Source: a bacterium 1XD8-76 (GTDB lineage: Bacteria; Bacillota; Clostridia; Lachnospirales; Lachnospiraceae). From it: a stretch of 64,000 bases of DNA. This document shows, one piece after another, positions 1-64,000 of this stretch (positions are counted from its first letter, which is position 1; each line of letters opens with the position of its first letter). Under the pieces are notes generated by a model. That model was not told the DNA's origin and ran no database searches. It worked only from the letters and a program-made list of their open reading frames with translations. The translations under genes and the position numbers were made by a program. The DNA is taken from assembly GCA_003611955.1 (NCBI GenBank), contig RAZE01000004.1, positions 124,001-188,000 on the forward strand, in the 5' to 3' direction.

Positions 1-167
1 AGATAAGCGATAGCCGTCTTTAAAACACCATAACTGAGTATGATAAAAACATTTATCCTCCGCCTGGGGTACCTGCTCTCCAAAAACAGGCCGAGAAAAT
101 ACTGCAGACAATATCCCTGCAAAAAGTAACCGATGATCTCACACAAAACGGTTATCTGCTCAGCCAT
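1..167 (-). CDS. GHKL-type sensor histidine kinase, N-terminal fragment (partial)
   Basis: An ATG on the minus strand at 167 opens a frame that stays open to the window edge (55 codons). The readable part is hydrophobic (for example GYFLQGYCLQYFLGLFLES, then INVFIILSYGVL), as expected for the membrane sensor region of an AgrC/GHKL-type kinase. Its start overlaps the last 8 bases of the LytTR regulator gene upstream, the usual tight coupling of such pairs. The kinase core lies outside the window, so the family is inferred from context. It could instead be another membrane protein of the same operon. Confidence 0.6.
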   Translation of the reverse strand, partial: MAEQITVLCEIIGYFLQGYCLQYFLGLFLESRYPRRRINVFIILSYGVLKTAIAY

Positions 168-870
168 GTATGATTCCACCACCTCTCAGATAGTGCATGT
201 ATTCTCTCACAAATTCCTGATATTTCTCCTTTGCCATATAGACTCTCTCCCCGTTTGTCAACAGGATGCTGTCGTGGTAGTATTCCGAAACATACGCCAT
301 ATTGACGAGATACCCTCTGTGTGAGCGATAAAACCCCTCCCCCAACTCCACCTGCAGGCTGTTCAGGGATGCATACATGGAGACTGTCTCCCTGGCGGTA
401 TGGATCTCCGCTTTCTTTCCTCTGCTCTCTACATAGAAAATGCTGCCTTTTGGCAGAGGAAACGTGCGGTTCCTGGTCCTGACCAACAACAGCCCAGTCT
501 CTTTCCCCTTCCGCTTCTCCGCCTCCCGCCAGGCGCGCACAAACACTTCCTCAAACTTTTCTGCGTCTATGGGTTTTAGCAGATAATGAAAAGCCGCCAC
601 GTCGAACGCCTGAAAGACGTAGTCCTTTATTCCCGTGACAAAAATCACTATCGTATTCTCCGATTTCTGCTGCAGTTCCTCTGCTATATCAATGCCATTC
701 CTTCCCTCCAGCTGTATATCCAAAAATACGATATTGTACAGTTTATCCGCAAAAAGCAGATCCTCCCCTCTTGCATATTCGTCTGCATGACAACAGGGTT
801 TTATTTTTTTTATCCGTTTTTTTATCTCATCACAGATGATCTTTTCATCATCTACTATCGCTATCTCCAT
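160..870 (-). CDS. LytTR-family response regulator
   Basis: A 236-residue response regulator of the AgrA/LytR class. The N-terminal receiver domain (about 1-120) starts MEIAIVDDEK, has the phospho-acceptor Asp in VFLDIQLEG and the conserved Lys in LLKPID. The C-terminal LytTR DNA-binding domain (about 130-230) has the typical RSHRGYLVNMAYV segment. ATG 870 is preferred over the upstream ATG at 900 because a GAGGGA Shine-Dalgarno precedes it and homologues begin exactly at this point. The gene is translationally coupled to the putative sensor kinase that follows. It probably controls genes for peptide signalling, surface or bacteriocin functions, but the target is not visible here. Confidence 0.9.
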   Translation of the reverse strand: MEIAIVDDEKIICDEIKKRIKKIKPCCHADEYARGEDLLFADKLYNIVFLDIQLEGRNGIDIAEELQQKSENTIVIFVTGIKDYVFQAFDVAAFHYLLKPIDAEKFEEVFVRAWREAEKRKGKETGLLLVRTRNRTFPLPKGSIFYVESRGKKAEIHTARETVSMYASLNSLQVELGEGFYRSHRGYLVNMAYVSEYYHDSILLTNGERVYMAKEKYQEFVREYMHYLRGGGIIHG

Positions 871-1021
871 CAAAATGTTTCCCTCGATATCGTCGGCCAT
901 CTACTATTTAAAATTACCCCTATCTATTTTATCGGCATATTTTTTGTTTTCTTATATAAAATGGAATGAAACCGCCCTGAACGGGAACGAAATAAAAGAT
1001 CAATACAAAGGAGAAATGATT

Positions 1022-1276
1022 ATGTATAATTACAATGCCTTATGGCGCACACTGAAAAAGCGCGGAATTACTACTTACAGCCTGATTAACCACTACAATA
1101 TCAGCAGTCACACGATGAGTAATATCCGACATAACGAAAATATTACCATGGAAACATTGCACAAATTGTGCCAGATCCTGCATTGTCAGGCAAGCGATGT
1201 GATCGAAATTACCTTCAGTGAAGAAGAAGCCGCCTATTACCAGAAGATAAAGGACGAACATTTTCGACATCAGTAA
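1022..1276 (+). CDS. Small XRE/Cro-C1-type transcriptional regulator
   Basis: An 84-residue protein that is almost entirely one helix-turn-helix domain. The recognition region (TYSLINHYNISSHTMSNIRH) is followed by ITMETLHKLCQILHC, the classic Cro/C1-type pattern of short YozG-like regulators. ATG 1022 lies 8 bases after an AAAGGAG Shine-Dalgarno. A second in-frame ATG at 1016 is too close to that site. It is divergent from the LytTR regulator gene and shares its upstream region of about 150 bases. A terminator follows at once, so it is monocistronic. Target genes are unknown. Confidence 0.85.
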   Translation: MYNYNALWRTLKKRGITTYSLINHYNISSHTMSNIRHNENITMETLHKLCQILHCQASDVIEITFSEEEAAYYQKIKDEHFRHQ

Positions 1277-1300
1277 AAAATCCTATTCTGAATAGACAAT

Positions 1301-1342
1301 GACATCTTCTCTGGAGCAGGCAGGTTTGGAAGATGTCTTTTT
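1301..1342 (+). terminator. Rho-independent terminator after the XRE regulator
   Basis: A 9-bp perfect stem (GACATCTTC at 1301-1309 and GAAGATGTC at 1329-1337) is followed directly by TTTTTC. It lies 25 bases after the XRE stop codon. The loop is rather long (19 bases). Confidence 0.75.
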
Positions 1343-1568
1343 CTGATGCAGAGAAATAAACAGGAGAAACAGTATAATTTTATGATTTTATATTGACAAG
1401 CCTGCAGATCTGTTGTAAGCTGTCTATTACCTAATCTTTATAAAGATCTATCTCACATGTTATAAGTTCTGCTAAATAAAAAGCAGTCTATATCACTCCC
1501 CAAAATTGGAATCAACCGATACTGTATTTTTTCTGTGATGTATGGATGACGTAATAGGAGAAAATCAT

Positions 1569-1985
1569 ATGACAACTAATCAAAAAATAGATCAGATTCT
1601 TGAAAAAGTAAATTTGCTGGATGCAAAAGTGGATTCTCTGGATGCAAAGGTAAACTCTCTGGATACAAAAGTGGATTCTCTGGACGCAAAGGTAGACTCT
1701 CTGGATACAAAAGTGGATTCTCTGGACGCAAAAGTAGACTCTCTGGATAAAAGAACTGCCGCTCTCGAATCCGATATGAAAGAAGTCAAACAACAGATGA
1801 AATCTGCAAATTTGATTATCGAAAACGAGCTTCGCGTCAACATCAAACGTGTCGCAGAAGGGCATCTTGATCTGTCCAGAAAGCTTGATGAGTACATAGA
1901 ACTCTCCCACAAAATAAAAGATAAACAGGAACTGCAGGATATTTATATTAATATGCACACAAGCAAACTGGCATCTTTGTCTTAA
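1569..1985 (+). CDS. Coiled-coil protein with tandem heptad repeats
   Basis: A 138-residue protein. Residues of about 17-60 are a run of seven-residue units of type LDAKVDS or LDTKVDS, ideal for a parallel coiled coil. The rest (residues 60-138) is also helical and charged, including LESDMKEVKQQMK and KLDEYIELSHKIKDK. There is no signal peptide, membrane segment or catalytic motif. ATG 1569 has an AGGAG site 8 bases upstream; an in-frame ATG at 1542 lacks one. A related but not identical protein is encoded at 34014-34544. The function is unknown; a scaffold or oligomerisation role is a guess. A weak promoter candidate (TTGACA at 1393) lies in the 290-base gap upstream. Confidence 0.8.
   Translation: MTTNQKIDQILEKVNLLDAKVDSLDAKVNSLDTKVDSLDAKVDSLDTKVDSLDAKVDSLDKRTAALESDMKEVKQQMKSANLIIENELRVNIKRVAEGHLDLSRKLDEYIELSHKIKDKQELQDIYINMHTSKLASLS
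1620..1745 (+). repeat. Six tandem 21-bp repeats coding for heptads
   Basis: Six consecutive 21-base units lie inside the coiled-coil gene (unit starts 1620, 1641, 1662, 1683, 1704, 1725), each coding for one heptad (D-A/T-K-V-D/N-S-L). Units 3 and 5 are identical. Units alternate in sequence, giving a 42-bp higher-order period. The length keeps the reading frame, so gain or loss of units would only change coiled-coil length. Confidence 0.9.
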
Positions 1986-2043
1986 ATACCATGCCTGTCA
2001 ATATCGCGAAGGCGATATGGCGAGTAGAAAGCTTTGTTTGCAA

Positions 2044-3300
2044 TCACATCCCACTCGCCCGATAGCGCGCCAGCACCCGATTCACCTCAGCCCTTTCCCC
2101 CTTGCTTCCCGGAACCCATGTCAGATCTGTCCGGAAGGGAACAGAATAAGGTCCGTCAGGATTAGTCTTTAATTTTTCAAAAATATTTCTTCGATATGCC
2201 GCGCTTAGCGCCGCATCCTTGCTTCCGATCCTGTTAAGCCACGCCTCATAGCCATGCAGATAGCTTTCCGCCATCGCATCCCAGGATGAAAACTGCTGTT
2301 GGATCACTTTCCCTGTGGCGGAGAATTCCCGGTCAAGTTCCTCCCTGTCTATCATTTTCACCAGATACATCATGCCAAGAAGCTGCGTCGCACGGCACAG
2401 ATCCCAGCCAGCGTACTCCGTGTCAAAACGACCCGCATGCTTTTCCACCAGTTCGTGTACAGTCCGGATTCCTTCCTGCCTGTTTCTGATATCCCACTGT
2501 TCTCCCAGCGCCACCTTTTTGAAATTGGCTACCGCTCTTCGATTTCCGTGGACACCGGTGACCAGAGGCCATCCCTCCAGCATGGGAAAAGAATGGGACC
2601 AGATCGCAAAAGTAGAAGCGCACCAGCACTCCAGATCATTGCGCGGCAGGAGCGGATCTCTCTTCCAGAAAAAGGCGGGAGCGAAACGCCACCGTCTCAC
2701 ACCGATCACCCTGTAGAGCACCATAACGATGACAAAGAGCCATGCGGAAGCCGCTCTGCCCAGTACCATACCGTAATCTGCCTCTGTCAGCACCGGCACA
2801 TAATCCCCGTACATATCTACGTAGTGGTCCATAACATACTTATTCGCTTCATATATCCTGGCTTCTTCCGGCGCCTCCCACTCTCTCCATTGTCCCACCG
2901 GCAAACGATAGACACCGACCTCATCCGTCTCCAGAAGAGCCTTTTTGTTGATATGCGCAAAGACCTTCTCTCCGCTGGGCAATTCGATCCGGTGATAGAT
3001 ATCTTCCCCGACACGGAACGTGTCGTATTTGAGTACTGTTCCGCTGGTGATAAATGTAAAGGTGCCGAGGCTTTCCATTTCTTCTATGGACTCCGCCACC
3101 GGGATATTCGCCCCCGCTTCACTTCCCGCCGCGTCTTTCTCCAGTGTGGCATCTTTCTGATAGCCCTTATAGAGAAGAGGTCCCAGACAGAATTCCGCAA
3201 GCAGTGCCAACACTATGATCACCGGTACCAGCAGAAACATCTGGTATATATTGTCCTTAAATCCGTAAATATTTTTATTGGAAACTTTGTATCTGGCCAT
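2044..3300 (-). CDS. DUF1266 domain membrane protein
   Basis: A 418-residue protein. A hydrophobic segment at about 20-43 (FLLVPVIIVLALLAEFCLG) and another at about 180-200 (AWLFVIVMVLYRVIGV) flank an extracytoplasmic-looking region. The C-terminal half matches the DUF1266 pattern, with WDLCRATQLLGMMYL, then SSWDAMAESYLHGYEAWL and NPDGPYSVPFRTDLTW. DUF1266 proteins have no assigned biochemical role. The start at 3300 is chosen because AAGGAG lies 8 bases before it, whereas the ATG at 3318 has no such site. The gene is divergent from the AP2/HNH-like gene at 3441. Confidence 0.75.
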   Translation of the reverse strand: MARYKVSNKNIYGFKDNIYQMFLLVPVIIVLALLAEFCLGPLLYKGYQKDATLEKDAAGSEAGANIPVAESIEEMESLGTFTFITSGTVLKYDTFRVGEDIYHRIELPSGEKVFAHINKKALLETDEVGVYRLPVGQWREWEAPEEARIYEANKYVMDHYVDMYGDYVPVLTEADYGMVLGRAASAWLFVIVMVLYRVIGVRRWRFAPAFFWKRDPLLPRNDLECWCASTFAIWSHSFPMLEGWPLVTGVHGNRRAVANFKKVALGEQWDIRNRQEGIRTVHELVEKHAGRFDTEYAGWDLCRATQLLGMMYLVKMIDREELDREFSATGKVIQQQFSSWDAMAESYLHGYEAWLNRIGSKDAALSAAYRRNIFEKLKTNPDGPYSVPFRTDLTWVPGSKGERAEVNRVLARYRASGM

Positions 3301-3440
3301 GTTCTTTGCTCCTTCCATTTTTCATTATACCCCCCCGTCCCACAAATGCAAGCCCCCAAAATATAAATGGAATTATCGCCGGGGATATGGTATAATAATT
3401 TGAAAAATTGGTACAGACTATCTTTTGGATATGGAATATT

Positions 3441-4229
3441 ATGAGCCTTCCCGGTGTATACGAAACAAGTTTAAAAGATGGCACGCCTTCCTACCGTGCC
3501 TCTATTACCTGGCAGAAAAAGCATATCAGCCTCGGCAGCTTCCCGGAAGAGAAAGCAGCCCACGCCGCCTATCTTCTGGCGTTTTCTGTTCTCTCGGAAA
3601 AGTCCCGAAAAATTCTTGACTACCGAAATACTTTGCCGCTCTCCTTTGAAAAATGGGTGGTTTTAATCAATCTGCGGGACAACGGACTCTACTTTGCCAC
3701 GCCGATCTATCTGATGAAAAGCTATTTTTTATACTATCTGGAGCCGGAGCTCGAGTTGAAATTTGATATGGAAGATCTGTTTTACTACGCTTCCCACAAG
3801 ATCATGCGCCGGGGAAACCACCTCTTTGTGGCGGACTACGGCATGCAGGTGACGCTTTTCTCCAGGTATGGCATCAAAAATTACGCCGTTCCCGGGAAGG
3901 ATTACCGGTTTATTAACGGCGATCCTTACGATTTTCGATATGAAAATATAGAGATATTGAACACGTACCATGGCGTCTTTCTGACACGGAGAAACGATAA
4001 AGCGATATATCGTGCAAGGATCCATGTCAGGAGCTATTACCTGATCGGTTATTACGACAGCGCCGTGGAGGCCGCTGTCGCTTACAATAAGGCGGTGGAT
4101 ATCATAAAAGAACGTTACCCTGAAAAGAATTATGAACTGAATTATATTGCGGAGTTAAAGGCCTCCGAGTATGCGGCCCTGTATAAGCGGGTGAAGATAT
4201 CCGATAAGATATACCATCTTCCTGTATGA
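3441..4229 (+). CDS. AP2/HNH-like DNA-binding protein, orphan
   Basis: A 262-residue protein. The N-terminal segment (about 5-50, GVYETSLKDGTPSYRASITW with GSFPEEKAAHAAYLLA) and the C-terminal segment (about 190-230, YRARIHVRSYYLIGYYDSA with EAAVAYNKAVD) both resemble the AP2/ERF beta-sheet DNA-binding fold. Between them lies FINGDPYDFRYENIEIL, like the N-x-x-D-x-R-x-x-N-I stretch of HNH homing endonucleases. A full HNH catalytic His pair is not evident, so nuclease activity is doubtful. It stands alone, with no intron or phage context. The start at 3441 is the ATG giving a compact AP2-like N-terminus; an ATG at 3408 is the alternative. Confidence 0.6.
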   Translation: MSLPGVYETSLKDGTPSYRASITWQKKHISLGSFPEEKAAHAAYLLAFSVLSEKSRKILDYRNTLPLSFEKWVVLINLRDNGLYFATPIYLMKSYFLYYLEPELELKFDMEDLFYYASHKIMRRGNHLFVADYGMQVTLFSRYGIKNYAVPGKDYRFINGDPYDFRYENIEILNTYHGVFLTRRNDKAIYRARIHVRSYYLIGYYDSAVEAAVAYNKAVDIIKERYPEKNYELNYIAELKASEYAALYKRVKISDKIYHLPV

Positions 4230-4256
4230 TCCGAAACAGACAGACTGTGAGCCGGA

Positions 4257-5327
4257 TCACCCTTCCAGTTTATGGAAAATAATACAGTTCGGATAGTTCA
4301 CCGAAATCTCCTTTGTATTCATGACAATCAATCCATTTTTCAGATCTGTGGCAAAGAATGTCATGGTATTTGACTCATGATTCAGAGACACGAGATGCTT
4401 ATTGTCCGGGAACAGCACCGCATCTTTGGGATAATCTCCGCTGATCGGCAAGCAGAACAATTTTTCCAAAAGCCCTGTCTTTTTATCCACTTTATATACC
4501 GTTGCGGTATTATCTCCCGCGTTTGATGTTACCATATAGCGAAAATCTTCCGAGATATTCAACGCGCTCGCCGCCGAATTGGATGCATGGTAGTCATTTA
4601 CGGTGGAAATGGTCTGAATTCTCTCAAACTCCGGTATGTTCTTCTCCTCTTTATAAGTATACACATCAATATAATTTTTTAATTCATGGACGAGATACAT
4701 GAATTTTCCATCCTGCGAAAACTTCATATGTCTCGGCGCGGAATCCTGATCGCTCCGGAGAATATCCATCAGTTTCAGTCTGCCGGTCGTATGGTCCAGC
4801 CTGTATACGTTCACATGATCCATCCCCAGATCTGCCGCGCAGAGGAATTTATTGTCGCGAGTCATCTTCACACAGCTGACATGCGGCCTGGATGTGCGCT
4901 CCGCCATACTTCCCATACCCTTGCAGAAAATCTCGTCGGTGATATTTCCGATGCTCCCGTCGTCATTCAGCCGCAGTGCCGTGATCTTCCCGTCGTGATA
5001 GCCCGCGGTAAACAGAAACTTATCCTCATAGTCCGTAGACAGATAACAGCCGCGCATGCCGTTGATGGAACCCTGATTGATCCTGGATAACGTCCCGTCC
5101 TTCTCGATGAGGTAAGACTCTACGCCCATATCTGTGATCGAATACAGATATTTTTTATTGTGGGAGATCGTCACATAGGAAGAGTTGGTGATCTCCACCT
5201 GATCCTTCGGCGTAAACCGTCCGTTCTTCAGATCCACATCGTAAATCTTGATACCATAGCTCTTTTTGTCGTTCGTCAACGTTCCCATCGTATAGGTTGA
5301 CACATAAGCCACATATTTGTCCTGCAT
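4257..5327 (-). CDS. Lactonase-family beta-propeller protein (Pgl/YbhE-like)
   Basis: A 356-residue protein built from repeated propeller blades typical of the YbhE-type 6-phosphogluconolactonase family (PF10282). Visible blade motifs include SSYVTISHNKKYLYSITD, RPHVSCVKMTRDNKFLCAAD, PRHMKFSQDGKFMYLVHEL and DAVLFPDNKHLVSLNHESNT. The family includes genuine 6-phosphogluconolactonases and proteins of unknown substrate, so the pentose phosphate role is only possible. No signal peptide is seen, so it is probably cytoplasmic. The start codon follows AAGGAGG, and the gene begins 13 bases after trpS, so the two are cotranscribed. Confidence 0.8.
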   Translation of the reverse strand: MQDKYVAYVSTYTMGTLTNDKKSYGIKIYDVDLKNGRFTPKDQVEITNSSYVTISHNKKYLYSITDMGVESYLIEKDGTLSRINQGSINGMRGCYLSTDYEDKFLFTAGYHDGKITALRLNDDGSIGNITDEIFCKGMGSMAERTSRPHVSCVKMTRDNKFLCAADLGMDHVNVYRLDHTTGRLKLMDILRSDQDSAPRHMKFSQDGKFMYLVHELKNYIDVYTYKEEKNIPEFERIQTISTVNDYHASNSAASALNISEDFRYMVTSNAGDNTATVYKVDKKTGLLEKLFCLPISGDYPKDAVLFPDNKHLVSLNHESNTMTFFATDLKNGLIVMNTKEISVNYPNCIIFHKLEG

Positions 5328-5340
5328 CGCGCTCTCCTCC

Positions 5341-6345
5341 TTATCTGATCCTCTCCGGGAATCCTATTTTTTTCTGCACTTTCCGCAGCGTTTTCACGGC
5401 ATAATAGTTTGCCTTTTCCGCATTGTTCTTGATCACGGAATCAATGTAATCCTTATTTTTGCAAAGATCCGCATACCGTTCCTGCAGCGGTCTCAGCACG
5501 TTGACGACAGCTTCGCCCACCGCCGCCTTGAAATCACCGTAGCCTTTTCCGTCAAACTCTCTCTCTATCTCCTCCGGCGTCTTCCCGGTGCAGGCACTGT
5601 AGATATTGATCAGGTTATAGATGCCAGCCTGTTCGGGATTGTAGCGCACCTGCGCCTGGAGATCCGTCACCGCCCGTTTGAACTTCCGCATCACCGTGTC
5701 GGGATCATCCATCAGATAGATGCTGGCATTGGGGTTCTCATCGGATTTCGACATCTTTTTCTCCGGCGCCTGAAGGCTCTTGATGCTGGCACCGGTCTTG
5801 CCGATGTAGGGTTCCGGTATCGCAAACACATCCCCGTAGATCGCGTTGAACCTCTGAGCGATATCTCTTGTGATCTCTAAATGCTGCAGCTGGTCCTTCC
5901 CTACCGGCACCACATCTGTCTGATACAGCAGGATGTCAGCCGCCATCAGCACGGGATAGGTGAACAGTCCGGCATTGATATTGTCGGTATGCTTCGCCGC
6001 CTTGTCCTTGAACTGCGTCATCCGATTCAGTTCGCCCATATAAGTATAACAGTTTAAGATCCAGGACAGTTCGCTGTGCCCGGATACATGGGACTGGTAG
6101 TATATACAGTTTTTCTCCGGATCGAGCCCGGCCGCGATATAGAGCGTTAAAAGACTTCGCGCTCTCTTTCTCAGCTCCGCGGGATCCTGTCTGACTGTGA
6201 TGGAGTGCAGATCCACCACCGAATAAAAGCACTTGTACTCATCGCACAGCGTCACCCAGTTTTTCAGCGCCCCCAGATAATTGCCGAGTGTCAGATTTCC
6301 CGTCGCCTGCATACCGCTGAACAGTATCTTCTTTCCGTCTATCAA
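5341..6345 (-). CDS. trpS: Tryptophanyl-tRNA synthetase
   Basis: A class Ic aminoacyl-tRNA synthetase of 334 residues, which charges tRNA-Trp in the cytoplasm; this is the usual bacterial TrpS length. The HIGH-like signature is TGNLTLGNYLGALKNW and the KMSKS loop is KKMSKSDENPN. The start is a TTG codon at 6345 preceded by a good AAGGAAGG site, because no ATG exists there and TTG ATA GAC encodes the conserved N-terminus. The first 107 bases overlap the 3' end of the DUF5662 gene in another frame. No T-box leader is present. It is followed by the lactonase gene after 13 bases. Confidence 0.96.
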   Translation of the reverse strand: MIDGKKILFSGMQATGNLTLGNYLGALKNWVTLCDEYKCFYSVVDLHSITVRQDPAELRKRARSLLTLYIAAGLDPEKNCIYYQSHVSGHSELSWILNCYTYMGELNRMTQFKDKAAKHTDNINAGLFTYPVLMAADILLYQTDVVPVGKDQLQHLEITRDIAQRFNAIYGDVFAIPEPYIGKTGASIKSLQAPEKKMSKSDENPNASIYLMDDPDTVMRKFKRAVTDLQAQVRYNPEQAGIYNLINIYSACTGKTPEEIEREFDGKGYGDFKAAVGEAVVNVLRPLQERYADLCKNKDYIDSVIKNNAEKANYYAVKTLRKVQKKIGFPERIR

Positions 6346-6910
6346 TTTTTTTGCCTTCCTTTCCTGTCAAATTCTTCCGCTTTTTTAAAAATCTGTATCT
6401 GATATACAGAAATGTTTTCCGCTCTCCTTTTTCCGCCAACATCCGCAAAAGCCGCTCCAGATTCCTTCTCGTGTAGGGGTGAAGCGGCGCAGGATCTTTC
6501 CCCTGCAGATAATATTCCAGAGGACTCTTATCCGTGTAAGTCTCCCCCTGATAAGTCTTACAGGCAGCGATCCTGTCCATGATCATCTCCGCGATATATT
6601 TATCCGGCATCGGACAGGGAAGCATGCCCCCGGGCCCCGCTTTCAGAGAATAATCGATCCAGTATTCGTAGTGATGCTTGTTTCTGCCCTTGTGGTGCAG
6701 CCAGGCGGAAGAATAGCCGATATCCTCCCGCTCTGCGTTGTTGGGGCTTCTTGTTCCCTGATAATATTTTGCACCCACCCAGAATTCGGAAGGACTGTAT
6801 TTGGACAAATCGTGTACCAGCCCCTGCCGGTACAGTCCCACCTGAAAACACCCTTTTCTGACAAGATGCCTGTGATGTGTTATTGTTTTAAAATGTTTCC
6901 AGACATGCAT
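6239..6910 (-). CDS. DUF5662 family protein
   Basis: A 223-residue protein whose first 160 residues match the DUF5662 family of Firmicutes, with the highly conserved HDLSKYSPSEFWVGAKYYQG followed by SPNNAEREDIGYSSAWLHHK and NKHHYEYWIDYS. The many conserved His, Asp and Glu residues suggest a metal-binding hydrolase of HD-like type, but no activity is established. The last 45 or so residues are Lys/Arg-rich low-similarity sequence overlapping the start of trpS by 107 bases; they may be a non-conserved tail. The gene lies 52 bases downstream of the GlgX-like gene and probably belongs to the same transcript. Confidence 0.75.
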   Translation of the reverse strand: MHVWKHFKTITHHRHLVRKGCFQVGLYRQGLVHDLSKYSPSEFWVGAKYYQGTRSPNNAEREDIGYSSAWLHHKGRNKHHYEYWIDYSLKAGPGGMLPCPMPDKYIAEMIMDRIAACKTYQGETYTDKSPLEYYLQGKDPAPLHPYTRRNLERLLRMLAEKGERKTFLYIRYRFLKKRKNLTGKEGKKIDRRKEDTVQRYAGDGKSDTRQLSGGAEKLGDAVR

Positions 6911-6961
6911 TGCTGCGCCTATTCCTCATTTCTACCCGGGAATCCATCCCGAGTATATTAT

Positions 6962-8914
6962 TTATATCCTGCCGTTTTTTCGCACTTTTGGAGTTTCCTC
7001 CGAAATGTAGATGCGCACACATCTTCCCGGCAGCGTCACAGACTGACCGCTGTCATCCTCTTTTCTGCTCTCTGGTTTTGTCGCCTCCGCAGTGTCGATT
7101 GTCAGATTCCAACGTTTCCCTTTCATAAGCTTCGGCAGCGCGAAGTCATGGGGCTCCCAGTGCATATTGTATGCGATATAGAGACATTCATCCTCCCTGC
7201 CGTCGGTCACACAATATTTTCCGCAGAGCAACACGCCGATACTCCGGGTATGATACTCCATGCTGGTACGCCACGCCTCCTGCCCGTGGTAGGACAGATC
7301 CGGATAGCCGCAGGACAGATAGTCCATCAACCGGAGCTCCTTTCCCTGGTGCATAATGCCGTGCGCCCTCCTGAGAGCAATCAACTGCATCGTAAAGGAG
7401 AGAAGTTCTTTCTCCGTCTTTTTCAGACTCCACTTTTGCCAGGTCACCTCATTGTCCTGACAGTAAGGGTTATTGTTGCCGCCGGAAGTTTTTCCCCATT
7501 CATCCCCCATAAAAAGGAATGGAGTGCCCTGCGCAGTGAACAGCATGATCAGCGCATTTTTCATCAGCTGCGTCCGAAGCGCAAGGACGCTTTTCCTCCT
7601 CGTCTCACCTTCCGCACCGCAGTTCCAGCTGTAATTGACATCCTCTCCGTCCCGGTTTTCCTCACCGTTCGCCTCATTGTGTTTTTCATTGTAGGAAAAC
7701 ACATCCGCAAGACGAAAACCGTTGTAGGTCGCGAGGAAATTGATCCGGCCGTGTCCCTGCGGGTTTTTGCGCTGCATCCGCAGAAACTCTGACAGCACGC
7801 CGCCGTCCCCCTTCAGGAAACGCCGTACGGTATTCTGGTATTCTTTTCCGAAATCGGCAAGACGGCGCGTCTCTCTTATCGGTGTCTTCCTATGACGCTG
7901 GTGTCTGCCGGACTCAGGCAGGCGCGACGCGGCCCTTCTCGCCCGTATCTCCTCAATTTCTTCGTAGGGGAACCATTCGCTCCAGAGCTTGCACTCTGAA
8001 AACGCCGGTTCTAACGCGATATCCCGCAGGGGAAGCTGCGCCCCCATCAATTCAAAACCATCGATATGGTAATTCTTTAGCCAGTATAATAAAATTTCTC
8101 TGATCCGCACCGAAGACATATACGGTTCAAAATAAAACTGCAGGATTACTTCGAGACTGTTTTTGTGGAGCTGACGCACCAGTGTTTTCAGTTCTGTCAC
8201 GGCATCATCGCTGTACGCATACGCATTTTTGGGAGCAAGGTAATACCCTGGGAGATATCCCCAGTAATTGAGGCGTGTCTGAGACTCTCCTGGCAGCTGC
8301 GAAGCCAATGCCTCCGCAGTCCTCACCTCCGTTTTTTTCATACACTCCTCAAATTCATAGACGGGCTGCAGCACAATCCCTGTGATTCCCAGCTTTTTCA
8401 GATAAGGTATTTTTTTCTGAATTCCGGCAAATGTCCCTGCCTCCTTCACTCTGGAAGAAGCGTCTTTCGTAAATCCGCGGACATGCATCCCGTAGTAGAC
8501 GCTGTTCTCATAGGCAGTTTCCGGCTTTTTATCTCCCTGCCAGTTGAACTGATCAGCCACGAATACACATCTCTTCAGGGCGTCCTTTTTCCCCGCAGCC
8601 AGGTGTTCCTCCCCGAAATACCTGTGCCCGGAAAGGCGTTTTGCCAAAAGGTCCGTCACGGGCTTTCCATCCTCATGGAACAGATAGGTGTACTCCCGCA
8701 GGGAACTCCCGGACAAGAGACAGCGGTATGTGCTGCCAAGCTTCATCTCATCCGTGAAGTCAATTCGGACAGGCTCCGCATCCTCCGAATCATACAGAAG
8801 AATACCGTTGCTTTCCTGCCCGTAGAGTTCCGCATGAATGCTGATACCGTCCGCCGTAATGCTGACACCGGTACTCTCCGCCGCCCATTTCTTCAAAGTA
8901 AAGTTTTTATTCAT
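6962..8914 (-). CDS. GlgX/isoamylase-like GH13 protein, probably catalytically inactive
   Basis: A 650-residue protein with the layout of glycogen debranching enzymes: an N-terminal CBM48-like beta domain (about 10-125), a GH13 barrel (about 140-530) and a C-terminal beta domain. It keeps GlgX hallmarks such as SYNEKHNEANGEENRDG and TPFLFMGDEWGKTSGGNNNP. The catalytic positions look lost. The region II nucleophile motif GFRFD is replaced by GFELM, the region IV His-Asp pair is Tyr-Asn (NFLATYNGF), and region I lacks the usual N-H. A Glu in the region III-like segment LWSEWF may remain. It may bind alpha-glucan or regulate without hydrolysing it. It heads the operon with DUF5662, trpS and the lactonase gene. 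If the alignment is wrong it would be a normal debranching enzyme. Confidence 0.8.
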   Translation of the reverse strand: MNKNFTLKKWAAESTGVSITADGISIHAELYGQESNGILLYDSEDAEPVRIDFTDEMKLGSTYRCLLSGSSLREYTYLFHEDGKPVTDLLAKRLSGHRYFGEEHLAAGKKDALKRCVFVADQFNWQGDKKPETAYENSVYYGMHVRGFTKDASSRVKEAGTFAGIQKKIPYLKKLGITGIVLQPVYEFEECMKKTEVRTAEALASQLPGESQTRLNYWGYLPGYYLAPKNAYAYSDDAVTELKTLVRQLHKNSLEVILQFYFEPYMSSVRIREILLYWLKNYHIDGFELMGAQLPLRDIALEPAFSECKLWSEWFPYEEIEEIRARRAASRLPESGRHQRHRKTPIRETRRLADFGKEYQNTVRRFLKGDGGVLSEFLRMQRKNPQGHGRINFLATYNGFRLADVFSYNEKHNEANGEENRDGEDVNYSWNCGAEGETRRKSVLALRTQLMKNALIMLFTAQGTPFLFMGDEWGKTSGGNNNPYCQDNEVTWQKWSLKKTEKELLSFTMQLIALRRAHGIMHQGKELRLMDYLSCGYPDLSYHGQEAWRTSMEYHTRSIGVLLCGKYCVTDGREDECLYIAYNMHWEPHDFALPKLMKGKRWNLTIDTAEATKPESRKEDDSGQSVTLPGRCVRIYISEETPKVRKNGRI

Positions 8915-9033
8915 ATAGTTTTCCTGTGTTGTATGCTGGTTTCAGGTCTCAAAAAACAAATCTCTTTTCTACTGCGGTTATTATACCACAATTCTGTTCC
9001 TATGGGGAGATTTTTCATAAAATGTTTTCACAA

Positions 9034-9062
9034 TTGTGTATCCTTCAAAAATAGTTTATAAT
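9034..9062 (+). promoter_or_regulatory. Sigma-A-type promoter for the DUF1292 gene
   Basis: TTGTGT at 9034-9039 and a perfect TATAAT at 9057-9062 are separated by 17 bases, 52 bases upstream of the ATG at 9115. Confidence 0.65.
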
Positions 9063-9114
9063 ATATTCGGCGACAAATATTGGGACAAAAACACCACGAA
9101 AGCGAGGGCAAATC

Positions 9115-9450
9115 ATGAAAAATGAAAAGCACGAGATCATAACCGAACCCGACAGAAATATGGCCCAGGAGGAAATGACCGTAGATCTCGAACTGGACGA
9201 GGGTACGGTAACCTGTTCCGTTGTCACGATCTTTTCCGTCGGCGAAAAGGATTACATCGCTCTGCTCCCCTTAGATAAAAATAAAGACAATGCGGAGGGC
9301 TCTGTCTGGATCTATGGCTACTCGGAAAATCCGGACGATCCGAATGAAGAACCAATACTGCGTTATATTGAGGACGACGAGGAATATGAACAGGCATCCG
9401 ACGCTTTTGATGAATACCTGGACAGCTGCGAATTCGATGAGATGCTTTGA
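9115..9450 (+). CDS. DUF1292 domain protein
   Basis: A 111-residue acidic protein. The DUF1292 signature is clear: an early TVDLELDEGTVTCSVVTIF beta-hairpin, then KDYIALLPLDK, then VWIYGYSE and ILRYIEDDEEYEQASDAFDE. This small family (related to B. subtilis YrzB) is widespread in Clostridia and Bacilli and has no known function; it is commonly found near alaS/ruvX in relatives, which is not the case here. The start is supported by GAGGGC 5 bases upstream and by its own promoter. It is convergent with the helicase gene, only 23 bases away. Confidence 0.85.
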   Translation: MKNEKHEIITEPDRNMAQEEMTVDLELDEGTVTCSVVTIFSVGEKDYIALLPLDKNKDNAEGSVWIYGYSENPDDPNEEPILRYIEDDEEYEQASDAFDEYLDSCEFDEML

Positions 9451-9473
9451 CAAAAAACAGCTGATGCAATCTA

Positions 9474-11396
9474 TCAGACGATCTCTTTCAAAAACCTGGA
9501 AGGCGGCATTGTTTTTGATGTGTCGTCTTCTTTTTCTGATTTTTTTTGACAGTCGATATAAAACAAAGCCAGTTCCTTCTTAGCTCTTGTCATCGCCACA
9601 TAAAACATCCGGCGCTCCTCCTCGATCTCCTCCTCGCTTCGGGCTTTCCTGTGTGGTGTGATTCCCTCATTACAGTTTACTATAAAAACTTTATCGTATT
9701 CAAGCCCCTTGGAACCGTGCATGGTCATCAAAGTGACGCTTTCCTTCGGCGCATCATCCTGAAGGCTCAGCTTATGATCCTGCTCCTCTTTCTTTCGCTC
9801 CTCTATCACCGCTTTCCACTGCGAAAGATTTCGGCACCCTTTAGCGGAGTTCTGAATCATATCCGCAAATTCCATGATATTGCCGCTCTCGTCGTCACTG
9901 TGCGCGCCTTTTTCTCCGAACCGCTCCAGAAGCCAGGCATCGTAGCCCATACCTTTGCGGATATAGTTGACTGCCAGAAAGACAGGCATCGCGCGCATCC
10001 TATCCAGATCCTCTTTCAACTTTATCACCGTTTCCTGCATGGCAGGTTTTCCCCGATAAAAGCGGATCAGATGTCCCAAATCAGCGATTTCATTTACTGC
10101 CTCCCTGCTGATATACCGAAGCGGCCTGTTCATAAACCGGAAAAACTGGCTCCTGCTTCTTTCCATCGGAGGCGTCGCACAAAATTCCAGGTAGGCGAAC
10201 AGATCATACACGATTTCATGTTCATAAATGCTCTTCACCTTCTCCCGGAAGCCACAGGGAATCCCTGCCTGGCGAAGCTTCTCAGAGAGAATCGAAAAGC
10301 AGGAGGAAGTTCTGCTGATCACAGCGCAGTCTGCCAATTTTCCTGCCTTCTTTTCCCGCAATAAACTGCGGAACAACTCCTCTTCCATTTTGCTGCTGTG
10401 TTCGAATTTTCCGATGCGGAGAGGCGCTCCGGACTCACCGGCAGAAAGAATCTCCTTGGGAAAGCGATTTCGATTATGTGAGATCAGCTTTCCTGCCGAG
10501 GAGACAACCTGCGGAGTGCTGCGATAGTTTATCTGCAGGGCAACGATTTCGGCATCCGGATAATCCTTTGGAAAATTGCGCATAATATCCGGTTTTGCTC
10601 CTCTAAAACCATAAATAGACTGATCGTCGTCCCCCACAATAAATATATTGTTCTCCGGCGCAGCGAGAAGCTGAATCAGATGATACTGTATGGGGGCGAT
10701 ATCCTGGAATTCGTCGATCAGAAGATAGCGGTATCTCGCCTGATAGCGCTTCAAAATATCCGGTCTTTCCTGAAACAGTTCCCGGCATTTTAACGCCATA
10801 TCATCAAAATCGATTTTTCCCAGAATATCCTTTGTATGTACGAAATCATGGTACAAATTGTGGAACAGTTCCGGGGAAATGTTTTGTGGTATAAAATTTA
10901 TATTTTCATCGGGCTTTTCAAAAGAACTTTCCGAAAAGTTCTGATATCTGCCGATCTCTGCGAGGATCTCTTCCAGCATATCCGCGTTCGGACTGATATC
11001 GTAACTGTTTCTCCGGATAATGTCTCGAAGTATTTTTTTCTTTTCCGCTTCGGATAAGATGCTGCCGGCGCGGCAGCGTGATGTTTCTTTGAGAATCGAA
11101 TAAAAGACGGCGTGGAAAGTGCCGAAAGTCACCGGCGGATGTTCCCCCTCACAGAGTGATAGAAAACGCTGCTGCATTTCTCCCGCCGCTGCTTTTGTGA
11201 AGGTGATCACCAGAATTTCCGATGGATTGATATGATGCGTGTTGATCAGATGGGCGATTCTTCTTGTCAGAACAAAGGTTTTCCCGGAGCCCGGCCCCGC
11301 AAGTACCATCATGGGACCGGCTCCGTGTGTGATCGCCTTTTTCTGCTGCGGATTGCCCGCACTGTCCGGCTTGCGGGACAGGGAATACTGTGTCAG
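9474..11396 (-). CDS. UvrD/PcrA-like superfamily 1 DNA helicase
   Basis: An ATP-dependent 3'-5' DNA helicase of the UvrD/Rep class, about 640 residues. Motifs in order are Q-motif NPQQKKAI, Walker A GPGSGKT, motif [15 protein letters not shown], motif [16 protein letters not shown], motif IV QINYRST, motif [16 protein letters not shown] and motif [17 protein letters not shown]. The first ATG (11312) would cut off the Q-motif. The frame is open upstream, and a CTG at 11396 overlaps the gltX stop codon as CTGA, suggesting a coupled non-AUG start; this start is inferred. The protein is shorter than UvrD (about 720-740), lacking part of domain 2B. It probably acts in repair or replication restart. 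Confidence 0.88.
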
Positions 11397-12850
11397 GATA
11401 ACGCCTGCGTCAGAAGCTCTATCCCCGCTTTGATCCGGGACAAAGATTCTTCCTTTCCGAGAATTTCCATGATTTCCGTAGCGCCCGCCGGCGTCATCTG
11501 CCTGCCGGAAACCGCAGTGCGGACCGGCCAGAGTACATAGCCGTTCTTGCTGCCTTTCTTTGCCGCGAAATCACAGAGTGTCTGATACAGCGCATCATTG
11601 CTGTAATCTTCCTGTTTTTCCAGAACAGGAAGGAGTTCTTTCAATACTTCCAGGGAAGACTCCGCCGTGGTCTTCATCTTCTTGTGGGTATACATCGCCG
11701 GATCGTACTCCGGCAGCGCCTCAAAAAAGTCGACCAGCGCCGGAATATCCGGGAATACCTCGATCCTCGTCTTCACCATCTCCGCCATCTTTTTCAGGTC
11801 AAGCGGCTTCTTGATGGTTTCTTTCAAAAACGGCTCCGCCATCTCATAAAACCGGTCAAAGTCCATCTGCTTGATGTACTCGCCGTTCATCCATTTTAAC
11901 TTTGTATAGTCGAATACCGCCGGGGATTTGGACATATGACGGTAGTCAAAGGCTTCCGTCAGTTCCTTTAAGGTAAAGATCTCCCGATTGTCCGAAGGGC
12001 TCCATCCCAGAAGCGCTACAAAGTTCACGACCGCCTCCGTCAGAAATCCCTGCTCGATCAGATCCTCGTAGGAAGAATGCCCGCAGCGCTTGGACAGCTT
12101 GTTGTGCTCCTCATCCGTGATCAGCGGACAGTGTACGTACACAGGCACCTCCCAGCCGAAGGCTTCATAGAGCCTGTTGTACTTCGGGGAGGACGAAAGA
12201 TATTCATTTCCCCGCACCACATGGGTGATGCCCATCAGATGGTCGTCCACCACATTGGCGAAATTGTAGGTGGGATAGCCATCGGATTTGATCAGGATCA
12301 TATCGTCGAGCTCCGCGTTTTCCACCGCGATATCCCCGTAGATCTCATCATGGAAAACGGTCCTCCCGTCTGTGGGATTGTTCTGCCTGATCACATAGGG
12401 AACTCCCGCCGCAAGCTTTTTTTCCACTTCCTCTCTGCCAAGGGAGAGGCAGTGCTTGTCATAAACGTTGATCTCCTTGCCTGCCACAATTCTTGTCAGC
12501 CCGGCCAGCCGTTCTTTATCGCAGAAACAATAGTATGCTTCGCCCTTTTCCACCAGCTTTTTCGCATATTCCAGATAGAGTCCGCTCTTTTGCCGTTCAC
12601 TCTGCACATAGGGACCGACGCCCCTGTCCTTGTCCGGTCCCTCATCGTGGACAAGACCGGTCTTCTGCAATGTCCTGTAGATAATATCCACAGCGCCCTC
12701 CACCAGACGCTCCTGGTCGGTGTCCTCGATGCGGAGAATAAAATCCCCGCCCTCGTGCTTGGCGATCAGATAGGCGTACAGCGCCGTCCTCAGATTTCCC
12801 ACATGCATCCGCCCTGTGGGGCTTGGTGCAAATCTTGTTCTTATTTTCAT
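11393..12850 (-). CDS. gltX: Glutamyl-tRNA synthetase
   Basis: A class Ib synthetase of 485 residues that charges tRNA-Glu. The N-terminal ATP-binding signature is [20 protein letters not shown], followed by [14 protein letters not shown]. The KMSKS-like loop is [12 protein letters not shown], and ARGNEYL-type [15 protein letters not shown] lies between them. The C-terminal anticodon-binding helical domain is intact. In most Firmicutes this enzyme also mischarges tRNA-Gln for the GatCAB route; whether that holds here depends on glnS, not seen in the window. The gene overlaps the helicase start by 4 bases if the helicase begins at CTG. Confidence 0.96.
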
Positions 12851-13046
12851 TGTGCTGTGCTCCTTTGTCTATATATAGCATTTTAATAAAATAAACTCTG
12901 TAATCAATATGACCGTTATAATGCTTCCTCTGATTCTACCACAGATATTCTACGGATTCAATACTCATTCAAATGTATAATTTTCACCCCTTTACACATC
13001 CTAAAGCAAACCGCATAAAAGCTTTTGTAAAGGAGGAATCCACTGC

Positions 13047-13781
13047 GTGAGCAATAAAAAGAAACAGAAAAAAAATCAGGAGGCATACCACATGAGCGAC
13101 GATAAAAACAAAAAACAGAGCGAAGAGACCAGAGAGGAGATCAAGGAGAGCGGACAGCTGATCCTGGATAAAAACAAAAAGAAAAACCATATCCAGCTGA
13201 TCACGATCATCGGCGAAATCGAGGGTCACGATAACCTGGGCAGCAACTCCAAAACAACAAAGTACGAGCACATCCTGCCGAAGCTGGCGGCTGCGGAGGA
13301 CGATGAGAACATCGACGGCCTGTTGTTTTTGCTGCATACAATGGGCGGTGACGTGGAGGCCGGGTTGGCCATCGCGGAGCTGATCGCATCCATCAGCAAA
13401 CCAACGGTGTCCCTTGTTCTGGGCGGGTCCCACTCCATCGGCGTACCGATCGCTGTCAGCACGGACTATTCCTTCATTGTTCCCACCGGCACAATGGTCG
13501 TCCACCCGGTGCGCATGAACGGCACGGTGATCGGTGCAAAGCAGACCTTTGACTATTTCAAGCAGATGCAGGCCCGCATCAGCTGGTTTGTGGCCCACCA
13601 CTCCGGCATCACTGAGGAGCGGTTTGAGGATCTGATGATGGAGACCAAGATGCTGACCAAGGATGTGGGAACCATCCTGGAGGGTTCCGAGGCCGTGGAG
13701 GAAGGCATTATAGACGAAGTCGGCGGTCTCAAAGAGGCGATGACAGAACTGCAGAGACGGATCGAAAAACAGAAAAAATAA
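13047..13781 (+). CDS. TepA-type ClpP-fold serine protease
   Basis: A 244-residue ClpP-fold protein like B. subtilis TepA. A charged Lys-rich N-terminal tail (about 1-50) precedes the ClpP/crotonase fold. Substrate-binding strand LHTMGGDVEAGLAIAE, catalytic Ser in GGSHSIGVPI and catalytic His in TMVVHPVRMNG are all visible, with the third residue likely in the helix after HHSGITEERFEDL. Two starts are each backed by an ideal Shine-Dalgarno: GTG 13047 (AAAGGAGG, 10 bases upstream) and ATG 13092 (AGGAGG, 8 bases upstream), so two N-terminal forms are possible. The role in TepA-type proteins is not settled (signal peptide or membrane peptide degradation has been proposed). Confidence 0.85.
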   Translation: MSNKKKQKKNQEAYHMSDDKNKKQSEETREEIKESGQLILDKNKKKNHIQLITIIGEIEGHDNLGSNSKTTKYEHILPKLAAAEDDENIDGLLFLLHTMGGDVEAGLAIAELIASISKPTVSLVLGGSHSIGVPIAVSTDYSFIVPTGTMVVHPVRMNGTVIGAKQTFDYFKQMQARISWFVAHHSGITEERFEDLMMETKMLTKDVGTILEGSEAVEEGIIDEVGGLKEAMTELQRRIEKQKK

Positions 13782-13783
13782 TG

Positions 13784-15259
13784 CTATACGTCGAAATCAT
13801 CTCCCTCTGCTGTCTCAATATCAAACTTCATATCCGTTTCTTTTACCTGATATCCAAAATCGGCCGCCGGACGAGGCTTCTTTTTGGGCACGGGCAATGG
13901 ATTGGGTAGCGGTTCCCCGGGAGCAGGCGTTTTCTGCTCCTCTTTTTCTTCTATTTTATCCATTTCTTTCCTTTCCGTATCTTCCGATATCACATCTTCC
14001 TCCACTGTCTGCGGTTCTGGCTTCCGAATGACCCCATACACTCCCGCCCCGGCCAGAATACACCACGCCAAAGTTATGACCATCTGCATATTCCTGGGCG
14101 GAGTGGAAAAAACGGACAGGCAATATACCAGGAATAAATTCAGGATCAAAGCGCTGCTTTGCATTTTCCTCCCGACAAAAAATGCGGGAATCAGAAAAAA
14201 GGCCAGAGAGATCAACAGCAGGGAACAGGCAAAGGTGGTATCCGGCATGAGAAGAATGTTCTCCACAGACGCGATCTCAAACTCTGCATTTTTTGTATAA
14301 AATGTCCAAAGCCCTTCCAGGTACCCTGAAAAAGTCAAACTCTGGGAATAAGAGGTAGCGATGACGGATAAAAGAAAGCCCACCGCACCGCCGAGCAGTG
14401 CTAAAATATTAGAGACAACAGCCTGTTTTCTTTTTTCTTTGTCCACCGAATACAGCATCGCCAAGAAAAAATACAGGGAGATACTGTAAATATCGAGATA
14501 AATTAAAAATCCGATATAAAAACCGAGAAACAGCGCCCCAACATTCTGTGCGGAAGAGGGACCGCTTCTCCTGAACTTTCCGTACAGAGCCCCCGCGAGT
14601 CCAAAACCGACCAGGTACAGAGACAGATAAAACAGTTCCGGGGTGAGAGAAAATACATATCTCAGGGAAACCGGCAGAAAGGCAAAAGCCGCCATGGAGA
14701 CCGACGCCGGGATCACACCGATAAAAGCCTGCATCCCTATATACAAAAACAGCAGACAGATAAAAAACAAAACGATCTGCAGCACTACACCGGCAAAAGG
14801 CGTATTGCCAAAAATAAGGAGCATCACATGGAGCAGAGAAGGATACAGAAAACTTGTCCCGTGCACGGAAAAAGGTACGCTGTTCCCCGCGGAGACGACC
14901 GCCTGCCTGTAAAAACTGTCGTCCTCCAGCGTGAGCGGCACACGGTACATCAGATAGAGCACAAGATAGACGACCACACCGACCAGAATAAGCACCGGCA
15001 GAATAACGGAAAGCATCATCTTCACTCTCTGTCCGTTTTTTATATGTCTATGTATTTCGCTGCAGATGGTGCGAAGTGCAAGAAAGACTGCCACAATAAA
15101 CAGAAGATACGCGCATACGCCGCCATTGACGGCGGCGAGAGGCCACCCCAGTATATCTCTGATTCCCGCCGCGCTCAGAGCAAAAACGATCCCGATGCAG
15201 CAAAGCGGCGCAAAGGCCGCCCACACTATATAGCTAAATATACTTTTTCTCAGATTCAT
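13784..15259 (-). CDS. Polytopic membrane protein, possible GT-C-type glycosyltransferase
   Basis: A 491-residue protein with about ten to twelve hydrophobic segments between residues 10 and 400 (for example FAPLCCIGIVFALSAAG, VILPVLILVGVVVYLVLYLM, ILVDI-like LIYLDIYSISLYFFLAML). A first extracellular loop contains the acidic EDDSFYRQAVV, reminiscent of the Asp/Glu pair of GT-C enzymes. The C-terminal 90 residues are cytoplasmic, acidic and Pro-rich (PLPNPLPVPKKKPRP). It overlaps the upstream GT2 gene by 26 bases. GT2 plus polytopic protein is the arrangement of GtrB/GtrC-like pairs that transfer a lipid-linked sugar outside the cell. Family assignment is inferred from topology and context, not from a clear signature. 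Confidence 0.6.
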   Translation of the reverse strand: MNLRKSIFSYIVWAAFAPLCCIGIVFALSAAGIRDILGWPLAAVNGGVCAYLLFIVAVFLALRTICSEIHRHIKNGQRVKMMLSVILPVLILVGVVVYLVLYLMYRVPLTLEDDSFYRQAVVSAGNSVPFSVHGTSFLYPSLLHVMLLIFGNTPFAGVVLQIVLFFICLLFLYIGMQAFIGVIPASVSMAAFAFLPVSLRYVFSLTPELFYLSLYLVGFGLAGALYGKFRRSGPSSAQNVGALFLGFYIGFLIYLDIYSISLYFFLAMLYSVDKEKRKQAVVSNILALLGGAVGFLLSVIATSYSQSLTFSGYLEGLWTFYTKNAEFEIASVENILLMPDTTFACSLLLISLAFFLIPAFFVGRKMQSSALILNLFLVYCLSVFSTPPRNMQMVITLAWCILAGAGVYGVIRKPEPQTVEEDVISEDTERKEMDKIEEKEEQKTPAPGEPLPNPLPVPKKKPRPAADFGYQVKETDMKFDIETAEGDDFDV

Positions 15260-16205
15260 CGGTTTCCCCTAAAAAAGTTTCTATATTGTACCTCGGCCGC
15301 TGTTTCACTTCGATGTAAATTTTGCCGATATACTGCCCGATCAACCCAATGCTGACAAGCTGCACACCGCCCAAAAACCAGATGGACAGAATGAGCGAGG
15401 TCCATCCCGCCGTCACATGACCGGTAAAATAACTCCACAGCGCATAGGCAGCCGCCAGAAAACACATGCAGATAATGATGATCCCCAAGTTCGTGATCAG
15501 ACTGATCGGCTTGACGCTGAAAGAACTGATACCGTTGAAGGCCAGCGCCAGCATCTTCTTTAGCGGATATTTCGACTCGCCAGCCACCCTCTCTTTTCTC
15601 TCGTAGTAGACACAATCTGTCTGATACCCTATCAAAGGCATGATCCCCCGCAGAAACAGATTGGATTCTCTGTATTCTGAGAACTGTTCCACGGCCCGCT
15701 TCGACATCAGTCGGAAGTCCGCATGATTGTAGACGGTTTTCACGCCCATGACAGCCATTATCTTATAGAAAGACTGCGCCGTAAAGCGCTTGAAAAAAGA
15801 GTCGGAAGAGCGGTCATTCCGCACGCCGTACACGATATCGTTTCCGGCGTGAAATTTATCGATCATCTCCTCGATCACACTCACATCGTCCTGCAGATCC
15901 GCATCGATGGAAACCGTCACATCGATCCAGTCCTTCGCTGCGACAAGCCCTGCCGTCAGTGCGTACTGATGTCCCACGTTCCCCGCAAGCTTCAGGCCTT
16001 TTACGTTCTCATGCTGCCTGTGCTCCTCCTCGATGAGTTCCCAGGTCTTATCTTTACTGCCGTCATCCACAAAGAGCACGAAACTGTCCTCGGATATTTT
16101 CTTCTTCCCGATCAAATCCTGCAGCACGCCCCGCAGCGCCTCGGAAGATATCTTCATTACCGCCTCTTCATTGTAACAGGGTACTACCAGTGCAAGTCTG
16201 TCCAT
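15234..16205 (-). CDS. GtrB/DPM1-like family 2 glycosyltransferase
   Basis: A 323-residue polyprenyl-phosphate glycosyltransferase. The GT-A domain starts LALVVPCYNEEAVMK, has FVDDGSKDKTWELIEEEH, the VSIDADLQDD metal-binding motif and the NHADFRLMSKRAVEQF acceptor region. Two C-terminal membrane helices (about 230-255 and 268-290) anchor it, as in GtrB and bactoprenol glucosyltransferases. The predicted reaction is transfer of a hexose from UDP-sugar to undecaprenyl phosphate at the inner membrane face. The polytopic product of the overlapping downstream gene is the likely user of that lipid-linked sugar. Confidence 0.88.
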   Translation of the reverse strand: MDRLALVVPCYNEEAVMKISSEALRGVLQDLIGKKKISEDSFVLFVDDGSKDKTWELIEEEHRQHENVKGLKLAGNVGHQYALTAGLVAAKDWIDVTVSIDADLQDDVSVIEEMIDKFHAGNDIVYGVRNDRSSDSFFKRFTAQSFYKIMAVMGVKTVYNHADFRLMSKRAVEQFSEYRESNLFLRGIMPLIGYQTDCVYYERKERVAGESKYPLKKMLALAFNGISSFSVKPISLITNLGIIIICMCFLAAAYALWSYFTGHVTAGWTSLILSIWFLGGVQLVSIGLIGQYIGKIYIEVKQRPRYNIETFLGETDESEKKYI

Positions 16206-16272
16206 TCTCTATCCTTTCCGTATCCCGGGGCCATATCGCCCATTCTGCCATTTGTCAAACAGGATCCACAGA

Positions 16273-17550
16273 TCATTCCGCTTCCATCGCCTGCCTGAGA
16301 TCCGCAATGATATCCTCCGCGTTCTCGATACCGACGGAAAGTCGGATCAGATCAGGCGCCACGCCCGCTTCCACCAGCTGCTCGTCCGTCATCTGCCTGT
16401 GCGTATGGCTCGCCGGATGCAGCATACAGGTCTTGGAATCCGCCACGTGCGTGGCGATCACCGCCAGCTTCAGCCTGTCCATCATCTTGCCGGCGGCGGC
16501 TCTTTTGCCCTTCAAACCAAAAGCGATCACCCCGCAGGTACCGTCCGGCATATATTTCCGAGCCAGCTCATAATATTTATTTCCGGGAAGCCCCGGGTAA
16601 TTTACCCATGCCACTTCCTCATGATCCTGCAAAAACTGAGCTGTTTTCAGCGCGTTGTCACAGTGTCTCTCCATGCGCAGCGCCAGAGTTTCCAGACCCA
16701 GATTCAGAAGAAACGCGTTCATCGGAGCCTGGATAGATCCCAGATCCCTCATCAGCTGGGAAGTCGCCTTCGTGATATAGGCGCCCTTGCCGAATTTTTC
16801 CGTGTAGACAATGCCGTGGTAGGACTCGTCCGGCGTGCATAATCCCGGATATCTGTCCGGATAAGCCGCCCAGTCAAAATTGCCGGAATCCACGATACAG
16901 CCGCCCACCGTCGCGCCGTGTCCGTCCATATATTTCGTCGTGGAATGAGTCACGATATCCGCTCCCCACTGAAAAGGGTTACAGTGGATCGGAGTCGCGA
17001 ATGTATTGTCCACAATCAAAGGACAGTGATGCGTGTGGGCGAGCGCCGCAAATTTTTCAATATCCAGCACCACCAGTGCCGGGTTGGCGATCGTCTCCGC
17101 GAAAACGCATTTAGTATTGTCCCGGAAAGCCTTCTCCAATTCTTCTCTGGGCGCATCCGGATCCACCACGGTGCAGGATATCCCCATCTTCTTCATCGTA
17201 CAGGTCAGCAGGTTAAAGGTGCCCCCATAGACTGTGGAGGACATCACGATGTGATCTCCCGCCTCACAGATATTGAATACTGCATAATAGTTGGCCGCCT
17301 GGCCAGAGCTCGTCAACATTGCCGCAAACCCGCCCTCCAGCTCGCAGATCTTCTGCGCCGCCATATCGTTGGTGGGGTTCTGCAGTCTTGTATAAAAATA
17401 GCCGGACTCTTCCAGATCAAAGAGTCTTCCCATCTGTTCGGAACTGTCATATTTGAATGTGGTGCTCTGTATGATCGGCATAAGCCTGGGCTGCCCGTTC
17501 CCCGGTTTCCAGCCGGCCTGCACGCAAATCGTATCTTTCTGGTATTTCAT
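16273..17550 (-). CDS. metY: O-acetylhomoserine sulfhydrylase (Cys/Met metabolism PLP enzyme)
   Basis: A 425-residue PLP enzyme of the MetY subgroup that makes homocysteine from O-acetylhomoserine and sulfide. Typical elements are the N-terminal DTICVQAGWKPGNGQPR, SGQAANYY phosphate-binding region, VDNTFATPIHCNPFQWGADI, the PLP lysine in HSTTKYMDGHG and the C-terminal LIRLSVGIENAEDII. MetY is longer than the cystathionine gamma-synthase group (about 380), and this length fits MetY. No SAM riboswitch or T-box is found in front, since the gene starts only 5 bases after the zinc-ribbon gene and is presumably cotranscribed with it. Confidence 0.93.
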   Translation of the reverse strand: MKYQKDTICVQAGWKPGNGQPRLMPIIQSTTFKYDSSEQMGRLFDLEESGYFYTRLQNPTNDMAAQKICELEGGFAAMLTSSGQAANYYAVFNICEAGDHIVMSSTVYGGTFNLLTCTMKKMGISCTVVDPDAPREELEKAFRDNTKCVFAETIANPALVVLDIEKFAALAHTHHCPLIVDNTFATPIHCNPFQWGADIVTHSTTKYMDGHGATVGGCIVDSGNFDWAAYPDRYPGLCTPDESYHGIVYTEKFGKGAYITKATSQLMRDLGSIQAPMNAFLLNLGLETLALRMERHCDNALKTAQFLQDHEEVAWVNYPGLPGNKYYELARKYMPDGTCGVIAFGLKGKRAAAGKMMDRLKLAVIATHVADSKTCMLHPASHTHRQMTDEQLVEAGVAPDLIRLSVGIENAEDIIADLRQAMEAE

Positions 17551-17555
17551 TCTCT

Positions 17556-18521
17556 CTACTCCCGTCTCCCCGTCATATATTCTCTCTTCAGTTCTTCCAT
17601 CATATGACAGTAGGTCTCCTTACACGGTTCCATCCGCCCGCTCTTAATATACTCGACACACGGTGCAAGATAGGTATTCCAGAGCCAGACATATTTCGCC
17701 TGCGCTTCCGCGTCCTTTGCGATCCGTTTCACGAGAGTGGGGGCAATATCATAATATTCTTCGATCAACTCCGGACCGCCCTCCGCTTCCAAGAGATAGC
17801 CGTCACGGAACCCTTTGATCAGCCGCAGTGCCTCGCAGTCTTCCCCCTTGTTCAGGTTTTGACAGACTGCCGTTGTGACATAACAGAGTTTTCTTTTAAA
17901 TCCCTGTACGATGGAGTCATAGTCGGAAGCAATGATATTGCTGTCCTTAAAGCTCTCCCCCCATTCTTTACAGATTGCCTCCGCCAGTTCGTCCGCTTTC
18001 TTTCCACCAATTTCTTTGATAGAGGGGAGAACATAGACGGCCATAAACATATTTTTGTCCATCTGGACGGTAAATTTTTCATTCTTTTTCTTTACCTGCT
18101 CCAGTTTTGCCTCCTGTTCCCGGATAAAACCGGACGCTATCTGGTGATAGATGCCGTCCAGGCTTTCCACGCTGTCGGGGGCATTGTCCAGCACGATCTT
18201 GACAGCGGTATAAAAAGCATAGTTTTCCTCTTTATAGCGCTCAAACAATTCATGGTAGGAATCCTTTTTAAAGGCCCGCACTCTCTGGGAGTAATCTTTA
18301 CATGCCGCCCCGACATGTTCCAGCACAAAATTCAGATTCTCATAACATTTTCCCGCATCTGTCTGCTCCTTTGCCACTGCGGTTTCCGCTTCCGCCTCTG
18401 TCCTCTCCACAGCGGCCAGATCGATCCTCTCCCCGCAGAACATGCAGAGAATGGTTTCTCTGCCCGCAGGCGCCTGCATTTCTTCGCCGCAATGTGGGCA
18501 CTTAATCAAAATGGTTTCCAT
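17556..18521 (-). CDS. Zinc-ribbon protein of unknown function
   Basis: A 321-residue protein. The N-terminus has two CxxC knuckles (CPHCGEE and CMFCGER, residues 9-31), a short zinc ribbon. The rest is mostly helical, with a charged linker at about 40-60 and no recognised enzyme motif. Conserved-looking segments include YAFYTAVKIVLDNAPDSVES and EEYYDIAPTLVKRIAKDAEA. It is probably cytoplasmic. It lies between yebC and metY, with 22 and 5 bases of spacing, so cotranscription is likely but gives no functional hint. Confidence 0.7.
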   Translation of the reverse strand: METILIKCPHCGEEMQAPAGRETILCMFCGERIDLAAVERTEAEAETAVAKEQTDAGKCYENLNFVLEHVGAACKDYSQRVRAFKKDSYHELFERYKEENYAFYTAVKIVLDNAPDSVESLDGIYHQIASGFIREQEAKLEQVKKKNEKFTVQMDKNMFMAVYVLPSIKEIGGKKADELAEAICKEWGESFKDSNIIASDYDSIVQGFKRKLCYVTTAVCQNLNKGEDCEALRLIKGFRDGYLLEAEGGPELIEEYYDIAPTLVKRIAKDAEAQAKYVWLWNTYLAPCVEYIKSGRMEPCKETYCHMMEELKREYMTGRRE

Positions 18522-18543
18522 TATTTATCCTCTCTTCAACAGA

Positions 18544-19272
18544 TTACTCGTCCCAGTTGTGGTACACTGCCTGTACATCATCATCCTCGTCCAGCAGATC
18601 CAGCGTTCTCTGCAGATTCTTTATCGCCGTATCGTCCGTCAACTCCACATAATTCTGCGGGATCATCGTCACCTCGGCTGAAACCATTGCGATACCTGCC
18701 TCCTCCAGAGCCTGTCGCACAGTCTCGCAATCATCCGGCGCCGTCAGGACCTCATAGCTGTCCTCCTCCTCGTTGAAATCTTCCGCACCTGCATCCAGAG
18801 CCATCATCATCACCTCGTCTGCCTCCACGTCGCATTCTTCCTTGTCGATGATGATCTGCCCTCTTTTGTCGAACATGTAGGACACGCAGCCCTGCGTGCC
18901 GACGTTGCCCTGTCCCTTCGTGAATGCGTTCCTCACATTGGCCGCTGTGCGGTTCTTGTTGTCCGTGAGCGCGTCCACGATAATCGCGATGCCGCTCGGA
19001 CCGTATCCCTCGTAGGTCACATACTCATAATTCACGTTTCCGTCTTCGCCCGCCGCTTTCTTGATACCGCGCTCGATCGTATCGTTGGGCATGTTATTGG
19101 CCTTCGCCTTTGCCACTACCTGGGCCAGTTTAAAGTTGTTCGCCGGATCAGGGCCGCCCTCTTTTACCGCCACGGCGATCTCACGGCCGATGATCGTAAA
19201 AATTTTGCCCTTTGCCGCATCGTTTTTCTCTTTTTTGTGTTTAATGTTCGCAAATTTTGAATGTCCTGACAT
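18544..19272 (-). CDS. yebC: YebC/PmpR family protein
   Basis: A 242-residue YebC-type protein, the usual length for the family. The N-terminus [20 protein letters not shown] is diagnostic, followed by [20 protein letters not shown], the [11 protein letters not shown] helix, [19 protein letters not shown] and VSYMFDKRG. Family members are described as DNA-binding regulators (PmpR), and the mitochondrial TACO1 and some bacterial homologues help translation of proline-rich stretches on the ribosome. Which role applies here cannot be told. It has AAAGGAG upstream and starts 14 bases after the CorC-like gene. Confidence 0.95.
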
Positions 19273-19286
19273 CTGTACTATCTCCT

Positions 19287-20174
19287 TTAATTATGTAATA
19301 AGCTGTTTTCCTTCACAACCAACACTTTTTCAATTCTCCGGTTCTCCACTTTCAGGATCTGGAATCTGTAATCTCCCACCATGATGGAAAACTCCTCATT
19401 CTCCTCCGGAATCCTGTCCATTTTTGAGATCAGGAAACCGTTTAACGTGTCAAACTCATCCTCCTCAAAGTCGATGCCGAATCTTTCCTCCAGTTCTTTC
19501 AGCTCCGACATTCCGTCTATCACGTACTCGTCCTGGCCCTTTTTCTGGATATGGCTCTCTTCCTCATCATATTCGTCCAGAATATTGCCGACGATCTCCT
19601 CGAGGATATCTTCCATCGTCACAAGTCCGGCCGTCTGTCCATACTCGTCGATGACGATCGACATCTGCACCTTTTTCTGCTGCATCTCCCGGAACAGGAT
19701 ATCAATTTTCTTTTTCTCTGTCACAAAAACTGCCTTGCGGAGCAGATCGGGAATATCCTTTATCGCCATTTTCCGGTTGGCTGCGATCCGATTCATACGA
19801 AACGCATCCTTTAAGAATAAGATGCCGGTAATGTGATCAATGTTTTCCTCATAGACGGGAAATCTGCTGTTGGAACCGTCCAGCATATAGTCCAACGCTT
19901 CTTTCAGTGTCATCTCCGCCTCAATTCCGGCGATCTGAGAGCGATGCGTCATGATATCTCCCGCCTCTTTGTCATTCAGGGCAAAAATATTGGAAATCAT
20001 CTCCGCCTCGTCGTCCTCGATGGTCCCCTTCTCCTGACCTTCGCTGACCATAGTCAAAATGTCTTCTTCCACCTCTTCCGACTTTCCCCGCCGTCTGCTG
20101 CCAAGTCCTTTTTTTACCGTTTTTACGATGGTTCCCAGGCCGAAACTATCGGGGTTTCCATCTGTGTCCGTCAT
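19287..20174 (-). CDS. CorC/HlyC-type CBS-domain protein
   Basis: A 295-residue soluble protein with an acidic linker, two CBS domains (about 70-195; [20 protein letters not shown] and [20 protein letters not shown]) and a C-terminal CorC_HlyC domain (about 205-290; [20 protein letters not shown]). The membrane DUF21 (CNNM) domain of the longer transporter family is absent, so it resembles E. coli CorC or TlyC-type proteins, linked to magnesium/cobalt resistance and, in some species, hemolysin activity. The CBS pair probably binds an adenine nucleotide. A GGAGAT site precedes ATG 20174. Confidence 0.88.
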
Positions 20175-20262
20175 ACTGATTCATCTCCTATTTTATTATT
20201 CCATGCTTTTGATACATAAAATATCAACTTACAATATACCATTTATCGAAGATACAGTCAAC

Positions 20263-20308
20263 AAAAAACCGGCCCCCGCCAAAAGCAAATTGGAAATGGG
20301 CCGGTTTT
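20263..20308 (-). terminator. Rho-independent terminator after mazF
   Basis: Read on the minus strand, an 11-bp perfect GC-rich stem (20298-20308 pairing with 20265-20275, GAAAACCGGCCC side first) ends in a run of T. It starts 10 bases after the mazF stop and closes the alr-mazF transcript. Confidence 0.85.
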
Positions 20309-20317
20309 CACCGAACT

Positions 20318-20674
20318 TCAGCTCTCCGCCGAATTTCTGGTCAACTCGAGGCTGATAGCCAGTGCGCGGTTCACCTGGTTCATCATCTTGTCATCCAGAT
20401 GACACACCCTGTCCTTCAACCGCATTTTGTCTATCGTGCGAAGCTGCTCCAGCAAAATGACTGAGTTTTTCTCCATCTGGTACTGTTCTGCACGAAGCTC
20501 TATGTGGGTCGGAAGCTTTGCTTTGTTTTGTCTGGAAGTGATCGCCGCACAGATGACCGTCGGACTGTGTCTGTTTCCCGTGTCATTCTGCACGATAAGT
20601 ACCGGTCTCACGCCGCCCTGTTCCGATCCTACCACAGGGCGAAGGTCCGCATAGTAAATATCTCCGCGTCTCAT
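20318..20674 (-). CDS. mazF: MazF/NdoA-type endoribonuclease toxin
   Basis: A 118-residue PemK/MazF fold toxin very like B. subtilis NdoA (EndoA), which cuts mRNA at specific short sites. The N-terminus [20 protein letters not shown] and [11 protein letters not shown] contain the catalytic Arg; the conserved Thr lies in ICAAITSR; then KLPTHIEL and [19 protein letters not shown]. The ATG at 20674 matches homologue starts. The frame stays open upstream to an ATG at 20800 inside alr, giving a 42-residue tail that looks non-conserved. In Bacilli the order is alr-antitoxin-toxin; here the 98 bases after alr have no room for an antitoxin gene. Confidence 0.93.
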
Positions 20675-20772
20675 AAAATTCACCTCTCGGATTTTCCTGC
20701 CATCTTCTCTGCAGGTGATATTTACAGTATTTCCCGTGTTTTTCTTTTCATACACAGTTCCTAAAAATTCTT

Positions 20773-21945
20773 TTAAATGTATATCCTCGGAATCCGGCAC
20801 CCCAGATCGCAGGCAAGCTCATAGTTAAACCGGCCGGAGAGATCGCCGAGTTCCTCCATTGTAATCTGCTCCCCGCTGTCTTTTCCGATCAGCGTCACCG
20901 TATCTCCCTCCATGGCATCCGGAATATCCGTCACATCCACCATAAACTGATCCATGCAGACTCTTCCCAGAATCGGCGCCCTCTTCCCCCGGATCAATAC
21001 GCTCCCTTTTCCCGACAGGCCTCTCGGATACCCGTCTCCGTAACCCACCGGTATCGTCGCGATCCGCTGTTCTTTCTTCGTCACATAAGTGCCGCCGTAG
21101 CTGACAGCTCTCCCCGCTGGCAGCGTCTTGATGTAGACGATGTGTGAATACAGACCAAACAGCGGACGAAGTGCGGTCTTTTCCCGGTCCATCTCCGCCG
21201 AGGGCCACAGACCATACATGGCGATGCCGGCTCGCACCAGATCCAGCTGTGTCTCCGGCAGTTCCATGATCGCGGCGCTGTTGGCGCAGTGCTTTAGCGG
21301 GATCTGCAGGGAAAGCTCCTCTTCCAGCCGTGTTACAAATTCCCTGAAAAGCGCAAACTGTTCCAGCGCGTTTTTCTTGTCCCGCTCATCCGCCCGGGCG
21401 AAATGGGTGAAAATCCCTTCGATCTCCAGTCCCGGAAGCTCCATCACCTGCCTCACGAACGCGATTCCCGTATCGTCCGGGAAAATGCCGATCCGGGACA
21501 TCCCGGTATCCACTTTGATATGGATCTTCAAAACCTTTCCCTGTCTGACGGCTTCCCCGGAAAGATCCTTCGCCATGTCGAGCCGAAATACAGTGGGACA
21601 TACCTCTTCCTCCACCAGCTTTTCATAGCATTCCGGAAAGGTGTAGCCCAAAATAAGGATCGGCTTCTTTGAACCGCTTTGCCGAAGCTGTAGAGCTTCC
21701 TCCGCCGTCGCCACCGCATAGCCAAAAACATAGTCCAGACAGTCAAACTTTTTCGCCAGTTTTACGGCGCCGTGCCCGTAACCGTTGGCCTTGATCACCG
21801 CAAGCATCTTTGTCCTCGGGTCAAGTTTTTCCCTCATGGATTCCAGATTTTTCACCGCGGCATCCAGATCCACCACCGCACAGACGCGCTTATGTTCCGT
21901 TAAGTGTTGTTTGTTTATGATATGAATTGGGTCATTATTCTCCAT
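20773..21945 (-). CDS. alr: Alanine racemase
   Basis: A 390-residue fold-type III PLP enzyme making D-alanine for peptidoglycan. The PLP lysine is in [32 protein letters not shown] and [11 protein letters not shown] line the barrel, and the C-terminal domain has the catalytic Tyr region AVSYGGTYV and [13 protein letters not shown]. The length is normal. A Shine-Dalgarno AAGGAG is 11 bases before the ATG. It follows the nnrE/nnrD gene (41 bases) and precedes mazF, so the run is probably one transcript. Confidence 0.96.
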
Positions 21946-21986
21946 GAGTGTTCCACTCCTTTTTCATCGCTCTCTAACAGCATCTT

Positions 21987-23642
21987 TTATAAAAAATTCA
22001 AAGTCTCCGGCAGCGCCGCAATGATATCCCCCGCTTTCATCGACACTTCCCCGCACTTTTCGGCCGCCATATCTCCCGCCAGCCCATGCAGATAAACGGC
22101 ATGACACACTGCCTGAAAACAGGCTTCTTTTCTATCGGTTTTCTCTCCGCTCCCACCATGGTTCACCGCCGTATATGCCATCAGAGCACCTGTGATTCCG
22201 GACAGAACATCCCCGGAGCCGGCTGTCGCCATACCACTGTTTCCGGTCTGATTGACGTAATAACGGAAACGGTCCATACTATCGTGAAAGCCGACCACCG
22301 CAGCCGCATCCTTGCTGACCAGAATAGCCCCCGTCTCCCGACAGTATCCTTCCAGTTTTTCCATCCTCTCTTTCTGCAAATCCGGCATGCTGCAGTGCAA
22401 AAGCCTGGCAAGCTCCGCCATATGCGGCGTCATGATCACAATGCCGCCCTGAGCAGTATATATTTTTACAAGCTTAAAAAGCCGCTCCGAGGATGCCAGC
22501 AGATTCAGTCCGTCCGCATCCAGGATCACCGGTTTTATCTTTTTGTTTTCTGACATAAATGTCATAATTTTTTCCATACTCTTCTGTGCGGCTATATCCT
22601 GTCCGATGCCCGGACCGATCACCACCGCATCGCACCAACCAAACAGCTTTTCCCAGTCAGTCTGCTCCGTGAGCGCCTGATACATCGCCTCCGGCAGTCT
22701 GGTGAGGATCAGCTCCCTGTTTTCTACGGGGGAAACGATCTGCAGCATACCTGCTCCGCTCCGCAGTACCGCCTCCCCGGCCAGCAGAGCCGCCCCCGGC
22801 GTTCCGGCGCTGCCTGCATAGAGAAGAACCTTCCCGAAACTGCCTTTATGCCCGTTTGGATTCCGGCGAGGCAATATTCCGCCCTCTCTCCATCGATCCC
22901 TGCCGATCGTCATCCCCGCCGGATACTCCCCGAGAAAACTATCCTCCGTGATGCCGATATCCGCGACTATCACTTCTCCGCAAATCTCCCTGCCCGGATA
23001 GAGCGCCATCCCCCTTTTCTGAAAACCGAAAGTCACCGTGAGATCCGCACGGAAAGCACATCCCAGTATATGCCCGTCCTTTGCGGAAATACCGGAAGAA
23101 ATATCTAACGCCGCCTTCTTTCCGGAAAGTCCGTTCAACCACTCTGTCTTTTTGCGGTAAATGCCGGTTATCTCCCTGGAAAGCCCGATTCCGAACAGCG
23201 CGTCTATCACCAGATCCCAGGCTGCAGAATTTAATCTCCCCTCCGGTCTGTGTCCGTCCCATATCGAAATCCACTTCTCATCCGTCAGGATATGCAGGGT
23301 TTTGTCCCCTTTTTCCCTGTATCGCTCCAGAATTTCCATCTGCGTCCGCATGGCCGGGGAATACTTCTCCCGCTCTCCGCTGACAAGCACCGTCACATCG
23401 CAGCCTGTCAGAAAAAGAAGGCGGGCAAGCGCCGCACCGTCCCCGCCGTTATTGCCGTTTCCGCAGGCAATCAACACCTTTGGTTCCCCCTCGAAAATTT
23501 TGCGCCACCTCTGTCGGATCAGATCTCTTGCCGCCAGAGCCGACCGCTCCATCAAAACGAGCTGCGGTATTTTGAAATGTTCGATCGTATTATGATCGGC
23601 GCGCTGCATCTCCTCCGCGTCCACGATATATTCCCACCGCAT
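21987..23642 (-). CDS. nnrD: Bifunctional NAD(P)H-hydrate epimerase / dehydratase
   Basis: A 551-residue fusion that repairs hydrated NADH and NADPH. The N-terminal YjeF_N epimerase domain (about 1-215) starts WEYIVDAEEMQRADHNTI and has IACGNGNNGGDGAALARLLF and DALFGIGLSREITG. The C-terminal ribokinase-like dehydratase domain (about 230-545) has HKGSFGKVLLYAGSAGTPGA, VIGPGIGQD, ILDADGLNLLA, VIMTPHMAELARLL and the catalytic Asp in ATAGSGDVLSGITGALMA. The reading frame could begin 19 codons earlier, but ATG 23642 lies one base after the stop of the SGNH-like gene, with a GGGGGT site, and matches the family N-terminus. Confidence 0.95.
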   Translation of the reverse strand: MRWEYIVDAEEMQRADHNTIEHFKIPQLVLMERSALAARDLIRQRWRKIFEGEPKVLIACGNGNNGGDGAALARLLFLTGCDVTVLVSGEREKYSPAMRTQMEILERYREKGDKTLHILTDEKWISIWDGHRPEGRLNSAAWDLVIDALFGIGLSREITGIYRKKTEWLNGLSGKKAALDISSGISAKDGHILGCAFRADLTVTFGFQKRGMALYPGREICGEVIVADIGITEDSFLGEYPAGMTIGRDRWREGGILPRRNPNGHKGSFGKVLLYAGSAGTPGAALLAGEAVLRSGAGMLQIVSPVENRELILTRLPEAMYQALTEQTDWEKLFGWCDAVVIGPGIGQDIAAQKSMEKIMTFMSENKKIKPVILDADGLNLLASSERLFKLVKIYTAQGGIVIMTPHMAELARLLHCSMPDLQKERMEKLEGYCRETGAILVSKDAAAVVGFHDSMDRFRYYVNQTGNSGMATAGSGDVLSGITGALMAYTAVNHGGSGEKTDRKEACFQAVCHAVYLHGLAGDMAAEKCGEVSMKAGDIIAALPETLNFL

Positions 23643-23643
23643 T

Positions 23644-24690
23644 CTACAACCCCCAGACACTGAAATCAAACTGATTGACAAGTTCCCGCAATTCCTCAAG
23701 CTCTTTTTGGTACGTATCCGCCGTCACCTCTTTTTCCCCGCTCGCAAAACACTCGGTCATATAGAGATTTACCTCCCTGTCGTAATGCGTATAATCGACA
23801 TAGCGGTTCAGATCGCAGACCAGCTCCGGATCATTCTGAAAGAAAAAGACTCTGACATTATCATGGCCGAACAAGGATCCCATGATCGCGTCATACTCCG
23901 CCAGTCTGGCGTCCACGTTCTTCTCCTGAATACAGTCATACCAGAACAGAATGCTGTAAGGCGGAAAAAACACGTAAAAATCCGTATCCGGATGGCTTTC
24001 AATATGGGGAAGAATATGTTCTCTCATGTTGGCCTTAGCCGCCTCCGTGTAGGCGTCCTCCGGGACGGTATGTTCCGCCTTCCCGGAAGGCACATAATTG
24101 CTCAACACATACTCCTCATTATAGTATTCCGCATAATAATTTTTCCCGTAGATGATATGAAAGTCATCGGCCTCATCCTTCCCGATATAAGGCGCTATGA
24201 TATAATCCAACAGAACGTCTTTATTCCACCAGTATTCCACATCATTCAGAATATTATCATCGTAATAAATTTCCGGCACAGGATACGCATCGATATCTGT
24301 CCCATTCGCATAAGGCAGCAGATCGATCCCTAAGAACACCGCCTCCGGCATCCCGTGATGCTCTTCCACAACCGTCAGGATCCTGTCCTGATCTTTTGCG
24401 TGGGCCGCGTTATAGGCCAGCTTCACCGTATGCAATCCCAGAATATCCTCAAACCACTGTGTATTAAACTGCACCACCATGGAGGAACCGAGAAGCACGC
24501 TGTCATAGTCCATGTTTTTGGCGATACCAGGATTCTGGGTGAGCTGATTGTCCAAAACATAGGGAAAATCGGGTAAAGGTTTATGATATTGAAAAAACGG
24601 ATCCACATAGACGACGAGAGATGCCATCGCGAGCAGACAGATTCCGCACACTGCGCCGAAAGCCGCCAGCCATTTTTTTCTATGATTCAT
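23644..24690 (-). CDS. SGNH-like partner of MBOAT acyltransferase
   Basis: A 348-residue protein with an N-terminal membrane anchor (about 8-29, AAFGAVCGICLLAMASLVVY) and an extracytoplasmic domain. A GSSM motif (YDSVLLGSSMVVQFN) fits the SGNH block I serine, and DYTHYDREVN near the C-terminus fits the Asp-x-x-His block V. AlgJ/AlgX- and DltD-like proteins of this shape work with an MBOAT protein, receiving an acyl group across the membrane and placing it on a cell-surface polymer. The MBOAT gene is immediately upstream (38 bases). The acceptor polymer is unknown. Confidence 0.7.
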   Translation of the reverse strand: MNHRKKWLAAFGAVCGICLLAMASLVVYVDPFFQYHKPLPDFPYVLDNQLTQNPGIAKNMDYDSVLLGSSMVVQFNTQWFEDILGLHTVKLAYNAAHAKDQDRILTVVEEHHGMPEAVFLGIDLLPYANGTDIDAYPVPEIYYDDNILNDVEYWWNKDVLLDYIIAPYIGKDEADDFHIIYGKNYYAEYYNEEYVLSNYVPSGKAEHTVPEDAYTEAAKANMREHILPHIESHPDTDFYVFFPPYSILFWYDCIQEKNVDARLAEYDAIMGSLFGHDNVRVFFFQNDPELVCDLNRYVDYTHYDREVNLYMTECFASGEKEVTADTYQKELEELRELVNQFDFSVWGL

Positions 24691-24728
24691 GGTATCCTGT
24701 CCTCCTTTGCAAAATCTACCTAAATATT

Positions 24729-26177
24729 TTAAAAGTTAAAATACAGGAAGGAGCTGACCCCCGACAGCGATACGACACAATACAAAAACAGTATTGCGGC
24801 GGCAATGGCTCCTCCCATTTGGAAACGACTGTTCTCCGCCCGTTCCACCGCGTTCTTCCCCACAAACACAAGATAAAGCGCCAGAGCCATAAACAGCACA
24901 AAAGGGCCATAATTTTTCAGGACGACCGAAAGCCCCGGCACGACTTCGAACAGATAATTCCATGCGCTGCCATGAAAAAATACGGCGATCTCCGCCATCG
25001 GCAGACCGATCCCGCCGGAGAAGATCTGTCGGTACATATCGCACATAGTACTTAAATCCGGCGCCCGAAAAGCCACAAACGCCAGATTTACAAAACAAAA
25101 GGTCAAAAACACCGACAGCGCCCGGGGCAGTTTTTTCCAGATGGGCTTCCCCAGATAGTCTATGATATAACCCACGCCGTGCATTACGCCCCAGAGCACG
25201 AAAGTCCAGTTCGCCCCGTGCCAGAGTCCGCTCAGAGAGAACACAATAAAGCTGTTCCTGCAGGTTTTCCATCTCCCGTTCCGATTTCCGCCTAACGGAA
25301 TATAGACATACTTCGTAAAAAATCTTCCCAGCGTGATATGCCACCGCTTCCAGAACTCCATAATGCCCGTCGACTGGTACGGGGAATGAAAATTGGCCGG
25401 CAGGTCGATATGCAGCATACAGCCGATGCCCTTCGCCATATCACAGTAGCCGGAAAAGTCAAAATACAGCTGAAAAGTGTACAGTACGGAGATCAGAAAA
25501 GCGTTGGTGGAATCCAACACCTCGATCGCGTCGTATCCCCAGTCCACCGCCTGTCCCAGCGTGTCTGCCAGGATCACCTTCTTGACAAGTCCCAGGGTAA
25601 AGAGCATAACGCCTTTTGTCAGATAATTCATGTCCGGTTTTTTTCTCGCAGGATCGCGAAACTGATCCATCATCTCCCCGCAGGTAACAATGGGCCCCGC
25701 GATCAGCTGAGGAAAAAATACGACAAACAGCGCATACTCCGTAAACCCGCACCTTTTTGCCTCTCCTCTGTAGGTATCCACCAGAAAGGATATCTGCTGA
25801 AATGTAAAGAAACTGATGCCGAGAGGCAGCACTATATTTTTCAGCGGCATCGATGCGCCGAATACCATATTGATATTCTCTATAAAAAAATCAAAATACT
25901 TAAAATAGCACAGGAGCAGCAGATTGAAACCGACCCCTGTGACAATATCCGTTTTGTGCTTTTCTCTGCAGATCCTGCAATGAAAAAAATAATTGACCGC
26001 CACACTGGCACATAACAGAATCAGATAGGAAACGTTAAAATAGGCATAAAACCAGCCTGACATTCCTATCAGAAAAAATTTTGCCTGAGTATATTTTTTA
26101 TATCTGTTTAAAAGATAATAAAAAACCAGCGTGACAGGCAGAAACAAAAACAAAAAAATGTACGAATTAAACAGCAT
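24729..26177 (-). CDS. MBOAT family O-acyltransferase (AlgI/DltB-like)
   Basis: A 482-residue polytopic protein with around ten to twelve membrane segments. The MBOAT core is evident: FLVDTYRGEAKR, FPQLIAGPIVTCGEMMDQF, DFSGYCDMAKGIGCMLHIDL, FWKRWHITLGRFFTKYVYIP and the active-site His in LSGLWHGANWTFVLWGVMHG. The AlgI/PatA-like set O-acetylates surface polysaccharides, while DltB transfers D-alanine; no dltA or dltC gene is nearby, so O-acetylation is more likely. It starts 2 bases after the preceding coiled-coil gene and is followed by its SGNH-like partner. Confidence 0.92.
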   Translation of the reverse strand: MLFNSYIFLFLFLPVTLVFYYLLNRYKKYTQAKFFLIGMSGWFYAYFNVSYLILLCASVAVNYFFHCRICREKHKTDIVTGVGFNLLLLCYFKYFDFFIENINMVFGASMPLKNIVLPLGISFFTFQQISFLVDTYRGEAKRCGFTEYALFVVFFPQLIAGPIVTCGEMMDQFRDPARKKPDMNYLTKGVMLFTLGLVKKVILADTLGQAVDWGYDAIEVLDSTNAFLISVLYTFQLYFDFSGYCDMAKGIGCMLHIDLPANFHSPYQSTGIMEFWKRWHITLGRFFTKYVYIPLGGNRNGRWKTCRNSFIVFSLSGLWHGANWTFVLWGVMHGVGYIIDYLGKPIWKKLPRALSVFLTFCFVNLAFVAFRAPDLSTMCDMYRQIFSGGIGLPMAEIAVFFHGSAWNYLFEVVPGLSVVLKNYGPFVLFMALALYLVFVGKNAVERAENSRFQMGGAIAAAILFLYCVVSLSGVSSFLYFNF

Positions 26178-26179
26178 CT

Positions 26180-26824
26180 TTAGTCTATATAACCCTCTTC
26201 TTTTTTCTTTGGCCTGAATTTTTCCGGATGGTAATGCATATCAAAAATATCGATGACATCCCGTCCGAAAATATTGTGCATATAGGTGTACAATTCATAT
26301 GTACTGGTTTCTCTCTCCTGCTTGCGAACCATAGTTTCCCTGAGCTTTGCCCGTGTCTCCTCGATCCATCCCTCGCAGTACTCAATTTCTTTTCTGTTTT
26401 CTTCCAGGCGTTTGTAACACAGCTCCATGGTCCTCAACATCAGCTGATAGTTGGTCTCTTCGATCTGCTCCGGAATGTTTCCATTCTCCTCCCGCAGCGC
26501 TTTGAGTCTGTCATTGCACTCTTCCACCATCTCCCGATGACGGTCCATCGCCTTCTGAATCATGTCGTCCCTGTCGCCGCCGTAATGGTCTGCAAGCTGT
26601 ATGATCTCATCCATCAGTTTTCTTTTGACCGCTTTTAACTTTTTTTCCTCCGTCGTCACTCTCCCCTGGCTTTTCAGAAGTTCGTTCAGCTTCTTCTCCA
26701 GCTTTCTGATCTCCGCCGTCTCTTCCGTCTGCGTGAACAGTTTATGCCAGTTGTTATCGAGTGTCAGAATTGGTAATTTCGCTTTCTCCAAAGCCGGTTT
26801 ATAAATATCATTTGTCCTTGACAT
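26180..26824 (-). CDS. Coiled-coil protein of unknown function
   Basis: A 214-residue highly charged helical protein. Two long heptad-like stretches are visible, about 30-70 (IRKLEKKLNELLKSQGRV onward) and about 90-175 (MVEECNDRLKALREENGNI and CYKRLEENRKEIEYCEG). No membrane segment or enzyme motif is seen. ATG 26824 begins MSRTNDIYKPALEKAKLPIL; an upstream ATG at 26848 would overlap rex by 17 bases. It sits between rex and the MBOAT gene with 7 and 2 bases of spacing, so it belongs to that operon. The function is unknown. Confidence 0.7.
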   Translation of the reverse strand: MSRTNDIYKPALEKAKLPILTLDNNWHKLFTQTEETAEIRKLEKKLNELLKSQGRVTTEEKKLKAVKRKLMDEIIQLADHYGGDRDDMIQKAMDRHREMVEECNDRLKALREENGNIPEQIEETNYQLMLRTMELCYKRLEENRKEIEYCEGWIEETRAKLRETMVRKQERETSTYELYTYMHNIFGRDVIDIFDMHYHPEKFRPKKKEEGYID

Positions 26825-26831
26825 AGTACCT

Positions 26832-27482
26832 TTATACGCTCCCATCATTTTTTAACCGAAAGGATAATTTCATTAAACTTTCCGAGAGATGTACATTTTC
26901 CACCTGGATATGCGGCGGCACATTCAGGTCACAGTGCGCGAAATTCCAGATGCCGCGGATACCGCACCCGGAAAGAATGTCCGCCACGGACTCGGCGCTG
27001 GCCTTCGGAATCGTCAGCACCGCGATGTCGATATTGTTCTCGCGCACAAACTGTTCCAGATTTTCCATCGGCTGCACTTCCATATCCCGGATCTTTTTAC
27101 CGTACAGAGCCGGGTTTTTGTCAAAGATCCCCCGGAACAAAAATCCCCGGCGCTGGAAATTCATATAATTTACCAGAGCCTGTCCCAAATTGCCCGCGCC
27201 CACCAGGATCAACTGATGCGTCTCATCGATCCCGAGTATTTTTCCGATCTCACTGTATAAATACTCCACATTATAGCCGTATCCCTGCTGTCCAAATCCT
27301 CCGAACTGATTCAGATCCTGTCTGATCTGAGAGGCCGTCACATGCATCAGGTTACTCAATTCCCTGGAGGAGATCCTGGTGACTCCCTCGTCTTTCAGTT
27401 CCCCGAGATACCGAAAATATCTCGGCAGTCTCCCGACCACCGCCTGGGAAATATCCCTCGCAAATTCTCTGCCGTACTCCAT
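26832..27482 (-). CDS. rex: Redox-sensing transcriptional repressor Rex
   Basis: A 216-residue Rex protein. The N-terminal winged helix (about 1-80) has PRYFRYLGEL, SSRELSNLMHVTASQIRQDL and FGGFGQQGYGYNVEYLYSEI. The Rossmann domain has the NADH site LILVGAGNLGQALVNYMNF, then FDKNPALYGKKIRDMEV and IAVLTIPKASAESVAD, with the C-terminal swap helix. Rex leaves DNA when NADH/NAD+ rises and controls fermentation genes in anaerobes. No complete Rex box was found in this window, so its targets lie elsewhere. Confidence 0.96.
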   Translation of the reverse strand: MEYGREFARDISQAVVGRLPRYFRYLGELKDEGVTRISSRELSNLMHVTASQIRQDLNQFGGFGQQGYGYNVEYLYSEIGKILGIDETHQLILVGAGNLGQALVNYMNFQRRGFLFRGIFDKNPALYGKKIRDMEVQPMENLEQFVRENNIDIAVLTIPKASAESVADILSGCGIRGIWNFAHCDLNVPPHIQVENVHLSESLMKLSFRLKNDGSV

Positions 27483-27513
27483 CCCGATAAAACCTCATTA
27501 CATCGTAATATTT

Positions 27514-28314
27514 CTACTGCCCGGATTTTATGTCCCCCGATTTAACCGTAACCGTCTGGTAAGGAATCTCAATGCCCTCCTCCAGATATTTCTGCACCAG
27601 AGAGAGACGTATATCGCTGCAGGCGTGAAAACTGTCGTCCAGATTCTTTGTCCAGACCGTCGTCTTCAGAATGACTCCGTCTGCACTGTACCCCTTTACA
27701 AACACGCTGTTTTCCATGGTATTCAACGTCAGCTCATGCTCCGCGCAGATCTGCCGCATCAGTTCCATCGCCCTGCCGATATCCGAATCGTATCCCACCG
27801 TGATCTCCATAAAGTTTCCGATGTTCTCCGTATAGTTCGTATTGGTGATCACCGCGGAATCCATAACCGAATTGGGGACGATACAACTCTCCCCGTTATA
27901 CTGGCTGATGATCGTATGGCGCAGCGTGATATCCGTCACAATGCCTTCCGCGACCACACTGTTTCCCTGGGAGACCCTGATCTTATCGTTCACGTTATAG
28001 GGTTTGGAAAACGCCAGACTGAAGCCGCTGATCACATTGGCAAGAGCCTGCTGAGCCGCAAAAGTCGCCACTGCGATCACCAGCGAACCGCTCTGCAGAA
28101 GTACCGTACTCATATCCTTCGTCAGCTCAAACTGCTGGGCAAGCGTATAGATCGTCAGTACGATAATAAGAGCCTTAAACATCCCCCGGGAAAACCGCAG
28201 ATGCGCCGCTTTGCTTTTCTTTTCTATCCGACGGAATATCAGATTGACAATCTGGATCAGCACACCGGCTATCGCGATAAAGGCGGCTATCATGATAATC
28301 TGACCAATCGCCAT
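27514..28314 (-). CDS. mscS: Small-conductance mechanosensitive channel (MscS family)
   Basis: A 266-residue channel with three N-terminal membrane helices (about 5-28, 48-65, and the pore helix near 75-110 with LQSGSLVIAVATFAAQQALA and NVISGFSLAFSKPYNVND). The beta domain has VAEGIVTDITLRHTIISQYN and CIVPNSVMDSAVITNTNY, the hallmark of MscS. It opens under membrane tension to release solutes on hypo-osmotic shock. A GAGGGTG site precedes the ATG. It lies 31 bases upstream of rex on the same strand, but cotranscription is not certain. Confidence 0.92.
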   Translation of the reverse strand: MAIGQIIMIAAFIAIAGVLIQIVNLIFRRIEKKSKAAHLRFSRGMFKALIIVLTIYTLAQQFELTKDMSTVLLQSGSLVIAVATFAAQQALANVISGFSLAFSKPYNVNDKIRVSQGNSVVAEGIVTDITLRHTIISQYNGESCIVPNSVMDSAVITNTNYTENIGNFMEITVGYDSDIGRAMELMRQICAEHELTLNTMENSVFVKGYSADGVILKTTVWTKNLDDSFHACSDIRLSLVQKYLEEGIEIPYQTVTVKSGDIKSGQ

Positions 28315-28384
28315 TTTTTCACCCTCTTTCCATAATAGTATATCACTCTATCTTCAACTCGGCAAATACTCTTCGCACATTTTA

Positions 28385-28413
28385 TTGACAGTTTTCTCTT
28401 TCCTTAGTAAACT
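28385..28413 (+). promoter_or_regulatory. Likely promoter for the ABC-F gene
   Basis: TTGACA at 28385-28390 and TAAACT at 28408-28413 are spaced by 17 bases. This leaves an untranslated leader of about 80 bases before the ATG at 28500. The -10 is imperfect. Confidence 0.5.
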
Positions 28414-28499
28414 GGTTACTGTCCGGGATAGAGTGGTTGCTCTCCTGATATAAAATATGCCGGACTTTTCCCTTACATGAACAGACGAGGTACATTACC

Positions 28500-30416
28500 A
28501 TGATTTTATCCTGTCAGAATATCACAAAATCCTTCGATGGAAAAACCATCATAAAACAGGCTAATTTCCATATAGAAGACCATGAAAAAGCCGCGATCAT
28601 CGGTATCAACGGCGCAGGCAAGACCACCCTGCTCAACATCATCACCGGACGCTTATCCCCCGATGAGGGTGTTGTCAGCATTTCCAGGGGCAAAACCATT
28701 GGCTATCTGGAACAGAATCCCATTCTGGACAGCGAAAATACGATCTTCGATGAACTGATGAGCGTCAAAAACTATCTCCTCGTCATGGAACAGGAAATCC
28801 GGCGGATGGAGCATGAGATGAAACACAAGGAGGGCGAAGCGCTGGAAAATCTGATGAGCCAGTATGCCCGCCTCACCACCCGCTTCGAGATGGAAAACGG
28901 CTACGCCTATAAGAGCGAGCTGACCGGGGTCTTAAAGGGGCTCGGCTTTGAGGAGTCAGAGTATGACAAACCCGTCTGCACCCTCTCCGGCGGCCAAAAG
29001 ACAAGGGTAGCGCTGGGCAAACTTCTGCTGCTTTCCCCCGATATCATCCTGTTGGATGAGCCCACCAACCATCTCGATATGAATGCGATCCGCTGGCTCG
29101 AAGGTTATCTCGCGGCATATAAAGGCGCTGTACTGATCGTCTCCCACGACCGGTATTTTCTGGACCGCATCGCCATAAAGATCGTCGAGATCGATGCCGG
29201 CGTTGTTATGACCTTTGCCGGCAACTACAGCGCGTACGCGAAAAAAAAGGAACAGTACCGCATCAACCGGATGCATGCTTATCTGAATCAGCAGCGTGAG
29301 ATAAAACACCAGCAGGAAGTCATCGACAAATTGAAATCCTTCAACCGGGAAAAATCGATCCGCCGGGCGGAAAGCAGGGAAAAAATGCTGGAAAAAATAG
29401 AAGTGCTGGAAAAACCTACGGAAGTGCGCAGCGACATGCACATCGCCCTTATCCCCAGCATCACCAGCGGAAAAGATGTGCTGGATATCACGGAGCTCAG
29501 CAAAGCTTTCGACAGGGAAGTTTTATTCCGGAAAATATCTTTTTCCTTAAAGCGCGGCGAGCATGTGGCGATCATCGGGGATAACGGCACCGGAAAGACC
29601 ACACTCCTAAAAATGATCAACGAACTGCTCCCCGCGGATGAGGGCACGATCCGCCTGGGAACCAATGTCCACATCGGCTACTACGATCAGGAGCATCATG
29701 TGCTCCACGCGGAGAAATCCATCTACGATGAAATCTCCGACGAATATCCGACGCTCACCACGACCGAGATCCGGAATATTCTTGCCGCCTTCCTCTTTAC
29801 GGGAGACGATGTGTTTAAACTGATCAAAGAATGCAGCGGCGGCGAACGGGGACGCATCTCCCTGGCAAAGCTTATGCTCTCCGAGTCAAACTTTCTGATC
29901 CTGGATGAGCCCACCAACCACCTTGATATCACCTCCAAGGAAATACTGGAAGACGCGATCAACGACTATGAAGGAACCGTGCTCTACGTCTCCCATGACC
30001 GGTATTTTATCAACCGCACGGCTCACCGCATCCTGGAACTGAGCGGACAGACGCTGACCGGCTATCTCGGGAACTATGACTATTATATGGAAAAAAAGAC
30101 AGAAAACAAGGCGGCCGATGCCGGCGGGATTTCCGTTGTTTCTGATACTCCTGTCATTTCCACTGCCAAAGCCGACTGGCAAGCAAAAAAAGCGGCGCAG
30201 GCGAGACAGCGAAAACTGGAAAATGATTTAAAAAAAGCGGAAGCCCGGATCGCGGAGCTGGAACAGAAAATTTCGGATATCGACACGCTGATGTCCTCCG
30301 ATGAAGTCTGCCGCAATTCCGCAAAACTCGGGGAACTGTCCGCCGAACAGGAAAAAATAAAAGAAGAACTGGATACCCTGTACGAAGAATGGGAGCGGCT
30401 CTCGGAGATGGAATGA
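28500..30416 (+). CDS. ABC-F family ATPase
   Basis: A 638-residue cytoplasmic protein of two ABC ATPase domains with no membrane segments. Domain 1 has GINGAGKTTLLNIITG, CTLSGGQKTRVALGKLLLLS and ILLDEPTNHLDM; domain 2 has GDNGTGKTTLLKMINE, CSGGERGRISLAKLML and LILDEPTNHLDI. Between them is the charged linker of about 80 residues (245-320), and a coiled-coil tail follows at about 560-635. ABC-F proteins bind the ribosomal E site and relieve stalling, or protect from ribosome-targeting antibiotics; this one looks like the YdiF-type housekeeping group with C-terminal extension. It is convergent with icd. Confidence 0.94.
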   Translation: MILSCQNITKSFDGKTIIKQANFHIEDHEKAAIIGINGAGKTTLLNIITGRLSPDEGVVSISRGKTIGYLEQNPILDSENTIFDELMSVKNYLLVMEQEIRRMEHEMKHKEGEALENLMSQYARLTTRFEMENGYAYKSELTGVLKGLGFEESEYDKPVCTLSGGQKTRVALGKLLLLSPDIILLDEPTNHLDMNAIRWLEGYLAAYKGAVLIVSHDRYFLDRIAIKIVEIDAGVVMTFAGNYSAYAKKKEQYRINRMHAYLNQQREIKHQQEVIDKLKSFNREKSIRRAESREKMLEKIEVLEKPTEVRSDMHIALIPSITSGKDVLDITELSKAFDREVLFRKISFSLKRGEHVAIIGDNGTGKTTLLKMINELLPADEGTIRLGTNVHIGYYDQEHHVLHAEKSIYDEISDEYPTLTTTEIRNILAAFLFTGDDVFKLIKECSGGERGRISLAKLMLSESNFLILDEPTNHLDITSKEILEDAINDYEGTVLYVSHDRYFINRTAHRILELSGQTLTGYLGNYDYYMEKKTENKAADAGGISVVSDTPVISTAKADWQAKKAAQARQRKLENDLKKAEARIAELEQKISDIDTLMSSDEVCRNSAKLGELSAEQEKIKEELDTLYEEWERLSEME

Positions 30417-30432
30417 TCTCTTCAGGTCCTTT

Positions 30433-30468
30433 CATAGGGGGAGCGGCAGATCCTGTCCTCCCCCTATG
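30433..30468. terminator. Inverted repeat between convergent ABC-F and icd genes
   Basis: An 11-bp perfect stem (CATAGGGGGAG at 30433-30443 and its complement at 30458-30468) with a 14-base loop lies 16 bases after the ABC-F stop and 19 bases before the icd stop. It could end transcription from both sides, though a clear T-run is missing on either strand. Confidence 0.5.
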
Positions 30469-30487
30469 ATCATACTCATTATCCTCG

Positions 30488-31693
30488 TCATACCTCTTCC
30501 AGTTTTTCCCTGATTGCTCTGATAAACTCCTGAGAATTTAAAACAGTAACATCCTTAAGGCTCGTGATCAGCGCCAGATCCTTCGTCATCTTTCCGGACT
30601 CTATGGTCTCCACCGTCGCCTTCTCCAGCCTGTCCGCAAAATCGGAAAGCTCCCTGTTGCCGTCCAGTTCCCCCCTCTTTCTGAGCGCCCCTGTCCACGC
30701 AAAGATCGTCGCCACGGAATTGGTGGAAGTCTCCTCACCTGCCAGATGCTTGTAATAATGTCTCTGCACCGTCCCATGCGCAGCCTCATACTCGTAGACG
30801 CCATCCGGCGATACCAGCACGGAAGTCATCATAGCCAGGGAACCGAAGGCGGAAGACACCATGTCGCTCATGACATCACCGTCATAATTTTTGCACGCCC
30901 AGATAAAGCCGCCCTTCGACTTCATCACCCTTGCCACCGCGTCATCGATCAGCGTATAAAAGTATTCGATGCCCGCCTGCTCAAAGGCATCCTTATATTC
31001 TTTCTCATAAATTTCCTGAAAAATATCCTTAAATGTATGGTCATACTTTTTGGAGATCGTATCTTTTGTCGCAAACCAGATATCCTGTTTTCTGTCGAGC
31101 GCATAACCAAGGCACGCCTTCGCAAAGCTTTCGATGGACGCGTTGGTATTGTGCATTCCCTGCAAGATACCCGCGCCCTGAAACTCGTGGATTGTCTCCC
31201 TGATCTCGGTTCCGTCCTCCCCGGTAAACACCAGTTCCGCCTTCCCCGGTCCCGGCGCCTTGATCTCCACATTTTTATAAACATCGCCGTAAGCATGTCT
31301 TGCCAGCGTGATCGGCTTCTCCCAGTTCTTCACACAGGGCTCGATCCCCTTTACCACGATAGGTGTCCTGAAAACCGTACCATCAAGCAGCGCACGGATC
31401 GTACCATTGGGGCTCTTCCACATCTCCTTTAAATGGTACTCCTCCACCCTCGCCGCATTTGGCGTGATCGTAGCACACTTCACCGCAACGCCATACTTCT
31501 TCGTCGCCACCGCCGAATCCACTGTCACCTGATCATCCGTCTCATTCCTGTGCTCCAACCCCAGATCATAATACTCTGTCTTCAGATCGACAAACGGCAG
31601 CAGCAGCTCCTCCTTGATAAGCTGCCATAAAATCCTTGTCATCTCATCCCCGTCCATCTCCACAAGAGGAGTTGTCATTTTGATTTTTTCCAT
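30488..31693 (-). CDS. icd: NADP-dependent isocitrate dehydrogenase
   Basis: A 401-residue enzyme converting isocitrate to 2-oxoglutarate with NADP+. It belongs to the eukaryote-like homodimeric subfamily [20 protein letters not shown], the [20 protein letters not shown] segment, [19 protein letters not shown] and the C-terminal NADP region [23 protein letters not shown] 31693 has AAAGGAAAAGAG just upstream; the GTG at 31711 is rejected. It is the last gene of the Re-citrate synthase/gntR/icd operon, 25 bases after gntR. No aconitase lies between, so the citrate-to-isocitrate step must be supplied from elsewhere. Confidence 0.95.
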
Positions 31694-31718
31694 ACTCTCT
31701 TTTCCTTTCACCTTTATT

Positions 31719-32396
31719 TTAATAATCCTGATAAATTCCGCTCTCCACCATATTCTGAAACGCTTTGATCATATGCGCGTTGGCCAGCTCCTCCGCCCTG
31801 TCCGCGTCCTTGTCCCGGATCGCCTCCATGATCAGGCGGTGTTCATTGTTGGAAACGCTTGCCCTGTCAGTAGCAAGGCTCTTTTTTCTCACCCGCAGCA
31901 CGTAATTATGGTAATCCTTCAGCAGATGCTCCAGCATCTTGGAATTGCATGCCTCATACAGTATATCATGAAAACGGTTATCCAGCTCAGCGATCTGATC
32001 CATATGCCCCTTTTTTGTATGAAATTCTGTGAGATAGACATTCTCCTCCATCTCTTCCATCTGTTCTTTCGTGATATGCTCTGTCGCCCACCTGGCACAG
32101 AGCCCTTCCAGCTTGGAGCGGATCATGTAGATGTCCTTGACATCCTTGACTGTGATGCCGGTCACAAAAGCACCCTTGTTCGGAATGATCTGGATCAGTC
32201 CCTCCAGTTCCAGCTGTCTGAATGCTTCCCTGACGGGGGTTCTCGACACTCCCAGCTCCTCTCCGATGGCCACTTCCTTTAACTCTTCATGCTCCTTATA
32301 CTTACCGCTCAAAATATCATCCCTGAGCTTGTGAAAAACTCTCCCGCGCAGGGAATATTTGTCCGTCACCTCATTTTTTACATCATACTTTCCCAT
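31719..32396 (-). CDS. GntR family regulator, FadR/FCD subgroup
   Basis: A 225-residue regulator. The winged-helix domain (about 10-80) reads [40 protein letters not shown] and [11 protein letters not shown]. The C-terminal all-helical FCD domain (about 90-215) carries the metal/ligand His and Asp positions, including [20 protein letters not shown] and [23 protein letters not shown] ligands are usually carboxylic acids, so citrate, isocitrate or 2-oxoglutarate are reasonable guesses. It is encoded between citrate synthase and isocitrate dehydrogenase genes and probably binds the palindrome at 33900-33911. Confidence 0.92.
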
Positions 32397-32406
32397 TTTT
32401 CCCTCT

Positions 32407-33828
32407 TCACTTTACCAGATCGATTCCAAGCTTATTACATTCCTCGTCAATCACGCTCACCAGCTCGTCGTCCGTCAAAACAGTGACGCGCCCTTCCGCA
32501 TACTGCTCATCCACCCATATCTTCACATTTTTTACCAGCTCACTTGTCTTGTCCACCTGCCTGTCCTCTCTCAGCTTGTAATAAGTGTTGATCCAGTGAG
32601 CGATCCCCGCAAGCCCGGAAGTGTTGGATACTGCACACAGCACCGGCCTGTTCAAAAATTTCTCTGTATCAAATATATTGTAGATCTCCTCGTTTTTCAG
32701 GAGCCCGTCGGCATGAATGCCTGCTCTTGTCACATTGAAATTCTTCCCGACAAAAGGGGTTCTCGGAGGGATCTGATAGCCGATCTCCTTTTCATAATAC
32801 TCTGCCAACTCTGTGATGACAGCCGTCTCCATACCATCCAGACTGCCTTTCAGCTGAGCGTACTCAAACACCATCGCCTCTAACGGCGTATTGCCGGTCC
32901 GCTCACCGACACCAAACAATGACGTATTCACGCCGCAGCAGCCGTAGAGCCACGCTGTTGTAGAATTGCTGACAGCCTTATAAAAATCGTTATGTCCGTG
33001 CCACTCTATCAGTTCGCTGGGCACACCGGCGTGTTTATAGATCGCATAGATGATCCCCTGCACGGACCGGGGAATTACCGCCCCCGGGTAGTTCACGCCG
33101 TAGCCCATCGTATCGCAGGCGCGCACTTTGACCGGTATCTTATACTGTTCCATCAGCTTCATCAGCTCCAGGCAGAACGGTACCACATAGCCGTAAATAT
33201 CCGCTCTCGTGATATCTTCCAGATGACACCTGGGGCTGATGCCCTCCTCCAGACAGTCCCGTATCACATTCAGATAGTGCTCCATCGCCTGCCGTCTGGT
33301 CATCTTCAATTTCATAAATATATGATAATCGGAACAACTTACCAGAATGCCAGTCTCCTTCATGCCGATTTCTTTGACCAGCTTAAAGTCTTCTTTAGAC
33401 GCGCGGATCCAGCTCGTCACTTCGGGGAACTCATACCCCCTCTCCATGCACTGATAGACTGCATCCCTATCTTTCTTGCTGTACAGAAAAAATTCACTGG
33501 CGCGAATCAATCCTTTCGGCCCGCCCAGTTTGTGCAGATAATCATATATCTTCACGATCTGCTCCGTTGTGTAAGGCGCCCTCGACTGTTGTCCGTCCCG
33601 GAATGTGGTATCGGTGATCCAGATCTCCCGCGGCATATTGTGGGGCACGATCCTGTCGTTAAACGGGATTTTCGGCACCTCGGAATAAGGAAACATGTTG
33701 CGGAACACATTGGGCTTTTTCACATCGTCCAGTATGTACATATGCTCCTCAATTTCAAGCAGATTATTGTTTTCATTCATCGTGATGGGTCTGTTTGTAA
33801 AAATATCTCCATTATAAAAATCAGACAT
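32407..33828 (-). CDS. Re-citrate synthase (DRE-TIM metallolyase family)
   Basis: A 473-residue protein of the isopropylmalate/homocitrate synthase superfamily. The signature ITDTTFRDGQQSRAPYTTEQ starts the TIM barrel at about residue 80, and the HxH metal motif is in IEWHGHNDFYKAVSNSTTAW. The atypical N-terminus (about 1-75), the absence of a regulatory LeuA C-terminal domain and the neighbourhood of icd point to the Re-face citrate synthase first found in Clostridium kluyveri. That enzyme condenses oxaloacetate with acetyl-CoA and replaces the ordinary Si-type enzyme in anaerobes. Alternatives are homocitrate synthase or 2-isopropylmalate synthase. It is the first gene of the operon. Confidence 0.82.
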   Translation of the reverse strand: MSDFYNGDIFTNRPITMNENNNLLEIEEHMYILDDVKKPNVFRNMFPYSEVPKIPFNDRIVPHNMPREIWITDTTFRDGQQSRAPYTTEQIVKIYDYLHKLGGPKGLIRASEFFLYSKKDRDAVYQCMERGYEFPEVTSWIRASKEDFKLVKEIGMKETGILVSCSDYHIFMKLKMTRRQAMEHYLNVIRDCLEEGISPRCHLEDITRADIYGYVVPFCLELMKLMEQYKIPVKVRACDTMGYGVNYPGAVIPRSVQGIIYAIYKHAGVPSELIEWHGHNDFYKAVSNSTTAWLYGCCGVNTSLFGVGERTGNTPLEAMVFEYAQLKGSLDGMETAVITELAEYYEKEIGYQIPPRTPFVGKNFNVTRAGIHADGLLKNEEIYNIFDTEKFLNRPVLCAVSNTSGLAGIAHWINTYYKLREDRQVDKTSELVKNVKIWVDEQYAEGRVTVLTDDELVSVIDEECNKLGIDLVK

Positions 33829-33899
33829 CTTTATGTACCTGCCTTTCTGTCAGAGATATGGCATGACTGTTCATATATCAACGCCATCTTATCTGTATT

Positions 33900-33929
33900 A
33901 TTGTATACAATCGTACACTTTTATGTCAA
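33900..33929 (-). promoter_or_regulatory. Promoter with GntR-type palindromic operator upstream of Re-citrate synthase
   Basis: Read on the minus strand, TTGACA (33924-33929) is followed after 18 bases by TACAAT (33900-33905). The -10 lies inside the perfect 12-bp palindrome ATTGTATACAAT (33900-33911), a sequence of the type bound by FCD-subgroup GntR regulators. This suggests repression of the operon by the GntR protein it encodes. Confidence 0.7.
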
Positions 33930-33956
33930 TCATCAAATTTACCAAAAAAGGCAACA

Positions 33957-34001
33957 AAAAAAGTGCAAGCCTTGATCATTCCACAGACTTCACACTTTTT
34001 T
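33957..34001 (-). terminator. Terminator after the second heptad-repeat gene
   Basis: On the minus strand, AAAAAAGTG (33993-34001) pairs with CACTTTTTT (33957-33965), with further partial pairing (GAAG/CTTG) inside and a T-run at the end. It begins 12 bases after the coiled-coil gene's stop. Confidence 0.65.
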
Positions 34002-34013
34002 GGTCTCCAACTT

Positions 34014-34544
34014 TTAACGCGGTATTAAATCGTTCATCCTCAGTATCTCCGTCACCGTATCCATACCGTCCTGCAGCCTGGCAAATTTTTTGCTGCCAAT
34101 GTATTTTACATTTCTCAGATTGATATCTACATCTTTCAACATCCTCGTATTTCTGTCGACTTTTACCTGGAGTATATCTACGCTGCCTTTCAGACCCTGT
34201 ACATCGCCCTTCAGTACCTCTACATCGCTCTTCAGACCCTGTACATCGCCCTTCAGTACCTCTACATCACCCTTCAGACCCTGTACATCGCCCTTCAGTA
34301 CCTCTACATCGCTCTTCAAGTCCTGCATGTCGCTCTTTAAACCACATACATCTGCTTCCAGTATCCCTACTCTTACTTTCAAGTCCTGTACATCGCTCCT
34401 AAGTATTTTCACATCACTTTTTAAGTCGCCTATGTCATCTTTTATTGGTTTAAGTTCCTTCTTAAATTTCTCATCCAGCTTTATTTCCAATCTTTCATCG
34501 ACCAGATCGGAAATCGCCTGCAAATCGTCTTTCGTTAATGTCAT
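34014..34544 (-). CDS. Coiled-coil protein with long heptad-repeat core
   Basis: A 176-residue protein. Residues 1-40 are a charged helical head (TKDDLQAISDLVDERLEIK), residues of about 40-135 are an almost continuous heptad array of type LKSDVQD/LKGDVEV, and the tail ends with NVKYIGSKKFARLQDGMDTV. There is no signal peptide or membrane helix. ATG 34544 has GGGAGGT 5 bases upstream, so the ATG at 34574 is not used. Architecture resembles the protein at 1569-1985 (short helical head, tandem heptads, helical tail), but the sequences are distinct. The function is unknown. Confidence 0.8.
   Translation of the reverse strand: MTLTKDDLQAISDLVDERLEIKLDEKFKKELKPIKDDIGDLKSDVKILRSDVQDLKVRVGILEADVCGLKSDMQDLKSDVEVLKGDVQGLKGDVEVLKGDVQGLKSDVEVLKGDVQGLKGSVDILQVKVDRNTRMLKDVDINLRNVKYIGSKKFARLQDGMDTVTEILRMNDLIPR
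34188..34313 (-). repeat. Three tandem 42-bp repeats coding for double heptads
   Basis: Three adjacent 42-base units (34188-34229, 34230-34271, 34272-34313) differ at only a few positions and each encode two heptads (LKSDVEVLKGDVQG type). Related, more diverged 21-base units flank them, showing growth of the array by duplication. Confidence 0.9.
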
Positions 34545-34743
34545 ATCTACCTCCCGAATCATATTTCTACTCAAGGTTCACTATTCCCATACAGATCCGC
34601 TGCGTTTAATAAGTATACCATATTAAAAGTGTAAAGTCTATGCAATTATCAAGGAACTATCCGCTTCAAAGGAAAATATAAGCGTACAAACTCCGAACAA
34701 GGAGTTTCTGATTATGATAGTAAAAAAGATTTTTTAATACGGT

Positions 34744-35667
34744 ATGAACAGAGTCAGAAATCAACTTGGACTGTACACTTTGGAAAAAAGAAATGAAATC
34801 TCTGAGAGAACACCTGTAACTGTTGCTGTGCTGGACAGCGGTATCGACCATAAGCATCCGGATTTGACAGGGTCTGTTCTCGCTTTCCGGGATTTTATCG
34901 GAGGAAGAAATACGCCTTATGATGATTACGGGCACGGGACTCATGTGTGTGGAAGTATCGCAGGAAGCGGGAAATCTTCAGAAGGAATCTATGCAGGGAT
35001 TGTGCCGGATGCCCGTTTGATCGTCGGAAAAATTTTGGACAAAAGAGGGGATGGCAGTGTGGAAAAGATGGCTAAGGCAATGGAGTGGATACTGGATGTC
35101 AAAGATATTTACCATATTCGTGTGCTGAACATTTCGATCGGTACCGGAAAAGGATATGAAAAACAGGAATATAACAAGATACGAGAATTGTTAAACGAAG
35201 CCTGGTATCAGGGTATTATGATCATCTGTGCGGCGGGAAACAGCGGACCGGCAAGCGGCAGCATTTCCATGCTTGGAATGAATCGCAACATTATTACAGT
35301 TGGCTGCCATGAAGGACGGGAAAGTTATCGTTTCGGACATCCCTGCCAGCTTTATTCCGGCAGAGGTGAAGTCTCAGATATTTACAGAAAACCTGATATA
35401 GTCGCCCCCGGTACGGAAATCGTCTCCTGCAAGGCGGCTCCATATCGGGGAAAAACAATATTTGACAAGTACTATTGTAAAAAAAGCGGCAGTTCTATGG
35501 CAACCGCCATCGTATCCGGGTGCTGCGCACTGTTTTTCGAGAAGAACCCGGTAGAATCCAATGAATACTGTAAGAGACGTCTGCTGCAGACAGCCCGCAA
35601 CTTAGGCGAAGCCTGGAATCAGCAGGGCTATGGAATGATCGATCCTGTTGCAATGTTATTCTCCTAG
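34744..35667 (+). CDS. Intracellular subtilisin-like serine protease (S8)
   Basis: A 307-residue subtilase with no signal peptide and almost no propeptide, so it is probably cytoplasmic. The catalytic triad is clear: Asp in VAVLDSGIDHKHPDL, His in DDYGHGTHVCGSIAG and Ser in KKSGSSMATAIVSGCCALFF. The oxyanion Asn is in IICAAGNSGPASGSI. The length matches the catalytic core of intracellular serine proteases (about 320). The first residues (NRVRNQLGLYTLEKRN) may act as a short inhibitory segment. Its last 12 bases overlap the end of the convergent leucine-rich protein gene. The substrate is unknown. Confidence 0.9.
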   Translation: MNRVRNQLGLYTLEKRNEISERTPVTVAVLDSGIDHKHPDLTGSVLAFRDFIGGRNTPYDDYGHGTHVCGSIAGSGKSSEGIYAGIVPDARLIVGKILDKRGDGSVEKMAKAMEWILDVKDIYHIRVLNISIGTGKGYEKQEYNKIRELLNEAWYQGIMIICAAGNSGPASGSISMLGMNRNIITVGCHEGRESYRFGHPCQLYSGRGEVSDIYRKPDIVAPGTEIVSCKAAPYRGKTIFDKYYCKKSGSSMATAIVSGCCALFFEKNPVESNEYCKRRLLQTARNLGEAWNQQGYGMIDPVAMLFS

Positions 35668-36501
35668 TGCTCCGGGAACAACACTCTTCACCTCTTCCGG
35701 AAGCACAGGATTTCCCTCACTACCGCGATAGGCAAGCAGTATGCCATCTCCGACAATGAGAAAATCGGAAGAACCTGAATTTTCCGATTCGTTTTCACTC
35801 TCATCTCCTCCCGCCATCCAGTTTTTGAGCCAGAGTGTATGGGAAAAAGCATTCTCTTCGATCGTTGTGACGCTGTCCGGTATCGAAACCTCGGAAAGTG
35901 AATCACAATGATAAAAAGCACCATAGCCGATGCTGGTAACGCCCTCCGGAATCACCACACTGCTCAGATTACTTCTGGCAAAGGCAAACTTCTCGATAGA
36001 CGTTACTCCTCCCGGAAACTCAAATTTCTTCAACATGGCTTCTCTGTAAAAAGCCCACTCGCCGATCTTCCCATTAGATGATGCTTTTGCCGCCTCATTT
36101 TCCACCTTTAAGGCAAATGCATCCATCTCCTGCGGTTCATAATCTCCCTGATACGTTTTCGCATAACTGCCATCCAACAGCACGATAGCACTTCCGTTGA
36201 CGATCGGCACCATCCCCATATTATTTACAGCGGACGTTTCAATTCGATAAAGAAGCCCTTCCTCCGAATCGTCCGCCACGCTGTTTCCGCCGACTTCTGC
36301 GGCTTCCTCTGCCGCTTCCAGTTCTTCCAGGGAGTCCTCCGGTAATTCCTCTGTTGAATCCCCTCCCGACGCAAGAACGGAAACCACATTCTCCTCATCC
36401 GTGATTTCTGTCTCCGCCGCCGCATTTATATTTCTTGCCCCAATCCATACCACAGCGGCCAGAACCAGCACGCCGCAGCCTATCCATACTTTTCTCTTCA
36501 T
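35656..36501 (-). CDS. Secreted BspA-type leucine-rich repeat protein, short
   Basis: A 281-residue protein with an N-terminal signal or anchor segment (MKRKVWIGCGVLVLAAVVWI) and an acidic Glu-rich linker (about 45-80). The C-terminal part has three BspA/LRR_5 units (WAFYREAMLKKFEFPGGVTS, FAFARSNLSSVVIPEGVTSI, GAFYHCDSLSEVSIPDSVTT). The last unit runs directly to the stop codon, so the repeat array may be cut short. No cell-wall sorting motif is present. It follows the large surface protein gene, separated by a terminator. Confidence 0.8.
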   Translation of the reverse strand: MKRKVWIGCGVLVLAAVVWIGARNINAAAETEITDEENVVSVLASGGDSTEELPEDSLEELEAAEEAAEVGGNSVADDSEEGLLYRIETSAVNNMGMVPIVNGSAIVLLDGSYAKTYQGDYEPQEMDAFALKVENEAAKASSNGKIGEWAFYREAMLKKFEFPGGVTSIEKFAFARSNLSSVVIPEGVTSIGYGAFYHCDSLSEVSIPDSVTTIEENAFSHTLWLKNWMAGGDESENESENSGSSDFLIVGDGILLAYRGSEGNPVLPEEVKSVVPGALGE

Positions 36502-36529
36502 ATTTGGCTCCCCATTTTGAAACGTTCAA

Positions 36530-36562
36530 AACAGGAAAGCTGAATGGACCTCCAGCTTTCCC
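36530..36562 (-). terminator. Terminator after the large surface protein gene
   Basis: On the minus strand, a 9-bp stem (36553-36561 with 36534-36542, GGAAAGCTG/CAGCTTTCC) ends with TGTTTTG. It starts about 14 bases after the stop codon. Confidence 0.7.
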
Positions 36563-36574
36563 GTACAAAAATCA

Positions 36575-39500
36575 TCATGCTATCCCAGGATTTGTCTTCT
36601 TATCCTTCTTCAGGAACAATACCGCCGAAAACATTGCCAGGCCAATCGCCAGGAACCATTTCGGATGGATAGCATCTCCTGTCTTCGGCGTGATATCGTA
36701 AGCCCCCTCTGAAAGATTTGCCGTATCTACATAAATCGTATACGGTGAGAAATGCGTCGCCGTAAACGTCACGCAAGGCACACCGTTTACCGTGGTAAAC
36801 CGTGCATTCAATTTCTCCAGATTATTTCCGCCCGTCACTGCACCCACTTTATTATTTCCGCCATACTGCCGCAGTTCATCCGGCAAAGGAAGGGTTACTG
36901 TCACGGAAAGACCATTTGTATCCGTTATCTTCTTTGTGCCCGTCGCGTCGTACAGTGAGATATCCATCGCAAAGTAGTGAACGTTCTCCAGGCTTCCATA
37001 CTCGTTCCGGAGCGCCTCGGCCACTGCCATGGTAGCCTGCCCATCCTCCGTCACCTTGACAACAAAATTATCCGTGGAACCGTTTACCGTTGCCGATGCA
37101 ACATTTGTATCGGAAATACCGGGCCTGCTCACCTGCACCGAGCTTCCGCTGTTGCCTCCGGTATTACTGCTATTACTGCTGGTGTTCGTCTTATTCACCG
37201 AGCCGGTGTTGGAAGCCGGCGACGAGGTTATCGTTCCCGGTGTCCTCCTGGAAGTAATACTGTTGCCGGTCTCACTCTTCACCCTGTAGTTCGCGGTAAC
37301 CGTCAGATTCTTCTTCGGCATGGTAAAGGATGTCGCAGCCATCGTCTTGCTGGCAAAATTCGTATCGCTCTCCGAGGAAGTCCAATTGTAAAACTCATAC
37401 CCTGTATTGGCTGAATTTGCCGCTATTACCACAGTAGTTCCTTCCTCATAAGTACCGGAACCGGAACCGTTTACAACGGTAAGGGTATACTTGGCCTTAT
37501 TGGAATTGTTATTGTCATTATTGCCATTATTGTTATTATTATTGTTGTTGTTATTGTTCCCGTTGTTTCCATCGCCCGGCTTATTCGGATCATTGGGATT
37601 TCCCCCCGGGTTACTTGGATCATTCCCGCTCTGATCCCCGTTATTTCCACCGCCGCTGCTATAGCTCGCCATAAACGTCACATCGCAGGTGATCGGATCA
37701 TAGGGGCTCTGTCCCTGGGGATCCGATAACCATCCTCTGAACGATGCCCCCGGATTCTGAGCCGATGTTGGCGTCTGCGGAATCGGCGTTCTCTTGCCGC
37801 TCATCACATCTTCTTCCATAAGAACCGACAGATTATCGTTTACAAATCGCACATGATAATACGTCACCTCATCGGAGAAAATTGCCGTCACATAATTTTC
37901 TTCCTTGCTTGCAGGCGTATAATTGGCGGGAGACCATCTTGTAAATATCATATCCTTAAATTCAGGATATTTTTCAAAATACGCTGCCCACTCTTCTTCC
38001 GTAGGCTCTTCTACCGCTTCACCTTCTTCGACACGCCGCTCTGCAATTACATTCCCGTTCTCATCCTGGAACACAGTGACGCAGATCATATTAATATAAG
38101 CATCCGAAACCCGCCAGCCATACTTGCTGTATATCTTCGCGCGCTCTTCCGCCGTAGAACCCTTCATCGTCCGAACTTCCACATCATGCTTCACGTTCCC
38201 CGCTTCATCCGAATCATAAAAAGCAAAGTTTGTGAAGATCGTGTACATATTCGGTACGCGCAGCCTGCGCAGCAACGTATCTTTAAACGCAAAATCATCC
38301 ACCCTGGTACAGGTCGGCGGAAGAGATACGTTCCATAGATGATCCGAATCGCTGAAACAGAACTCCGGAATATTTGTAACATTCGAATCCGTCAGATCGA
38401 TCAGCTCCAGATTGTCACAGTTCATAAAAGCTTCTTCCGCAATGCTGTTAATTCCGGCCAGCTCTTTCGCCTCTATATCGGAAGATCCGATACCGTTCTC
38501 AAAAGCGCCTCTCGCTTCCAGACATTGTACAATAGAATCCTTCGTGCCGTTTTCCAGTTGATAGATAATACCGTACTCGCAGAGATAATTGTCGCCTCTG
38601 TTCTGCGCCGGATTACCACCGGATGCAGCCGTCTCGCCCACAAAACCTATTCCTGTCAGCTTCGGAACCGAAGCAAAAGGCCGCTTTCCAATTCCTGCCG
38701 TGCTGCCCGGCAGATAGACACCGGTCAGTTCCGGACAATGGCCAAAGGCGTAATCTCCGATATTTTCTCCGTCCTCTTTCTCCGAAGAGTACATTGTCAC
38801 ACTCTCCAGATTCTTACACCCATAGAAAGTATATGGCTCCAATTCCTCCACATCGTCCATGATAATATTCCGGACAGATGTATTCGCCTTAAAGTTGCCG
38901 GTAATCGAATCCTTTACCGCCGGAACCGTTATGGAATTATTGCCAGCATCTACCTTTGTCTCTTCGGTATTTTCCCTTTCAGCCTCGGAGAACAGTCCGC
39001 TCCGAATGCTCTGAATACCGGGCGGCAATTCAATATTAAACGCTGTCCTTAAGATTCTCATCACATCTTCAGAAGGTTTGGACGATGTGATTTCCCCGTT
39101 TTCATCATACTCCTCGACCAATGTTTCCATATTACTGTCAACATCTGCTTCCGCGTATCCGCTCTCGAGCATTGCCTTTTTCAGAGACTTGTAGTAATCG
39201 TCATTATCCTTATTGGAAGCTGTCGATGCTATCTTTGCCACGTCGATGGTCGGAACCTTCCACACTTCACGCTTGCCATGTGAATAATCCGGATTGCTTC
39301 CTTCTATTTTCCCAGGATTATATCGAACATGAATATTCGTACCGTCGCCGGAACAAAAATCAATATAGGAACGATCCTGGTTCGCATTATTATAGTTGCT
39401 GTCCCACTGCATCGCATACTGGAACGGTATGGACTCCAGATCGATATCACCATAGAAAGTCAGTTCCGTAACAGTGGCTCCGGCCCCCTCCTGCGTTTTG

Positions 39501-41584
39501 AAGGCATCCAGACCGATAGTCTGAATATTGTTCGGCTCCAGGAAAATTACCTCCCTCAAATTATTACAGCCCTTAAAAGCGTTATCTCCTATCACAGTGA
39601 TCGTATTCGGGATCGTAACGGATTTCAGATCCTGATTACCTCTGCCGTCATCACTGAACTCGCTTCCGATAGAAGTGATCGGATATGGTCCGATCTTTGC
39701 TTCTATGATAACCGTTTCCGGCGTGCCGCCCGCAATATCGATATCCAGCAGTTTACCATCCGGACTTACAAGATAGGTATACCGGATCTTATCATCTGTC
39801 TGATCATGAACAATCTTCTCAAAATTTTTGCTGACTCTGTACTGAAACGCAATCTCATGCGCCGCTGTCACGGCATGGATCGCACAGCCGGAATCTTCTC
39901 CGATAAAATAGAAAGTATCTTCCTCATTCTTCCTGACATCCGCCTTGAAGCTTTCCACGTTATATTTGTAGTCCGTATCTTCAAAAGTCGAACCGTACCC
40001 CAGCACATCGATCCATTCCAGAGCTCTGCAGCCCTCAAAGGTGGAATATCGCATCGGCTTTAAAGACGGATTATCCGGCAGCGTCACGAACCTCAGCGAC
40101 GAGCAGTTTTTAAAAGTATTGTACCCGATCGTATTCATGGAAGAGGGCAGCACGATCTCCGTCATGGAACTGCAGTTTTCAAACACGTTCAACCCCACCT
40201 TCGTCAAGCCGGAGGGGGAAGCAAACTGTATATTTTTTAAACTCCTGCAGTCTTTGAATGCCTCATCTCCAATCTCTGCAATGTAGATAGGCAGTGTAAA
40301 ACTCTCTAACGACTGACAGTTTTTGAATACATTCTCCGGCAGCACCTTGACGGTAGCATTACCCGGAAAAGTAAAATTCACCATACTTCTGCAGTCCTCA
40401 AAGGCGGAGGGTCCGATCTCCTGCAGCTGGGAATTTCCCGTGAAAGTAACTGACTTTAAGGACGCACAGTCATAGAAAGAATAGGTATCAATCGCGCGCA
40501 GGGAATCCGGCAGGCTCATCTCCTCGATGGAAGCGCTGGTCGCAATAAATTTTTCCGTCAGATAGGCATCTGCCGGACGCAGTTTCCAGCTCTGCGTCGC
40601 ATTCGGATCCGTGTCAGGTTCCACTCTTCTGGAAGATATGGCTCCGACACCCACACTGTTCAGCCAGCTGTTATCATCGTTCGCCTCAGTATAATATGTA
40701 TTCTGATCACTGTTCGGATGCCTGTTGGCATCACCGCCTGTGAGGATAATGATGTTCGATGTCGCCTCGCTGAATCCTGTCGGCAGATCATAATAGAGAT
40801 AGTTTTCCAATACTCCCGAAGTCGCATCGGTACCCGTACGGTAATAATATTTCAGGTTGCCGGTACTTTTCCAGGCATCCTCCCTCTCGTAACAGGGTTT
40901 CATCTGAAAACGGTAGTATTTTAACGTCTGTGTCCAAGTGTCTGTCGTACCGTCGCTGGAAGTGGATGTAAGCGATTCCGTATAGGTTGGACTGGTCAAA
41001 GCCGTATCCTTCTGCTCGATAAGCGTCGTGCCCTGCACTTCGCTTCCGTCGGCGTTGGCCTTTGTCCAGTCAGGAGAATCTCCTTTTGCCACCGTGGCAG
41101 TCCTCGTATAGGTGACTTCCGTAATTTCTTTATAAAATAATACGTCACCATTCTGATTTGCTGCCGCATAACCGCCTCTGCCGCCCTGGCTCAGAGTATA
41201 CTGCACATAAGCCTCCAGCTGGCTTGGAATCGCAACCCGGCCATTCTGAATGTTGTCCGCCGATCCACGGAGCAGAATCGCCATGTAATCACCGTTTATC
41301 TGTTTGTAGACATACTGAAAGCCGTTGTTTGCGGAAGTATATATCGTATCCGTTTCCAAAATTTCAGGAATAATGGAAGGTCCGGAAAACTTCACATGAT
41401 CCGTATCCTGATACGTCTCCTCTACGGTTCCGGCAAACGCCATAATATCACCGTCGGCTGCCGCCGCATCCGGCACCGGGATCGCCGCCACAACGATCGC
41501 AGAGATCAACAACATCACCGCCGATGTCCTTCTGATCCGTCTCCTCATTTTTCTGTCCAATCTCTTTTTCTTTTTTCCAAACAT
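36575..41584 (-). CDS. Large BspA-type LRR surface protein with TPKTG sorting signal
   Basis: A 1669-residue cell-wall protein. A Lys/Arg-rich signal peptide (about 1-43, cleaved near DAAAADG) is followed by an N-terminal region and several blocks of LRR_5 units (about 350-545, 650-760, 860-1180; for example FEDCRSMVNFTFPGNATVKV and FKNCSSLRFVTLPDNPSLKP). Next come an InlB-B-like module (about 1290-1380), an Asn-rich linker, a Flg_new-type repeat (TLTVVNGSGSGTYEEGTTVV) and a Ser/Thr stalk. The C-terminus has TPKTGD, a hydrophobic helix and KKDKK, a sortase substrate tail. The sortase B gene lies 55 bases upstream and is its probable anchor enzyme. BspA-type proteins serve in adhesion. Confidence 0.9.
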   Translation of the reverse strand: MFGKKKKRLDRKMRRRIRRTSAVMLLISAIVVAAIPVPDAAAADGDIMAFAGTVEETYQDTDHVKFSGPSIIPEILETDTIYTSANNGFQYVYKQINGDYMAILLRGSADNIQNGRVAIPSQLEAYVQYTLSQGGRGGYAAANQNGDVLFYKEITEVTYTRTATVAKGDSPDWTKANADGSEVQGTTLIEQKDTALTSPTYTESLTSTSSDGTTDTWTQTLKYYRFQMKPCYEREDAWKSTGNLKYYYRTGTDATSGVLENYLYYDLPTGFSEATSNIIILTGGDANRHPNSDQNTYYTEANDDNSWLNSVGVGAISSRRVEPDTDPNATQSWKLRPADAYLTEKFIATSASIEEMSLPDSLRAIDTYSFYDCASLKSVTFTGNSQLQEIGPSAFEDCRSMVNFTFPGNATVKVLPENVFKNCQSLESFTLPIYIAEIGDEAFKDCRSLKNIQFASPSGLTKVGLNVFENCSSMTEIVLPSSMNTIGYNTFKNCSSLRFVTLPDNPSLKPMRYSTFEGCRALEWIDVLGYGSTFEDTDYKYNVESFKADVRKNEEDTFYFIGEDSGCAIHAVTAAHEIAFQYRVSKNFEKIVHDQTDDKIRYTYLVSPDGKLLDIDIAGGTPETVIIEAKIGPYPITSIGSEFSDDGRGNQDLKSVTIPNTITVIGDNAFKGCNNLREVIFLEPNNIQTIGLDAFKTQEGAGATVTELTFYGDIDLESIPFQYAMQWDSNYNNANQDRSYIDFCSGDGTNIHVRYNPGKIEGSNPDYSHGKREVWKVPTIDVAKIASTASNKDNDDYYKSLKKAMLESGYAEADVDSNMETLVEEYDENGEITSSKPSEDVMRILRTAFNIELPPGIQSIRSGLFSEAERENTEETKVDAGNNSITVPAVKDSITGNFKANTSVRNIIMDDVEELEPYTFYGCKNLESVTMYSSEKEDGENIGDYAFGHCPELTGVYLPGSTAGIGKRPFASVPKLTGIGFVGETAASGGNPAQNRGDNYLCEYGIIYQLENGTKDSIVQCLEARGAFENGIGSSDIEAKELAGINSIAEEAFMNCDNLELIDLTDSNVTNIPEFCFSDSDHLWNVSLPPTCTRVDDFAFKDTLLRRLRVPNMYTIFTNFAFYDSDEAGNVKHDVEVRTMKGSTAEERAKIYSKYGWRVSDAYINMICVTVFQDENGNVIAERRVEEGEAVEEPTEEEWAAYFEKYPEFKDMIFTRWSPANYTPASKEENYVTAIFSDEVTYYHVRFVNDNLSVLMEEDVMSGKRTPIPQTPTSAQNPGASFRGWLSDPQGQSPYDPITCDVTFMASYSSGGGNNGDQSGNDPSNPGGNPNDPNKPGDGNNGNNNNNNNNNNNGNNDNNNSNKAKYTLTVVNGSGSGTYEEGTTVVIAANSANTGYEFYNWTSSESDTNFASKTMAATSFTMPKKNLTVTANYRVKSETGNSITSRRTPGTITSSPASNTGSVNKTNTSSNSSNTGGNSGSSVQVSRPGISDTNVASATVNGSTDNFVVKVTEDGQATMAVAEALRNEYGSLENVHYFAMDISLYDATGTKKITDTNGLSVTVTLPLPDELRQYGGNNKVGAVTGGNNLEKLNARFTTVNGVPCVTFTATHFSPYTIYVDTANLSEGAYDITPKTGDAIHPKWFLAIGLAMFSAVLFLKKDKKTNPGIA
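37500..37575 (-). repeat. Asparagine-codon microsatellite in the surface protein gene
   Basis: A run of AAT/AAC codons (seen on the plus strand as TTATTGTTATTATTATTG and similar) codes for an Asn-rich linker of about 20 residues broken by Gly and Asp. Trinucleotide slippage here would change linker length without shifting the frame. Confidence 0.8.
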
Positions 41585-41639
41585 AAAAATCTACCTTCTT
41601 CTGTCATTTTATTTTGGCAACACCAATCTCTGATTTATC

Positions 41640-42506
41640 TTATGCGATTCTGACTCCAACGACCACAAAACGTCCCTCCGCCCCCTGGGAACGATCGCAG
41701 GTGGAGAGCGTTACAAGTTCATCGCCGTACACCGGCGTAATCCCCGTATCGTACAGGGACATCTGCGCCATCGCCGCCATATTGGAGTTGAATTCCTCCT
41801 CGGAATTGGCGTCTATAAACTGATAATATTTAAACGCTATTTCATCTTCGGGAAGCACCTGTGCCTGAAAAACATAAACAACCTGATAAGTCCCTTTTTC
41901 ATATATCGTATCAAACTGGAACGTCTGATGCTTTTGATAAAAGGACTCATCGGCATATTTGTCAAGGCTTCCAAACATGGCTCCCGACTTCATATGATGC
42001 CCGTAAATGATCAGATTTGTGGAACGGTCGACCACGTCACAGTCCTTATCCATAAAGATACAGCCGTTTTTGTCGTAATTCTGGTCAAAATCATGATCCA
42101 GATAATACTCATTGTCCACAGTCTGCATAACCGGGTAATCTATATTTATATCGGCGATTTTAACCCAACCGATTAGCTTTTTATTCTTATTATATAAAAT
42201 TTCGTACTCCGGAAGAACATCCGGCACTTCTATATCGCCTGTTTTATGTATGACAAGCTCTTCCTTTTTGTCCGCTGTCTTTTTCCCGCCGCTTTCTTTG
42301 AGCTGCGCCCAGTTTTCACTTTCACTCTGCGTCCTGCGGTTCATATAGGTATACACCGAAAAATAGCCAATACAGCAGGTTGCAACAACAATACACAGAG
42401 CGATCAGTCTTCTTCTTCTCTTTTCGCGCCTTTGCAGCTCTCTTGCCACTGCAGCTCTCAGCTTCTCATCTTCTATATCCTGCAGTCTGCCCATTTCTGC
42501 CCACAC
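41640..42506 (-). CDS. srtB: Class B sortase
   Basis: A 288-residue membrane-anchored transpeptidase. A cytoplasmic charged head (about 1-33) and a membrane helix (about 34-53, LIALCIVVATCCIGYFSVY) precede the sortase fold. The catalytic His is in LIIYGHHMKSGAMFGSLDKY, the Cys in LVTLSTCDRSQ and the Arg in GRFVVVGV, with the long SrtB-type helix around DANSEEEFNSNMAAM. Clostridial SrtB enzymes act on (S/N/P)PxTG-like motifs, which fits the TPKTG of the next gene. The start is a GTG at 42506 with AAGGAG close by; ATG 42494 is the alternative. Confidence 0.93.
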   Translation of the reverse strand: MWAEMGRLQDIEDEKLRAAVARELQRREKRRRRLIALCIVVATCCIGYFSVYTYMNRRTQSESENWAQLKESGGKKTADKKEELVIHKTGDIEVPDVLPEYEILYNKNKKLIGWVKIADINIDYPVMQTVDNEYYLDHDFDQNYDKNGCIFMDKDCDVVDRSTNLIIYGHHMKSGAMFGSLDKYADESFYQKHQTFQFDTIYEKGTYQVVYVFQAQVLPEDEIAFKYYQFIDANSEEEFNSNMAAMAQMSLYDTGITPVYGDELVTLSTCDRSQGAEGRFVVVGVRIA

Positions 42507-42655
42507 TCATCTCCTTCCACTTTCTATTTTACTATATCTTGCCCGAAATGCAAGTGTTTTTACCATATCTGGTAAAACAAATAATTCCAAAATACGAACC
42601 CTTTCTCTCTCCCCGCATATGATAAACCATAATCAAACAAATGGAGGTAACTATC

Positions 42656-42889
42656 ATGAGCGACTTAACAGCTACAAACTGCGGATGCGGTAATGTGAGC
42701 GGAAACGGATGCGGCTTCGGCAACAACTGGTGCTGGATTCTCATTCTCCTGCTTTTCTGTGGCGGCAATAATGACGATTGCGGGTGCGGCGGAAGCGGCT
42801 TCGGCTTCGGCGGAAACGGCGGCTGCGACTGCATCATCTGGATCTTATTGCTGTCATGCCTTTGCGGCAATGGCAACGGATTCTGCTAA
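42656..42889 (+). CDS. Gly/Cys-rich mini-protein (chorion-class high-cysteine type)
   Basis: A 77-residue protein dominated by Gly, Cys and Asn with two hydrophobic patches (WCWILILLLFC and CIIWILLLSCLC). Similar small proteins in Clostridia are annotated as chorion-class high-cysteine proteins; no function is established. About 13 cysteines and alternation of polar GNG/CGCG segments with hydrophobic ones suggest a membrane-associated, metal-binding or cross-linked product. GGAGGT stands 8 bases before ATG 42656, a very strong translation start, so high expression is likely. Two unknown genes follow on the same strand. Confidence 0.75.
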   Translation: MSDLTATNCGCGNVSGNGCGFGNNWCWILILLLFCGGNNDDCGCGGSGFGFGGNGGCDCIIWILLLSCLCGNGNGFC

Positions 42890-43024
42890 AGCAGACAGAC
42901 GGGGCGGCTTTCAGGGCTGCCCTGTACTTGATTAGCCTGTTTCTCCCGCATTCGCCGTGGCATCAGGTATAAAGCATATTTGTGACGCATAGATTGATAT
43001 AAGATTTTCAGACGGGAGCAAGCT

Positions 43025-43567
43025 TTGTGTAATTCCATGGAAACGATAAAAAACGAACAAATATATGCCTTTGACAGTTTGTATACGACCAACCATATCC
43101 AAATGCTGAAGATACTGTTACCATGTTTAAATCCTCCCCTTCAAAAAAACCTGGCATTATACATTAAATTTCTGGAGCTTCGTTACACAATATCGTTTCT
43201 GAATACACACCCTTATGTCATCAGCGGATGCGGTTTCGATAAAGAACACCGGGGACAGGATATTCCGATTCAGGATATCCTCCCCTATCTCACGCCACAG
43301 GAAGCTGAAAATTTCCGGCAGCTTCAAAAGAGCATGGACATGATGAAGCAATTCTCCAATATGCAGAAAAACATGGAAGCGTTGAAGGGTATTCTTCCCG
43401 AAGGTATGGATATGGAGGCACTGTTTCAGAACAGGAAGTCTGACGGAAACGATATTTTTCAAAATATGATGCAGGGAAACTCTTCCGGTGATGTCATGAA
43501 AAATATGATGTCGGATTCCCAAAAAGAACTCTACGAAAAATTTAATGAACGATTTCAGAATCTATAA
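43025..43567 (+). CDS. Hypothetical protein, Met-rich C-terminus
   Basis: A 180-residue protein I do not recognise. The N-terminal half is helical with a semi-hydrophobic stretch (LKILLPCLNPPLQKNLALYI, then KFLELRYTISFL). The C-terminal half is rich in Met, Gln and Asn (SMDMMKQFSNMQKNMEALKG, FQNMMQGNSSGDVMKNMM). No signal peptide is seen. The start is most likely TTG 43025, since GGGAG lies 6 bases before it; ATG 43037 lacks a well-placed site. It lies 135 bases after the Cys-rich gene and 31 bases before the next one. Confidence 0.65.
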   Translation: MCNSMETIKNEQIYAFDSLYTTNHIQMLKILLPCLNPPLQKNLALYIKFLELRYTISFLNTHPYVISGCGFDKEHRGQDIPIQDILPYLTPQEAENFRQLQKSMDMMKQFSNMQKNMEALKGILPEGMDMEALFQNRKSDGNDIFQNMMQGNSSGDVMKNMMSDSQKELYEKFNERFQNL

Positions 43568-43598
43568 CAAAATATCTGCAATTTAAGAAAGGATCACT

Positions 43599-43907
43599 AT
43601 GGGCAGCACAGCAGACAATTCAAACGAATATTTATCCTCCGGCGAATGGACCCGTGACAAAGCGCTCTCCCACATTCCGCATGCCAAACTGGAATTTCTA
43701 CAGATCATGCTCTTTGAAAGCCGCAAACTGAAACAGGATGAAATGCTTCCTTTTTTCATGTCGGTCATCAAGGTGAGCCGCGACAAAAACATTACTTTCA
43801 CGGAAGCGGAAATGGACTCTATTTTAGAGGTGCTGAAAGAACATTCTTCCCCTGAGGAACTGACACGCATGAATCAGATCATGCAGATGCGCAGATCCCT
43901 GAACTGA
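43599..43907 (+). CDS. Hypothetical small helical protein
   Basis: A 102-residue, mainly helical protein of unknown family. Readable pieces are SSGEWTRDKALSHIPHAKLE, LQIMLFESRKLKQDEMLPFF and FTEAEMDSILEVLKEHSSPE. AAGAAAGGATC precedes the ATG. It has no membrane segment or known motif. It follows the Met-rich hypothetical gene by 31 bases and is probably cotranscribed with it, suggesting a joint function. An inverted repeat after the stop closes the unit. Confidence 0.65.
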   Translation: MGSTADNSNEYLSSGEWTRDKALSHIPHAKLEFLQIMLFESRKLKQDEMLPFFMSVIKVSRDKNITFTEAEMDSILEVLKEHSSPEELTRMNQIMQMRRSLN

Positions 43908-43931
43908 TTCATGGTGCACTATGCCTTTACA

Positions 43932-43974
43932 CTGAAACTGCCGCATCGAATACTATTCCGTGCGGCAGTTTCAG
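43932..43974. terminator. 14-bp inverted repeat between convergent genes
   Basis: A perfect 14-bp stem (CTGAAACTGCCGCA at 43932-43945 and its complement at 43961-43974) with a 15-base loop lies between the hypothetical gene (+) and leuS (-). It probably acts as a bidirectional terminator, although no T-run follows on either strand. Confidence 0.6.
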
Positions 43975-43988
43975 CATATAATTATCTG

Positions 43989-46517
43989 TTATTTCTGTAC
44001 GATATTCACAAGTCTTCCCGGCACATAAATCTCTTTCACGATCGTTCCGGTGAGCTTCTCCGCCATCATCTCTCTCGCTCTGGCTATGATATCCTCCTTC
44101 GGATCATCCTTCCCGATATTCATCGTTCCACGGACCTTTCCGCCTATCTGCACCGCGATCTCTATCGTCGATTCAACGGTCTTGTCTTCCTCAAACTCCG
44201 GCCAGCCCTGAACATAGAGACGTCCCTCTTCTCCCAGCGCCTGCCATATTTCTTCTGTCATATGGGGCGCAACAGGGTTCAACAGTGTCAGAAGAGTCTT
44301 ATATTCCCCCTTCGTCACAGCGTTTTTCCGGTAAAACTCATTGAGTAATGCCATCATGGCCGCGATCGCCGTGTTGAACTTCAGATTTTCGTAATCGCTG
44401 CCCACCTTCTTGATAGTCTGGTGCACCTTTGTCTCCAGATCAGCGCTGTAGCTCTCCTCATCCGTCATAATGTCCTGCAGTTTCCAGACACGCTCCAAAA
44501 ACCTTCTGCAGCCTTTCACGCCGTCCTCACTCCAACCCGCACTCAAATCAAAAGCGCCGATGAACATTTCATAGGTGCGCAGCGTATCCGCGCCGTAATC
44601 TCTTACAATATCGTCCGGGTTCACCACATTGCCCAGCGATTTTGACATCTTGACAACGGGATGGTCAGCCATCTCACCGAATTTCTCTCGAAGAACAGCT
44701 CTTGCCGCATCCTCGTTTCCGCATTCTTCCAGCAGCTTCTTCTGCTCCTGCGCGGGCAGGTTCGAGAAACTGTGAGGATTAAGCCCCAGGATCATACCGT
44801 GGGAAGTTCTCTTCTGGTAAGGCTCCGGACAGGGCACCACGCCCTCGTCGTAGAGGAATCTATGCCAAAATCTGGAATACAGAAGGTGCAGCGTGGTATG
44901 TTCCATACCGCCATTGTACCAGTCCACCGGCATCCAGTATTCCAGAGCTTCTTTACTGGCGAGCGCCTTATCATTTTTCGGATCGGTATACCGCAGGAAG
45001 TACCAGGAAGAACCCGCCCACTGGGGCATCGTGTCCGTCTCCCTCTTTGCCGCCCCGCCGCAGCACGGACAAGCGGTATTGACCCAGTCAGTCATCACAG
45101 ACAACGGTGACTCACCAGTGTCGGTGGGCATATAGCTGTCCACTTCCGGAAGCTCTAACGGCAGCTCGCTCTCCGGGATCGCCACATAGCCGCACTTCTC
45201 ACAGTACACCACCGGGATCGGCTCACCCCAGTAGCGCTGTCTGGAGAATACCCAGTCACGGAGCTTGTAATTTGTCTTCTCCTGTCCTATGCCCTTTTCT
45301 TCCAGATACCGGATCATGCGCGCCTGTGCCGCTTTCACGGGCAGTCCGTCCAGGAAATCGGAATTCACCAGAATACCGTCCGCAACATCCGTATATACTT
45401 TCTTCTGCACATCCTCGCCGCCTGCCACAACTTCCACGATCGGCAGATGGAACTTTTTCGCAAAATCCCAGTCTCTCTCATCGTGGGCGGGCACCGCCAT
45501 GATCGCACCCGTACCGTAACTCATCAGGACATAATCCGACACAAAGATCGGAATCTCTTTCTTATTTACCGGGTTCACCGCCGCAAGACCATCAAGCACC
45601 ACGCCGGTCTTGTCCTTTGCCAGCTCGGAACGCTCGAAATCCGACTTCTTAGCCGCCTGTTCCCTGTAGGACTCCACATCGTCCCAGTTCTTGATCTCCG
45701 CTTTATACTTGTCAAGAATCGGATGTTCCGGGGAAACTACCATATACGTCGCGCCGAACAGCGTATCGCATCTTGTGGTATACACCCGCAGCTTGTCCTC
45801 TTTTCCCGCGATGGAAAAGTCCACTTCCGCTCCTTTGGATTTTCCGATCCAGTTTTTCTGGGACACGGCGATCTTCTCCACGTAGTCCACGCCGTCCAGA
45901 CCTTCGATCAGCTTCTCGGCATAATCCGTGATCTTTAACATCCACTGGCTCTTGACTTTACGGATCACTTCCGCGCCGCAGCGCTCACAGACACCGTTCA
46001 CCACTTCCTCGTTTGCGAGTCCCACCTTGCAGGAAGTACACCAGTTGATCGGCATCTCCGCCTTGTAGGCGAGACCCTTCTGGAAGAGCTGCAGAAAAAT
46101 CCACTGGGTCCAGTGATAATAGTTCGGATCCGTGGTATTGATCTCTCTGTTCCAGTCAAAGGAGTATCCCAGAGAGTGAAGCTGTTCTTTAAAACGCCCC
46201 ACATTGTTTTTCGTCACGATCTTCGGATGGATCTTATTGGCGATCGCATAATTCTCCGTGGGCAGACCGAATGCGTCCCACCCCATCGGAAAGAGCACAT
46301 TATACCCCTGCATCCTGCGCTTGCGGGATACGATATCCATCGCCGTGTAAGGCCTCGGATGGCCCACATGCAGTCCCTGTCCCGACGGATAGGGGAATTC
46401 CACCAGGGCATAATATTTCGGTTTGCTGTAGTCCTCTGATGTGGCAAAAGCCTGTTCATCATCCCAGATTTTCTGCCATTTTTGTTCCACTTCTCTGTGG
46501 TTATAAACTTCTGACAT
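43989..46517 (-). CDS. leuS: Leucyl-tRNA synthetase
   Basis: A class Ia synthetase of 842 residues, slightly longer than the common bacterial form (about 805-860). Catalytic motifs are [20 protein letters not shown] near residue 40 and [15 protein letters not shown] near 600. The editing domain (about 220-410) has [20 protein letters not shown] and [20 protein letters not shown] with its conserved Asp, so proofreading should be intact. A zinc-like CPCCGG site is also present. ATG 46517 follows a GAGGAG site; the ATG at 46529 has none. No T-box leader exists; a short leader follows a strong promoter. Confidence 0.97.
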
Positions 46518-46569
46518 AATACTCCTCATTTCTAAGCGTATTTACTTGCTCTTTAACAATTCTTTCTAA

Positions 46570-46598
46570 ATATTACCTATATAAAACTTTTTTGTCAA
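46570..46598 (-). promoter_or_regulatory. Strong sigma-A promoter for leuS
   Basis: On the minus strand a perfect TTGACA (46593-46598), a 17-base spacer and TAATAT (46570-46575) lie about 55 bases before ATG 46517. Confidence 0.85.
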
Positions 46599-46652
46599 GC
46601 AAAGAATCTCTCCAATCTAATCGCTTTATTGCCTTGCCGCCGTTATGACATC

Positions 46653-46687
46653 GAAAAAGCACCCATGTCATACACAGGTGCTTTTTC
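46653..46687 (-). terminator. Terminator after the EF-G-like gene
   Basis: An 11-bp perfect stem (GAAAAAGCACC/GGTGCTTTTTC, 46653-46663 with 46677-46687) with a 13-base loop stands 36 bases after the stop. The A/T pairs at its base provide the T-run. Confidence 0.8.
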
Positions 46688-46722
46688 TTTCCCCCATAGC
46701 CGATGTAACTATACCCCCTTTG

Positions 46723-48810
46723 TTACTCAGCGTTTTCAGACAGTGCTGCCGCTCTCGCCGCAACCTCCTTCTCCTGAATATCGGAAGGAGCCTGTTCATA
46801 GCGGGCAAACTCATAAGCATATATGCCTCTTCCGCCGGTCATGGAACGAAGATCTGTACAGTAGCCGTAAAGTCCGGTCATCGGAATGTCCGCTTCCACG
46901 ACAGTCTTTCCGCCGGGAGCCGGATTCATACCGAGCACACGGCCTCTTCTCTTATTCAGATCGCCCATAACATCGCCGGTGTAGCTGTCAGGCACGGTAA
47001 CCTTCAAATTCGCGATCGGCTCCATCAGCACAGGCCCCGCATCCATAAAGCCCTTCTTGAACGCCTGGCTCGCCGCCGTCTTGAATGCCATCTCGGAGGA
47101 ATCTACCGGATGGTAGGAACCGTCGTATAAAACGGCTTTTACACCCACCACGGGATACCCTGCCAGAGGTCCCCTCTGCACGGAATCCGCGATCCCCTTT
47201 TCCACTGCCGGGAAATAATTCTTCGGAACTGCGCCGCCCACAACCTCCTGGTCAAAGGCATAGGCCGTCTCTAAATCGCCTGAAGGCTCAAAGCGCATCT
47301 TAACATGGCCATACTGACCGTGGCCGCCGGACTGCTTTTTATACTTGTACTCCACATCGGATTTTTTGCGGATCGTCTCGCGGAAAGCAACCTTGGGCTC
47401 CGCCATCTCGATCTCCACTTTGTATTCATTTTTCAGACGGCTCGCCACCACATCGAGATGCAGATCACCCATGCCGTAGAGCAGCGTCTGTCTGTTTTCG
47501 GAGTCGTTCACCACTTTCAGCGTCAGATCCTCATGCATGATCTTCTGCAGGGACTGAGATATCTTATCGATATCGCCTTTGTTCACCGCATTGTAGCGCT
47601 TGTATGTATAGGGAACGGAAACATCCGGTTTACCGTATTTGATCACATGCTGTTTCGTGGACAGGGAATCCCCGGTTCTCGCCGCAGTCAGTTTGGAAAT
47701 CGCTCCGATATCTCCGGCGTGCAGTTCCGGTACTTCGATCGCTTTATTGCCCTGCATCACATAGAGCTTACCGGCCTTCATCTCCACATCCTTGTCAAAA
47801 TTGTAGATCATATCATCCGGTTTCAGAACACCGGAATTCACCTTGATCAGCGAGTACTTGCCGATAAACGGATCTACGATAGTCTTCCATACCACTGCGG
47901 ATTTTGCCTTGGAGAAATCATAGTTCGCCTCAAAAATCTCATTGGTCTTCATATCCACGCCGGCACATTTTCTGTTCTCCGGGCTGGGGAAGTACTTGAT
48001 CACGTCGTCGAGCAGCGTATAAACGCCCTGACAGAGCACGTTGGAACCCATCGTCACAGGAACCACGCTGCCGTCCATCACGCTGACGCGCAGTGCGGCA
48101 CGAATCTCCGCCTCGGAGAACGTCTCTCCGCCAAAATAACGCTCCATAAACTCTTCCGAAGTCTCAGCAACCGTCTCTAAGAGCGTATCACGGCAGATCT
48201 GCAGATTGTCCTTGCTGTAATCCGGCACCTCGCAGGGAACGACTTCCTTGCCCTGCCATTTATTGCCGGCTTCCGTGATAACGTTGATATATCCCACAAA
48301 TTTCTCATTTTCTCTGATCGGCAGATGGAACGGCGCAATCTTCTTTCCGTAGCGTTTCGTCAGATCCTCCACCACCTGGCGGAAGGACGCGTTGTCAATA
48401 TCCATGTCGTCCACATAGAATATTCTCGGCAGATTATATTTCTCGCAGAGTTCCCACGCTTTTTCCGTGCCGACTTCCACGCCCGCCTTACCGGACACCA
48501 CGATAATCGCCGCTCCCGCCGCGCTCATCGCCTCTTCCACTTCGCCCACAAAGTCAAAAAATCCAGGAGTATCCAATATGTTGACTTTATAGCCTTCCCA
48601 TTCCACCGGCACAACGGTAGTATTGATGGAAATGCCTCTCGACTGCTCCTCTTTCCCGTAATCGCTTATTGTATTCTTATCGGATACCTTGCCCATTCTG
48701 GACGTAATTCCGGACAAATATGCCATTGCTTCTGCTAAAGACGTCTTTCCGCAGCCGCCATGCCCCAGTAATACAACATTTCTAATCTTGTCAGTTGTGT
48801 AGACTTTCAT
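46723..48810 (-). CDS. EF-G-like translation factor GTPase (non-canonical EF-G)
   Basis: A 695-residue EF-G-family GTPase. The G1 motif is GHGGCGKTSL instead of the GHIDAGKTT form of canonical EF-G; switch II is ILDTPGFFDFVGEVE (DTPG intact). The usual G4 NKxD is replaced in the G domain by FYVDDMDIDNASF, an atypical form. Domains II-V follow, with VQRGPLAGYPVVGVKAVLYD and GYCTDLRSMTGGRGIYAYEF. This type (EF-G2-like) occurs beside canonical fusA in many Clostridia; its role is uncertain, and the true fusA would sit with rpsL/rpsG elsewhere. ATG 48810 has GGAGG 8 bases upstream, so the ATG at 48852 is not used. Confidence 0.88.
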   Translation of the reverse strand: MKVYTTDKIRNVVLLGHGGCGKTSLAEAMAYLSGITSRMGKVSDKNTISDYGKEEQSRGISINTTVVPVEWEGYKVNILDTPGFFDFVGEVEEAMSAAGAAIIVVSGKAGVEVGTEKAWELCEKYNLPRIFYVDDMDIDNASFRQVVEDLTKRYGKKIAPFHLPIRENEKFVGYINVITEAGNKWQGKEVVPCEVPDYSKDNLQICRDTLLETVAETSEEFMERYFGGETFSEAEIRAALRVSVMDGSVVPVTMGSNVLCQGVYTLLDDVIKYFPSPENRKCAGVDMKTNEIFEANYDFSKAKSAVVWKTIVDPFIGKYSLIKVNSGVLKPDDMIYNFDKDVEMKAGKLYVMQGNKAIEVPELHAGDIGAISKLTAARTGDSLSTKQHVIKYGKPDVSVPYTYKRYNAVNKGDIDKISQSLQKIMHEDLTLKVVNDSENRQTLLYGMGDLHLDVVASRLKNEYKVEIEMAEPKVAFRETIRKKSDVEYKYKKQSGGHGQYGHVKMRFEPSGDLETAYAFDQEVVGGAVPKNYFPAVEKGIADSVQRGPLAGYPVVGVKAVLYDGSYHPVDSSEMAFKTAASQAFKKGFMDAGPVLMEPIANLKVTVPDSYTGDVMGDLNKRRGRVLGMNPAPGGKTVVEADIPMTGLYGYCTDLRSMTGGRGIYAYEFARYEQAPSDIQEKEVAARAAALSENAE

Positions 48811-48897
48811 GTAAATTCCTCCAATGCTGGTATTCTTACAGGCATTATGCATAGAAAATCCTGATCTTCTTATTTCCCGTCAAACGCCCATAGGGAT

Positions 48898-48926
48898 ATT
48901 TTACTAAAGTTTCGGAAATTTTACAA
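48898..48926 (-). promoter_or_regulatory. Promoter for the EF-G-like gene
   Basis: On the minus strand TTGTAA (48921-48926), 17 bases, then TAAAAT (48898-48903), about 90 bases before the ATG. The rest of this 328-base gap (48811-49138) holds a palindrome at 48945-48960 and two 20-bp repeats near tyrA. Confidence 0.6.
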
Positions 48927-48944
48927 GAGCAATTATTCATTTTA

Positions 48945-48960
48945 GACAAGAATTTTTGTC
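48945..48960. promoter_or_regulatory. Near-perfect 16-bp palindrome, possible operator
   Basis: GACAAGAATTTTTGTC is palindromic except for one mismatched pair and lies 19 bases upstream of the EF-G-like gene's -35 box. A regulator site is plausible, but no protein can be named. Confidence 0.35.
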
Positions 48961-49050
48961 AAATTTCGGGACAATGCGTGCGAACAGAACAGCAAACCCG
49001 CGTTCTCCATCCCCATTTGACATCTTTTACGAAAAAAATTATAATGGAGC

Positions 49051-49124
49051 TGCTGTATTTCAAGCAGCGATACGAGCAATAAGCGGAGCGTTTGCGAGTC
49101 AAATTGCTGTATTTCAAGCAGCGA
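49051..49124 (+). repeat. Two direct copies of a 20-bp intergenic repeat
   Basis: TGCTGTATTTCAAGCAGCGA occurs at 49051-49070 and again, identically, at 49105-49124. Each copy contains a small inverted repeat (GCTG...CAGC). The second copy ends directly at the Shine-Dalgarno of tyrA. Confidence 0.85.
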
Positions 49125-49138
49125 AGGGAGTTTGAACA

Positions 49139-50248
49139 ATGAAAGATTTCACATATATGCATTATGGCTTTATAGGGCTTGGCCTGATCGGTGGTTCCAT
49201 CGCCAGGGGACTCCGGGAAAGGTATCCGGAGTGTGTGATCACCGCCTACGATAAGGAATCCGCTTCCGTGGAAGCCGCAAAAAGGGACGGGATCGTAAAC
49301 ATATGCGCTTACGAGATCGACCGGGTCTTTTCGGCCTGTGATCTGGTCTTTTTGTGTGCGCCGGTCTCCTGCAACGCCGAAAATCTTCCTCTGCTTGAGA
49401 AAGTGCTTGGAGAAGACGCCCTGCTCACCGACGTGGGCAGCGTAAAAGAGGATATTCATTCCCACGTGCGTGCTGCCGGACTGGAAAGCCGTTTTATCGG
49501 CGGGCATCCGATGGCAGGCAGCGAGCGGACCGGTTATCAGAATTCCAAGGCAAGGCTTCTGGAAAATGCCTACTATATTTTGACGCCCACGGAAAAAACA
49601 CCGTCCGAAAAGACGGATTTTATGGAACGGCTTGTGAAATCACTGGGAGCGATCCCTCTGATTTTAAGCGCCGCCGAACACGATTACGTGACGGCGGGTA
49701 TCAGCCACCTTCCCCATGTGATCTCCGCCTCTCTGGTGAATCTGGTCAAAGAAAAAGATAACGCTGAGGGCATCATGAAACTGATCGCCGCCGGCGGGTT
49801 TAAGGACATCACGCGGATCTCCTCCTCCTCCCCTGTGATGTGGGAGCATATCTGCATGACCAACAACGCCAATATTCTCTCCCTGTTGGACAACTATATG
49901 GAGACTCTGCAGGATATTCGCCGCCGTATAAGCACTCTGGACGGTCGGGCCACATACGACTTTTTTGAATCCGCCCGAAGCTTTCGGGAATCCTTTACGG
50001 ACGTTTCCGGCGGACCGATCAAAAAATCCTATGTCTTTTATGTGGATATCCCGGATGAACCCGGCGCGTTAGCCACCATCGTCACACTGCTCGCTTTCCA
50101 GCAGATCAATCTGAAAAATATCGGTATCACACACAACCGGGAAGTGGCGGAAGGCTCCCTTCTGATCGAGGTCTGGGAGGAGAAAGAGATCAGAAGAGCT
50201 CAGGAGGTATTGTCCGCCAAAGGCTATATTGTGCGTATCAGAAAATAA
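49139..50248 (+). CDS. tyrA: Prephenate dehydrogenase with ACT domain
   Basis: A 369-residue enzyme converting prephenate to 4-hydroxyphenylpyruvate in tyrosine synthesis. The NAD site is GFIGLGLIGGSIARGLRERY, followed by VGSVKEDIH and the prephenate-binding FIGGHPMAGSERTGYQNSKA; DYVTAGISHLPHVISA is also typical. A C-terminal ACT domain (about 297-369, FYVDIPDEPGALATIVTLLA) gives likely feedback control by tyrosine. AGGGAG is 8 bases before the ATG. The aroA gene starts 21 bases after its stop, so the two form an aromatic amino acid operon. Confidence 0.95.
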   Translation: MKDFTYMHYGFIGLGLIGGSIARGLRERYPECVITAYDKESASVEAAKRDGIVNICAYEIDRVFSACDLVFLCAPVSCNAENLPLLEKVLGEDALLTDVGSVKEDIHSHVRAAGLESRFIGGHPMAGSERTGYQNSKARLLENAYYILTPTEKTPSEKTDFMERLVKSLGAIPLILSAAEHDYVTAGISHLPHVISASLVNLVKEKDNAEGIMKLIAAGGFKDITRISSSSPVMWEHICMTNNANILSLLDNYMETLQDIRRRISTLDGRATYDFFESARSFRESFTDVSGGPIKKSYVFYVDIPDEPGALATIVTLLAFQQINLKNIGITHNREVAEGSLLIEVWEEKEIRRAQEVLSAKGYIVRIRK

Positions 50249-50269
50249 CAGGAGAAAGGCGAAAAGCTT

Positions 50270-51547
50270 ATGAAATTACAGAGTATCAGACGGCTCCGCG
50301 GCGAAGTCATCGTTCCGGGGGATAAATCCATATCCCACCGCGCCGTGATGTTTGGCGCGCTGGCCGAAGGGAAAACAGAAATCACGGGATTTTTGCGGGG
50401 GGCGGACTGTCTCTCCACGATCTCCTGTTTCAGGCAGCTCGGCATCTCCATCGAGGAGACTGCCGATAAGATCATTGTGCACGGAAAAGGACTGCACGGT
50501 CTGAGAGCTCCGGTATCCACTCTGGACACCGGCAACAGCGGCACAACGATGAGACTTATCTCCGGTATCCTGGCAGGTCAGAATTTTACTTCCGTTTTAA
50601 CCGGCGACTCTTCCATCCAAAGACGTCCGATGAGACGAATTATGACACCTTTGTCACAAATGGGGGCATCTATCCGCAGTATAAAAGAAAATAACTGCGC
50701 ACCGTTAGAAATTACAGGCAGTTCTCTGCATGGTATTTCCTATATGTCCCCGGTCGCCTCCGCCCAGGTAAAGTCCGCTGTTCTGCTCGCCGGATTGTAT
50801 GCCGACGGTGAGACAAGTGTAACGGAAACTGCCATCAGCAGAAATCATACGGAACTGATGTTAAGAAGTTTTGGCGCAGACATACGGACCGACCATCTGA
50901 CTGCGACGATACGGCCGAATCCCGCCCTGCACGCCATGGATATCCATGTGCCCGGCGATATCTCTTCCGCCTCCTATTTTATCGTCGCCGGCTCTCTTGT
51001 GCCGGATTCCGAAATATTGATTCGGAATGTGGGAATCAATCCCACCAGGGACGGCATTATTCGTGTGGCCAGAGAAATGGGGGCCGACATCACCCTTTTT
51101 AACGAAAAAAACACCGGCGAACCGGTGGCGGATCTTCTCGTGAAGAGCCGTTCTCTCCACGGCATTACCATAGGCGGTGACATCATCCCCACCCTGATCG
51201 ATGAACTGCCGATTATCGCAGTCATGGCCGCGGCGGCCGACGGCACTACCGTCATCAGGGATGCCGCCGAACTGAAAGTCAAGGAATCCGACCGGATCGC
51301 CGTGATGACGGAAAATCTTTCCGCCATGGGCTGTGATATCACGGCAACGCAGGATGGCATGATCATCCACGGCCGAAACGCCCTGCAAGGCGCTGTGATC
51401 GATCCCCATTCAGACCACCGCATTGCGATGAGTTTTGCCGTGGCAGCCATGATCGCCGACGGAGAGACGGAAATAAAAGACGCGGGCTGTGTCACGATCA
51501 GTTACCCGGATTTCTATGATGATCTGAAAAAACTGGGCACAAAATAA
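50270..51547 (+). CDS. aroA: 5-enolpyruvylshikimate-3-phosphate synthase
   Basis: A 425-residue EPSP synthase of the shikimate pathway. Motifs include GDKSISHRAVMFGALAEGKT, LDTGNSGTTMRLISGILAGQ, SAQVKSAVLLAGLYADGE, the catalytic Asp/Glu region PTLIDELPIIAVMAAAADGT and DPHSDHRIAMSFAVAAMIAD. The four short patterns used to define class II enzymes (GDK, SAQxK, RxHxE as RNHTE, NxTR as NPTR) are all present. It is the last gene of the tyrA-aroA unit and is followed directly by a terminator. Confidence 0.96.
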   Translation: MKLQSIRRLRGEVIVPGDKSISHRAVMFGALAEGKTEITGFLRGADCLSTISCFRQLGISIEETADKIIVHGKGLHGLRAPVSTLDTGNSGTTMRLISGILAGQNFTSVLTGDSSIQRRPMRRIMTPLSQMGASIRSIKENNCAPLEITGSSLHGISYMSPVASAQVKSAVLLAGLYADGETSVTETAISRNHTELMLRSFGADIRTDHLTATIRPNPALHAMDIHVPGDISSASYFIVAGSLVPDSEILIRNVGINPTRDGIIRVAREMGADITLFNEKNTGEPVADLLVKSRSLHGITIGGDIIPTLIDELPIIAVMAAAADGTTVIRDAAELKVKESDRIAVMTENLSAMGCDITATQDGMIIHGRNALQGAVIDPHSDHRIAMSFAVAAMIADGETEIKDAGCVTISYPDFYDDLKKLGTK

Positions 51548-51570
51548 GGGCAGCAAACGCTGCCCCTTTT
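51548..51570 (+). terminator. Terminator after aroA
   Basis: GGGCAGC, a four-base loop and GCTGCCC followed by CTTTT form a compact hairpin immediately after the aroA stop codon. The convergent PilZ gene ends 8 bases further on. Confidence 0.85.
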
Positions 51571-51577
51571 CATCACT

Positions 51578-51931
51578 CTATTCGTTCCCTTGTTTTTTCA
51601 GCTCCGTATTGACCGTATCATAGATAGCGATGCGGGAAGCATCCATACCGGGCATACCCACAAAGATAGACCCGTAGTTAAACTTATCTCCGGCTTTCTC
51701 GATGCGCACGATCTCGATAAAGGCGTGAAGCACTTCCTTCGTCCAGATCGTCAAAAACGCCTCGTACACCGTACCGATCTCCAGAGGAAGATTACAGCTG
51801 AAGCCAACTCCCGTTTTACTGACATCTATGATATCGATGACCGCTTCATGCTGTGTCCCCGGATCATTCAGGGATTTTATAATAATCTTTGATTGCAATT
51901 CCAGTCGTTTGCTTTTTCTGCGTTCCTCCAT
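51578..51931 (-). CDS. PilZ domain protein (cyclic-di-GMP binding)
   Basis: A 117-residue single PilZ domain. The RxxxR half of the ligand motif is at the N-terminus (ERRKSKRLELQSK) and the D/N-x-S-x-x-G half is DVSKTGVGF; GSIFVGMPGMD near the C-terminus fits the fold. It should bind cyclic-di-GMP and pass the signal to an unknown partner. The start at 51931 has AAGGAG 7 bases upstream; longer reading with ATG 52018 lacks support. It stands 58 bases downstream of the NhaC gene on the same strand and may be cotranscribed. Confidence 0.85.
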   Translation of the reverse strand: MEERRKSKRLELQSKIIIKSLNDPGTQHEAVIDIIDVSKTGVGFSCNLPLEIGTVYEAFLTIWTKEVLHAFIEIVRIEKAGDKFNYGSIFVGMPGMDASRIAIYDTVNTELKKQGNE

Positions 51932-51989
51932 AGCTTTACTCCTTCTTTTCATAATCATAAATTTATTATAGACTTTTGTCAGGTAAAAA

Positions 51990-53354
51990 TCAAGGGGCAT
52001 TTCTGCCATATCCCGCAATTACCGCCACAATCAGCACTACTGACATACAAATAGAATAAAAGTTCACAAAGGGGATCGATGCGGGTGCCACTGCGAAGCC
52101 TTCGCCAAACTGGGCGGACTGTTGTGCCGGTATCACGCAGTGTACCGTCCAGGGTGCCAGAAAGCAGAAAACACAGCCTGTACAATCCAGCAGGTTTGCG
52201 CGGCGATACCGATCCACCCCCGCTTTTTCTCCGATCTCTTTTACCAGATCACCGAGCGCCACGATCGCCACGGAAATGACCCCCGTCACCATGCTCAATA
52301 TCCCGCAGGACAGCACGATAGCCGCCTCTGTGCTGCGCTCACTCTTTGCAAACCGCGCCAGAAATGATCCCACATCCTCAAAGAGGCCGCTGCGCTCTAC
52401 AGCCCCGAGAAGGGCAAACACTGCGATCAGCATCGCCACTGTGCCGGATGTACCCGCAATGGCTTCTATGATCACACCGGACACGGAAAATCCGCCGGGA
52501 AAAGAGATGAGCCCTTGCATTGTATATATGCCAAAGAGCAGTCCTGCGGCGATCCCCGCCAGAATACCCCAGGACAGAGCCGTGATCAGATGCTTTCTCA
52601 TCAGGCACAGAAGAATGATCACCGCCGGCACCACCAGCATCGCCAGACTTGCCGGATTTTCCGCACCGCCGTCCACCTGAATGGACGCCCCGGTATCCGT
52701 GGTTTTGGAGAACAACAGAAACAAAACCAGGGCTCCCGCCGCCGCCGGCAGGCTGTAACGCATTCTGGTCTTCACCACGCATCCCAGATCTGCATGCTGC
52801 GTCGCGGAGGAGGCGATGGTGGTATCCGATATGGGCCCCAGATTATCGCCGAACGCCGCTCCCGACACGATGGAGCCGATCATAAATTCCGGCGCCGCCC
52901 CCGCCATCACACCCACCGGAAATAAGATAGGTATCACGACAAAGTAGGTTCCCACCGAAGTTCCCGTTGCGAACGCCAACAGACAGGTGATCAGAAAGGA
53001 TGCCGCCACAAACAGTCTTCCGGTAAAACCGGCTGCCACCACATATGCCGCGATGGTCTGTACCACGCCGCTTGCCGAGATCAGCTTGCCCGACACCGCA
53101 GCCAGTATCACCGCCATCACGATCACGCCGAACATGGGTTTCCCCAAGCCGCAGACTAACGCTTCCCCGTACGCCTTTTCATCTTTTGCAAAAAGAACTC
53201 CAGTCACCAGCGCAGCGAAAAAAGCCAGCACATAACCGTTCACATTGGACTGGCTGAATGCCGCCCACAGGATCATGAGCGCCGCCACAATGAGCGGAGC
53301 CAGCTTGCCAAATTTCCCAAAGCGAAACGTTATTCTTTTTACTTCCTGTTCCAT
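51990..53354 (-). CDS. NhaC-family Na+/H+ antiporter
   Basis: A 454-residue polytopic transporter of the NhaC/ArsB-like superfamily with about eleven membrane helices. Family features are FLITCLLAFATGTSVGTYFV, GSIVSGAAFGDNLGPISDTT and IASSATQHADLGCVVKTRM. NhaC-type proteins exchange sodium for protons, some for organic anions such as malate/lactate, or amino acids, so the substrate is not certain. It begins inside the last 16 bases of the hybrid kinase gene and has AAAGGAG upstream, so translation is coupled. The kinase may thus control or sense the same ion or solute. Confidence 0.88.
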   Translation of the reverse strand: MEQEVKRITFRFGKFGKLAPLIVAALMILWAAFSQSNVNGYVLAFFAALVTGVLFAKDEKAYGEALVCGLGKPMFGVIVMAVILAAVSGKLISASGVVQTIAAYVVAAGFTGRLFVAASFLITCLLAFATGTSVGTYFVVIPILFPVGVMAGAAPEFMIGSIVSGAAFGDNLGPISDTTIASSATQHADLGCVVKTRMRYSLPAAAGALVLFLLFSKTTDTGASIQVDGGAENPASLAMLVVPAVIILLCLMRKHLITALSWGILAGIAAGLLFGIYTMQGLISFPGGFSVSGVIIEAIAGTSGTVAMLIAVFALLGAVERSGLFEDVGSFLARFAKSERSTEAAIVLSCGILSMVTGVISVAIVALGDLVKEIGEKAGVDRYRRANLLDCTGCVFCFLAPWTVHCVIPAQQSAQFGEGFAVAPASIPFVNFYSICMSVVLIVAVIAGYGRNAP

Positions 53355-56300
53355 CCTTGTGCTCCTTTTACCCTCTCCGCTGTTCCCGGATCCTCCTTAC
53401 GATGGATCACTTCCTGCAGTTTCTCATACAATTTATTTACTTCGACAGGCTTGGAGAGATGTCCGTTCATGCCACATTCCACAGACTTTTTCAGATCATC
53501 GTCGAAAGCGTTGGCAGACATGGCGATAATGGGGATGGTATGGCAGTCCTCCCTCTCCATACCGCGGATCGTGCGGGCAGCCTCAAGCCCATCCATAACC
53601 GGCATCATAATATCCATCAGGATCACATCATAGGTGCCCGGCTGCGTGTTGCGGATTCGTTCCACAGCCTTGGATCCGTCATACACACAATCCACTTCAA
53701 AACCTCTCTCCTCCAACAGGCACTGTGCGATTTCGGCGTTCAGCTCATTGTCTTCCACCACCAGGACGTGACAGCCTTCGAAGGAAAATTCCTTCTCTTC
53801 CTCCCCGACAGCCTCGCTCTTCCCGGGAGACAGGAAAATGACAAAACTGAAGGTACTGCCTTTTCCGAGTTCACTCTCCAGCTGAATGCTGCTCCCCATC
53901 ATTTGTACCAGGCGGCTGCTGATGGATAGCCCCAGACCGGTCCCCTGCTGTTTGGAGGGATCTCTGTTGGAAGCCTGTTCAAAGGAGCGGAATACTCTCT
54001 CCTGCTCTTCCTCCGCAATACCGATTCCCGTATCCTTCACCGCAAACTGAAGAGAGATCCCCTCCTCCGAGATGGACAACTCCCTCACGGCGAGCGTAAC
54101 ACTTCCGCCCGCCGGTGTAAATTTTATCGCGTTGCCGAGCAGATTGATCAGCACCTGGCTGATGCGCATTTTATCCGCCACAAACCAGTGATGTTCCAGT
54201 GCAATATCCTGAACAAAATGGACACCTCTGGACAAAGCCTGCGTCAGGATCAGTTCGTGGATCGTTCCCAGCATTTCATCCATATTGAAATTAGCCGGCT
54301 CCAACTTCATCTTACCGCTCTCGATCTTGGACATATCGAGAATATCATTGATCAGTCCCAGAAGATAGTCCGAGGAAGACTGGATCTTCTGCAGACAATC
54401 CATAATTCTCTCAGCCGTCTGCCCCTGCTGCAGGGCAATGGCAGTCATGCCGATGATGCCATTCATGGGGGTTCGGATCTCGTGGCTCATCCGAGAGAGA
54501 AACTCCGACTTTGCTCTGCTGGCAATATCATGCTGCCGCTGATTGAGCTGGCTCTGTATCACCCGGCCGAGTTCCGCCAGACTCTGGTATTCTCCCTGTC
54601 CGCTCAAAAGAGAGAAGTCTATTCCGAGAATACAGACATTTCCCATATAACTTCCACTGTCATACATGGGAAGGAAGATTCCCCGGCTTCCCGGCTCAAC
54701 GCTCAAAAAGTCTTGCAGAGCTTTCTGTTCACTGTCCTTTTCAGAAAAACAGCGTACCTCCGCCTGGCCTAACCAGTCAAAAAACGCCCTCTTCTCCGAT
54801 TCCGTGTATTTTCTTACCGTTTCCGCCGCCGCCTCATGATCTTTGTGCCACTGATAATTGAGATAATTGGAGTTGAAATCGGGCCGCAATATGGAAACCA
54901 GCACATCGCTCGCCTGGTAAAAACGCCCGATCTTTTGGATCATCAGCATCATCTGGGCAGGGAAATCCGAACCCCATCCAAACAGATTTAAAGCTACGGA
55001 GACAAGACTTGTATTCTTGTCATAGCCCAGGCTGTTGACCTCCTGTCCCTTAAGGGCCGGCAGGGAAATTTTGTTGCCTTTCGGAAGCTCTTTATAAAAA
55101 AGAAACTGTTGTCCGTTGAAAGGAGAGGCATTCTTTCCTGCCAGCTTTGCTCTGCGGATCAGCTCCTCCGAAGACTGTTCCTCCTTCCCGAGGCACAGGC
55201 CCGCACAAAGATGCACATGGAAAATCTCCTCATCAAGCTCCGCTGCAATGCGATCCAGCAGATCTTTTACATGCCAGGAGGCATCCTCCCGGCCTACCCC
55301 CTCCAGCCACAGAACAATCTCCTCCGGGTTCAGACGCAGCGCGACGGCGCTCAGACCTGTCCTGTCGGTGAACCCCCTGCACTTTTCCAGGATCATTCCG
55401 CCCACAGTTTCCAGAATCATATCACCGAACACAATGCCGTTTTTCTCGTTGACTTCCCTCAGATTGCCCAGAATAAGACTGACCATCACGCCCTGAGGCT
55501 GCTTTCTGCGCGCCTGGGACAAAAGTTCCATCCCGGCGCTGAATACATAGAGGCCGGTGACGCCGTCTATCATATTTTTCCGAAGCTGTTCCGCCTCCTT
55601 ATCTTTCTGCTCCTGAATATTGTGGATGCTTCCCACTAACTTCCATCGCTGTCCGTCGGTGTCGTAGACAGCCTTGCCGGAAAGAGCCACCCAGTTAAAT
55701 TCCGATTCCTCCGGCCAGCGCATCCGAAATTCCGCATAGGGATTGTCAGGGTCCTCCTGCAACGCCGCCAGAGCTCCCTCCTGATCCTCCTCATAGATAT
55801 AATCAGGATTGATAAAGCCTTTTCCGGTCTTCGGAGTCTTCCATTGACCGCTCATGGTCTTATGGTTGACCAGATCCAGAATCTGGTTTTGCAGATCATA
55901 GGAAAAAAAGATATCATTGGAGGATTCCAACGCCATTTTATAACGTTCCTTCTCCTCCAGAAGAACATTCTCCGCCTTCTTCTGCTGCTTTGTCAGATCG
56001 TTTATGACCTCATAGAGCGCATCGATCTCCAGAATGTTGGACAACCTGAAATTTTGGAGACCGGCACTCCCTTCCATGATACACTGCATCAGCCGCTGGA
56101 CCGGCCTGGTTATATGACGAACCAGAATATAAATGCCGAACACGCCGAAAGCAAGGCCGATCAAAACGGCAACCACCATCCAAAAATAAAGCTGGCGGCT
56201 CATGCCGAACAGCTCCTTTTCCGTATTCAGCCCCAAAAGCACCCAATCAGTATCTTCGTAGGGCACATTTTTGCCGTATATTTCCAACGGACATGCGACG

Positions 56301-57307
56301 GCATAGACCCCCTGTCCGGTCAATCTGACATCCTGCACCAGAGAAAGGTTATCATACGCCGTCTCCAGCAGGGCAAAATTTCCATCTTTGGACCGCATCA
56401 GATCATACAGCATTCCCTTGCCTGCCAGAGATCTATAGCTTCCGTTTTCCTCTCTCACCGCCAGCATATAGCCGGACTGTTGGGAACTGTTCAGTTCCGC
56501 CGCAGGAAAATAGTCATACAGATACCGGACCGATATCTCCACACCAAGTACGCCATACACCTGTCCCTCATAGCGCAGCGGAAGGGAGTATGTGATCATC
56601 TCGTAGGTGTCTGATCCTTCCTTTCCCAGAGAAAAGGGAAGGGACCAGTATCCAAGATCGTCCGCATCCGCATCAGGATACGCCTCCCCGGCGCGCCACG
56701 GTTCATAAAAATAAGAATCCTCTTTCTTCTGCCCTGCTCCATCCATATGAAACCGCGTTGTCCAATTGGTATCCAGGGGAACATTCCACGTTCTGGAAAG
56801 CTGTTTGCTCCCTTTCTCCAGCAGAAGGTCCGTATAATTTACAGGATTTGTGCGCGGATCGGAATCCCGGATAAAAAGTCCGGCATAATCTCCCTCCGCC
56901 TCCATATCCGTTCCGGTCAGGATCAGAAAAATTCCCGTTGTAGAATTGTTCTGCAATATACTGAGACATTCGGGAAACAACTGATCCAAAAAACGGTCCT
57001 TCAATTCATCCGATCGAAGCATTTCATCCAGCTCCACATCCTCTTCCGCGAGAAACTGCTGAAGCCTGTTATTCAGAAAACCTTCCTGATCAGAGATGAC
57101 AGACCACCTCTGATTCATATCGCCCTGCAGTATCACCTGTCTGTTTTCCACCAGTCGCCGCATCATACCGCTGGAATATTCTTCCAGCGTCTTTGTCGTA
57201 TGCCTGACTATCAGGGTGCCTATGGTGATGGCGCTCTGCACCAGCATAATGGCAATCAGCGGAATAAGGAAGAATTTAAATATGGTCTGACTTTCCTTTT
57301 TCCTCAT
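53339..57307 (-). CDS. Hybrid sensor histidine kinase with dCache, PAS and GGDEF-like modules
   Basis: A 1322-residue membrane kinase. Order: membrane helix (about 11-34), extracellular dCache-like sensor (35-365), second helix (375-397, MVVAVLIGLAFGVFGIYILV), HAMP (398-450), PAS (460-590), a GGDEF-like domain (595-755), a GAF-like region (780-920), HisKA with SRMSHEIRTPMNGIIGMTA, HATPase (NLLGNAIKFTPAGG, DTGIGIAEEE, GTGLGLSI) and a C-terminal receiver with the phospho-Asp in VILMDIMMPVMDG (near 1233). The GGDEF signature is degenerate (LRLNPEEIVLWLEG), so no cyclic-di-GMP synthesis is expected. No DNA-binding output is present; a separate regulator or Hpt is needed. It follows the binding-protein gene by 11 bases. 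Confidence 0.93.
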   Translation of the reverse strand: MRKKESQTIFKFFLIPLIAIMLVQSAITIGTLIVRHTTKTLEEYSSGMMRRLVENRQVILQGDMNQRWSVISDQEGFLNNRLQQFLAEEDVELDEMLRSDELKDRFLDQLFPECLSILQNNSTTGIFLILTGTDMEAEGDYAGLFIRDSDPRTNPVNYTDLLLEKGSKQLSRTWNVPLDTNWTTRFHMDGAGQKKEDSYFYEPWRAGEAYPDADADDLGYWSLPFSLGKEGSDTYEMITYSLPLRYEGQVYGVLGVEISVRYLYDYFPAAELNSSQQSGYMLAVREENGSYRSLAGKGMLYDLMRSKDGNFALLETAYDNLSLVQDVRLTGQGVYAVACPLEIYGKNVPYEDTDWVLLGLNTEKELFGMSRQLYFWMVVAVLIGLAFGVFGIYILVRHITRPVQRLMQCIMEGSAGLQNFRLSNILEIDALYEVINDLTKQQKKAENVLLEEKERYKMALESSNDIFFSYDLQNQILDLVNHKTMSGQWKTPKTGKGFINPDYIYEEDQEGALAALQEDPDNPYAEFRMRWPEESEFNWVALSGKAVYDTDGQRWKLVGSIHNIQEQKDKEAEQLRKNMIDGVTGLYVFSAGMELLSQARRKQPQGVMVSLILGNLREVNEKNGIVFGDMILETVGGMILEKCRGFTDRTGLSAVALRLNPEEIVLWLEGVGREDASWHVKDLLDRIAAELDEEIFHVHLCAGLCLGKEEQSSEELIRRAKLAGKNASPFNGQQFLFYKELPKGNKISLPALKGQEVNSLGYDKNTSLVSVALNLFGWGSDFPAQMMLMIQKIGRFYQASDVLVSILRPDFNSNYLNYQWHKDHEAAAETVRKYTESEKRAFFDWLGQAEVRCFSEKDSEQKALQDFLSVEPGSRGIFLPMYDSGSYMGNVCILGIDFSLLSGQGEYQSLAELGRVIQSQLNQRQHDIASRAKSEFLSRMSHEIRTPMNGIIGMTAIALQQGQTAERIMDCLQKIQSSSDYLLGLINDILDMSKIESGKMKLEPANFNMDEMLGTIHELILTQALSRGVHFVQDIALEHHWFVADKMRISQVLINLLGNAIKFTPAGGSVTLAVRELSISEEGISLQFAVKDTGIGIAEEEQERVFRSFEQASNRDPSKQQGTGLGLSISSRLVQMMGSSIQLESELGKGSTFSFVIFLSPGKSEAVGEEEKEFSFEGCHVLVVEDNELNAEIAQCLLEERGFEVDCVYDGSKAVERIRNTQPGTYDVILMDIMMPVMDGLEAARTIRGMEREDCHTIPIIAMSANAFDDDLKKSVECGMNGHLSKPVEVNKLYEKLQEVIHRKEDPGTAERVKGAQGWNRK

Positions 57308-57318
57308 TTACCATACCT

Positions 57319-58779
57319 CTATTTCACAGAGTTTTCCAATGCCTCACAGAAAGAACGGTACCATTCTCCAAAAGCCTCCTCCGTCACATAGGGAGCCGCT
57401 GCCTCTTCCAGGCTTTTCCCCTGCTCCAGTGCAGCCACGACTGCCGCGCGATCTTCAACAGCTTTGTCCGCAAGATGATACTCCAGGATCTTTCTGGCGG
57501 CAGAACCATTCTCAAAACTTTTATTCGTATAAAGAGTCATGTCACCCATCTCCTGAAAGATAGTGGTCAGACAGTCATAGGTCTTAGGCGCTACCGTCAG
57601 CTGCTGCGAGGCAATGACCTGATCCAGCTTTTCCACGCTGTTCGCCTCCTTCAGCACAGGAAGATAACCGGATACGCTGCCGAACTCAAGATTATTTTCC
57701 GTCTGGGTAAACCATTTTAAAAACTCTACAGAGGCATATTCGTGCTTTTCATCCGATTTGCTGACCACCATGCCAGCCCCCTGCTGTACGGCGCATTGCT
57801 CTCCCGCCTCAAACACAGGTGCCATCATCACGATATAGTCGATATCATAACTTCCATCATCCAGTTCCACCCGGTCAGGAAAATACATGGCCGAAGCGGT
57901 GGATCCCGTATATGCCAGAATATCCCCGGTTTTCACATCGTCAGAGCGAAAAGAGCCATACGCGCCAAAATAGCCCTTTACCATGGGAACATAATAGTTC
58001 TCCCACAGTCTGTGCAGTTCCTTCTCAGGCACATTTAAAGTTACCTCGCCGTTTTCCACATGGAAAATTTCCACACCCTGCTGCTGCATTCCGATAATAA
58101 AATAGTTAGCCAGAGCATCTCTGCCATAAAACGCCTTGCCGTCTTCCGGAACATCGGGAGTAAGGCTGTCGGTCCACTCATAATACGCCTGCGCTGTGGC
58201 GTTTACTCCCTCCACGGTCGCCAGAGTATCCAGAGAAGCTCCGGTTGCCTCCGCAAATTTTTCCCAGTCCGTCTTATTGATCATCATGACCTCCGTGGAT
58301 TTGGCCGTAGGAAAAATTCTGAGCGTACCGTCGACAGCAATTCGGCCTTCTTCGATATAGGAATCCACATACTTCTCCAGCTCCTCCTCACTCAGATAGC
58401 CCGACAAATCCGCCAGGGCACCTGCCTGCTCCACCTCATAGGCGGTGTCCGCGTAGGAGGAGAAAATATCGGGCATGGCATCCGCACCTACCTTTCCCTC
58501 GATGGCATCCCGCACCGCAGTCTCCAGATCAGAGACAGAACCCTGGGAAAATCCCTCCACATAGATTCCCTTCTCCTGCCCCACCGTATCGTTAAATTCC
58601 TCCACCAGAGCATCAAAAGCCGCCTGCTGAGAACCGTTATAATAGTGCCATACAGTCAGTGACACAGGATTCTTCGGATCAAGAGGACTTTTGTTCCCGC
58701 ATCCCGACAATCCAAATACAATAACCGTCATGAATCCAAATATACACAGTTTCTTTCTCCAAATTTTAAAACTATTCAT
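57319..58779 (-). CDS. Extracellular solute-binding lipoprotein (family 1)
   Basis: A 486-residue ABC-type solute-binding protein. A signal peptide ends in the lipobox LSGCGNK, giving a membrane-anchored lipoprotein. PVSLTVWHYYNGSQQAAFDA begins the mature domain, followed by VEEFNDTVGQEKGI and the hinge regions of sugar-type binding proteins (TGDILAYTGSTASAMYF, VEFLKWFTQTENNLEF). ATG 58779 is 7 bases after AGGAGG; upstream frame is rejected. No permease or ATPase gene is in the operon; instead a hybrid kinase with an extracellular sensor comes next, so a role in signal sensing is likely. The ligand is probably a carbohydrate, but unknown. Confidence 0.9.
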   Translation of the reverse strand: MNSFKIWRKKLCIFGFMTVIVFGLSGCGNKSPLDPKNPVSLTVWHYYNGSQQAAFDALVEEFNDTVGQEKGIYVEGFSQGSVSDLETAVRDAIEGKVGADAMPDIFSSYADTAYEVEQAGALADLSGYLSEEELEKYVDSYIEEGRIAVDGTLRIFPTAKSTEVMMINKTDWEKFAEATGASLDTLATVEGVNATAQAYYEWTDSLTPDVPEDGKAFYGRDALANYFIIGMQQQGVEIFHVENGEVTLNVPEKELHRLWENYYVPMVKGYFGAYGSFRSDDVKTGDILAYTGSTASAMYFPDRVELDDGSYDIDYIVMMAPVFEAGEQCAVQQGAGMVVSKSDEKHEYASVEFLKWFTQTENNLEFGSVSGYLPVLKEANSVEKLDQVIASQQLTVAPKTYDCLTTIFQEMGDMTLYTNKSFENGSAARKILEYHLADKAVEDRAAVVAALEQGKSLEEAAAPYVTEEAFGEWYRSFCEALENSVK

Positions 58780-58946
58780 CGACATGCCTCCTGACAAATC
58801 TCTTATGGTTTCCCCCGCCTTTTTCCACAGGGTAAATATACCATACCATATATTGGTAAATTTTACAAACACCTTGTTGTTTACTTGTGATATGGTTCTC
58901 CATATCATACCTAAGTGCGAAAAATAGCCCTATATTATTCTGTCAA

Positions 58947-58979
58947 ACAAGGCAGAGCACTTGAAATACTCTGCCTTGT
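58947..58979 (-). terminator. Inverted repeat after the Rpn-type nuclease gene
   Basis: An 11-bp stem (ACAAGGCAGAG at 58947-58957 with its complement at 58969-58979) and an 11-base loop lie 14 bases after the Rpn stop; the T-run after it on the minus strand is short. Confidence 0.55.
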
Positions 58980-58992
58980 CATACTCCTGCTC

Positions 58993-59802
58993 TTAGATGA
59001 TGTGATATTCTAAATAAAGGCTCTGGCGATATTCTTTATCCTGTGATATCCTTACAACATCTGATAGCCGCCCATCCTCATTTAGTAACATTATCAGTTT
59101 GGCCATCAGTTCTTCACCATATTCTTTGCCCTTTTCCACATTCTCCTGGTCTCGCATCAACAACGTCATATACTCATGCCTCCATTCCCTGTTTTTCTTG
59201 GCTTCCTGCACAGCTTCTTCCAGCTTCTCAACATAGGAATCCTCCGGCTTTTGCCCAGCTACATAGTCTAAAAATGCCTTTAACTCCCTGCTGACATCAT
59301 CCATTGTCCCATCGGCGTTCAGAAATATCTTTATGGCTTCATCCCCCATGGAAATACTGTTGTCTTCTTTACAGATATTTTCAAAGGTATAGATATGCCT
59401 CCCTTTCCCGTATAAATCAAAGGGACAGATAAATATGATATAGCTTTTGTTCAACTTTTTATAATGCTGACCTGCATCCACAAGCTGCAGGTCAATCATT
59501 CCCTGATAATATCTGCTTCTCTTTGGCAGTTCCTTTGTATCACTGACCTGCATTTCTATGTCGTAAACAGTCTCCTTGTCGTCCTTTACATACACATCCA
59601 GTCTGACGCTATGAGCGTCCATATCTACATTGATATTCTTCTGTAATTCCGGATATTCAATGCGTTCAATATTCAAATCCGGAAGAATCCTCTGCAATAA
59701 CTCTTTGCACAGTTCTGGATTCTGCATGACCTTTCCAAACAGGAAATCATTGGATATGCTTAATTCTTCCCATTTTGTCTGCTTTGTTTCCATGTCTCCC
59801 AT
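58993..59802 (-). CDS. Rpn-family PD-(D/E)XK nuclease/putative transposase
   Basis: A 269-residue protein of the Rpn/PDDEXK_2 family, DNA nucleases that promote RecA-independent recombination and have been linked to phage defence. The head LSISNDFLFGKVMQNPELCK is typical. The nuclease core is seen in SVRLDVYVKDDKETVYDIEM with the D and E-x-Q residues (DIEMQ), then KRSRYYQGMIDLQLVDAGQH and SYIIFICPFDLYGKGRHIYT. The charged helical C-terminal part (about 195-269) varies in the family. ATG 59802 has AGGTG upstream; an ATG at 59826 is the alternative. It borders the recombinase region and may be part of it. Confidence 0.88.
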   Translation of the reverse strand: MGDMETKQTKWEELSISNDFLFGKVMQNPELCKELLQRILPDLNIERIEYPELQKNINVDMDAHSVRLDVYVKDDKETVYDIEMQVSDTKELPKRSRYYQGMIDLQLVDAGQHYKKLNKSYIIFICPFDLYGKGRHIYTFENICKEDNSISMGDEAIKIFLNADGTMDDVSRELKAFLDYVAGQKPEDSYVEKLEEAVQEAKKNREWRHEYMTLLMRDQENVEKGKEYGEELMAKLIMLLNEDGRLSDVVRISQDKEYRQSLYLEYHII

Positions 59803-59942
59803 TTTATTCACCTGCTTTCTTTCCATAAACCACTGCCGGAAAATGTGTATTTTTCAAAATCCCTATTATCTATTTCTATTATACACAGACTTCTGGCAAA
59901 TTACAATAAGCCGAGAACCTGTCTCTTGGCATTTTTTCCTTT

Positions 59943-60509
59943 TTAATCTTTCAGGATAACCAACTTATTCTGATAACACTCCACAGACACGCTGCAGCCA
60001 ATCTCAAAGCCCCACTGCTCCACCCAGTTCCCCTGCAGGATAATCTGCGGCACATTTTTCCCGCTCCTTGTTGTAAATGAGTATGCTTTCATCCTCCGGG
60101 TAGCCACAGTATAACCCAAAACCTCCTCTGCCACCATACAGTTATTTAACTGAAATCTTTCCATGACCTGGAACATTCTTGACAGCATGGTTTCCTTTCC
60201 AAATCTGCATGTTTCCGTGAAATCAGGACTTTTCAGGCCGTTCATGCTACTTCGGACTTCCTGAAACAAGACCTGTCTGTTCTGACGGATAAATCCTGAC
60301 AACATCCACAGATTATTCATTCCATATAAAGTATCCAGGACTGAATAAAATTCTTCTTTTGTCAGGCTATGGGTGGAATAATAATCGGAAAAATCTTTAT
60401 CCTTTGCCATCATCAGGAACCTTATTTTTTCCACAAACTCCCTCTGCTCCAACTCCGATTTTAAATTTTCATATTCTGCCGCAATATACCGATTCAAATT
60501 GTTTTTCAT
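59943..60509 (-). CDS. Protein with SymE-like C-terminal domain, beside recombinase
   Basis: A 188-residue protein. The last 40 residues (PQIILQGNWVEQWGFEIGCS then VSVECYQNKLVILKD) match the SymE/AbrB-like pattern P-x-I-x-L-x-G-x-W-L...G-F-x-x-G-x-x-V. SymE is an SOS-induced toxin-like protein in E. coli, about 110 residues. Here about 120 helical residues (DFSDYYSTHSLTKEEFYSVL and nearby) precede it; I do not recognise them. ATG 60509 has AAGGA 9-10 bases upstream. It lies 33 bases downstream of the serine recombinase gene on the same strand, so it may be cotranscribed with it. Toxin or DNA-binding function is inferred only. Confidence 0.65.
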   Translation of the reverse strand: MKNNLNRYIAAEYENLKSELEQREFVEKIRFLMMAKDKDFSDYYSTHSLTKEEFYSVLDTLYGMNNLWMLSGFIRQNRQVLFQEVRSSMNGLKSPDFTETCRFGKETMLSRMFQVMERFQLNNCMVAEEVLGYTVATRRMKAYSFTTRSGKNVPQIILQGNWVEQWGFEIGCSVSVECYQNKLVILKD

Positions 60510-60542
60510 CACCTTTTCATCCTTCTTTCTGATTAAATTTAT

Positions 60543-62219
60543 TTATGAAAGCACAAGCTCCAAATCCATGGTCTTAATCCCCAGTTCCCGGAACATAAAA
60601 ACAGACGGCGCACCGTCTGGTGGTGTGCCGCCGTTGTTCTGCAGAAACCGAATCAGTTCATCTGACAGTTTCAGTTTGATGGAATCTATGTTCCGGTATT
60701 TGTCAATAGTTATTTCTGAAATCAACAGGTGTAACAGTCTCTTCCGAATTGTCCGGTCTATGTTACCGGATAAGACCTTACTGAAATTCTGTAAAATATT
60801 ACGGATGGCCTCTTTCGGAATCTCTTTTTTCTCCTCTTCCATAATAATAAGCGAAGTTTCCGACTGGCTTTGCCAGAGAGCCGATAACTGTTGGTTCAGT
60901 TCCTCCCTTCTCATTAAAAATTCGTCTCTTGAAATTTCCCTGTCTTCGTATAATTCATGGTTTCTCTGCTGACGGTTGTTGATTTTTTTCATTTCTTTAC
61001 TCTGGGACTCCTTCTCCTTTAAAGCATTTTCCTTTAATATCCGGTGTTCCCGGTTGACTCTCCCAACTACTTCACGGAAAAATTTATCGTCACTCAATAA
61101 CCGCTCCAACTGATGATATACAAAGTCATTGGCTTTCTCCACACGCACCATATTGCTGTGACAGGCTGCCGTTCCTTTATTTTTCCAGTTGCCACATGCA
61201 TAGTATGTAATCTTATTTTTAGAACCGTCTTTATTCATCCTGACGCATCTGGAAATTACCATGCCCGCACCGCATTCCGGACACCTTAAAATTCCTGTAA
61301 GTGGATATTCGCCGTCATAGATTCTTGAAGGCTTTCCCTGTTTCTGGGAAAGCATGAACTGTACCTGTTCCCATAATTCATCAGAAATAATCGCGTCATG
61401 TTTTCCGGCTGCAATAATGGGATTTGGATTGATGTTATTTCTCCGTTTCTCATTCCAGTTCCTTCTTACATCATAACGCACCTTTCCGATATATACCGGG
61501 TTGGTTAATATCGGTTTTATCTGCGCTACGGAAAACTGGTTCCCCCATTTGGTTTTTCGCCCTGCCTTATTCAAATACCCTACGATTGCCTTATAACCTT
61601 TGCCAGAGGCATACATTTCAAAAATAAGTCTTACCGTCTCTGCCTCTGTATCAACCACGTTCAGTCTTGATTTTTTTCTGGAAAAATTTTCTGTCCCTTC
61701 CACAGCCACCCACTCATACCCCAAAGGCGGGGTTCCTCCACACCATTCTCCGGCCATGGCCTTTGCCCTCATTCCCATTTTTACGTTTTGAGCAATGGTA
61801 TTCCGCTCAAATTCACCTACAAGAGCCATCATCTGAAACTGCATTTTTCCAGACGGGGTATTGGACTCAAACTGCTCCGAATAAGATTGATAGCCGATTC
61901 CGTATTTTTCCAGAGTGTCAACGATTTTGATAGCGTCTAACAGCTTCCGGCTGAGACGGTTGATTTTCCAGCTCATTACCAGATTGAATTTCTTACCCTT
62001 AGCGTCATTTAATAACTGTTGTATTGCAGGCCGGTGTTCAATATCTTTACCGCTGATTCCCGCATCCTGATAAACCTCCACAACCTCCATGTGATGGTTT
62101 GCGCAGTATTCGCGGATTAGCCGTTCCTGTTCATCAAGGGAAAAACCTTCTTCTGCCTGCTCCACAGTGCTGACACGGCTGTAGATTGCAACCTTTTTAA
62201 TATCTGTCATTATATTCAT
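60543..62219 (-). CDS. Large serine recombinase (integrase)
   Basis: A 558-residue serine integrase. The N-terminal resolvase domain starts KKVAIYSRVSTVEQAEEGFS with the catalytic Ser in SRVS, then ISGKDIEHRPAIQQLLNDA and VMSWKINRLSRKLLDAIKI. The recombinase domain (about 165-270) has GGTPPLGYEWVAVEG and KAIVGYLNKAGRKTKWGNQF. A zinc ribbon follows (GILRCPECGAGMV with ACGNWKNKGTAAC) and then a coiled coil (about 380-450). Such enzymes integrate and excise phages and conjugative elements at short sites without host factors. The gene is probably at or near one end of the element. Confidence 0.96.
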   Translation of the reverse strand: MNIMTDIKKVAIYSRVSTVEQAEEGFSLDEQERLIREYCANHHMEVVEVYQDAGISGKDIEHRPAIQQLLNDAKGKKFNLVMSWKINRLSRKLLDAIKIVDTLEKYGIGYQSYSEQFESNTPSGKMQFQMMALVGEFERNTIAQNVKMGMRAKAMAGEWCGGTPPLGYEWVAVEGTENFSRKKSRLNVVDTEAETVRLIFEMYASGKGYKAIVGYLNKAGRKTKWGNQFSVAQIKPILTNPVYIGKVRYDVRRNWNEKRRNNINPNPIIAAGKHDAIISDELWEQVQFMLSQKQGKPSRIYDGEYPLTGILRCPECGAGMVISRCVRMNKDGSKNKITYYACGNWKNKGTAACHSNMVRVEKANDFVYHQLERLLSDDKFFREVVGRVNREHRILKENALKEKESQSKEMKKINNRQQRNHELYEDREISRDEFLMRREELNQQLSALWQSQSETSLIIMEEEKKEIPKEAIRNILQNFSKVLSGNIDRTIRKRLLHLLISEITIDKYRNIDSIKLKLSDELIRFLQNNGGTPPDGAPSVFMFRELGIKTMDLELVLS

Positions 62220-62303
62220 CTTTCCTTCCGCCTTTCCTTGAAAATTTGATGGTCATATTTATGATATATATTCTGCATAGTATTTATATCAGGAGACCGG
62301 GCA

Positions 62304-62334
62304 GGGCAGCCGCCGCCCAAAAGCGGCATAGCCC
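62304..62334 (-). other. GC-rich hairpin between recombinase and small ORF
   Basis: GGGC-A-GCCGC (62304-62313) can pair with GCGGC-ATA-GCCC (62323-62334), giving a stable stem-loop in the 130 bases between the two genes. It may be a processing, attenuation or replication signal; the true role is unknown. Confidence 0.45.
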
Positions 62335-62349
62335 CGCTCCGGCTTTCCT

Positions 62350-62445
62350 TTATTTTTCAGATGTATTTTCGTTCCCTTCCTGATAAGATGACAGTATCAT
62401 CTGTGCAAGCAGTTCCATCACTGCCTCAACCCATTTTGCGTCCAT
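62350..62445 (-). CDS. 31-residue small ORF in the mobile element
   Basis: An ORF of 31 codons begins at ATG 62445, 5 bases after a GGGAGGG Shine-Dalgarno. The peptide starts MDAKWVEAVMELLAQMILSS, an amphipathic helix, and ends in a polar tail (QEGNENTSEK). The combination of a strong ribosome site and a helix-like product supports a real small gene, but no family is known to me. It sits between the helicase-like gene and the recombinase gene. Confidence 0.5.
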   Translation of the reverse strand: MDAKWVEAVMELLAQMILSSYQEGNENTSEK

Positions 62446-62556
62446 ACTATGCCCTCCCGACTGCTTTATTGACTGCGGCGTAACATGACAAAGAATTTTT
62501 TCCAATTACTAATTGGACTTTTTGCCATTCATCACAATCGTCGCCATACCTGGCTG

Positions 62557-64000
62557 TTACTGTCTCCAAATACGAATACGACGATTCTTTCCTCTTGGCG
62601 TATCAAAATAGATTCCTATGTCTTCAAGATTGCTCTTATTTTCATTCATTCTTCTTGTCAATACTGCTGAACTTTTGGGAAAGCTCCGCCCATCAACGCC
62701 GCATTCTTCTATCGCAAAAAGTTTTAAATCTTTATAAAACTCCGTAGGCGTACCTTCAATTTTTCCTTTATTCCCAGTCTGTTTCATATACTCTTCCAGA
62801 ATTGTCAATAAAGGTATCGATGAAATGACCGCTTCATTGATAATCTTTCGGTTCTCTCTGAATGCCTGTTCGACCTTCTTCCTATCATACCCTAACTGTC
62901 TTGCTGTTTTGACCGCAATGTCATAAAAATCACGCAGCCGGAAAGGAGATTTTGTTTCTACTGCTTCTGTATCGCCCAATACCCCCTGCACTGTCCTGCA
63001 CAGTGCTCCAAATACCCTGGGTAAATCCTCCTCCCATTCTTTTTTCATCTGACTGGGAGACAGCATCTGCTCTGGAGCAATCCGTTCCAGTTGTATAAAA
63101 ATTGTGCGGTCGGCCAGGTCACTTCTCACCACATTCTGACTTGTTCCATTAAAGCAGATAACAGCATTTAATTCCGTATATACCTGCTCTTCATCATGGA
63201 ACAATTTGCGTTTTGACTGCACGCCTTTTGTACAGGTTCTGCAGAACAAATCGCTAATTGTCCATGGAATGCTGCTCACATTGTCAAAAATCGTCATAAA
63301 GTTTGCTCCCAGAAGCAACGCCACATCATCTACTTTATGGGATAATGCATACAATCCGATTGTATGAGGGTCAATGATACTCTGTATTCTTTCCATGCAT
63401 GTGCTTTTGGATGCTCCCTTTTCACCATACATCTGAATGATTGGATGAAAAATTTCATCTCCCCAGAAACATGACACCAGAAAAGCGGACAAAAGTATTT
63501 CCTGCTGTTCATTTTTAAGGTTCAGTCTGTTATGAATATAGTATTTTAAATAATCCGGTTTTTGGGTAAAATCCGCTTTGCTCTGGGAAGCATGGACTGC
63601 ACTGTGTATGAATGTCACTTTACAGTTGTTAATATAGCGGATTTTCTCTTTTGTTATTTTTAAAATCCTGCCATCTTCTCTGATACAATCGTAATATATT
63701 GCATTTCCAGTTTTGGCAATCCGTCGATATAACTTTTTACGTTTGCCATGTACTTCCGCCAGCATCTCAAAATGAGCCTGCGCTTTTCTTTCCCCTTCTG
63801 ACGGCAGTATCAACTGAAAATACTGATAGCATATGTTCCGAAACCAGTTTTGAAATTGTTTACTGGCTATGGGAATTACCACACGATTTTCCTCACCCTC
63901 TGTAATCTGGATATAAGCCTTGCCTGTAGTAGAGCAGAAACATTCCACCTCATTTTCCAGTTCCCCAATGATTTTATTTATTTTATCCTGACCTTTTTCC
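62557..64000 (-). CDS. Prim-pol-type helicase/ATPase of a mobile element (5' partial)
   Basis: The frame is open to the window edge, so the 5' part is missing; a GTG at 63948 is not a true start, as EKGQDKINKIIGELENEVEC runs in frame before it. The visible part (about 480 residues) has Walker A-like MYGEKGASKSTCMERIQSII, Walker B-like ANFMTIFDNVSSI, and the segment ICFNGTSQNVVRSDLADRTI seen in helicase domains of phage and plasmid primase-polymerase proteins. The C-terminus (about 380-463) is a small basic winged-helix-like region. It probably drives replication of the element. Family naming is by motif likeness. Confidence 0.72.
   Translation of the reverse strand, partial: EKGQDKINKIIGELENEVECFCSTTGKAYIQITEGEENRVVIPIASKQFQNWFRNICYQYFQLILPSEGERKAQAHFEMLAEVHGKRKKLYRRIAKTGNAIYYDCIREDGRILKITKEKIRYINNCKVTFIHSAVHASQSKADFTQKPDYLKYYIHNRLNLKNEQQEILLSAFLVSCFWGDEIFHPIIQMYGEKGASKSTCMERIQSIIDPHTIGLYALSHKVDDVALLLGANFMTIFDNVSSIPWTISDLFCRTCTKGVQSKRKLFHDEEQVYTELNAVICFNGTSQNVVRSDLADRTIFIQLERIAPEQMLSPSQMKKEWEEDLPRVFGALCRTVQGVLGDTEAVETKSPFRLRDFYDIAVKTARQLGYDRKKVEQAFRENRKIINEAVISSIPLLTILEEYMKQTGNKGKIEGTPTEFYKDLKLFAIEECGVDGRSFPKSSAVLTRRMNENKSNLEDIGIYFDTPRGKNRRIRIWRQ

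Follow-up and report, generated by a model that had tools for sequence, protein, structure and literature searches.

The Locus

The window analysed here, a 64-kb stretch of DNA taken in full, carries a gene for a homologue of GlgX and the isoamylases in which most of the catalytic residues have been replaced (Table 1). Genes for a DUF5662 protein and a tryptophanyl-tRNA synthetase follow it on the same strand, while its upstream side is occupied by a divergent DUF1292 gene and, further out, by genes for a UvrD-like helicase and a glutamyl-tRNA synthetase. Some of these names are assumptions on our part: trpS is taken over from an earlier, sequence-only reading of this DNA, and the helicase and gltX genes are presumably what they resemble. 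No conserved RNA reached the Rfam gathering score anywhere in the window, and scans for promoters (6 found, 6.5 expected) and terminators (7 found, 4.3 expected) were uninformative.

Table 1. Features of the locus, in window coordinates; residue numbers refer to the GlgX/isoamylase homologue
Feature	Position	Strand	Basis or remark
Tryptophanyl-tRNA synthetase gene (presumed trpS)	5341..6345	(-)	overlaps DUF5662 ORF by 107 nt
DUF5662 gene, frequent neighbour in the clade	6239..6910	(-)	family match; model weakly HD-domain-like; 51 nt downstream of the homologue gene
Non-catalytic GlgX/isoamylase homologue gene	6962..8914	(-)	650 aa, ATG start; predicted N-terminal beta-sandwich, barrel, C-terminal beta-sandwich
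Loop GGNNNPYCQDN, residues 478-488; Asn482 = GlgX Asn534, Tyr484 = GlgX Tyr536	7451..7483	(-)	alignment, with contacts from PMC9530166; low model confidence
Basic cluster RRK, residues 439-441, gained in the clade	7592..7600	(-)	alignment
Isoamylase loop SYNEKHNEANGEENRDG, residues 407-423; contains Glu418 = GlgX Glu470 (distal contact)	7646..7696	(-)	alignment, with contact from PMC9530166
Region IV position, residues 397-398, Tyr-Asn (canonical His-Asp)	7721..7726	(-)	alignment
Glu313, aligned on region III acid/base Glu; unconserved in the clade (18/85)	7976..7978	(-)	alignments
Region II position, residues 286-290, GFELM (canonical GFRFD); Met290 replaces the nucleophile Asp	8045..8059	(-)	alignment
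Region I position, residues 259-264, QFYFEP (canonical DVVxNH)	8123..8140	(-)	alignments
Trp218 = S. venezuelae GlgX Trp222 (-1 sugar contact), kept 85/85	8261..8263	(-)	PDB alignment and PMC9530166
DUF1292 gene, divergent neighbour	9115..9450	(+)	family match
UvrD-like helicase gene (presumed), syntenic upstream neighbour	9474..11312	(-)	
Glutamyl-tRNA synthetase gene (presumed gltX), syntenic upstream neighbour	11393..12850	(-)	

Family Membership and Fold

The kinship with GlgX that the sequence-only reading had claimed is borne out by sequence searches of several kinds. The protein matches NCBIfam TIGR02100 at E 1e-86 (291.6 bits, below the curated cut-off of 640.9) and Pfam Alpha-amylase at 5.9e-11, and its closest sequences in the PDB are Streptomyces GlgX (7u39) and plant ISA1, with ISA2 lower. 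TIGR02100 is likewise matched at E 1e-30 or better by all 41 clade members scanned; the best of these E-values, 8.7e-104, corresponds to an estimated 350 bits or so, and thus no scanned member should reach the cut-off. Two isoamylase loops, SYNEKHNEANGE and GNNNxYCQDN, are both present, as in members of GH13_11. Pfam CBM_48 leaves the window protein unmatched, though its N-domain aligns structurally with those of isoamylases, and the CBM48 signature is found in 5 of 41 clade members versus 23 of 23 canonical proteins.

An AlphaFold2 model built from 27 sequences (pLDDT 82.5, pTM 0.87) finds its best Foldseek match in a chain of the rice ISA1-ISA2 complex (TMq 0.74), and VIA returns Z scores of 36.3 to Arabidopsis ISA1 (9xvg_A; 538 residues aligned, 2.5 A), 35.4 to GlgX and 29.5 to ISA2. 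The isoamylase arrangement of N-domain, barrel and C-domain is therefore predicted by the model to be intact overall. Because the model alignments to GlgX, TreX and ISA1 begin at residues 1-7 (one at 15), the 650 residues leave no room for an extra N-terminal domain. Two loops, 431-434 and 477-490, have pLDDT below 50, and as these lie near or include retained sugar contacts, the geometry of those contacts is of low confidence in the model.

Origin of the Clade and Selection

Orthologues were read from a set of 110 proteins, made up of the best 30 from genomes of the family and the best 80 of 598 candidate stretches, which were divided by the GFRFD motif into 85 without it (here called the pseudo form) and 25 with it (canonical GlgX). 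The 85 are diverse, with a single pair above 90% identity and a median pairwise identity of 0.38. Three sets were drawn from these proteins: A1 from 27 of 30 loci (L019, L027 and L035, which carry long extensions, were omitted), A2 from 23 of the 25 canonical sequences and A3 from 41 of the 85 pseudo forms. A quick IQ-TREE tree of 35 randomly chosen pseudo forms, all 25 canonical proteins and 3 outgroup sequences places the 35 in one clade apart from every canonical protein (SH-aLRT 98; stem 0.59), with a root that is not firm owing to long outgroup branches. On the aligned sequences, the pseudo clade appears to have had a single origin, in one bacterial family, which the named loci indicate to be the Lachnospiraceae.

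Selection on the gene is purifying. Against the nearest orthologue dN is 0.016 and dS 0.072 (dN/dS about 0.22); for five further orthologues dN lies at 0.17-0.22 and dS at 1.5-2.7, and in one case dS is undefined.

Loss of the Catalytic Site

The three motif changes named in the sequence-only reading, GFELM, Tyr-Asn and a region I without N-H, were all found where the alignments place regions II, IV and I. That reading had also taken SYNEKHNEANGEENRDG for a family-specific tail, which was mistaken, since this segment comes shortly after the region IV position. Region III, absent from the earlier account, can now be added: two alignments place Glu313 (in KLWSEWF) on the acid/base Glu of KLIAEAW. 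Where GH13 enzymes have the triad Asp-Glu-Asp, the window protein thus reads Met290, Glu313 and Asn398, which does not place it among the enzymes.

The loss extends through the clade. In a survey of orthologues, one of the checks that had been proposed for the original claim, the nucleophile Asp appeared in none of the 85 pseudo forms, and neither did the region I His (the His271 equivalent). Other catalytic positions are kept in a minority: the region II Arg in 16, the acid/base Glu in 18, and the region IV His and the stabiliser Asp in 20 each. No sequence has more than two of the triad residues, 50 have none at all, and the acid/base Glu and stabiliser Asp positions are kept together in only 3. 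The loop between regions I and II measures 22-23 residues in the 85, versus 67-68 in canonical GlgX, so that the claim that the protein was kept at full length very nearly holds, the exception being this one barrel loop, shorter by 44-46 residues. An alignment-free search for the patterns G-[FIVLM]-[RK]-[FIVLM]-[DE] and D-x-V-x-N-H found both in 25 of 25 canonical proteins and in 0 of 85 orthologues, the zero for the first pattern being partly by construction because the groups were divided by GFRFD. The 25 GFRFD-bearing proteins also carry the remaining motifs, save one with a gap at region IV. Chance is excluded as a cause of the motif losses, judging from this search.

By its sequence, then, the protein is a GH13_11 (GlgX/isoamylase) homologue with a dead catalytic site. 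The proposal that it is a pseudo-enzyme is well supported by the clade-wide loss, by purifying selection and by the presence of one copy in 120 of 150 sampled genera (see below). A single decayed gene was considered and rejected, because not one of the 85 orthologues retains the nucleophile or the region I His, and dN is much smaller than dS. Migration of the catalytic residues was likewise considered; the only new acidic residues specific to the clade are Asp531 and Asp539, both beyond the barrel segment and towards the C-terminal domain.

Retained Sugar Contacts and Gained Residues

PMC9530166 gives two sets of contacts between S. venezuelae GlgX and acarbose: Trp222, Tyr224, His271, Asp342, Glu378, Trp380 and His449 for the -1 sugar, and Arg212, Glu470, Asn534 and Tyr536 for the other, distal sugars. 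These were mapped onto the clade through the PDB alignment, in which the chain numbering runs 3 ahead of that in the paper (an offset that was deduced and is consistent for seven residues). Among the -1 contacts, besides the invariant Trp222 equivalent, Tyr224 is kept in 69 of 85 orthologues (Phe in the other 16) and Trp380 in 16, and the equivalents of His271 and Asp342 are kept in none. As for the distal contacts, the Asn534 equivalent is kept in 85 of 85 and the Tyr536 equivalent in 83, both being fixed in the 25 canonical proteins, and the Glu470 equivalent is Glu in 84 of 85 versus 12 of 25 in the canonical set, where the other 13 have Trp. Arg212, another distal contact, is not kept among the 85. 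A basic residue at position 214, present in 67 of 85 clade members versus 1 of 25 canonical proteins, may stand in for it.

Retention along the chain was gauged from columns in which at least 24 of the 25 canonical proteins agree, each scored as retained where 90% or more of the clade keeps it, with approximate segment borders. By this measure the N-domain keeps 3 of its 20 such columns and strands 1-3 keep 18 of 39. The stretch that runs from the region I loop to strand 6 keeps 4 of 51, whereas strands 7-8 keep 34 of 48 and the C-terminal part 4 of 5; a further 30 columns coincide with gaps in the window protein and count as lost. Erosion has therefore been uneven: the cutting side is gone and the chain-holding side has mostly stayed.

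The clade has also acquired conserved residues of its own, namely Tyr186, Tyr225, Gln462, Asp531, Asp539, Tyr567 and the basic cluster at 439-441. Within the cluster, position 439 is basic in 77 of 85 sequences and position 440 in 81, the latter being Asp in 22 and Asn in 3 of the 25 canonical proteins.

Distribution

The family was surveyed in 150 Lachnospiraceae genomes, one per genus, with profile A3 for the pseudo form and profile A2 for canonical GlgX. The pseudo form was matched, in single copy each time, in 120 of the 150, a lower bound given that genes which are broken or cut short may fall below the A3 threshold (four genomes matched in another search, G114, G130, G145 and G147, are not among the 120). 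Its motifs were read in 30 of these genomes, the remaining 90 being classed by profile score and an undivided match. Among the 125 genomes with completeness of at least 90% and contamination of at most 5%, 101 have it. Canonical GlgX was matched in 45 of the 150, likewise a lower bound, some of the genomes being incomplete. Both forms occur together in 41 genera; 79 have just the pseudo form, 4 just GlgX and 26 neither. Type I pullulanase turned up in 37 of the 150, and 58 of the 120 pseudo-form genomes, that of the window included, yielded neither GlgX nor type I pullulanase.

In the genome of the window, profile searches found no canonical GlgX and no type I pullulanase. Its glycogen genes comprise glgA, two glgC-type matches and two glgB, and its other GH13 proteins are two trehalose-6-phosphate-hydrolase-like, two TreS-like and two maltodextrin-glucosidase-like enzymes. 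Co-occurrence of the pseudo form with glgA and glgC proves nothing, since nearly all sampled genomes carry both (146 and 147 of 150, respectively). GlgX is slightly commoner beside the pseudo form, at 41 of 120 genomes versus 4 of 30 without it (Fisher p 0.027, uncorrected for kinship), and in the same 150 genera, again uncorrected for kinship, neither PulA (p 0.81) nor the presence of either debranching enzyme (p 0.16) shows co-occurrence with it.

Sampling was also widened, in overlapping sets, to 246 genomes of the order, 291 of the class and 398 of the phylum, and full-length matches were found only within the Lachnospiraceae; these searches and those of the family (pseudo form, GlgX, glgA and glgC) scored part of each genome's first-look candidates. 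Eight genomes outside the family were matched over no more than positions 263-616, in reading frames 676-752 aa long, which is the pattern of canonical GlgX. Within the genus of the window the gene is present in 8 of 9 genomes, its own included. In a plasmid collection 468 records matched, and the 8 matches listed all carry the annotation glgX.

Gene Neighbourhood

Neighbours were counted at the named pseudo-form loci with enough flanking sequence. A DUF5662 gene lies within 1.5 kb downstream on the same strand in 31 of 49 loci, and in nine loci the two genes share 4 nt. Upstream, gltX is found in 21 of 45 loci and the UvrD-like helicase in 22 of 48; DUF1292 is nearby in 16 of 52 and trpS in 10 of 47. 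Around canonical GlgX the same genes were not encountered (gltX 0/17, helicase 0/21, DUF1292 0/24, DUF5662 0/21, trpS 0/15). The context is thus partly shared, in half of the loci or fewer for every gene except DUF5662, and of the operon with DUF5662 and trpS that had been suggested from the window alone, the DUF5662 part is borne out and the trpS part finds few parallels. No glycogen gene was seen among the recurrent neighbours, those recognised being tRNA-synthetase, helicase, DUF1292, DUF5662 and TraX-like genes.

The DUF5662 reading frame of the window runs into trpS in another frame (6239-6345) and encodes 223 aa, versus mostly about 177-212 aa in its orthologues; the C-terminal extension may stem from a recent stop loss. 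Its conserved His and Asp residues are H6, H13, H33-D34, H72-H73, H79-H80, D86 and D112. Foldseek found no match to its model at E 0.001, and VIA matched HD domains with Z no higher than 6.7, short of what that tool counts as telling; as far as the model goes, the protein is possibly a metal-dependent hydrolase of the HD-type phosphohydrolase kind.

Ten loci, L062, L066, L069, L070, L074 and L077 among them, have just downstream of the pseudo gene a gene for what we take, from its sequence, to be a TraX-like membrane protein. At L062, L070, L074 and L077 the DUF5662 gene comes after it, 569-780 nt downstream of the pseudo gene. A family of proteins of about 160-185 aa is encoded downstream of the pseudo gene at L058, L060, L067, L071, L082 and L088, where no DUF5662 gene was found. 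Elsewhere in the window, the ORF at 3408-4229 has weak matches to AP2 (0.0019) and HNH (0.14), and presumably resembles homing-type proteins of the AP2/HNH kind.

Proposed Function

The cutting machinery has been lost, yet most sampled genera keep one copy of the gene, and the protein therefore probably holds or senses glycogen. The reading we favour, with a probability of roughly 0.6, is that this inactive GH13_11 homologue, kept across its clade, binds the cell's own glycogen without cutting it, in the manner of ISA2 but with no need of a GlgX partner. Alpha-glucan chains would lie uncut in the remaining half of the cleft, held by Trp218, Glu418, Asn482 and Tyr484, and the bound protein would act as a sensor, a chain protector or an adaptor that tunes the enzymes of glycogen metabolism, perhaps by way of the basic patch acquired in the clade. 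A glucan-binding role is suggested by the retention of most distal contacts despite the loss of the nucleophile and the region I His. Several observations speak against it: Arg212 is lost, Glu470 is not fixed even in canonical GlgX (12/25), the CBM48 signature is eroded, Trp380 and Tyr224 are only partly kept, and the recurrent neighbours recognised include no glycogen gene.

Some of the same facts would fit a protein that has left glycogen metabolism altogether, its conserved loops binding a protein partner or a non-glucan ligand as a scaffold. The gain of the basic cluster, the eroded CBM48 signature and recurrent neighbours that are not glycogen genes all favour such a role, and the loops of low pLDDT may owe their conservation to folding or to a partner instead. 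That said, a change of ligand should have relaxed the distal-sugar contacts, most of which are kept, and we regard the scaffold as unlikely, if deserving of attention. The frequent DUF5662 neighbour invites a different proposal, a two-gene module in which that protein, possibly an HD-type phosphohydrolase, reads out the state of the bound glucan or ligand. Its proximity in 31 of 49 pseudo loci versus 0 of 21 for canonical GlgX, the nine 4-nt overlaps and the weak HD-domain resemblance (best Z 6.7) point this way, but the gene is absent within 1.5 kb in 18 of 49 loci, Foldseek was without a match at E 0.001, and plain vertical inheritance could explain the shared order, all of which makes the module improbable.

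The sequence-only reading had also offered the term "subunit". As a partner of GlgX this finds no support in the survey: of the 120 genomes that carry the gene, 79, including that of the window, yielded no canonical GlgX and 58 yielded neither GlgX nor type I pullulanase; in the window's genome a GlgX complex would need a missed copy. A non-catalytic subunit in a heteromer with active GlgX would parallel ISA2 in fold and in mode of loss, and would accord with the slight excess of GlgX beside the gene (41/120 versus 4/30, p 0.027, kinship uncorrected), yet given these absences we think it distinctly improbable. Remaining or relocated catalysis, in which other residues would support slow hydrolysis or transfer, could appeal to Glu313 in the window protein and to the 3 of 85 sequences with both the acid/base Glu and stabiliser Asp positions kept, but with an Asp nucleophile in none of the 85, and with Asp531 and Asp539 outside the barrel segment, it is very improbable indeed.

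Beyond the protein itself, the stand-alone, glycogen-binding counterpart of ISA2 might regulate storage in gut bacteria across the whole family, a tentative proposal to which we would not quite give even odds. If it were true, a glycogen-binding pseudoenzyme would be commoner in the sampled family than the enzyme it resembles (120 versus 45 of 150), and many such gut bacteria would be without a found debranching enzyme of the isoamylase or type I pullulanase kind.

Comparison with Known Systems

Canonical GlgX and TreX share with the window protein a predicted fold over 520-557 aligned residues, the isoamylase loops and most distal sugar contacts; unlike them, the window protein belongs to a clade of its own, lacking the nucleophile and the region I His and having the shorter barrel loop. 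By analogy, plant ISA2 is the nearest model. According to PMC12510319, ISA2 is non-catalytic and kept by selection; at least four of five conserved residues vary in it, the nucleophile doing so in every ISA2 examined, and its removal alters glucan structure. It is thus a non-catalytic GH13_11 paralogue with the nucleophile replaced, like the window protein. The differences are that ISA2 pairs with ISA1 and carries a further beta-sandwich domain at its N-terminus, whereas the window protein has no such domain and a shorter barrel loop, and an active GlgX was found beside proteins of its type in only 41 of 120 genomes. GlgD, which accompanies the catalytic GlgC according to PMC10395257, shows that a partner subunit has already been described in glycogen metabolism, though at a different step.

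Non-catalytic isoamylases are known from plants; no report of a bacterial clade of them was found in the open-licence literature searched. The present clade, a bacterial instance independent of the plant one, bears on the ISA2 puzzle, the long retention of a non-catalytic isoamylase, in organisms far simpler than plants, and raises the question of how branches are opened in the 58 genomes without a found GlgX or type I pullulanase. Homology-based surveys of glgX may count the inactive clade as a debranching enzyme, and glycogen breakdown in Lachnospiraceae may consequently be misannotated. Blautia obeum, for one, has two glgX homologues according to PMC10395257, one of which may belong to the pseudo clade.
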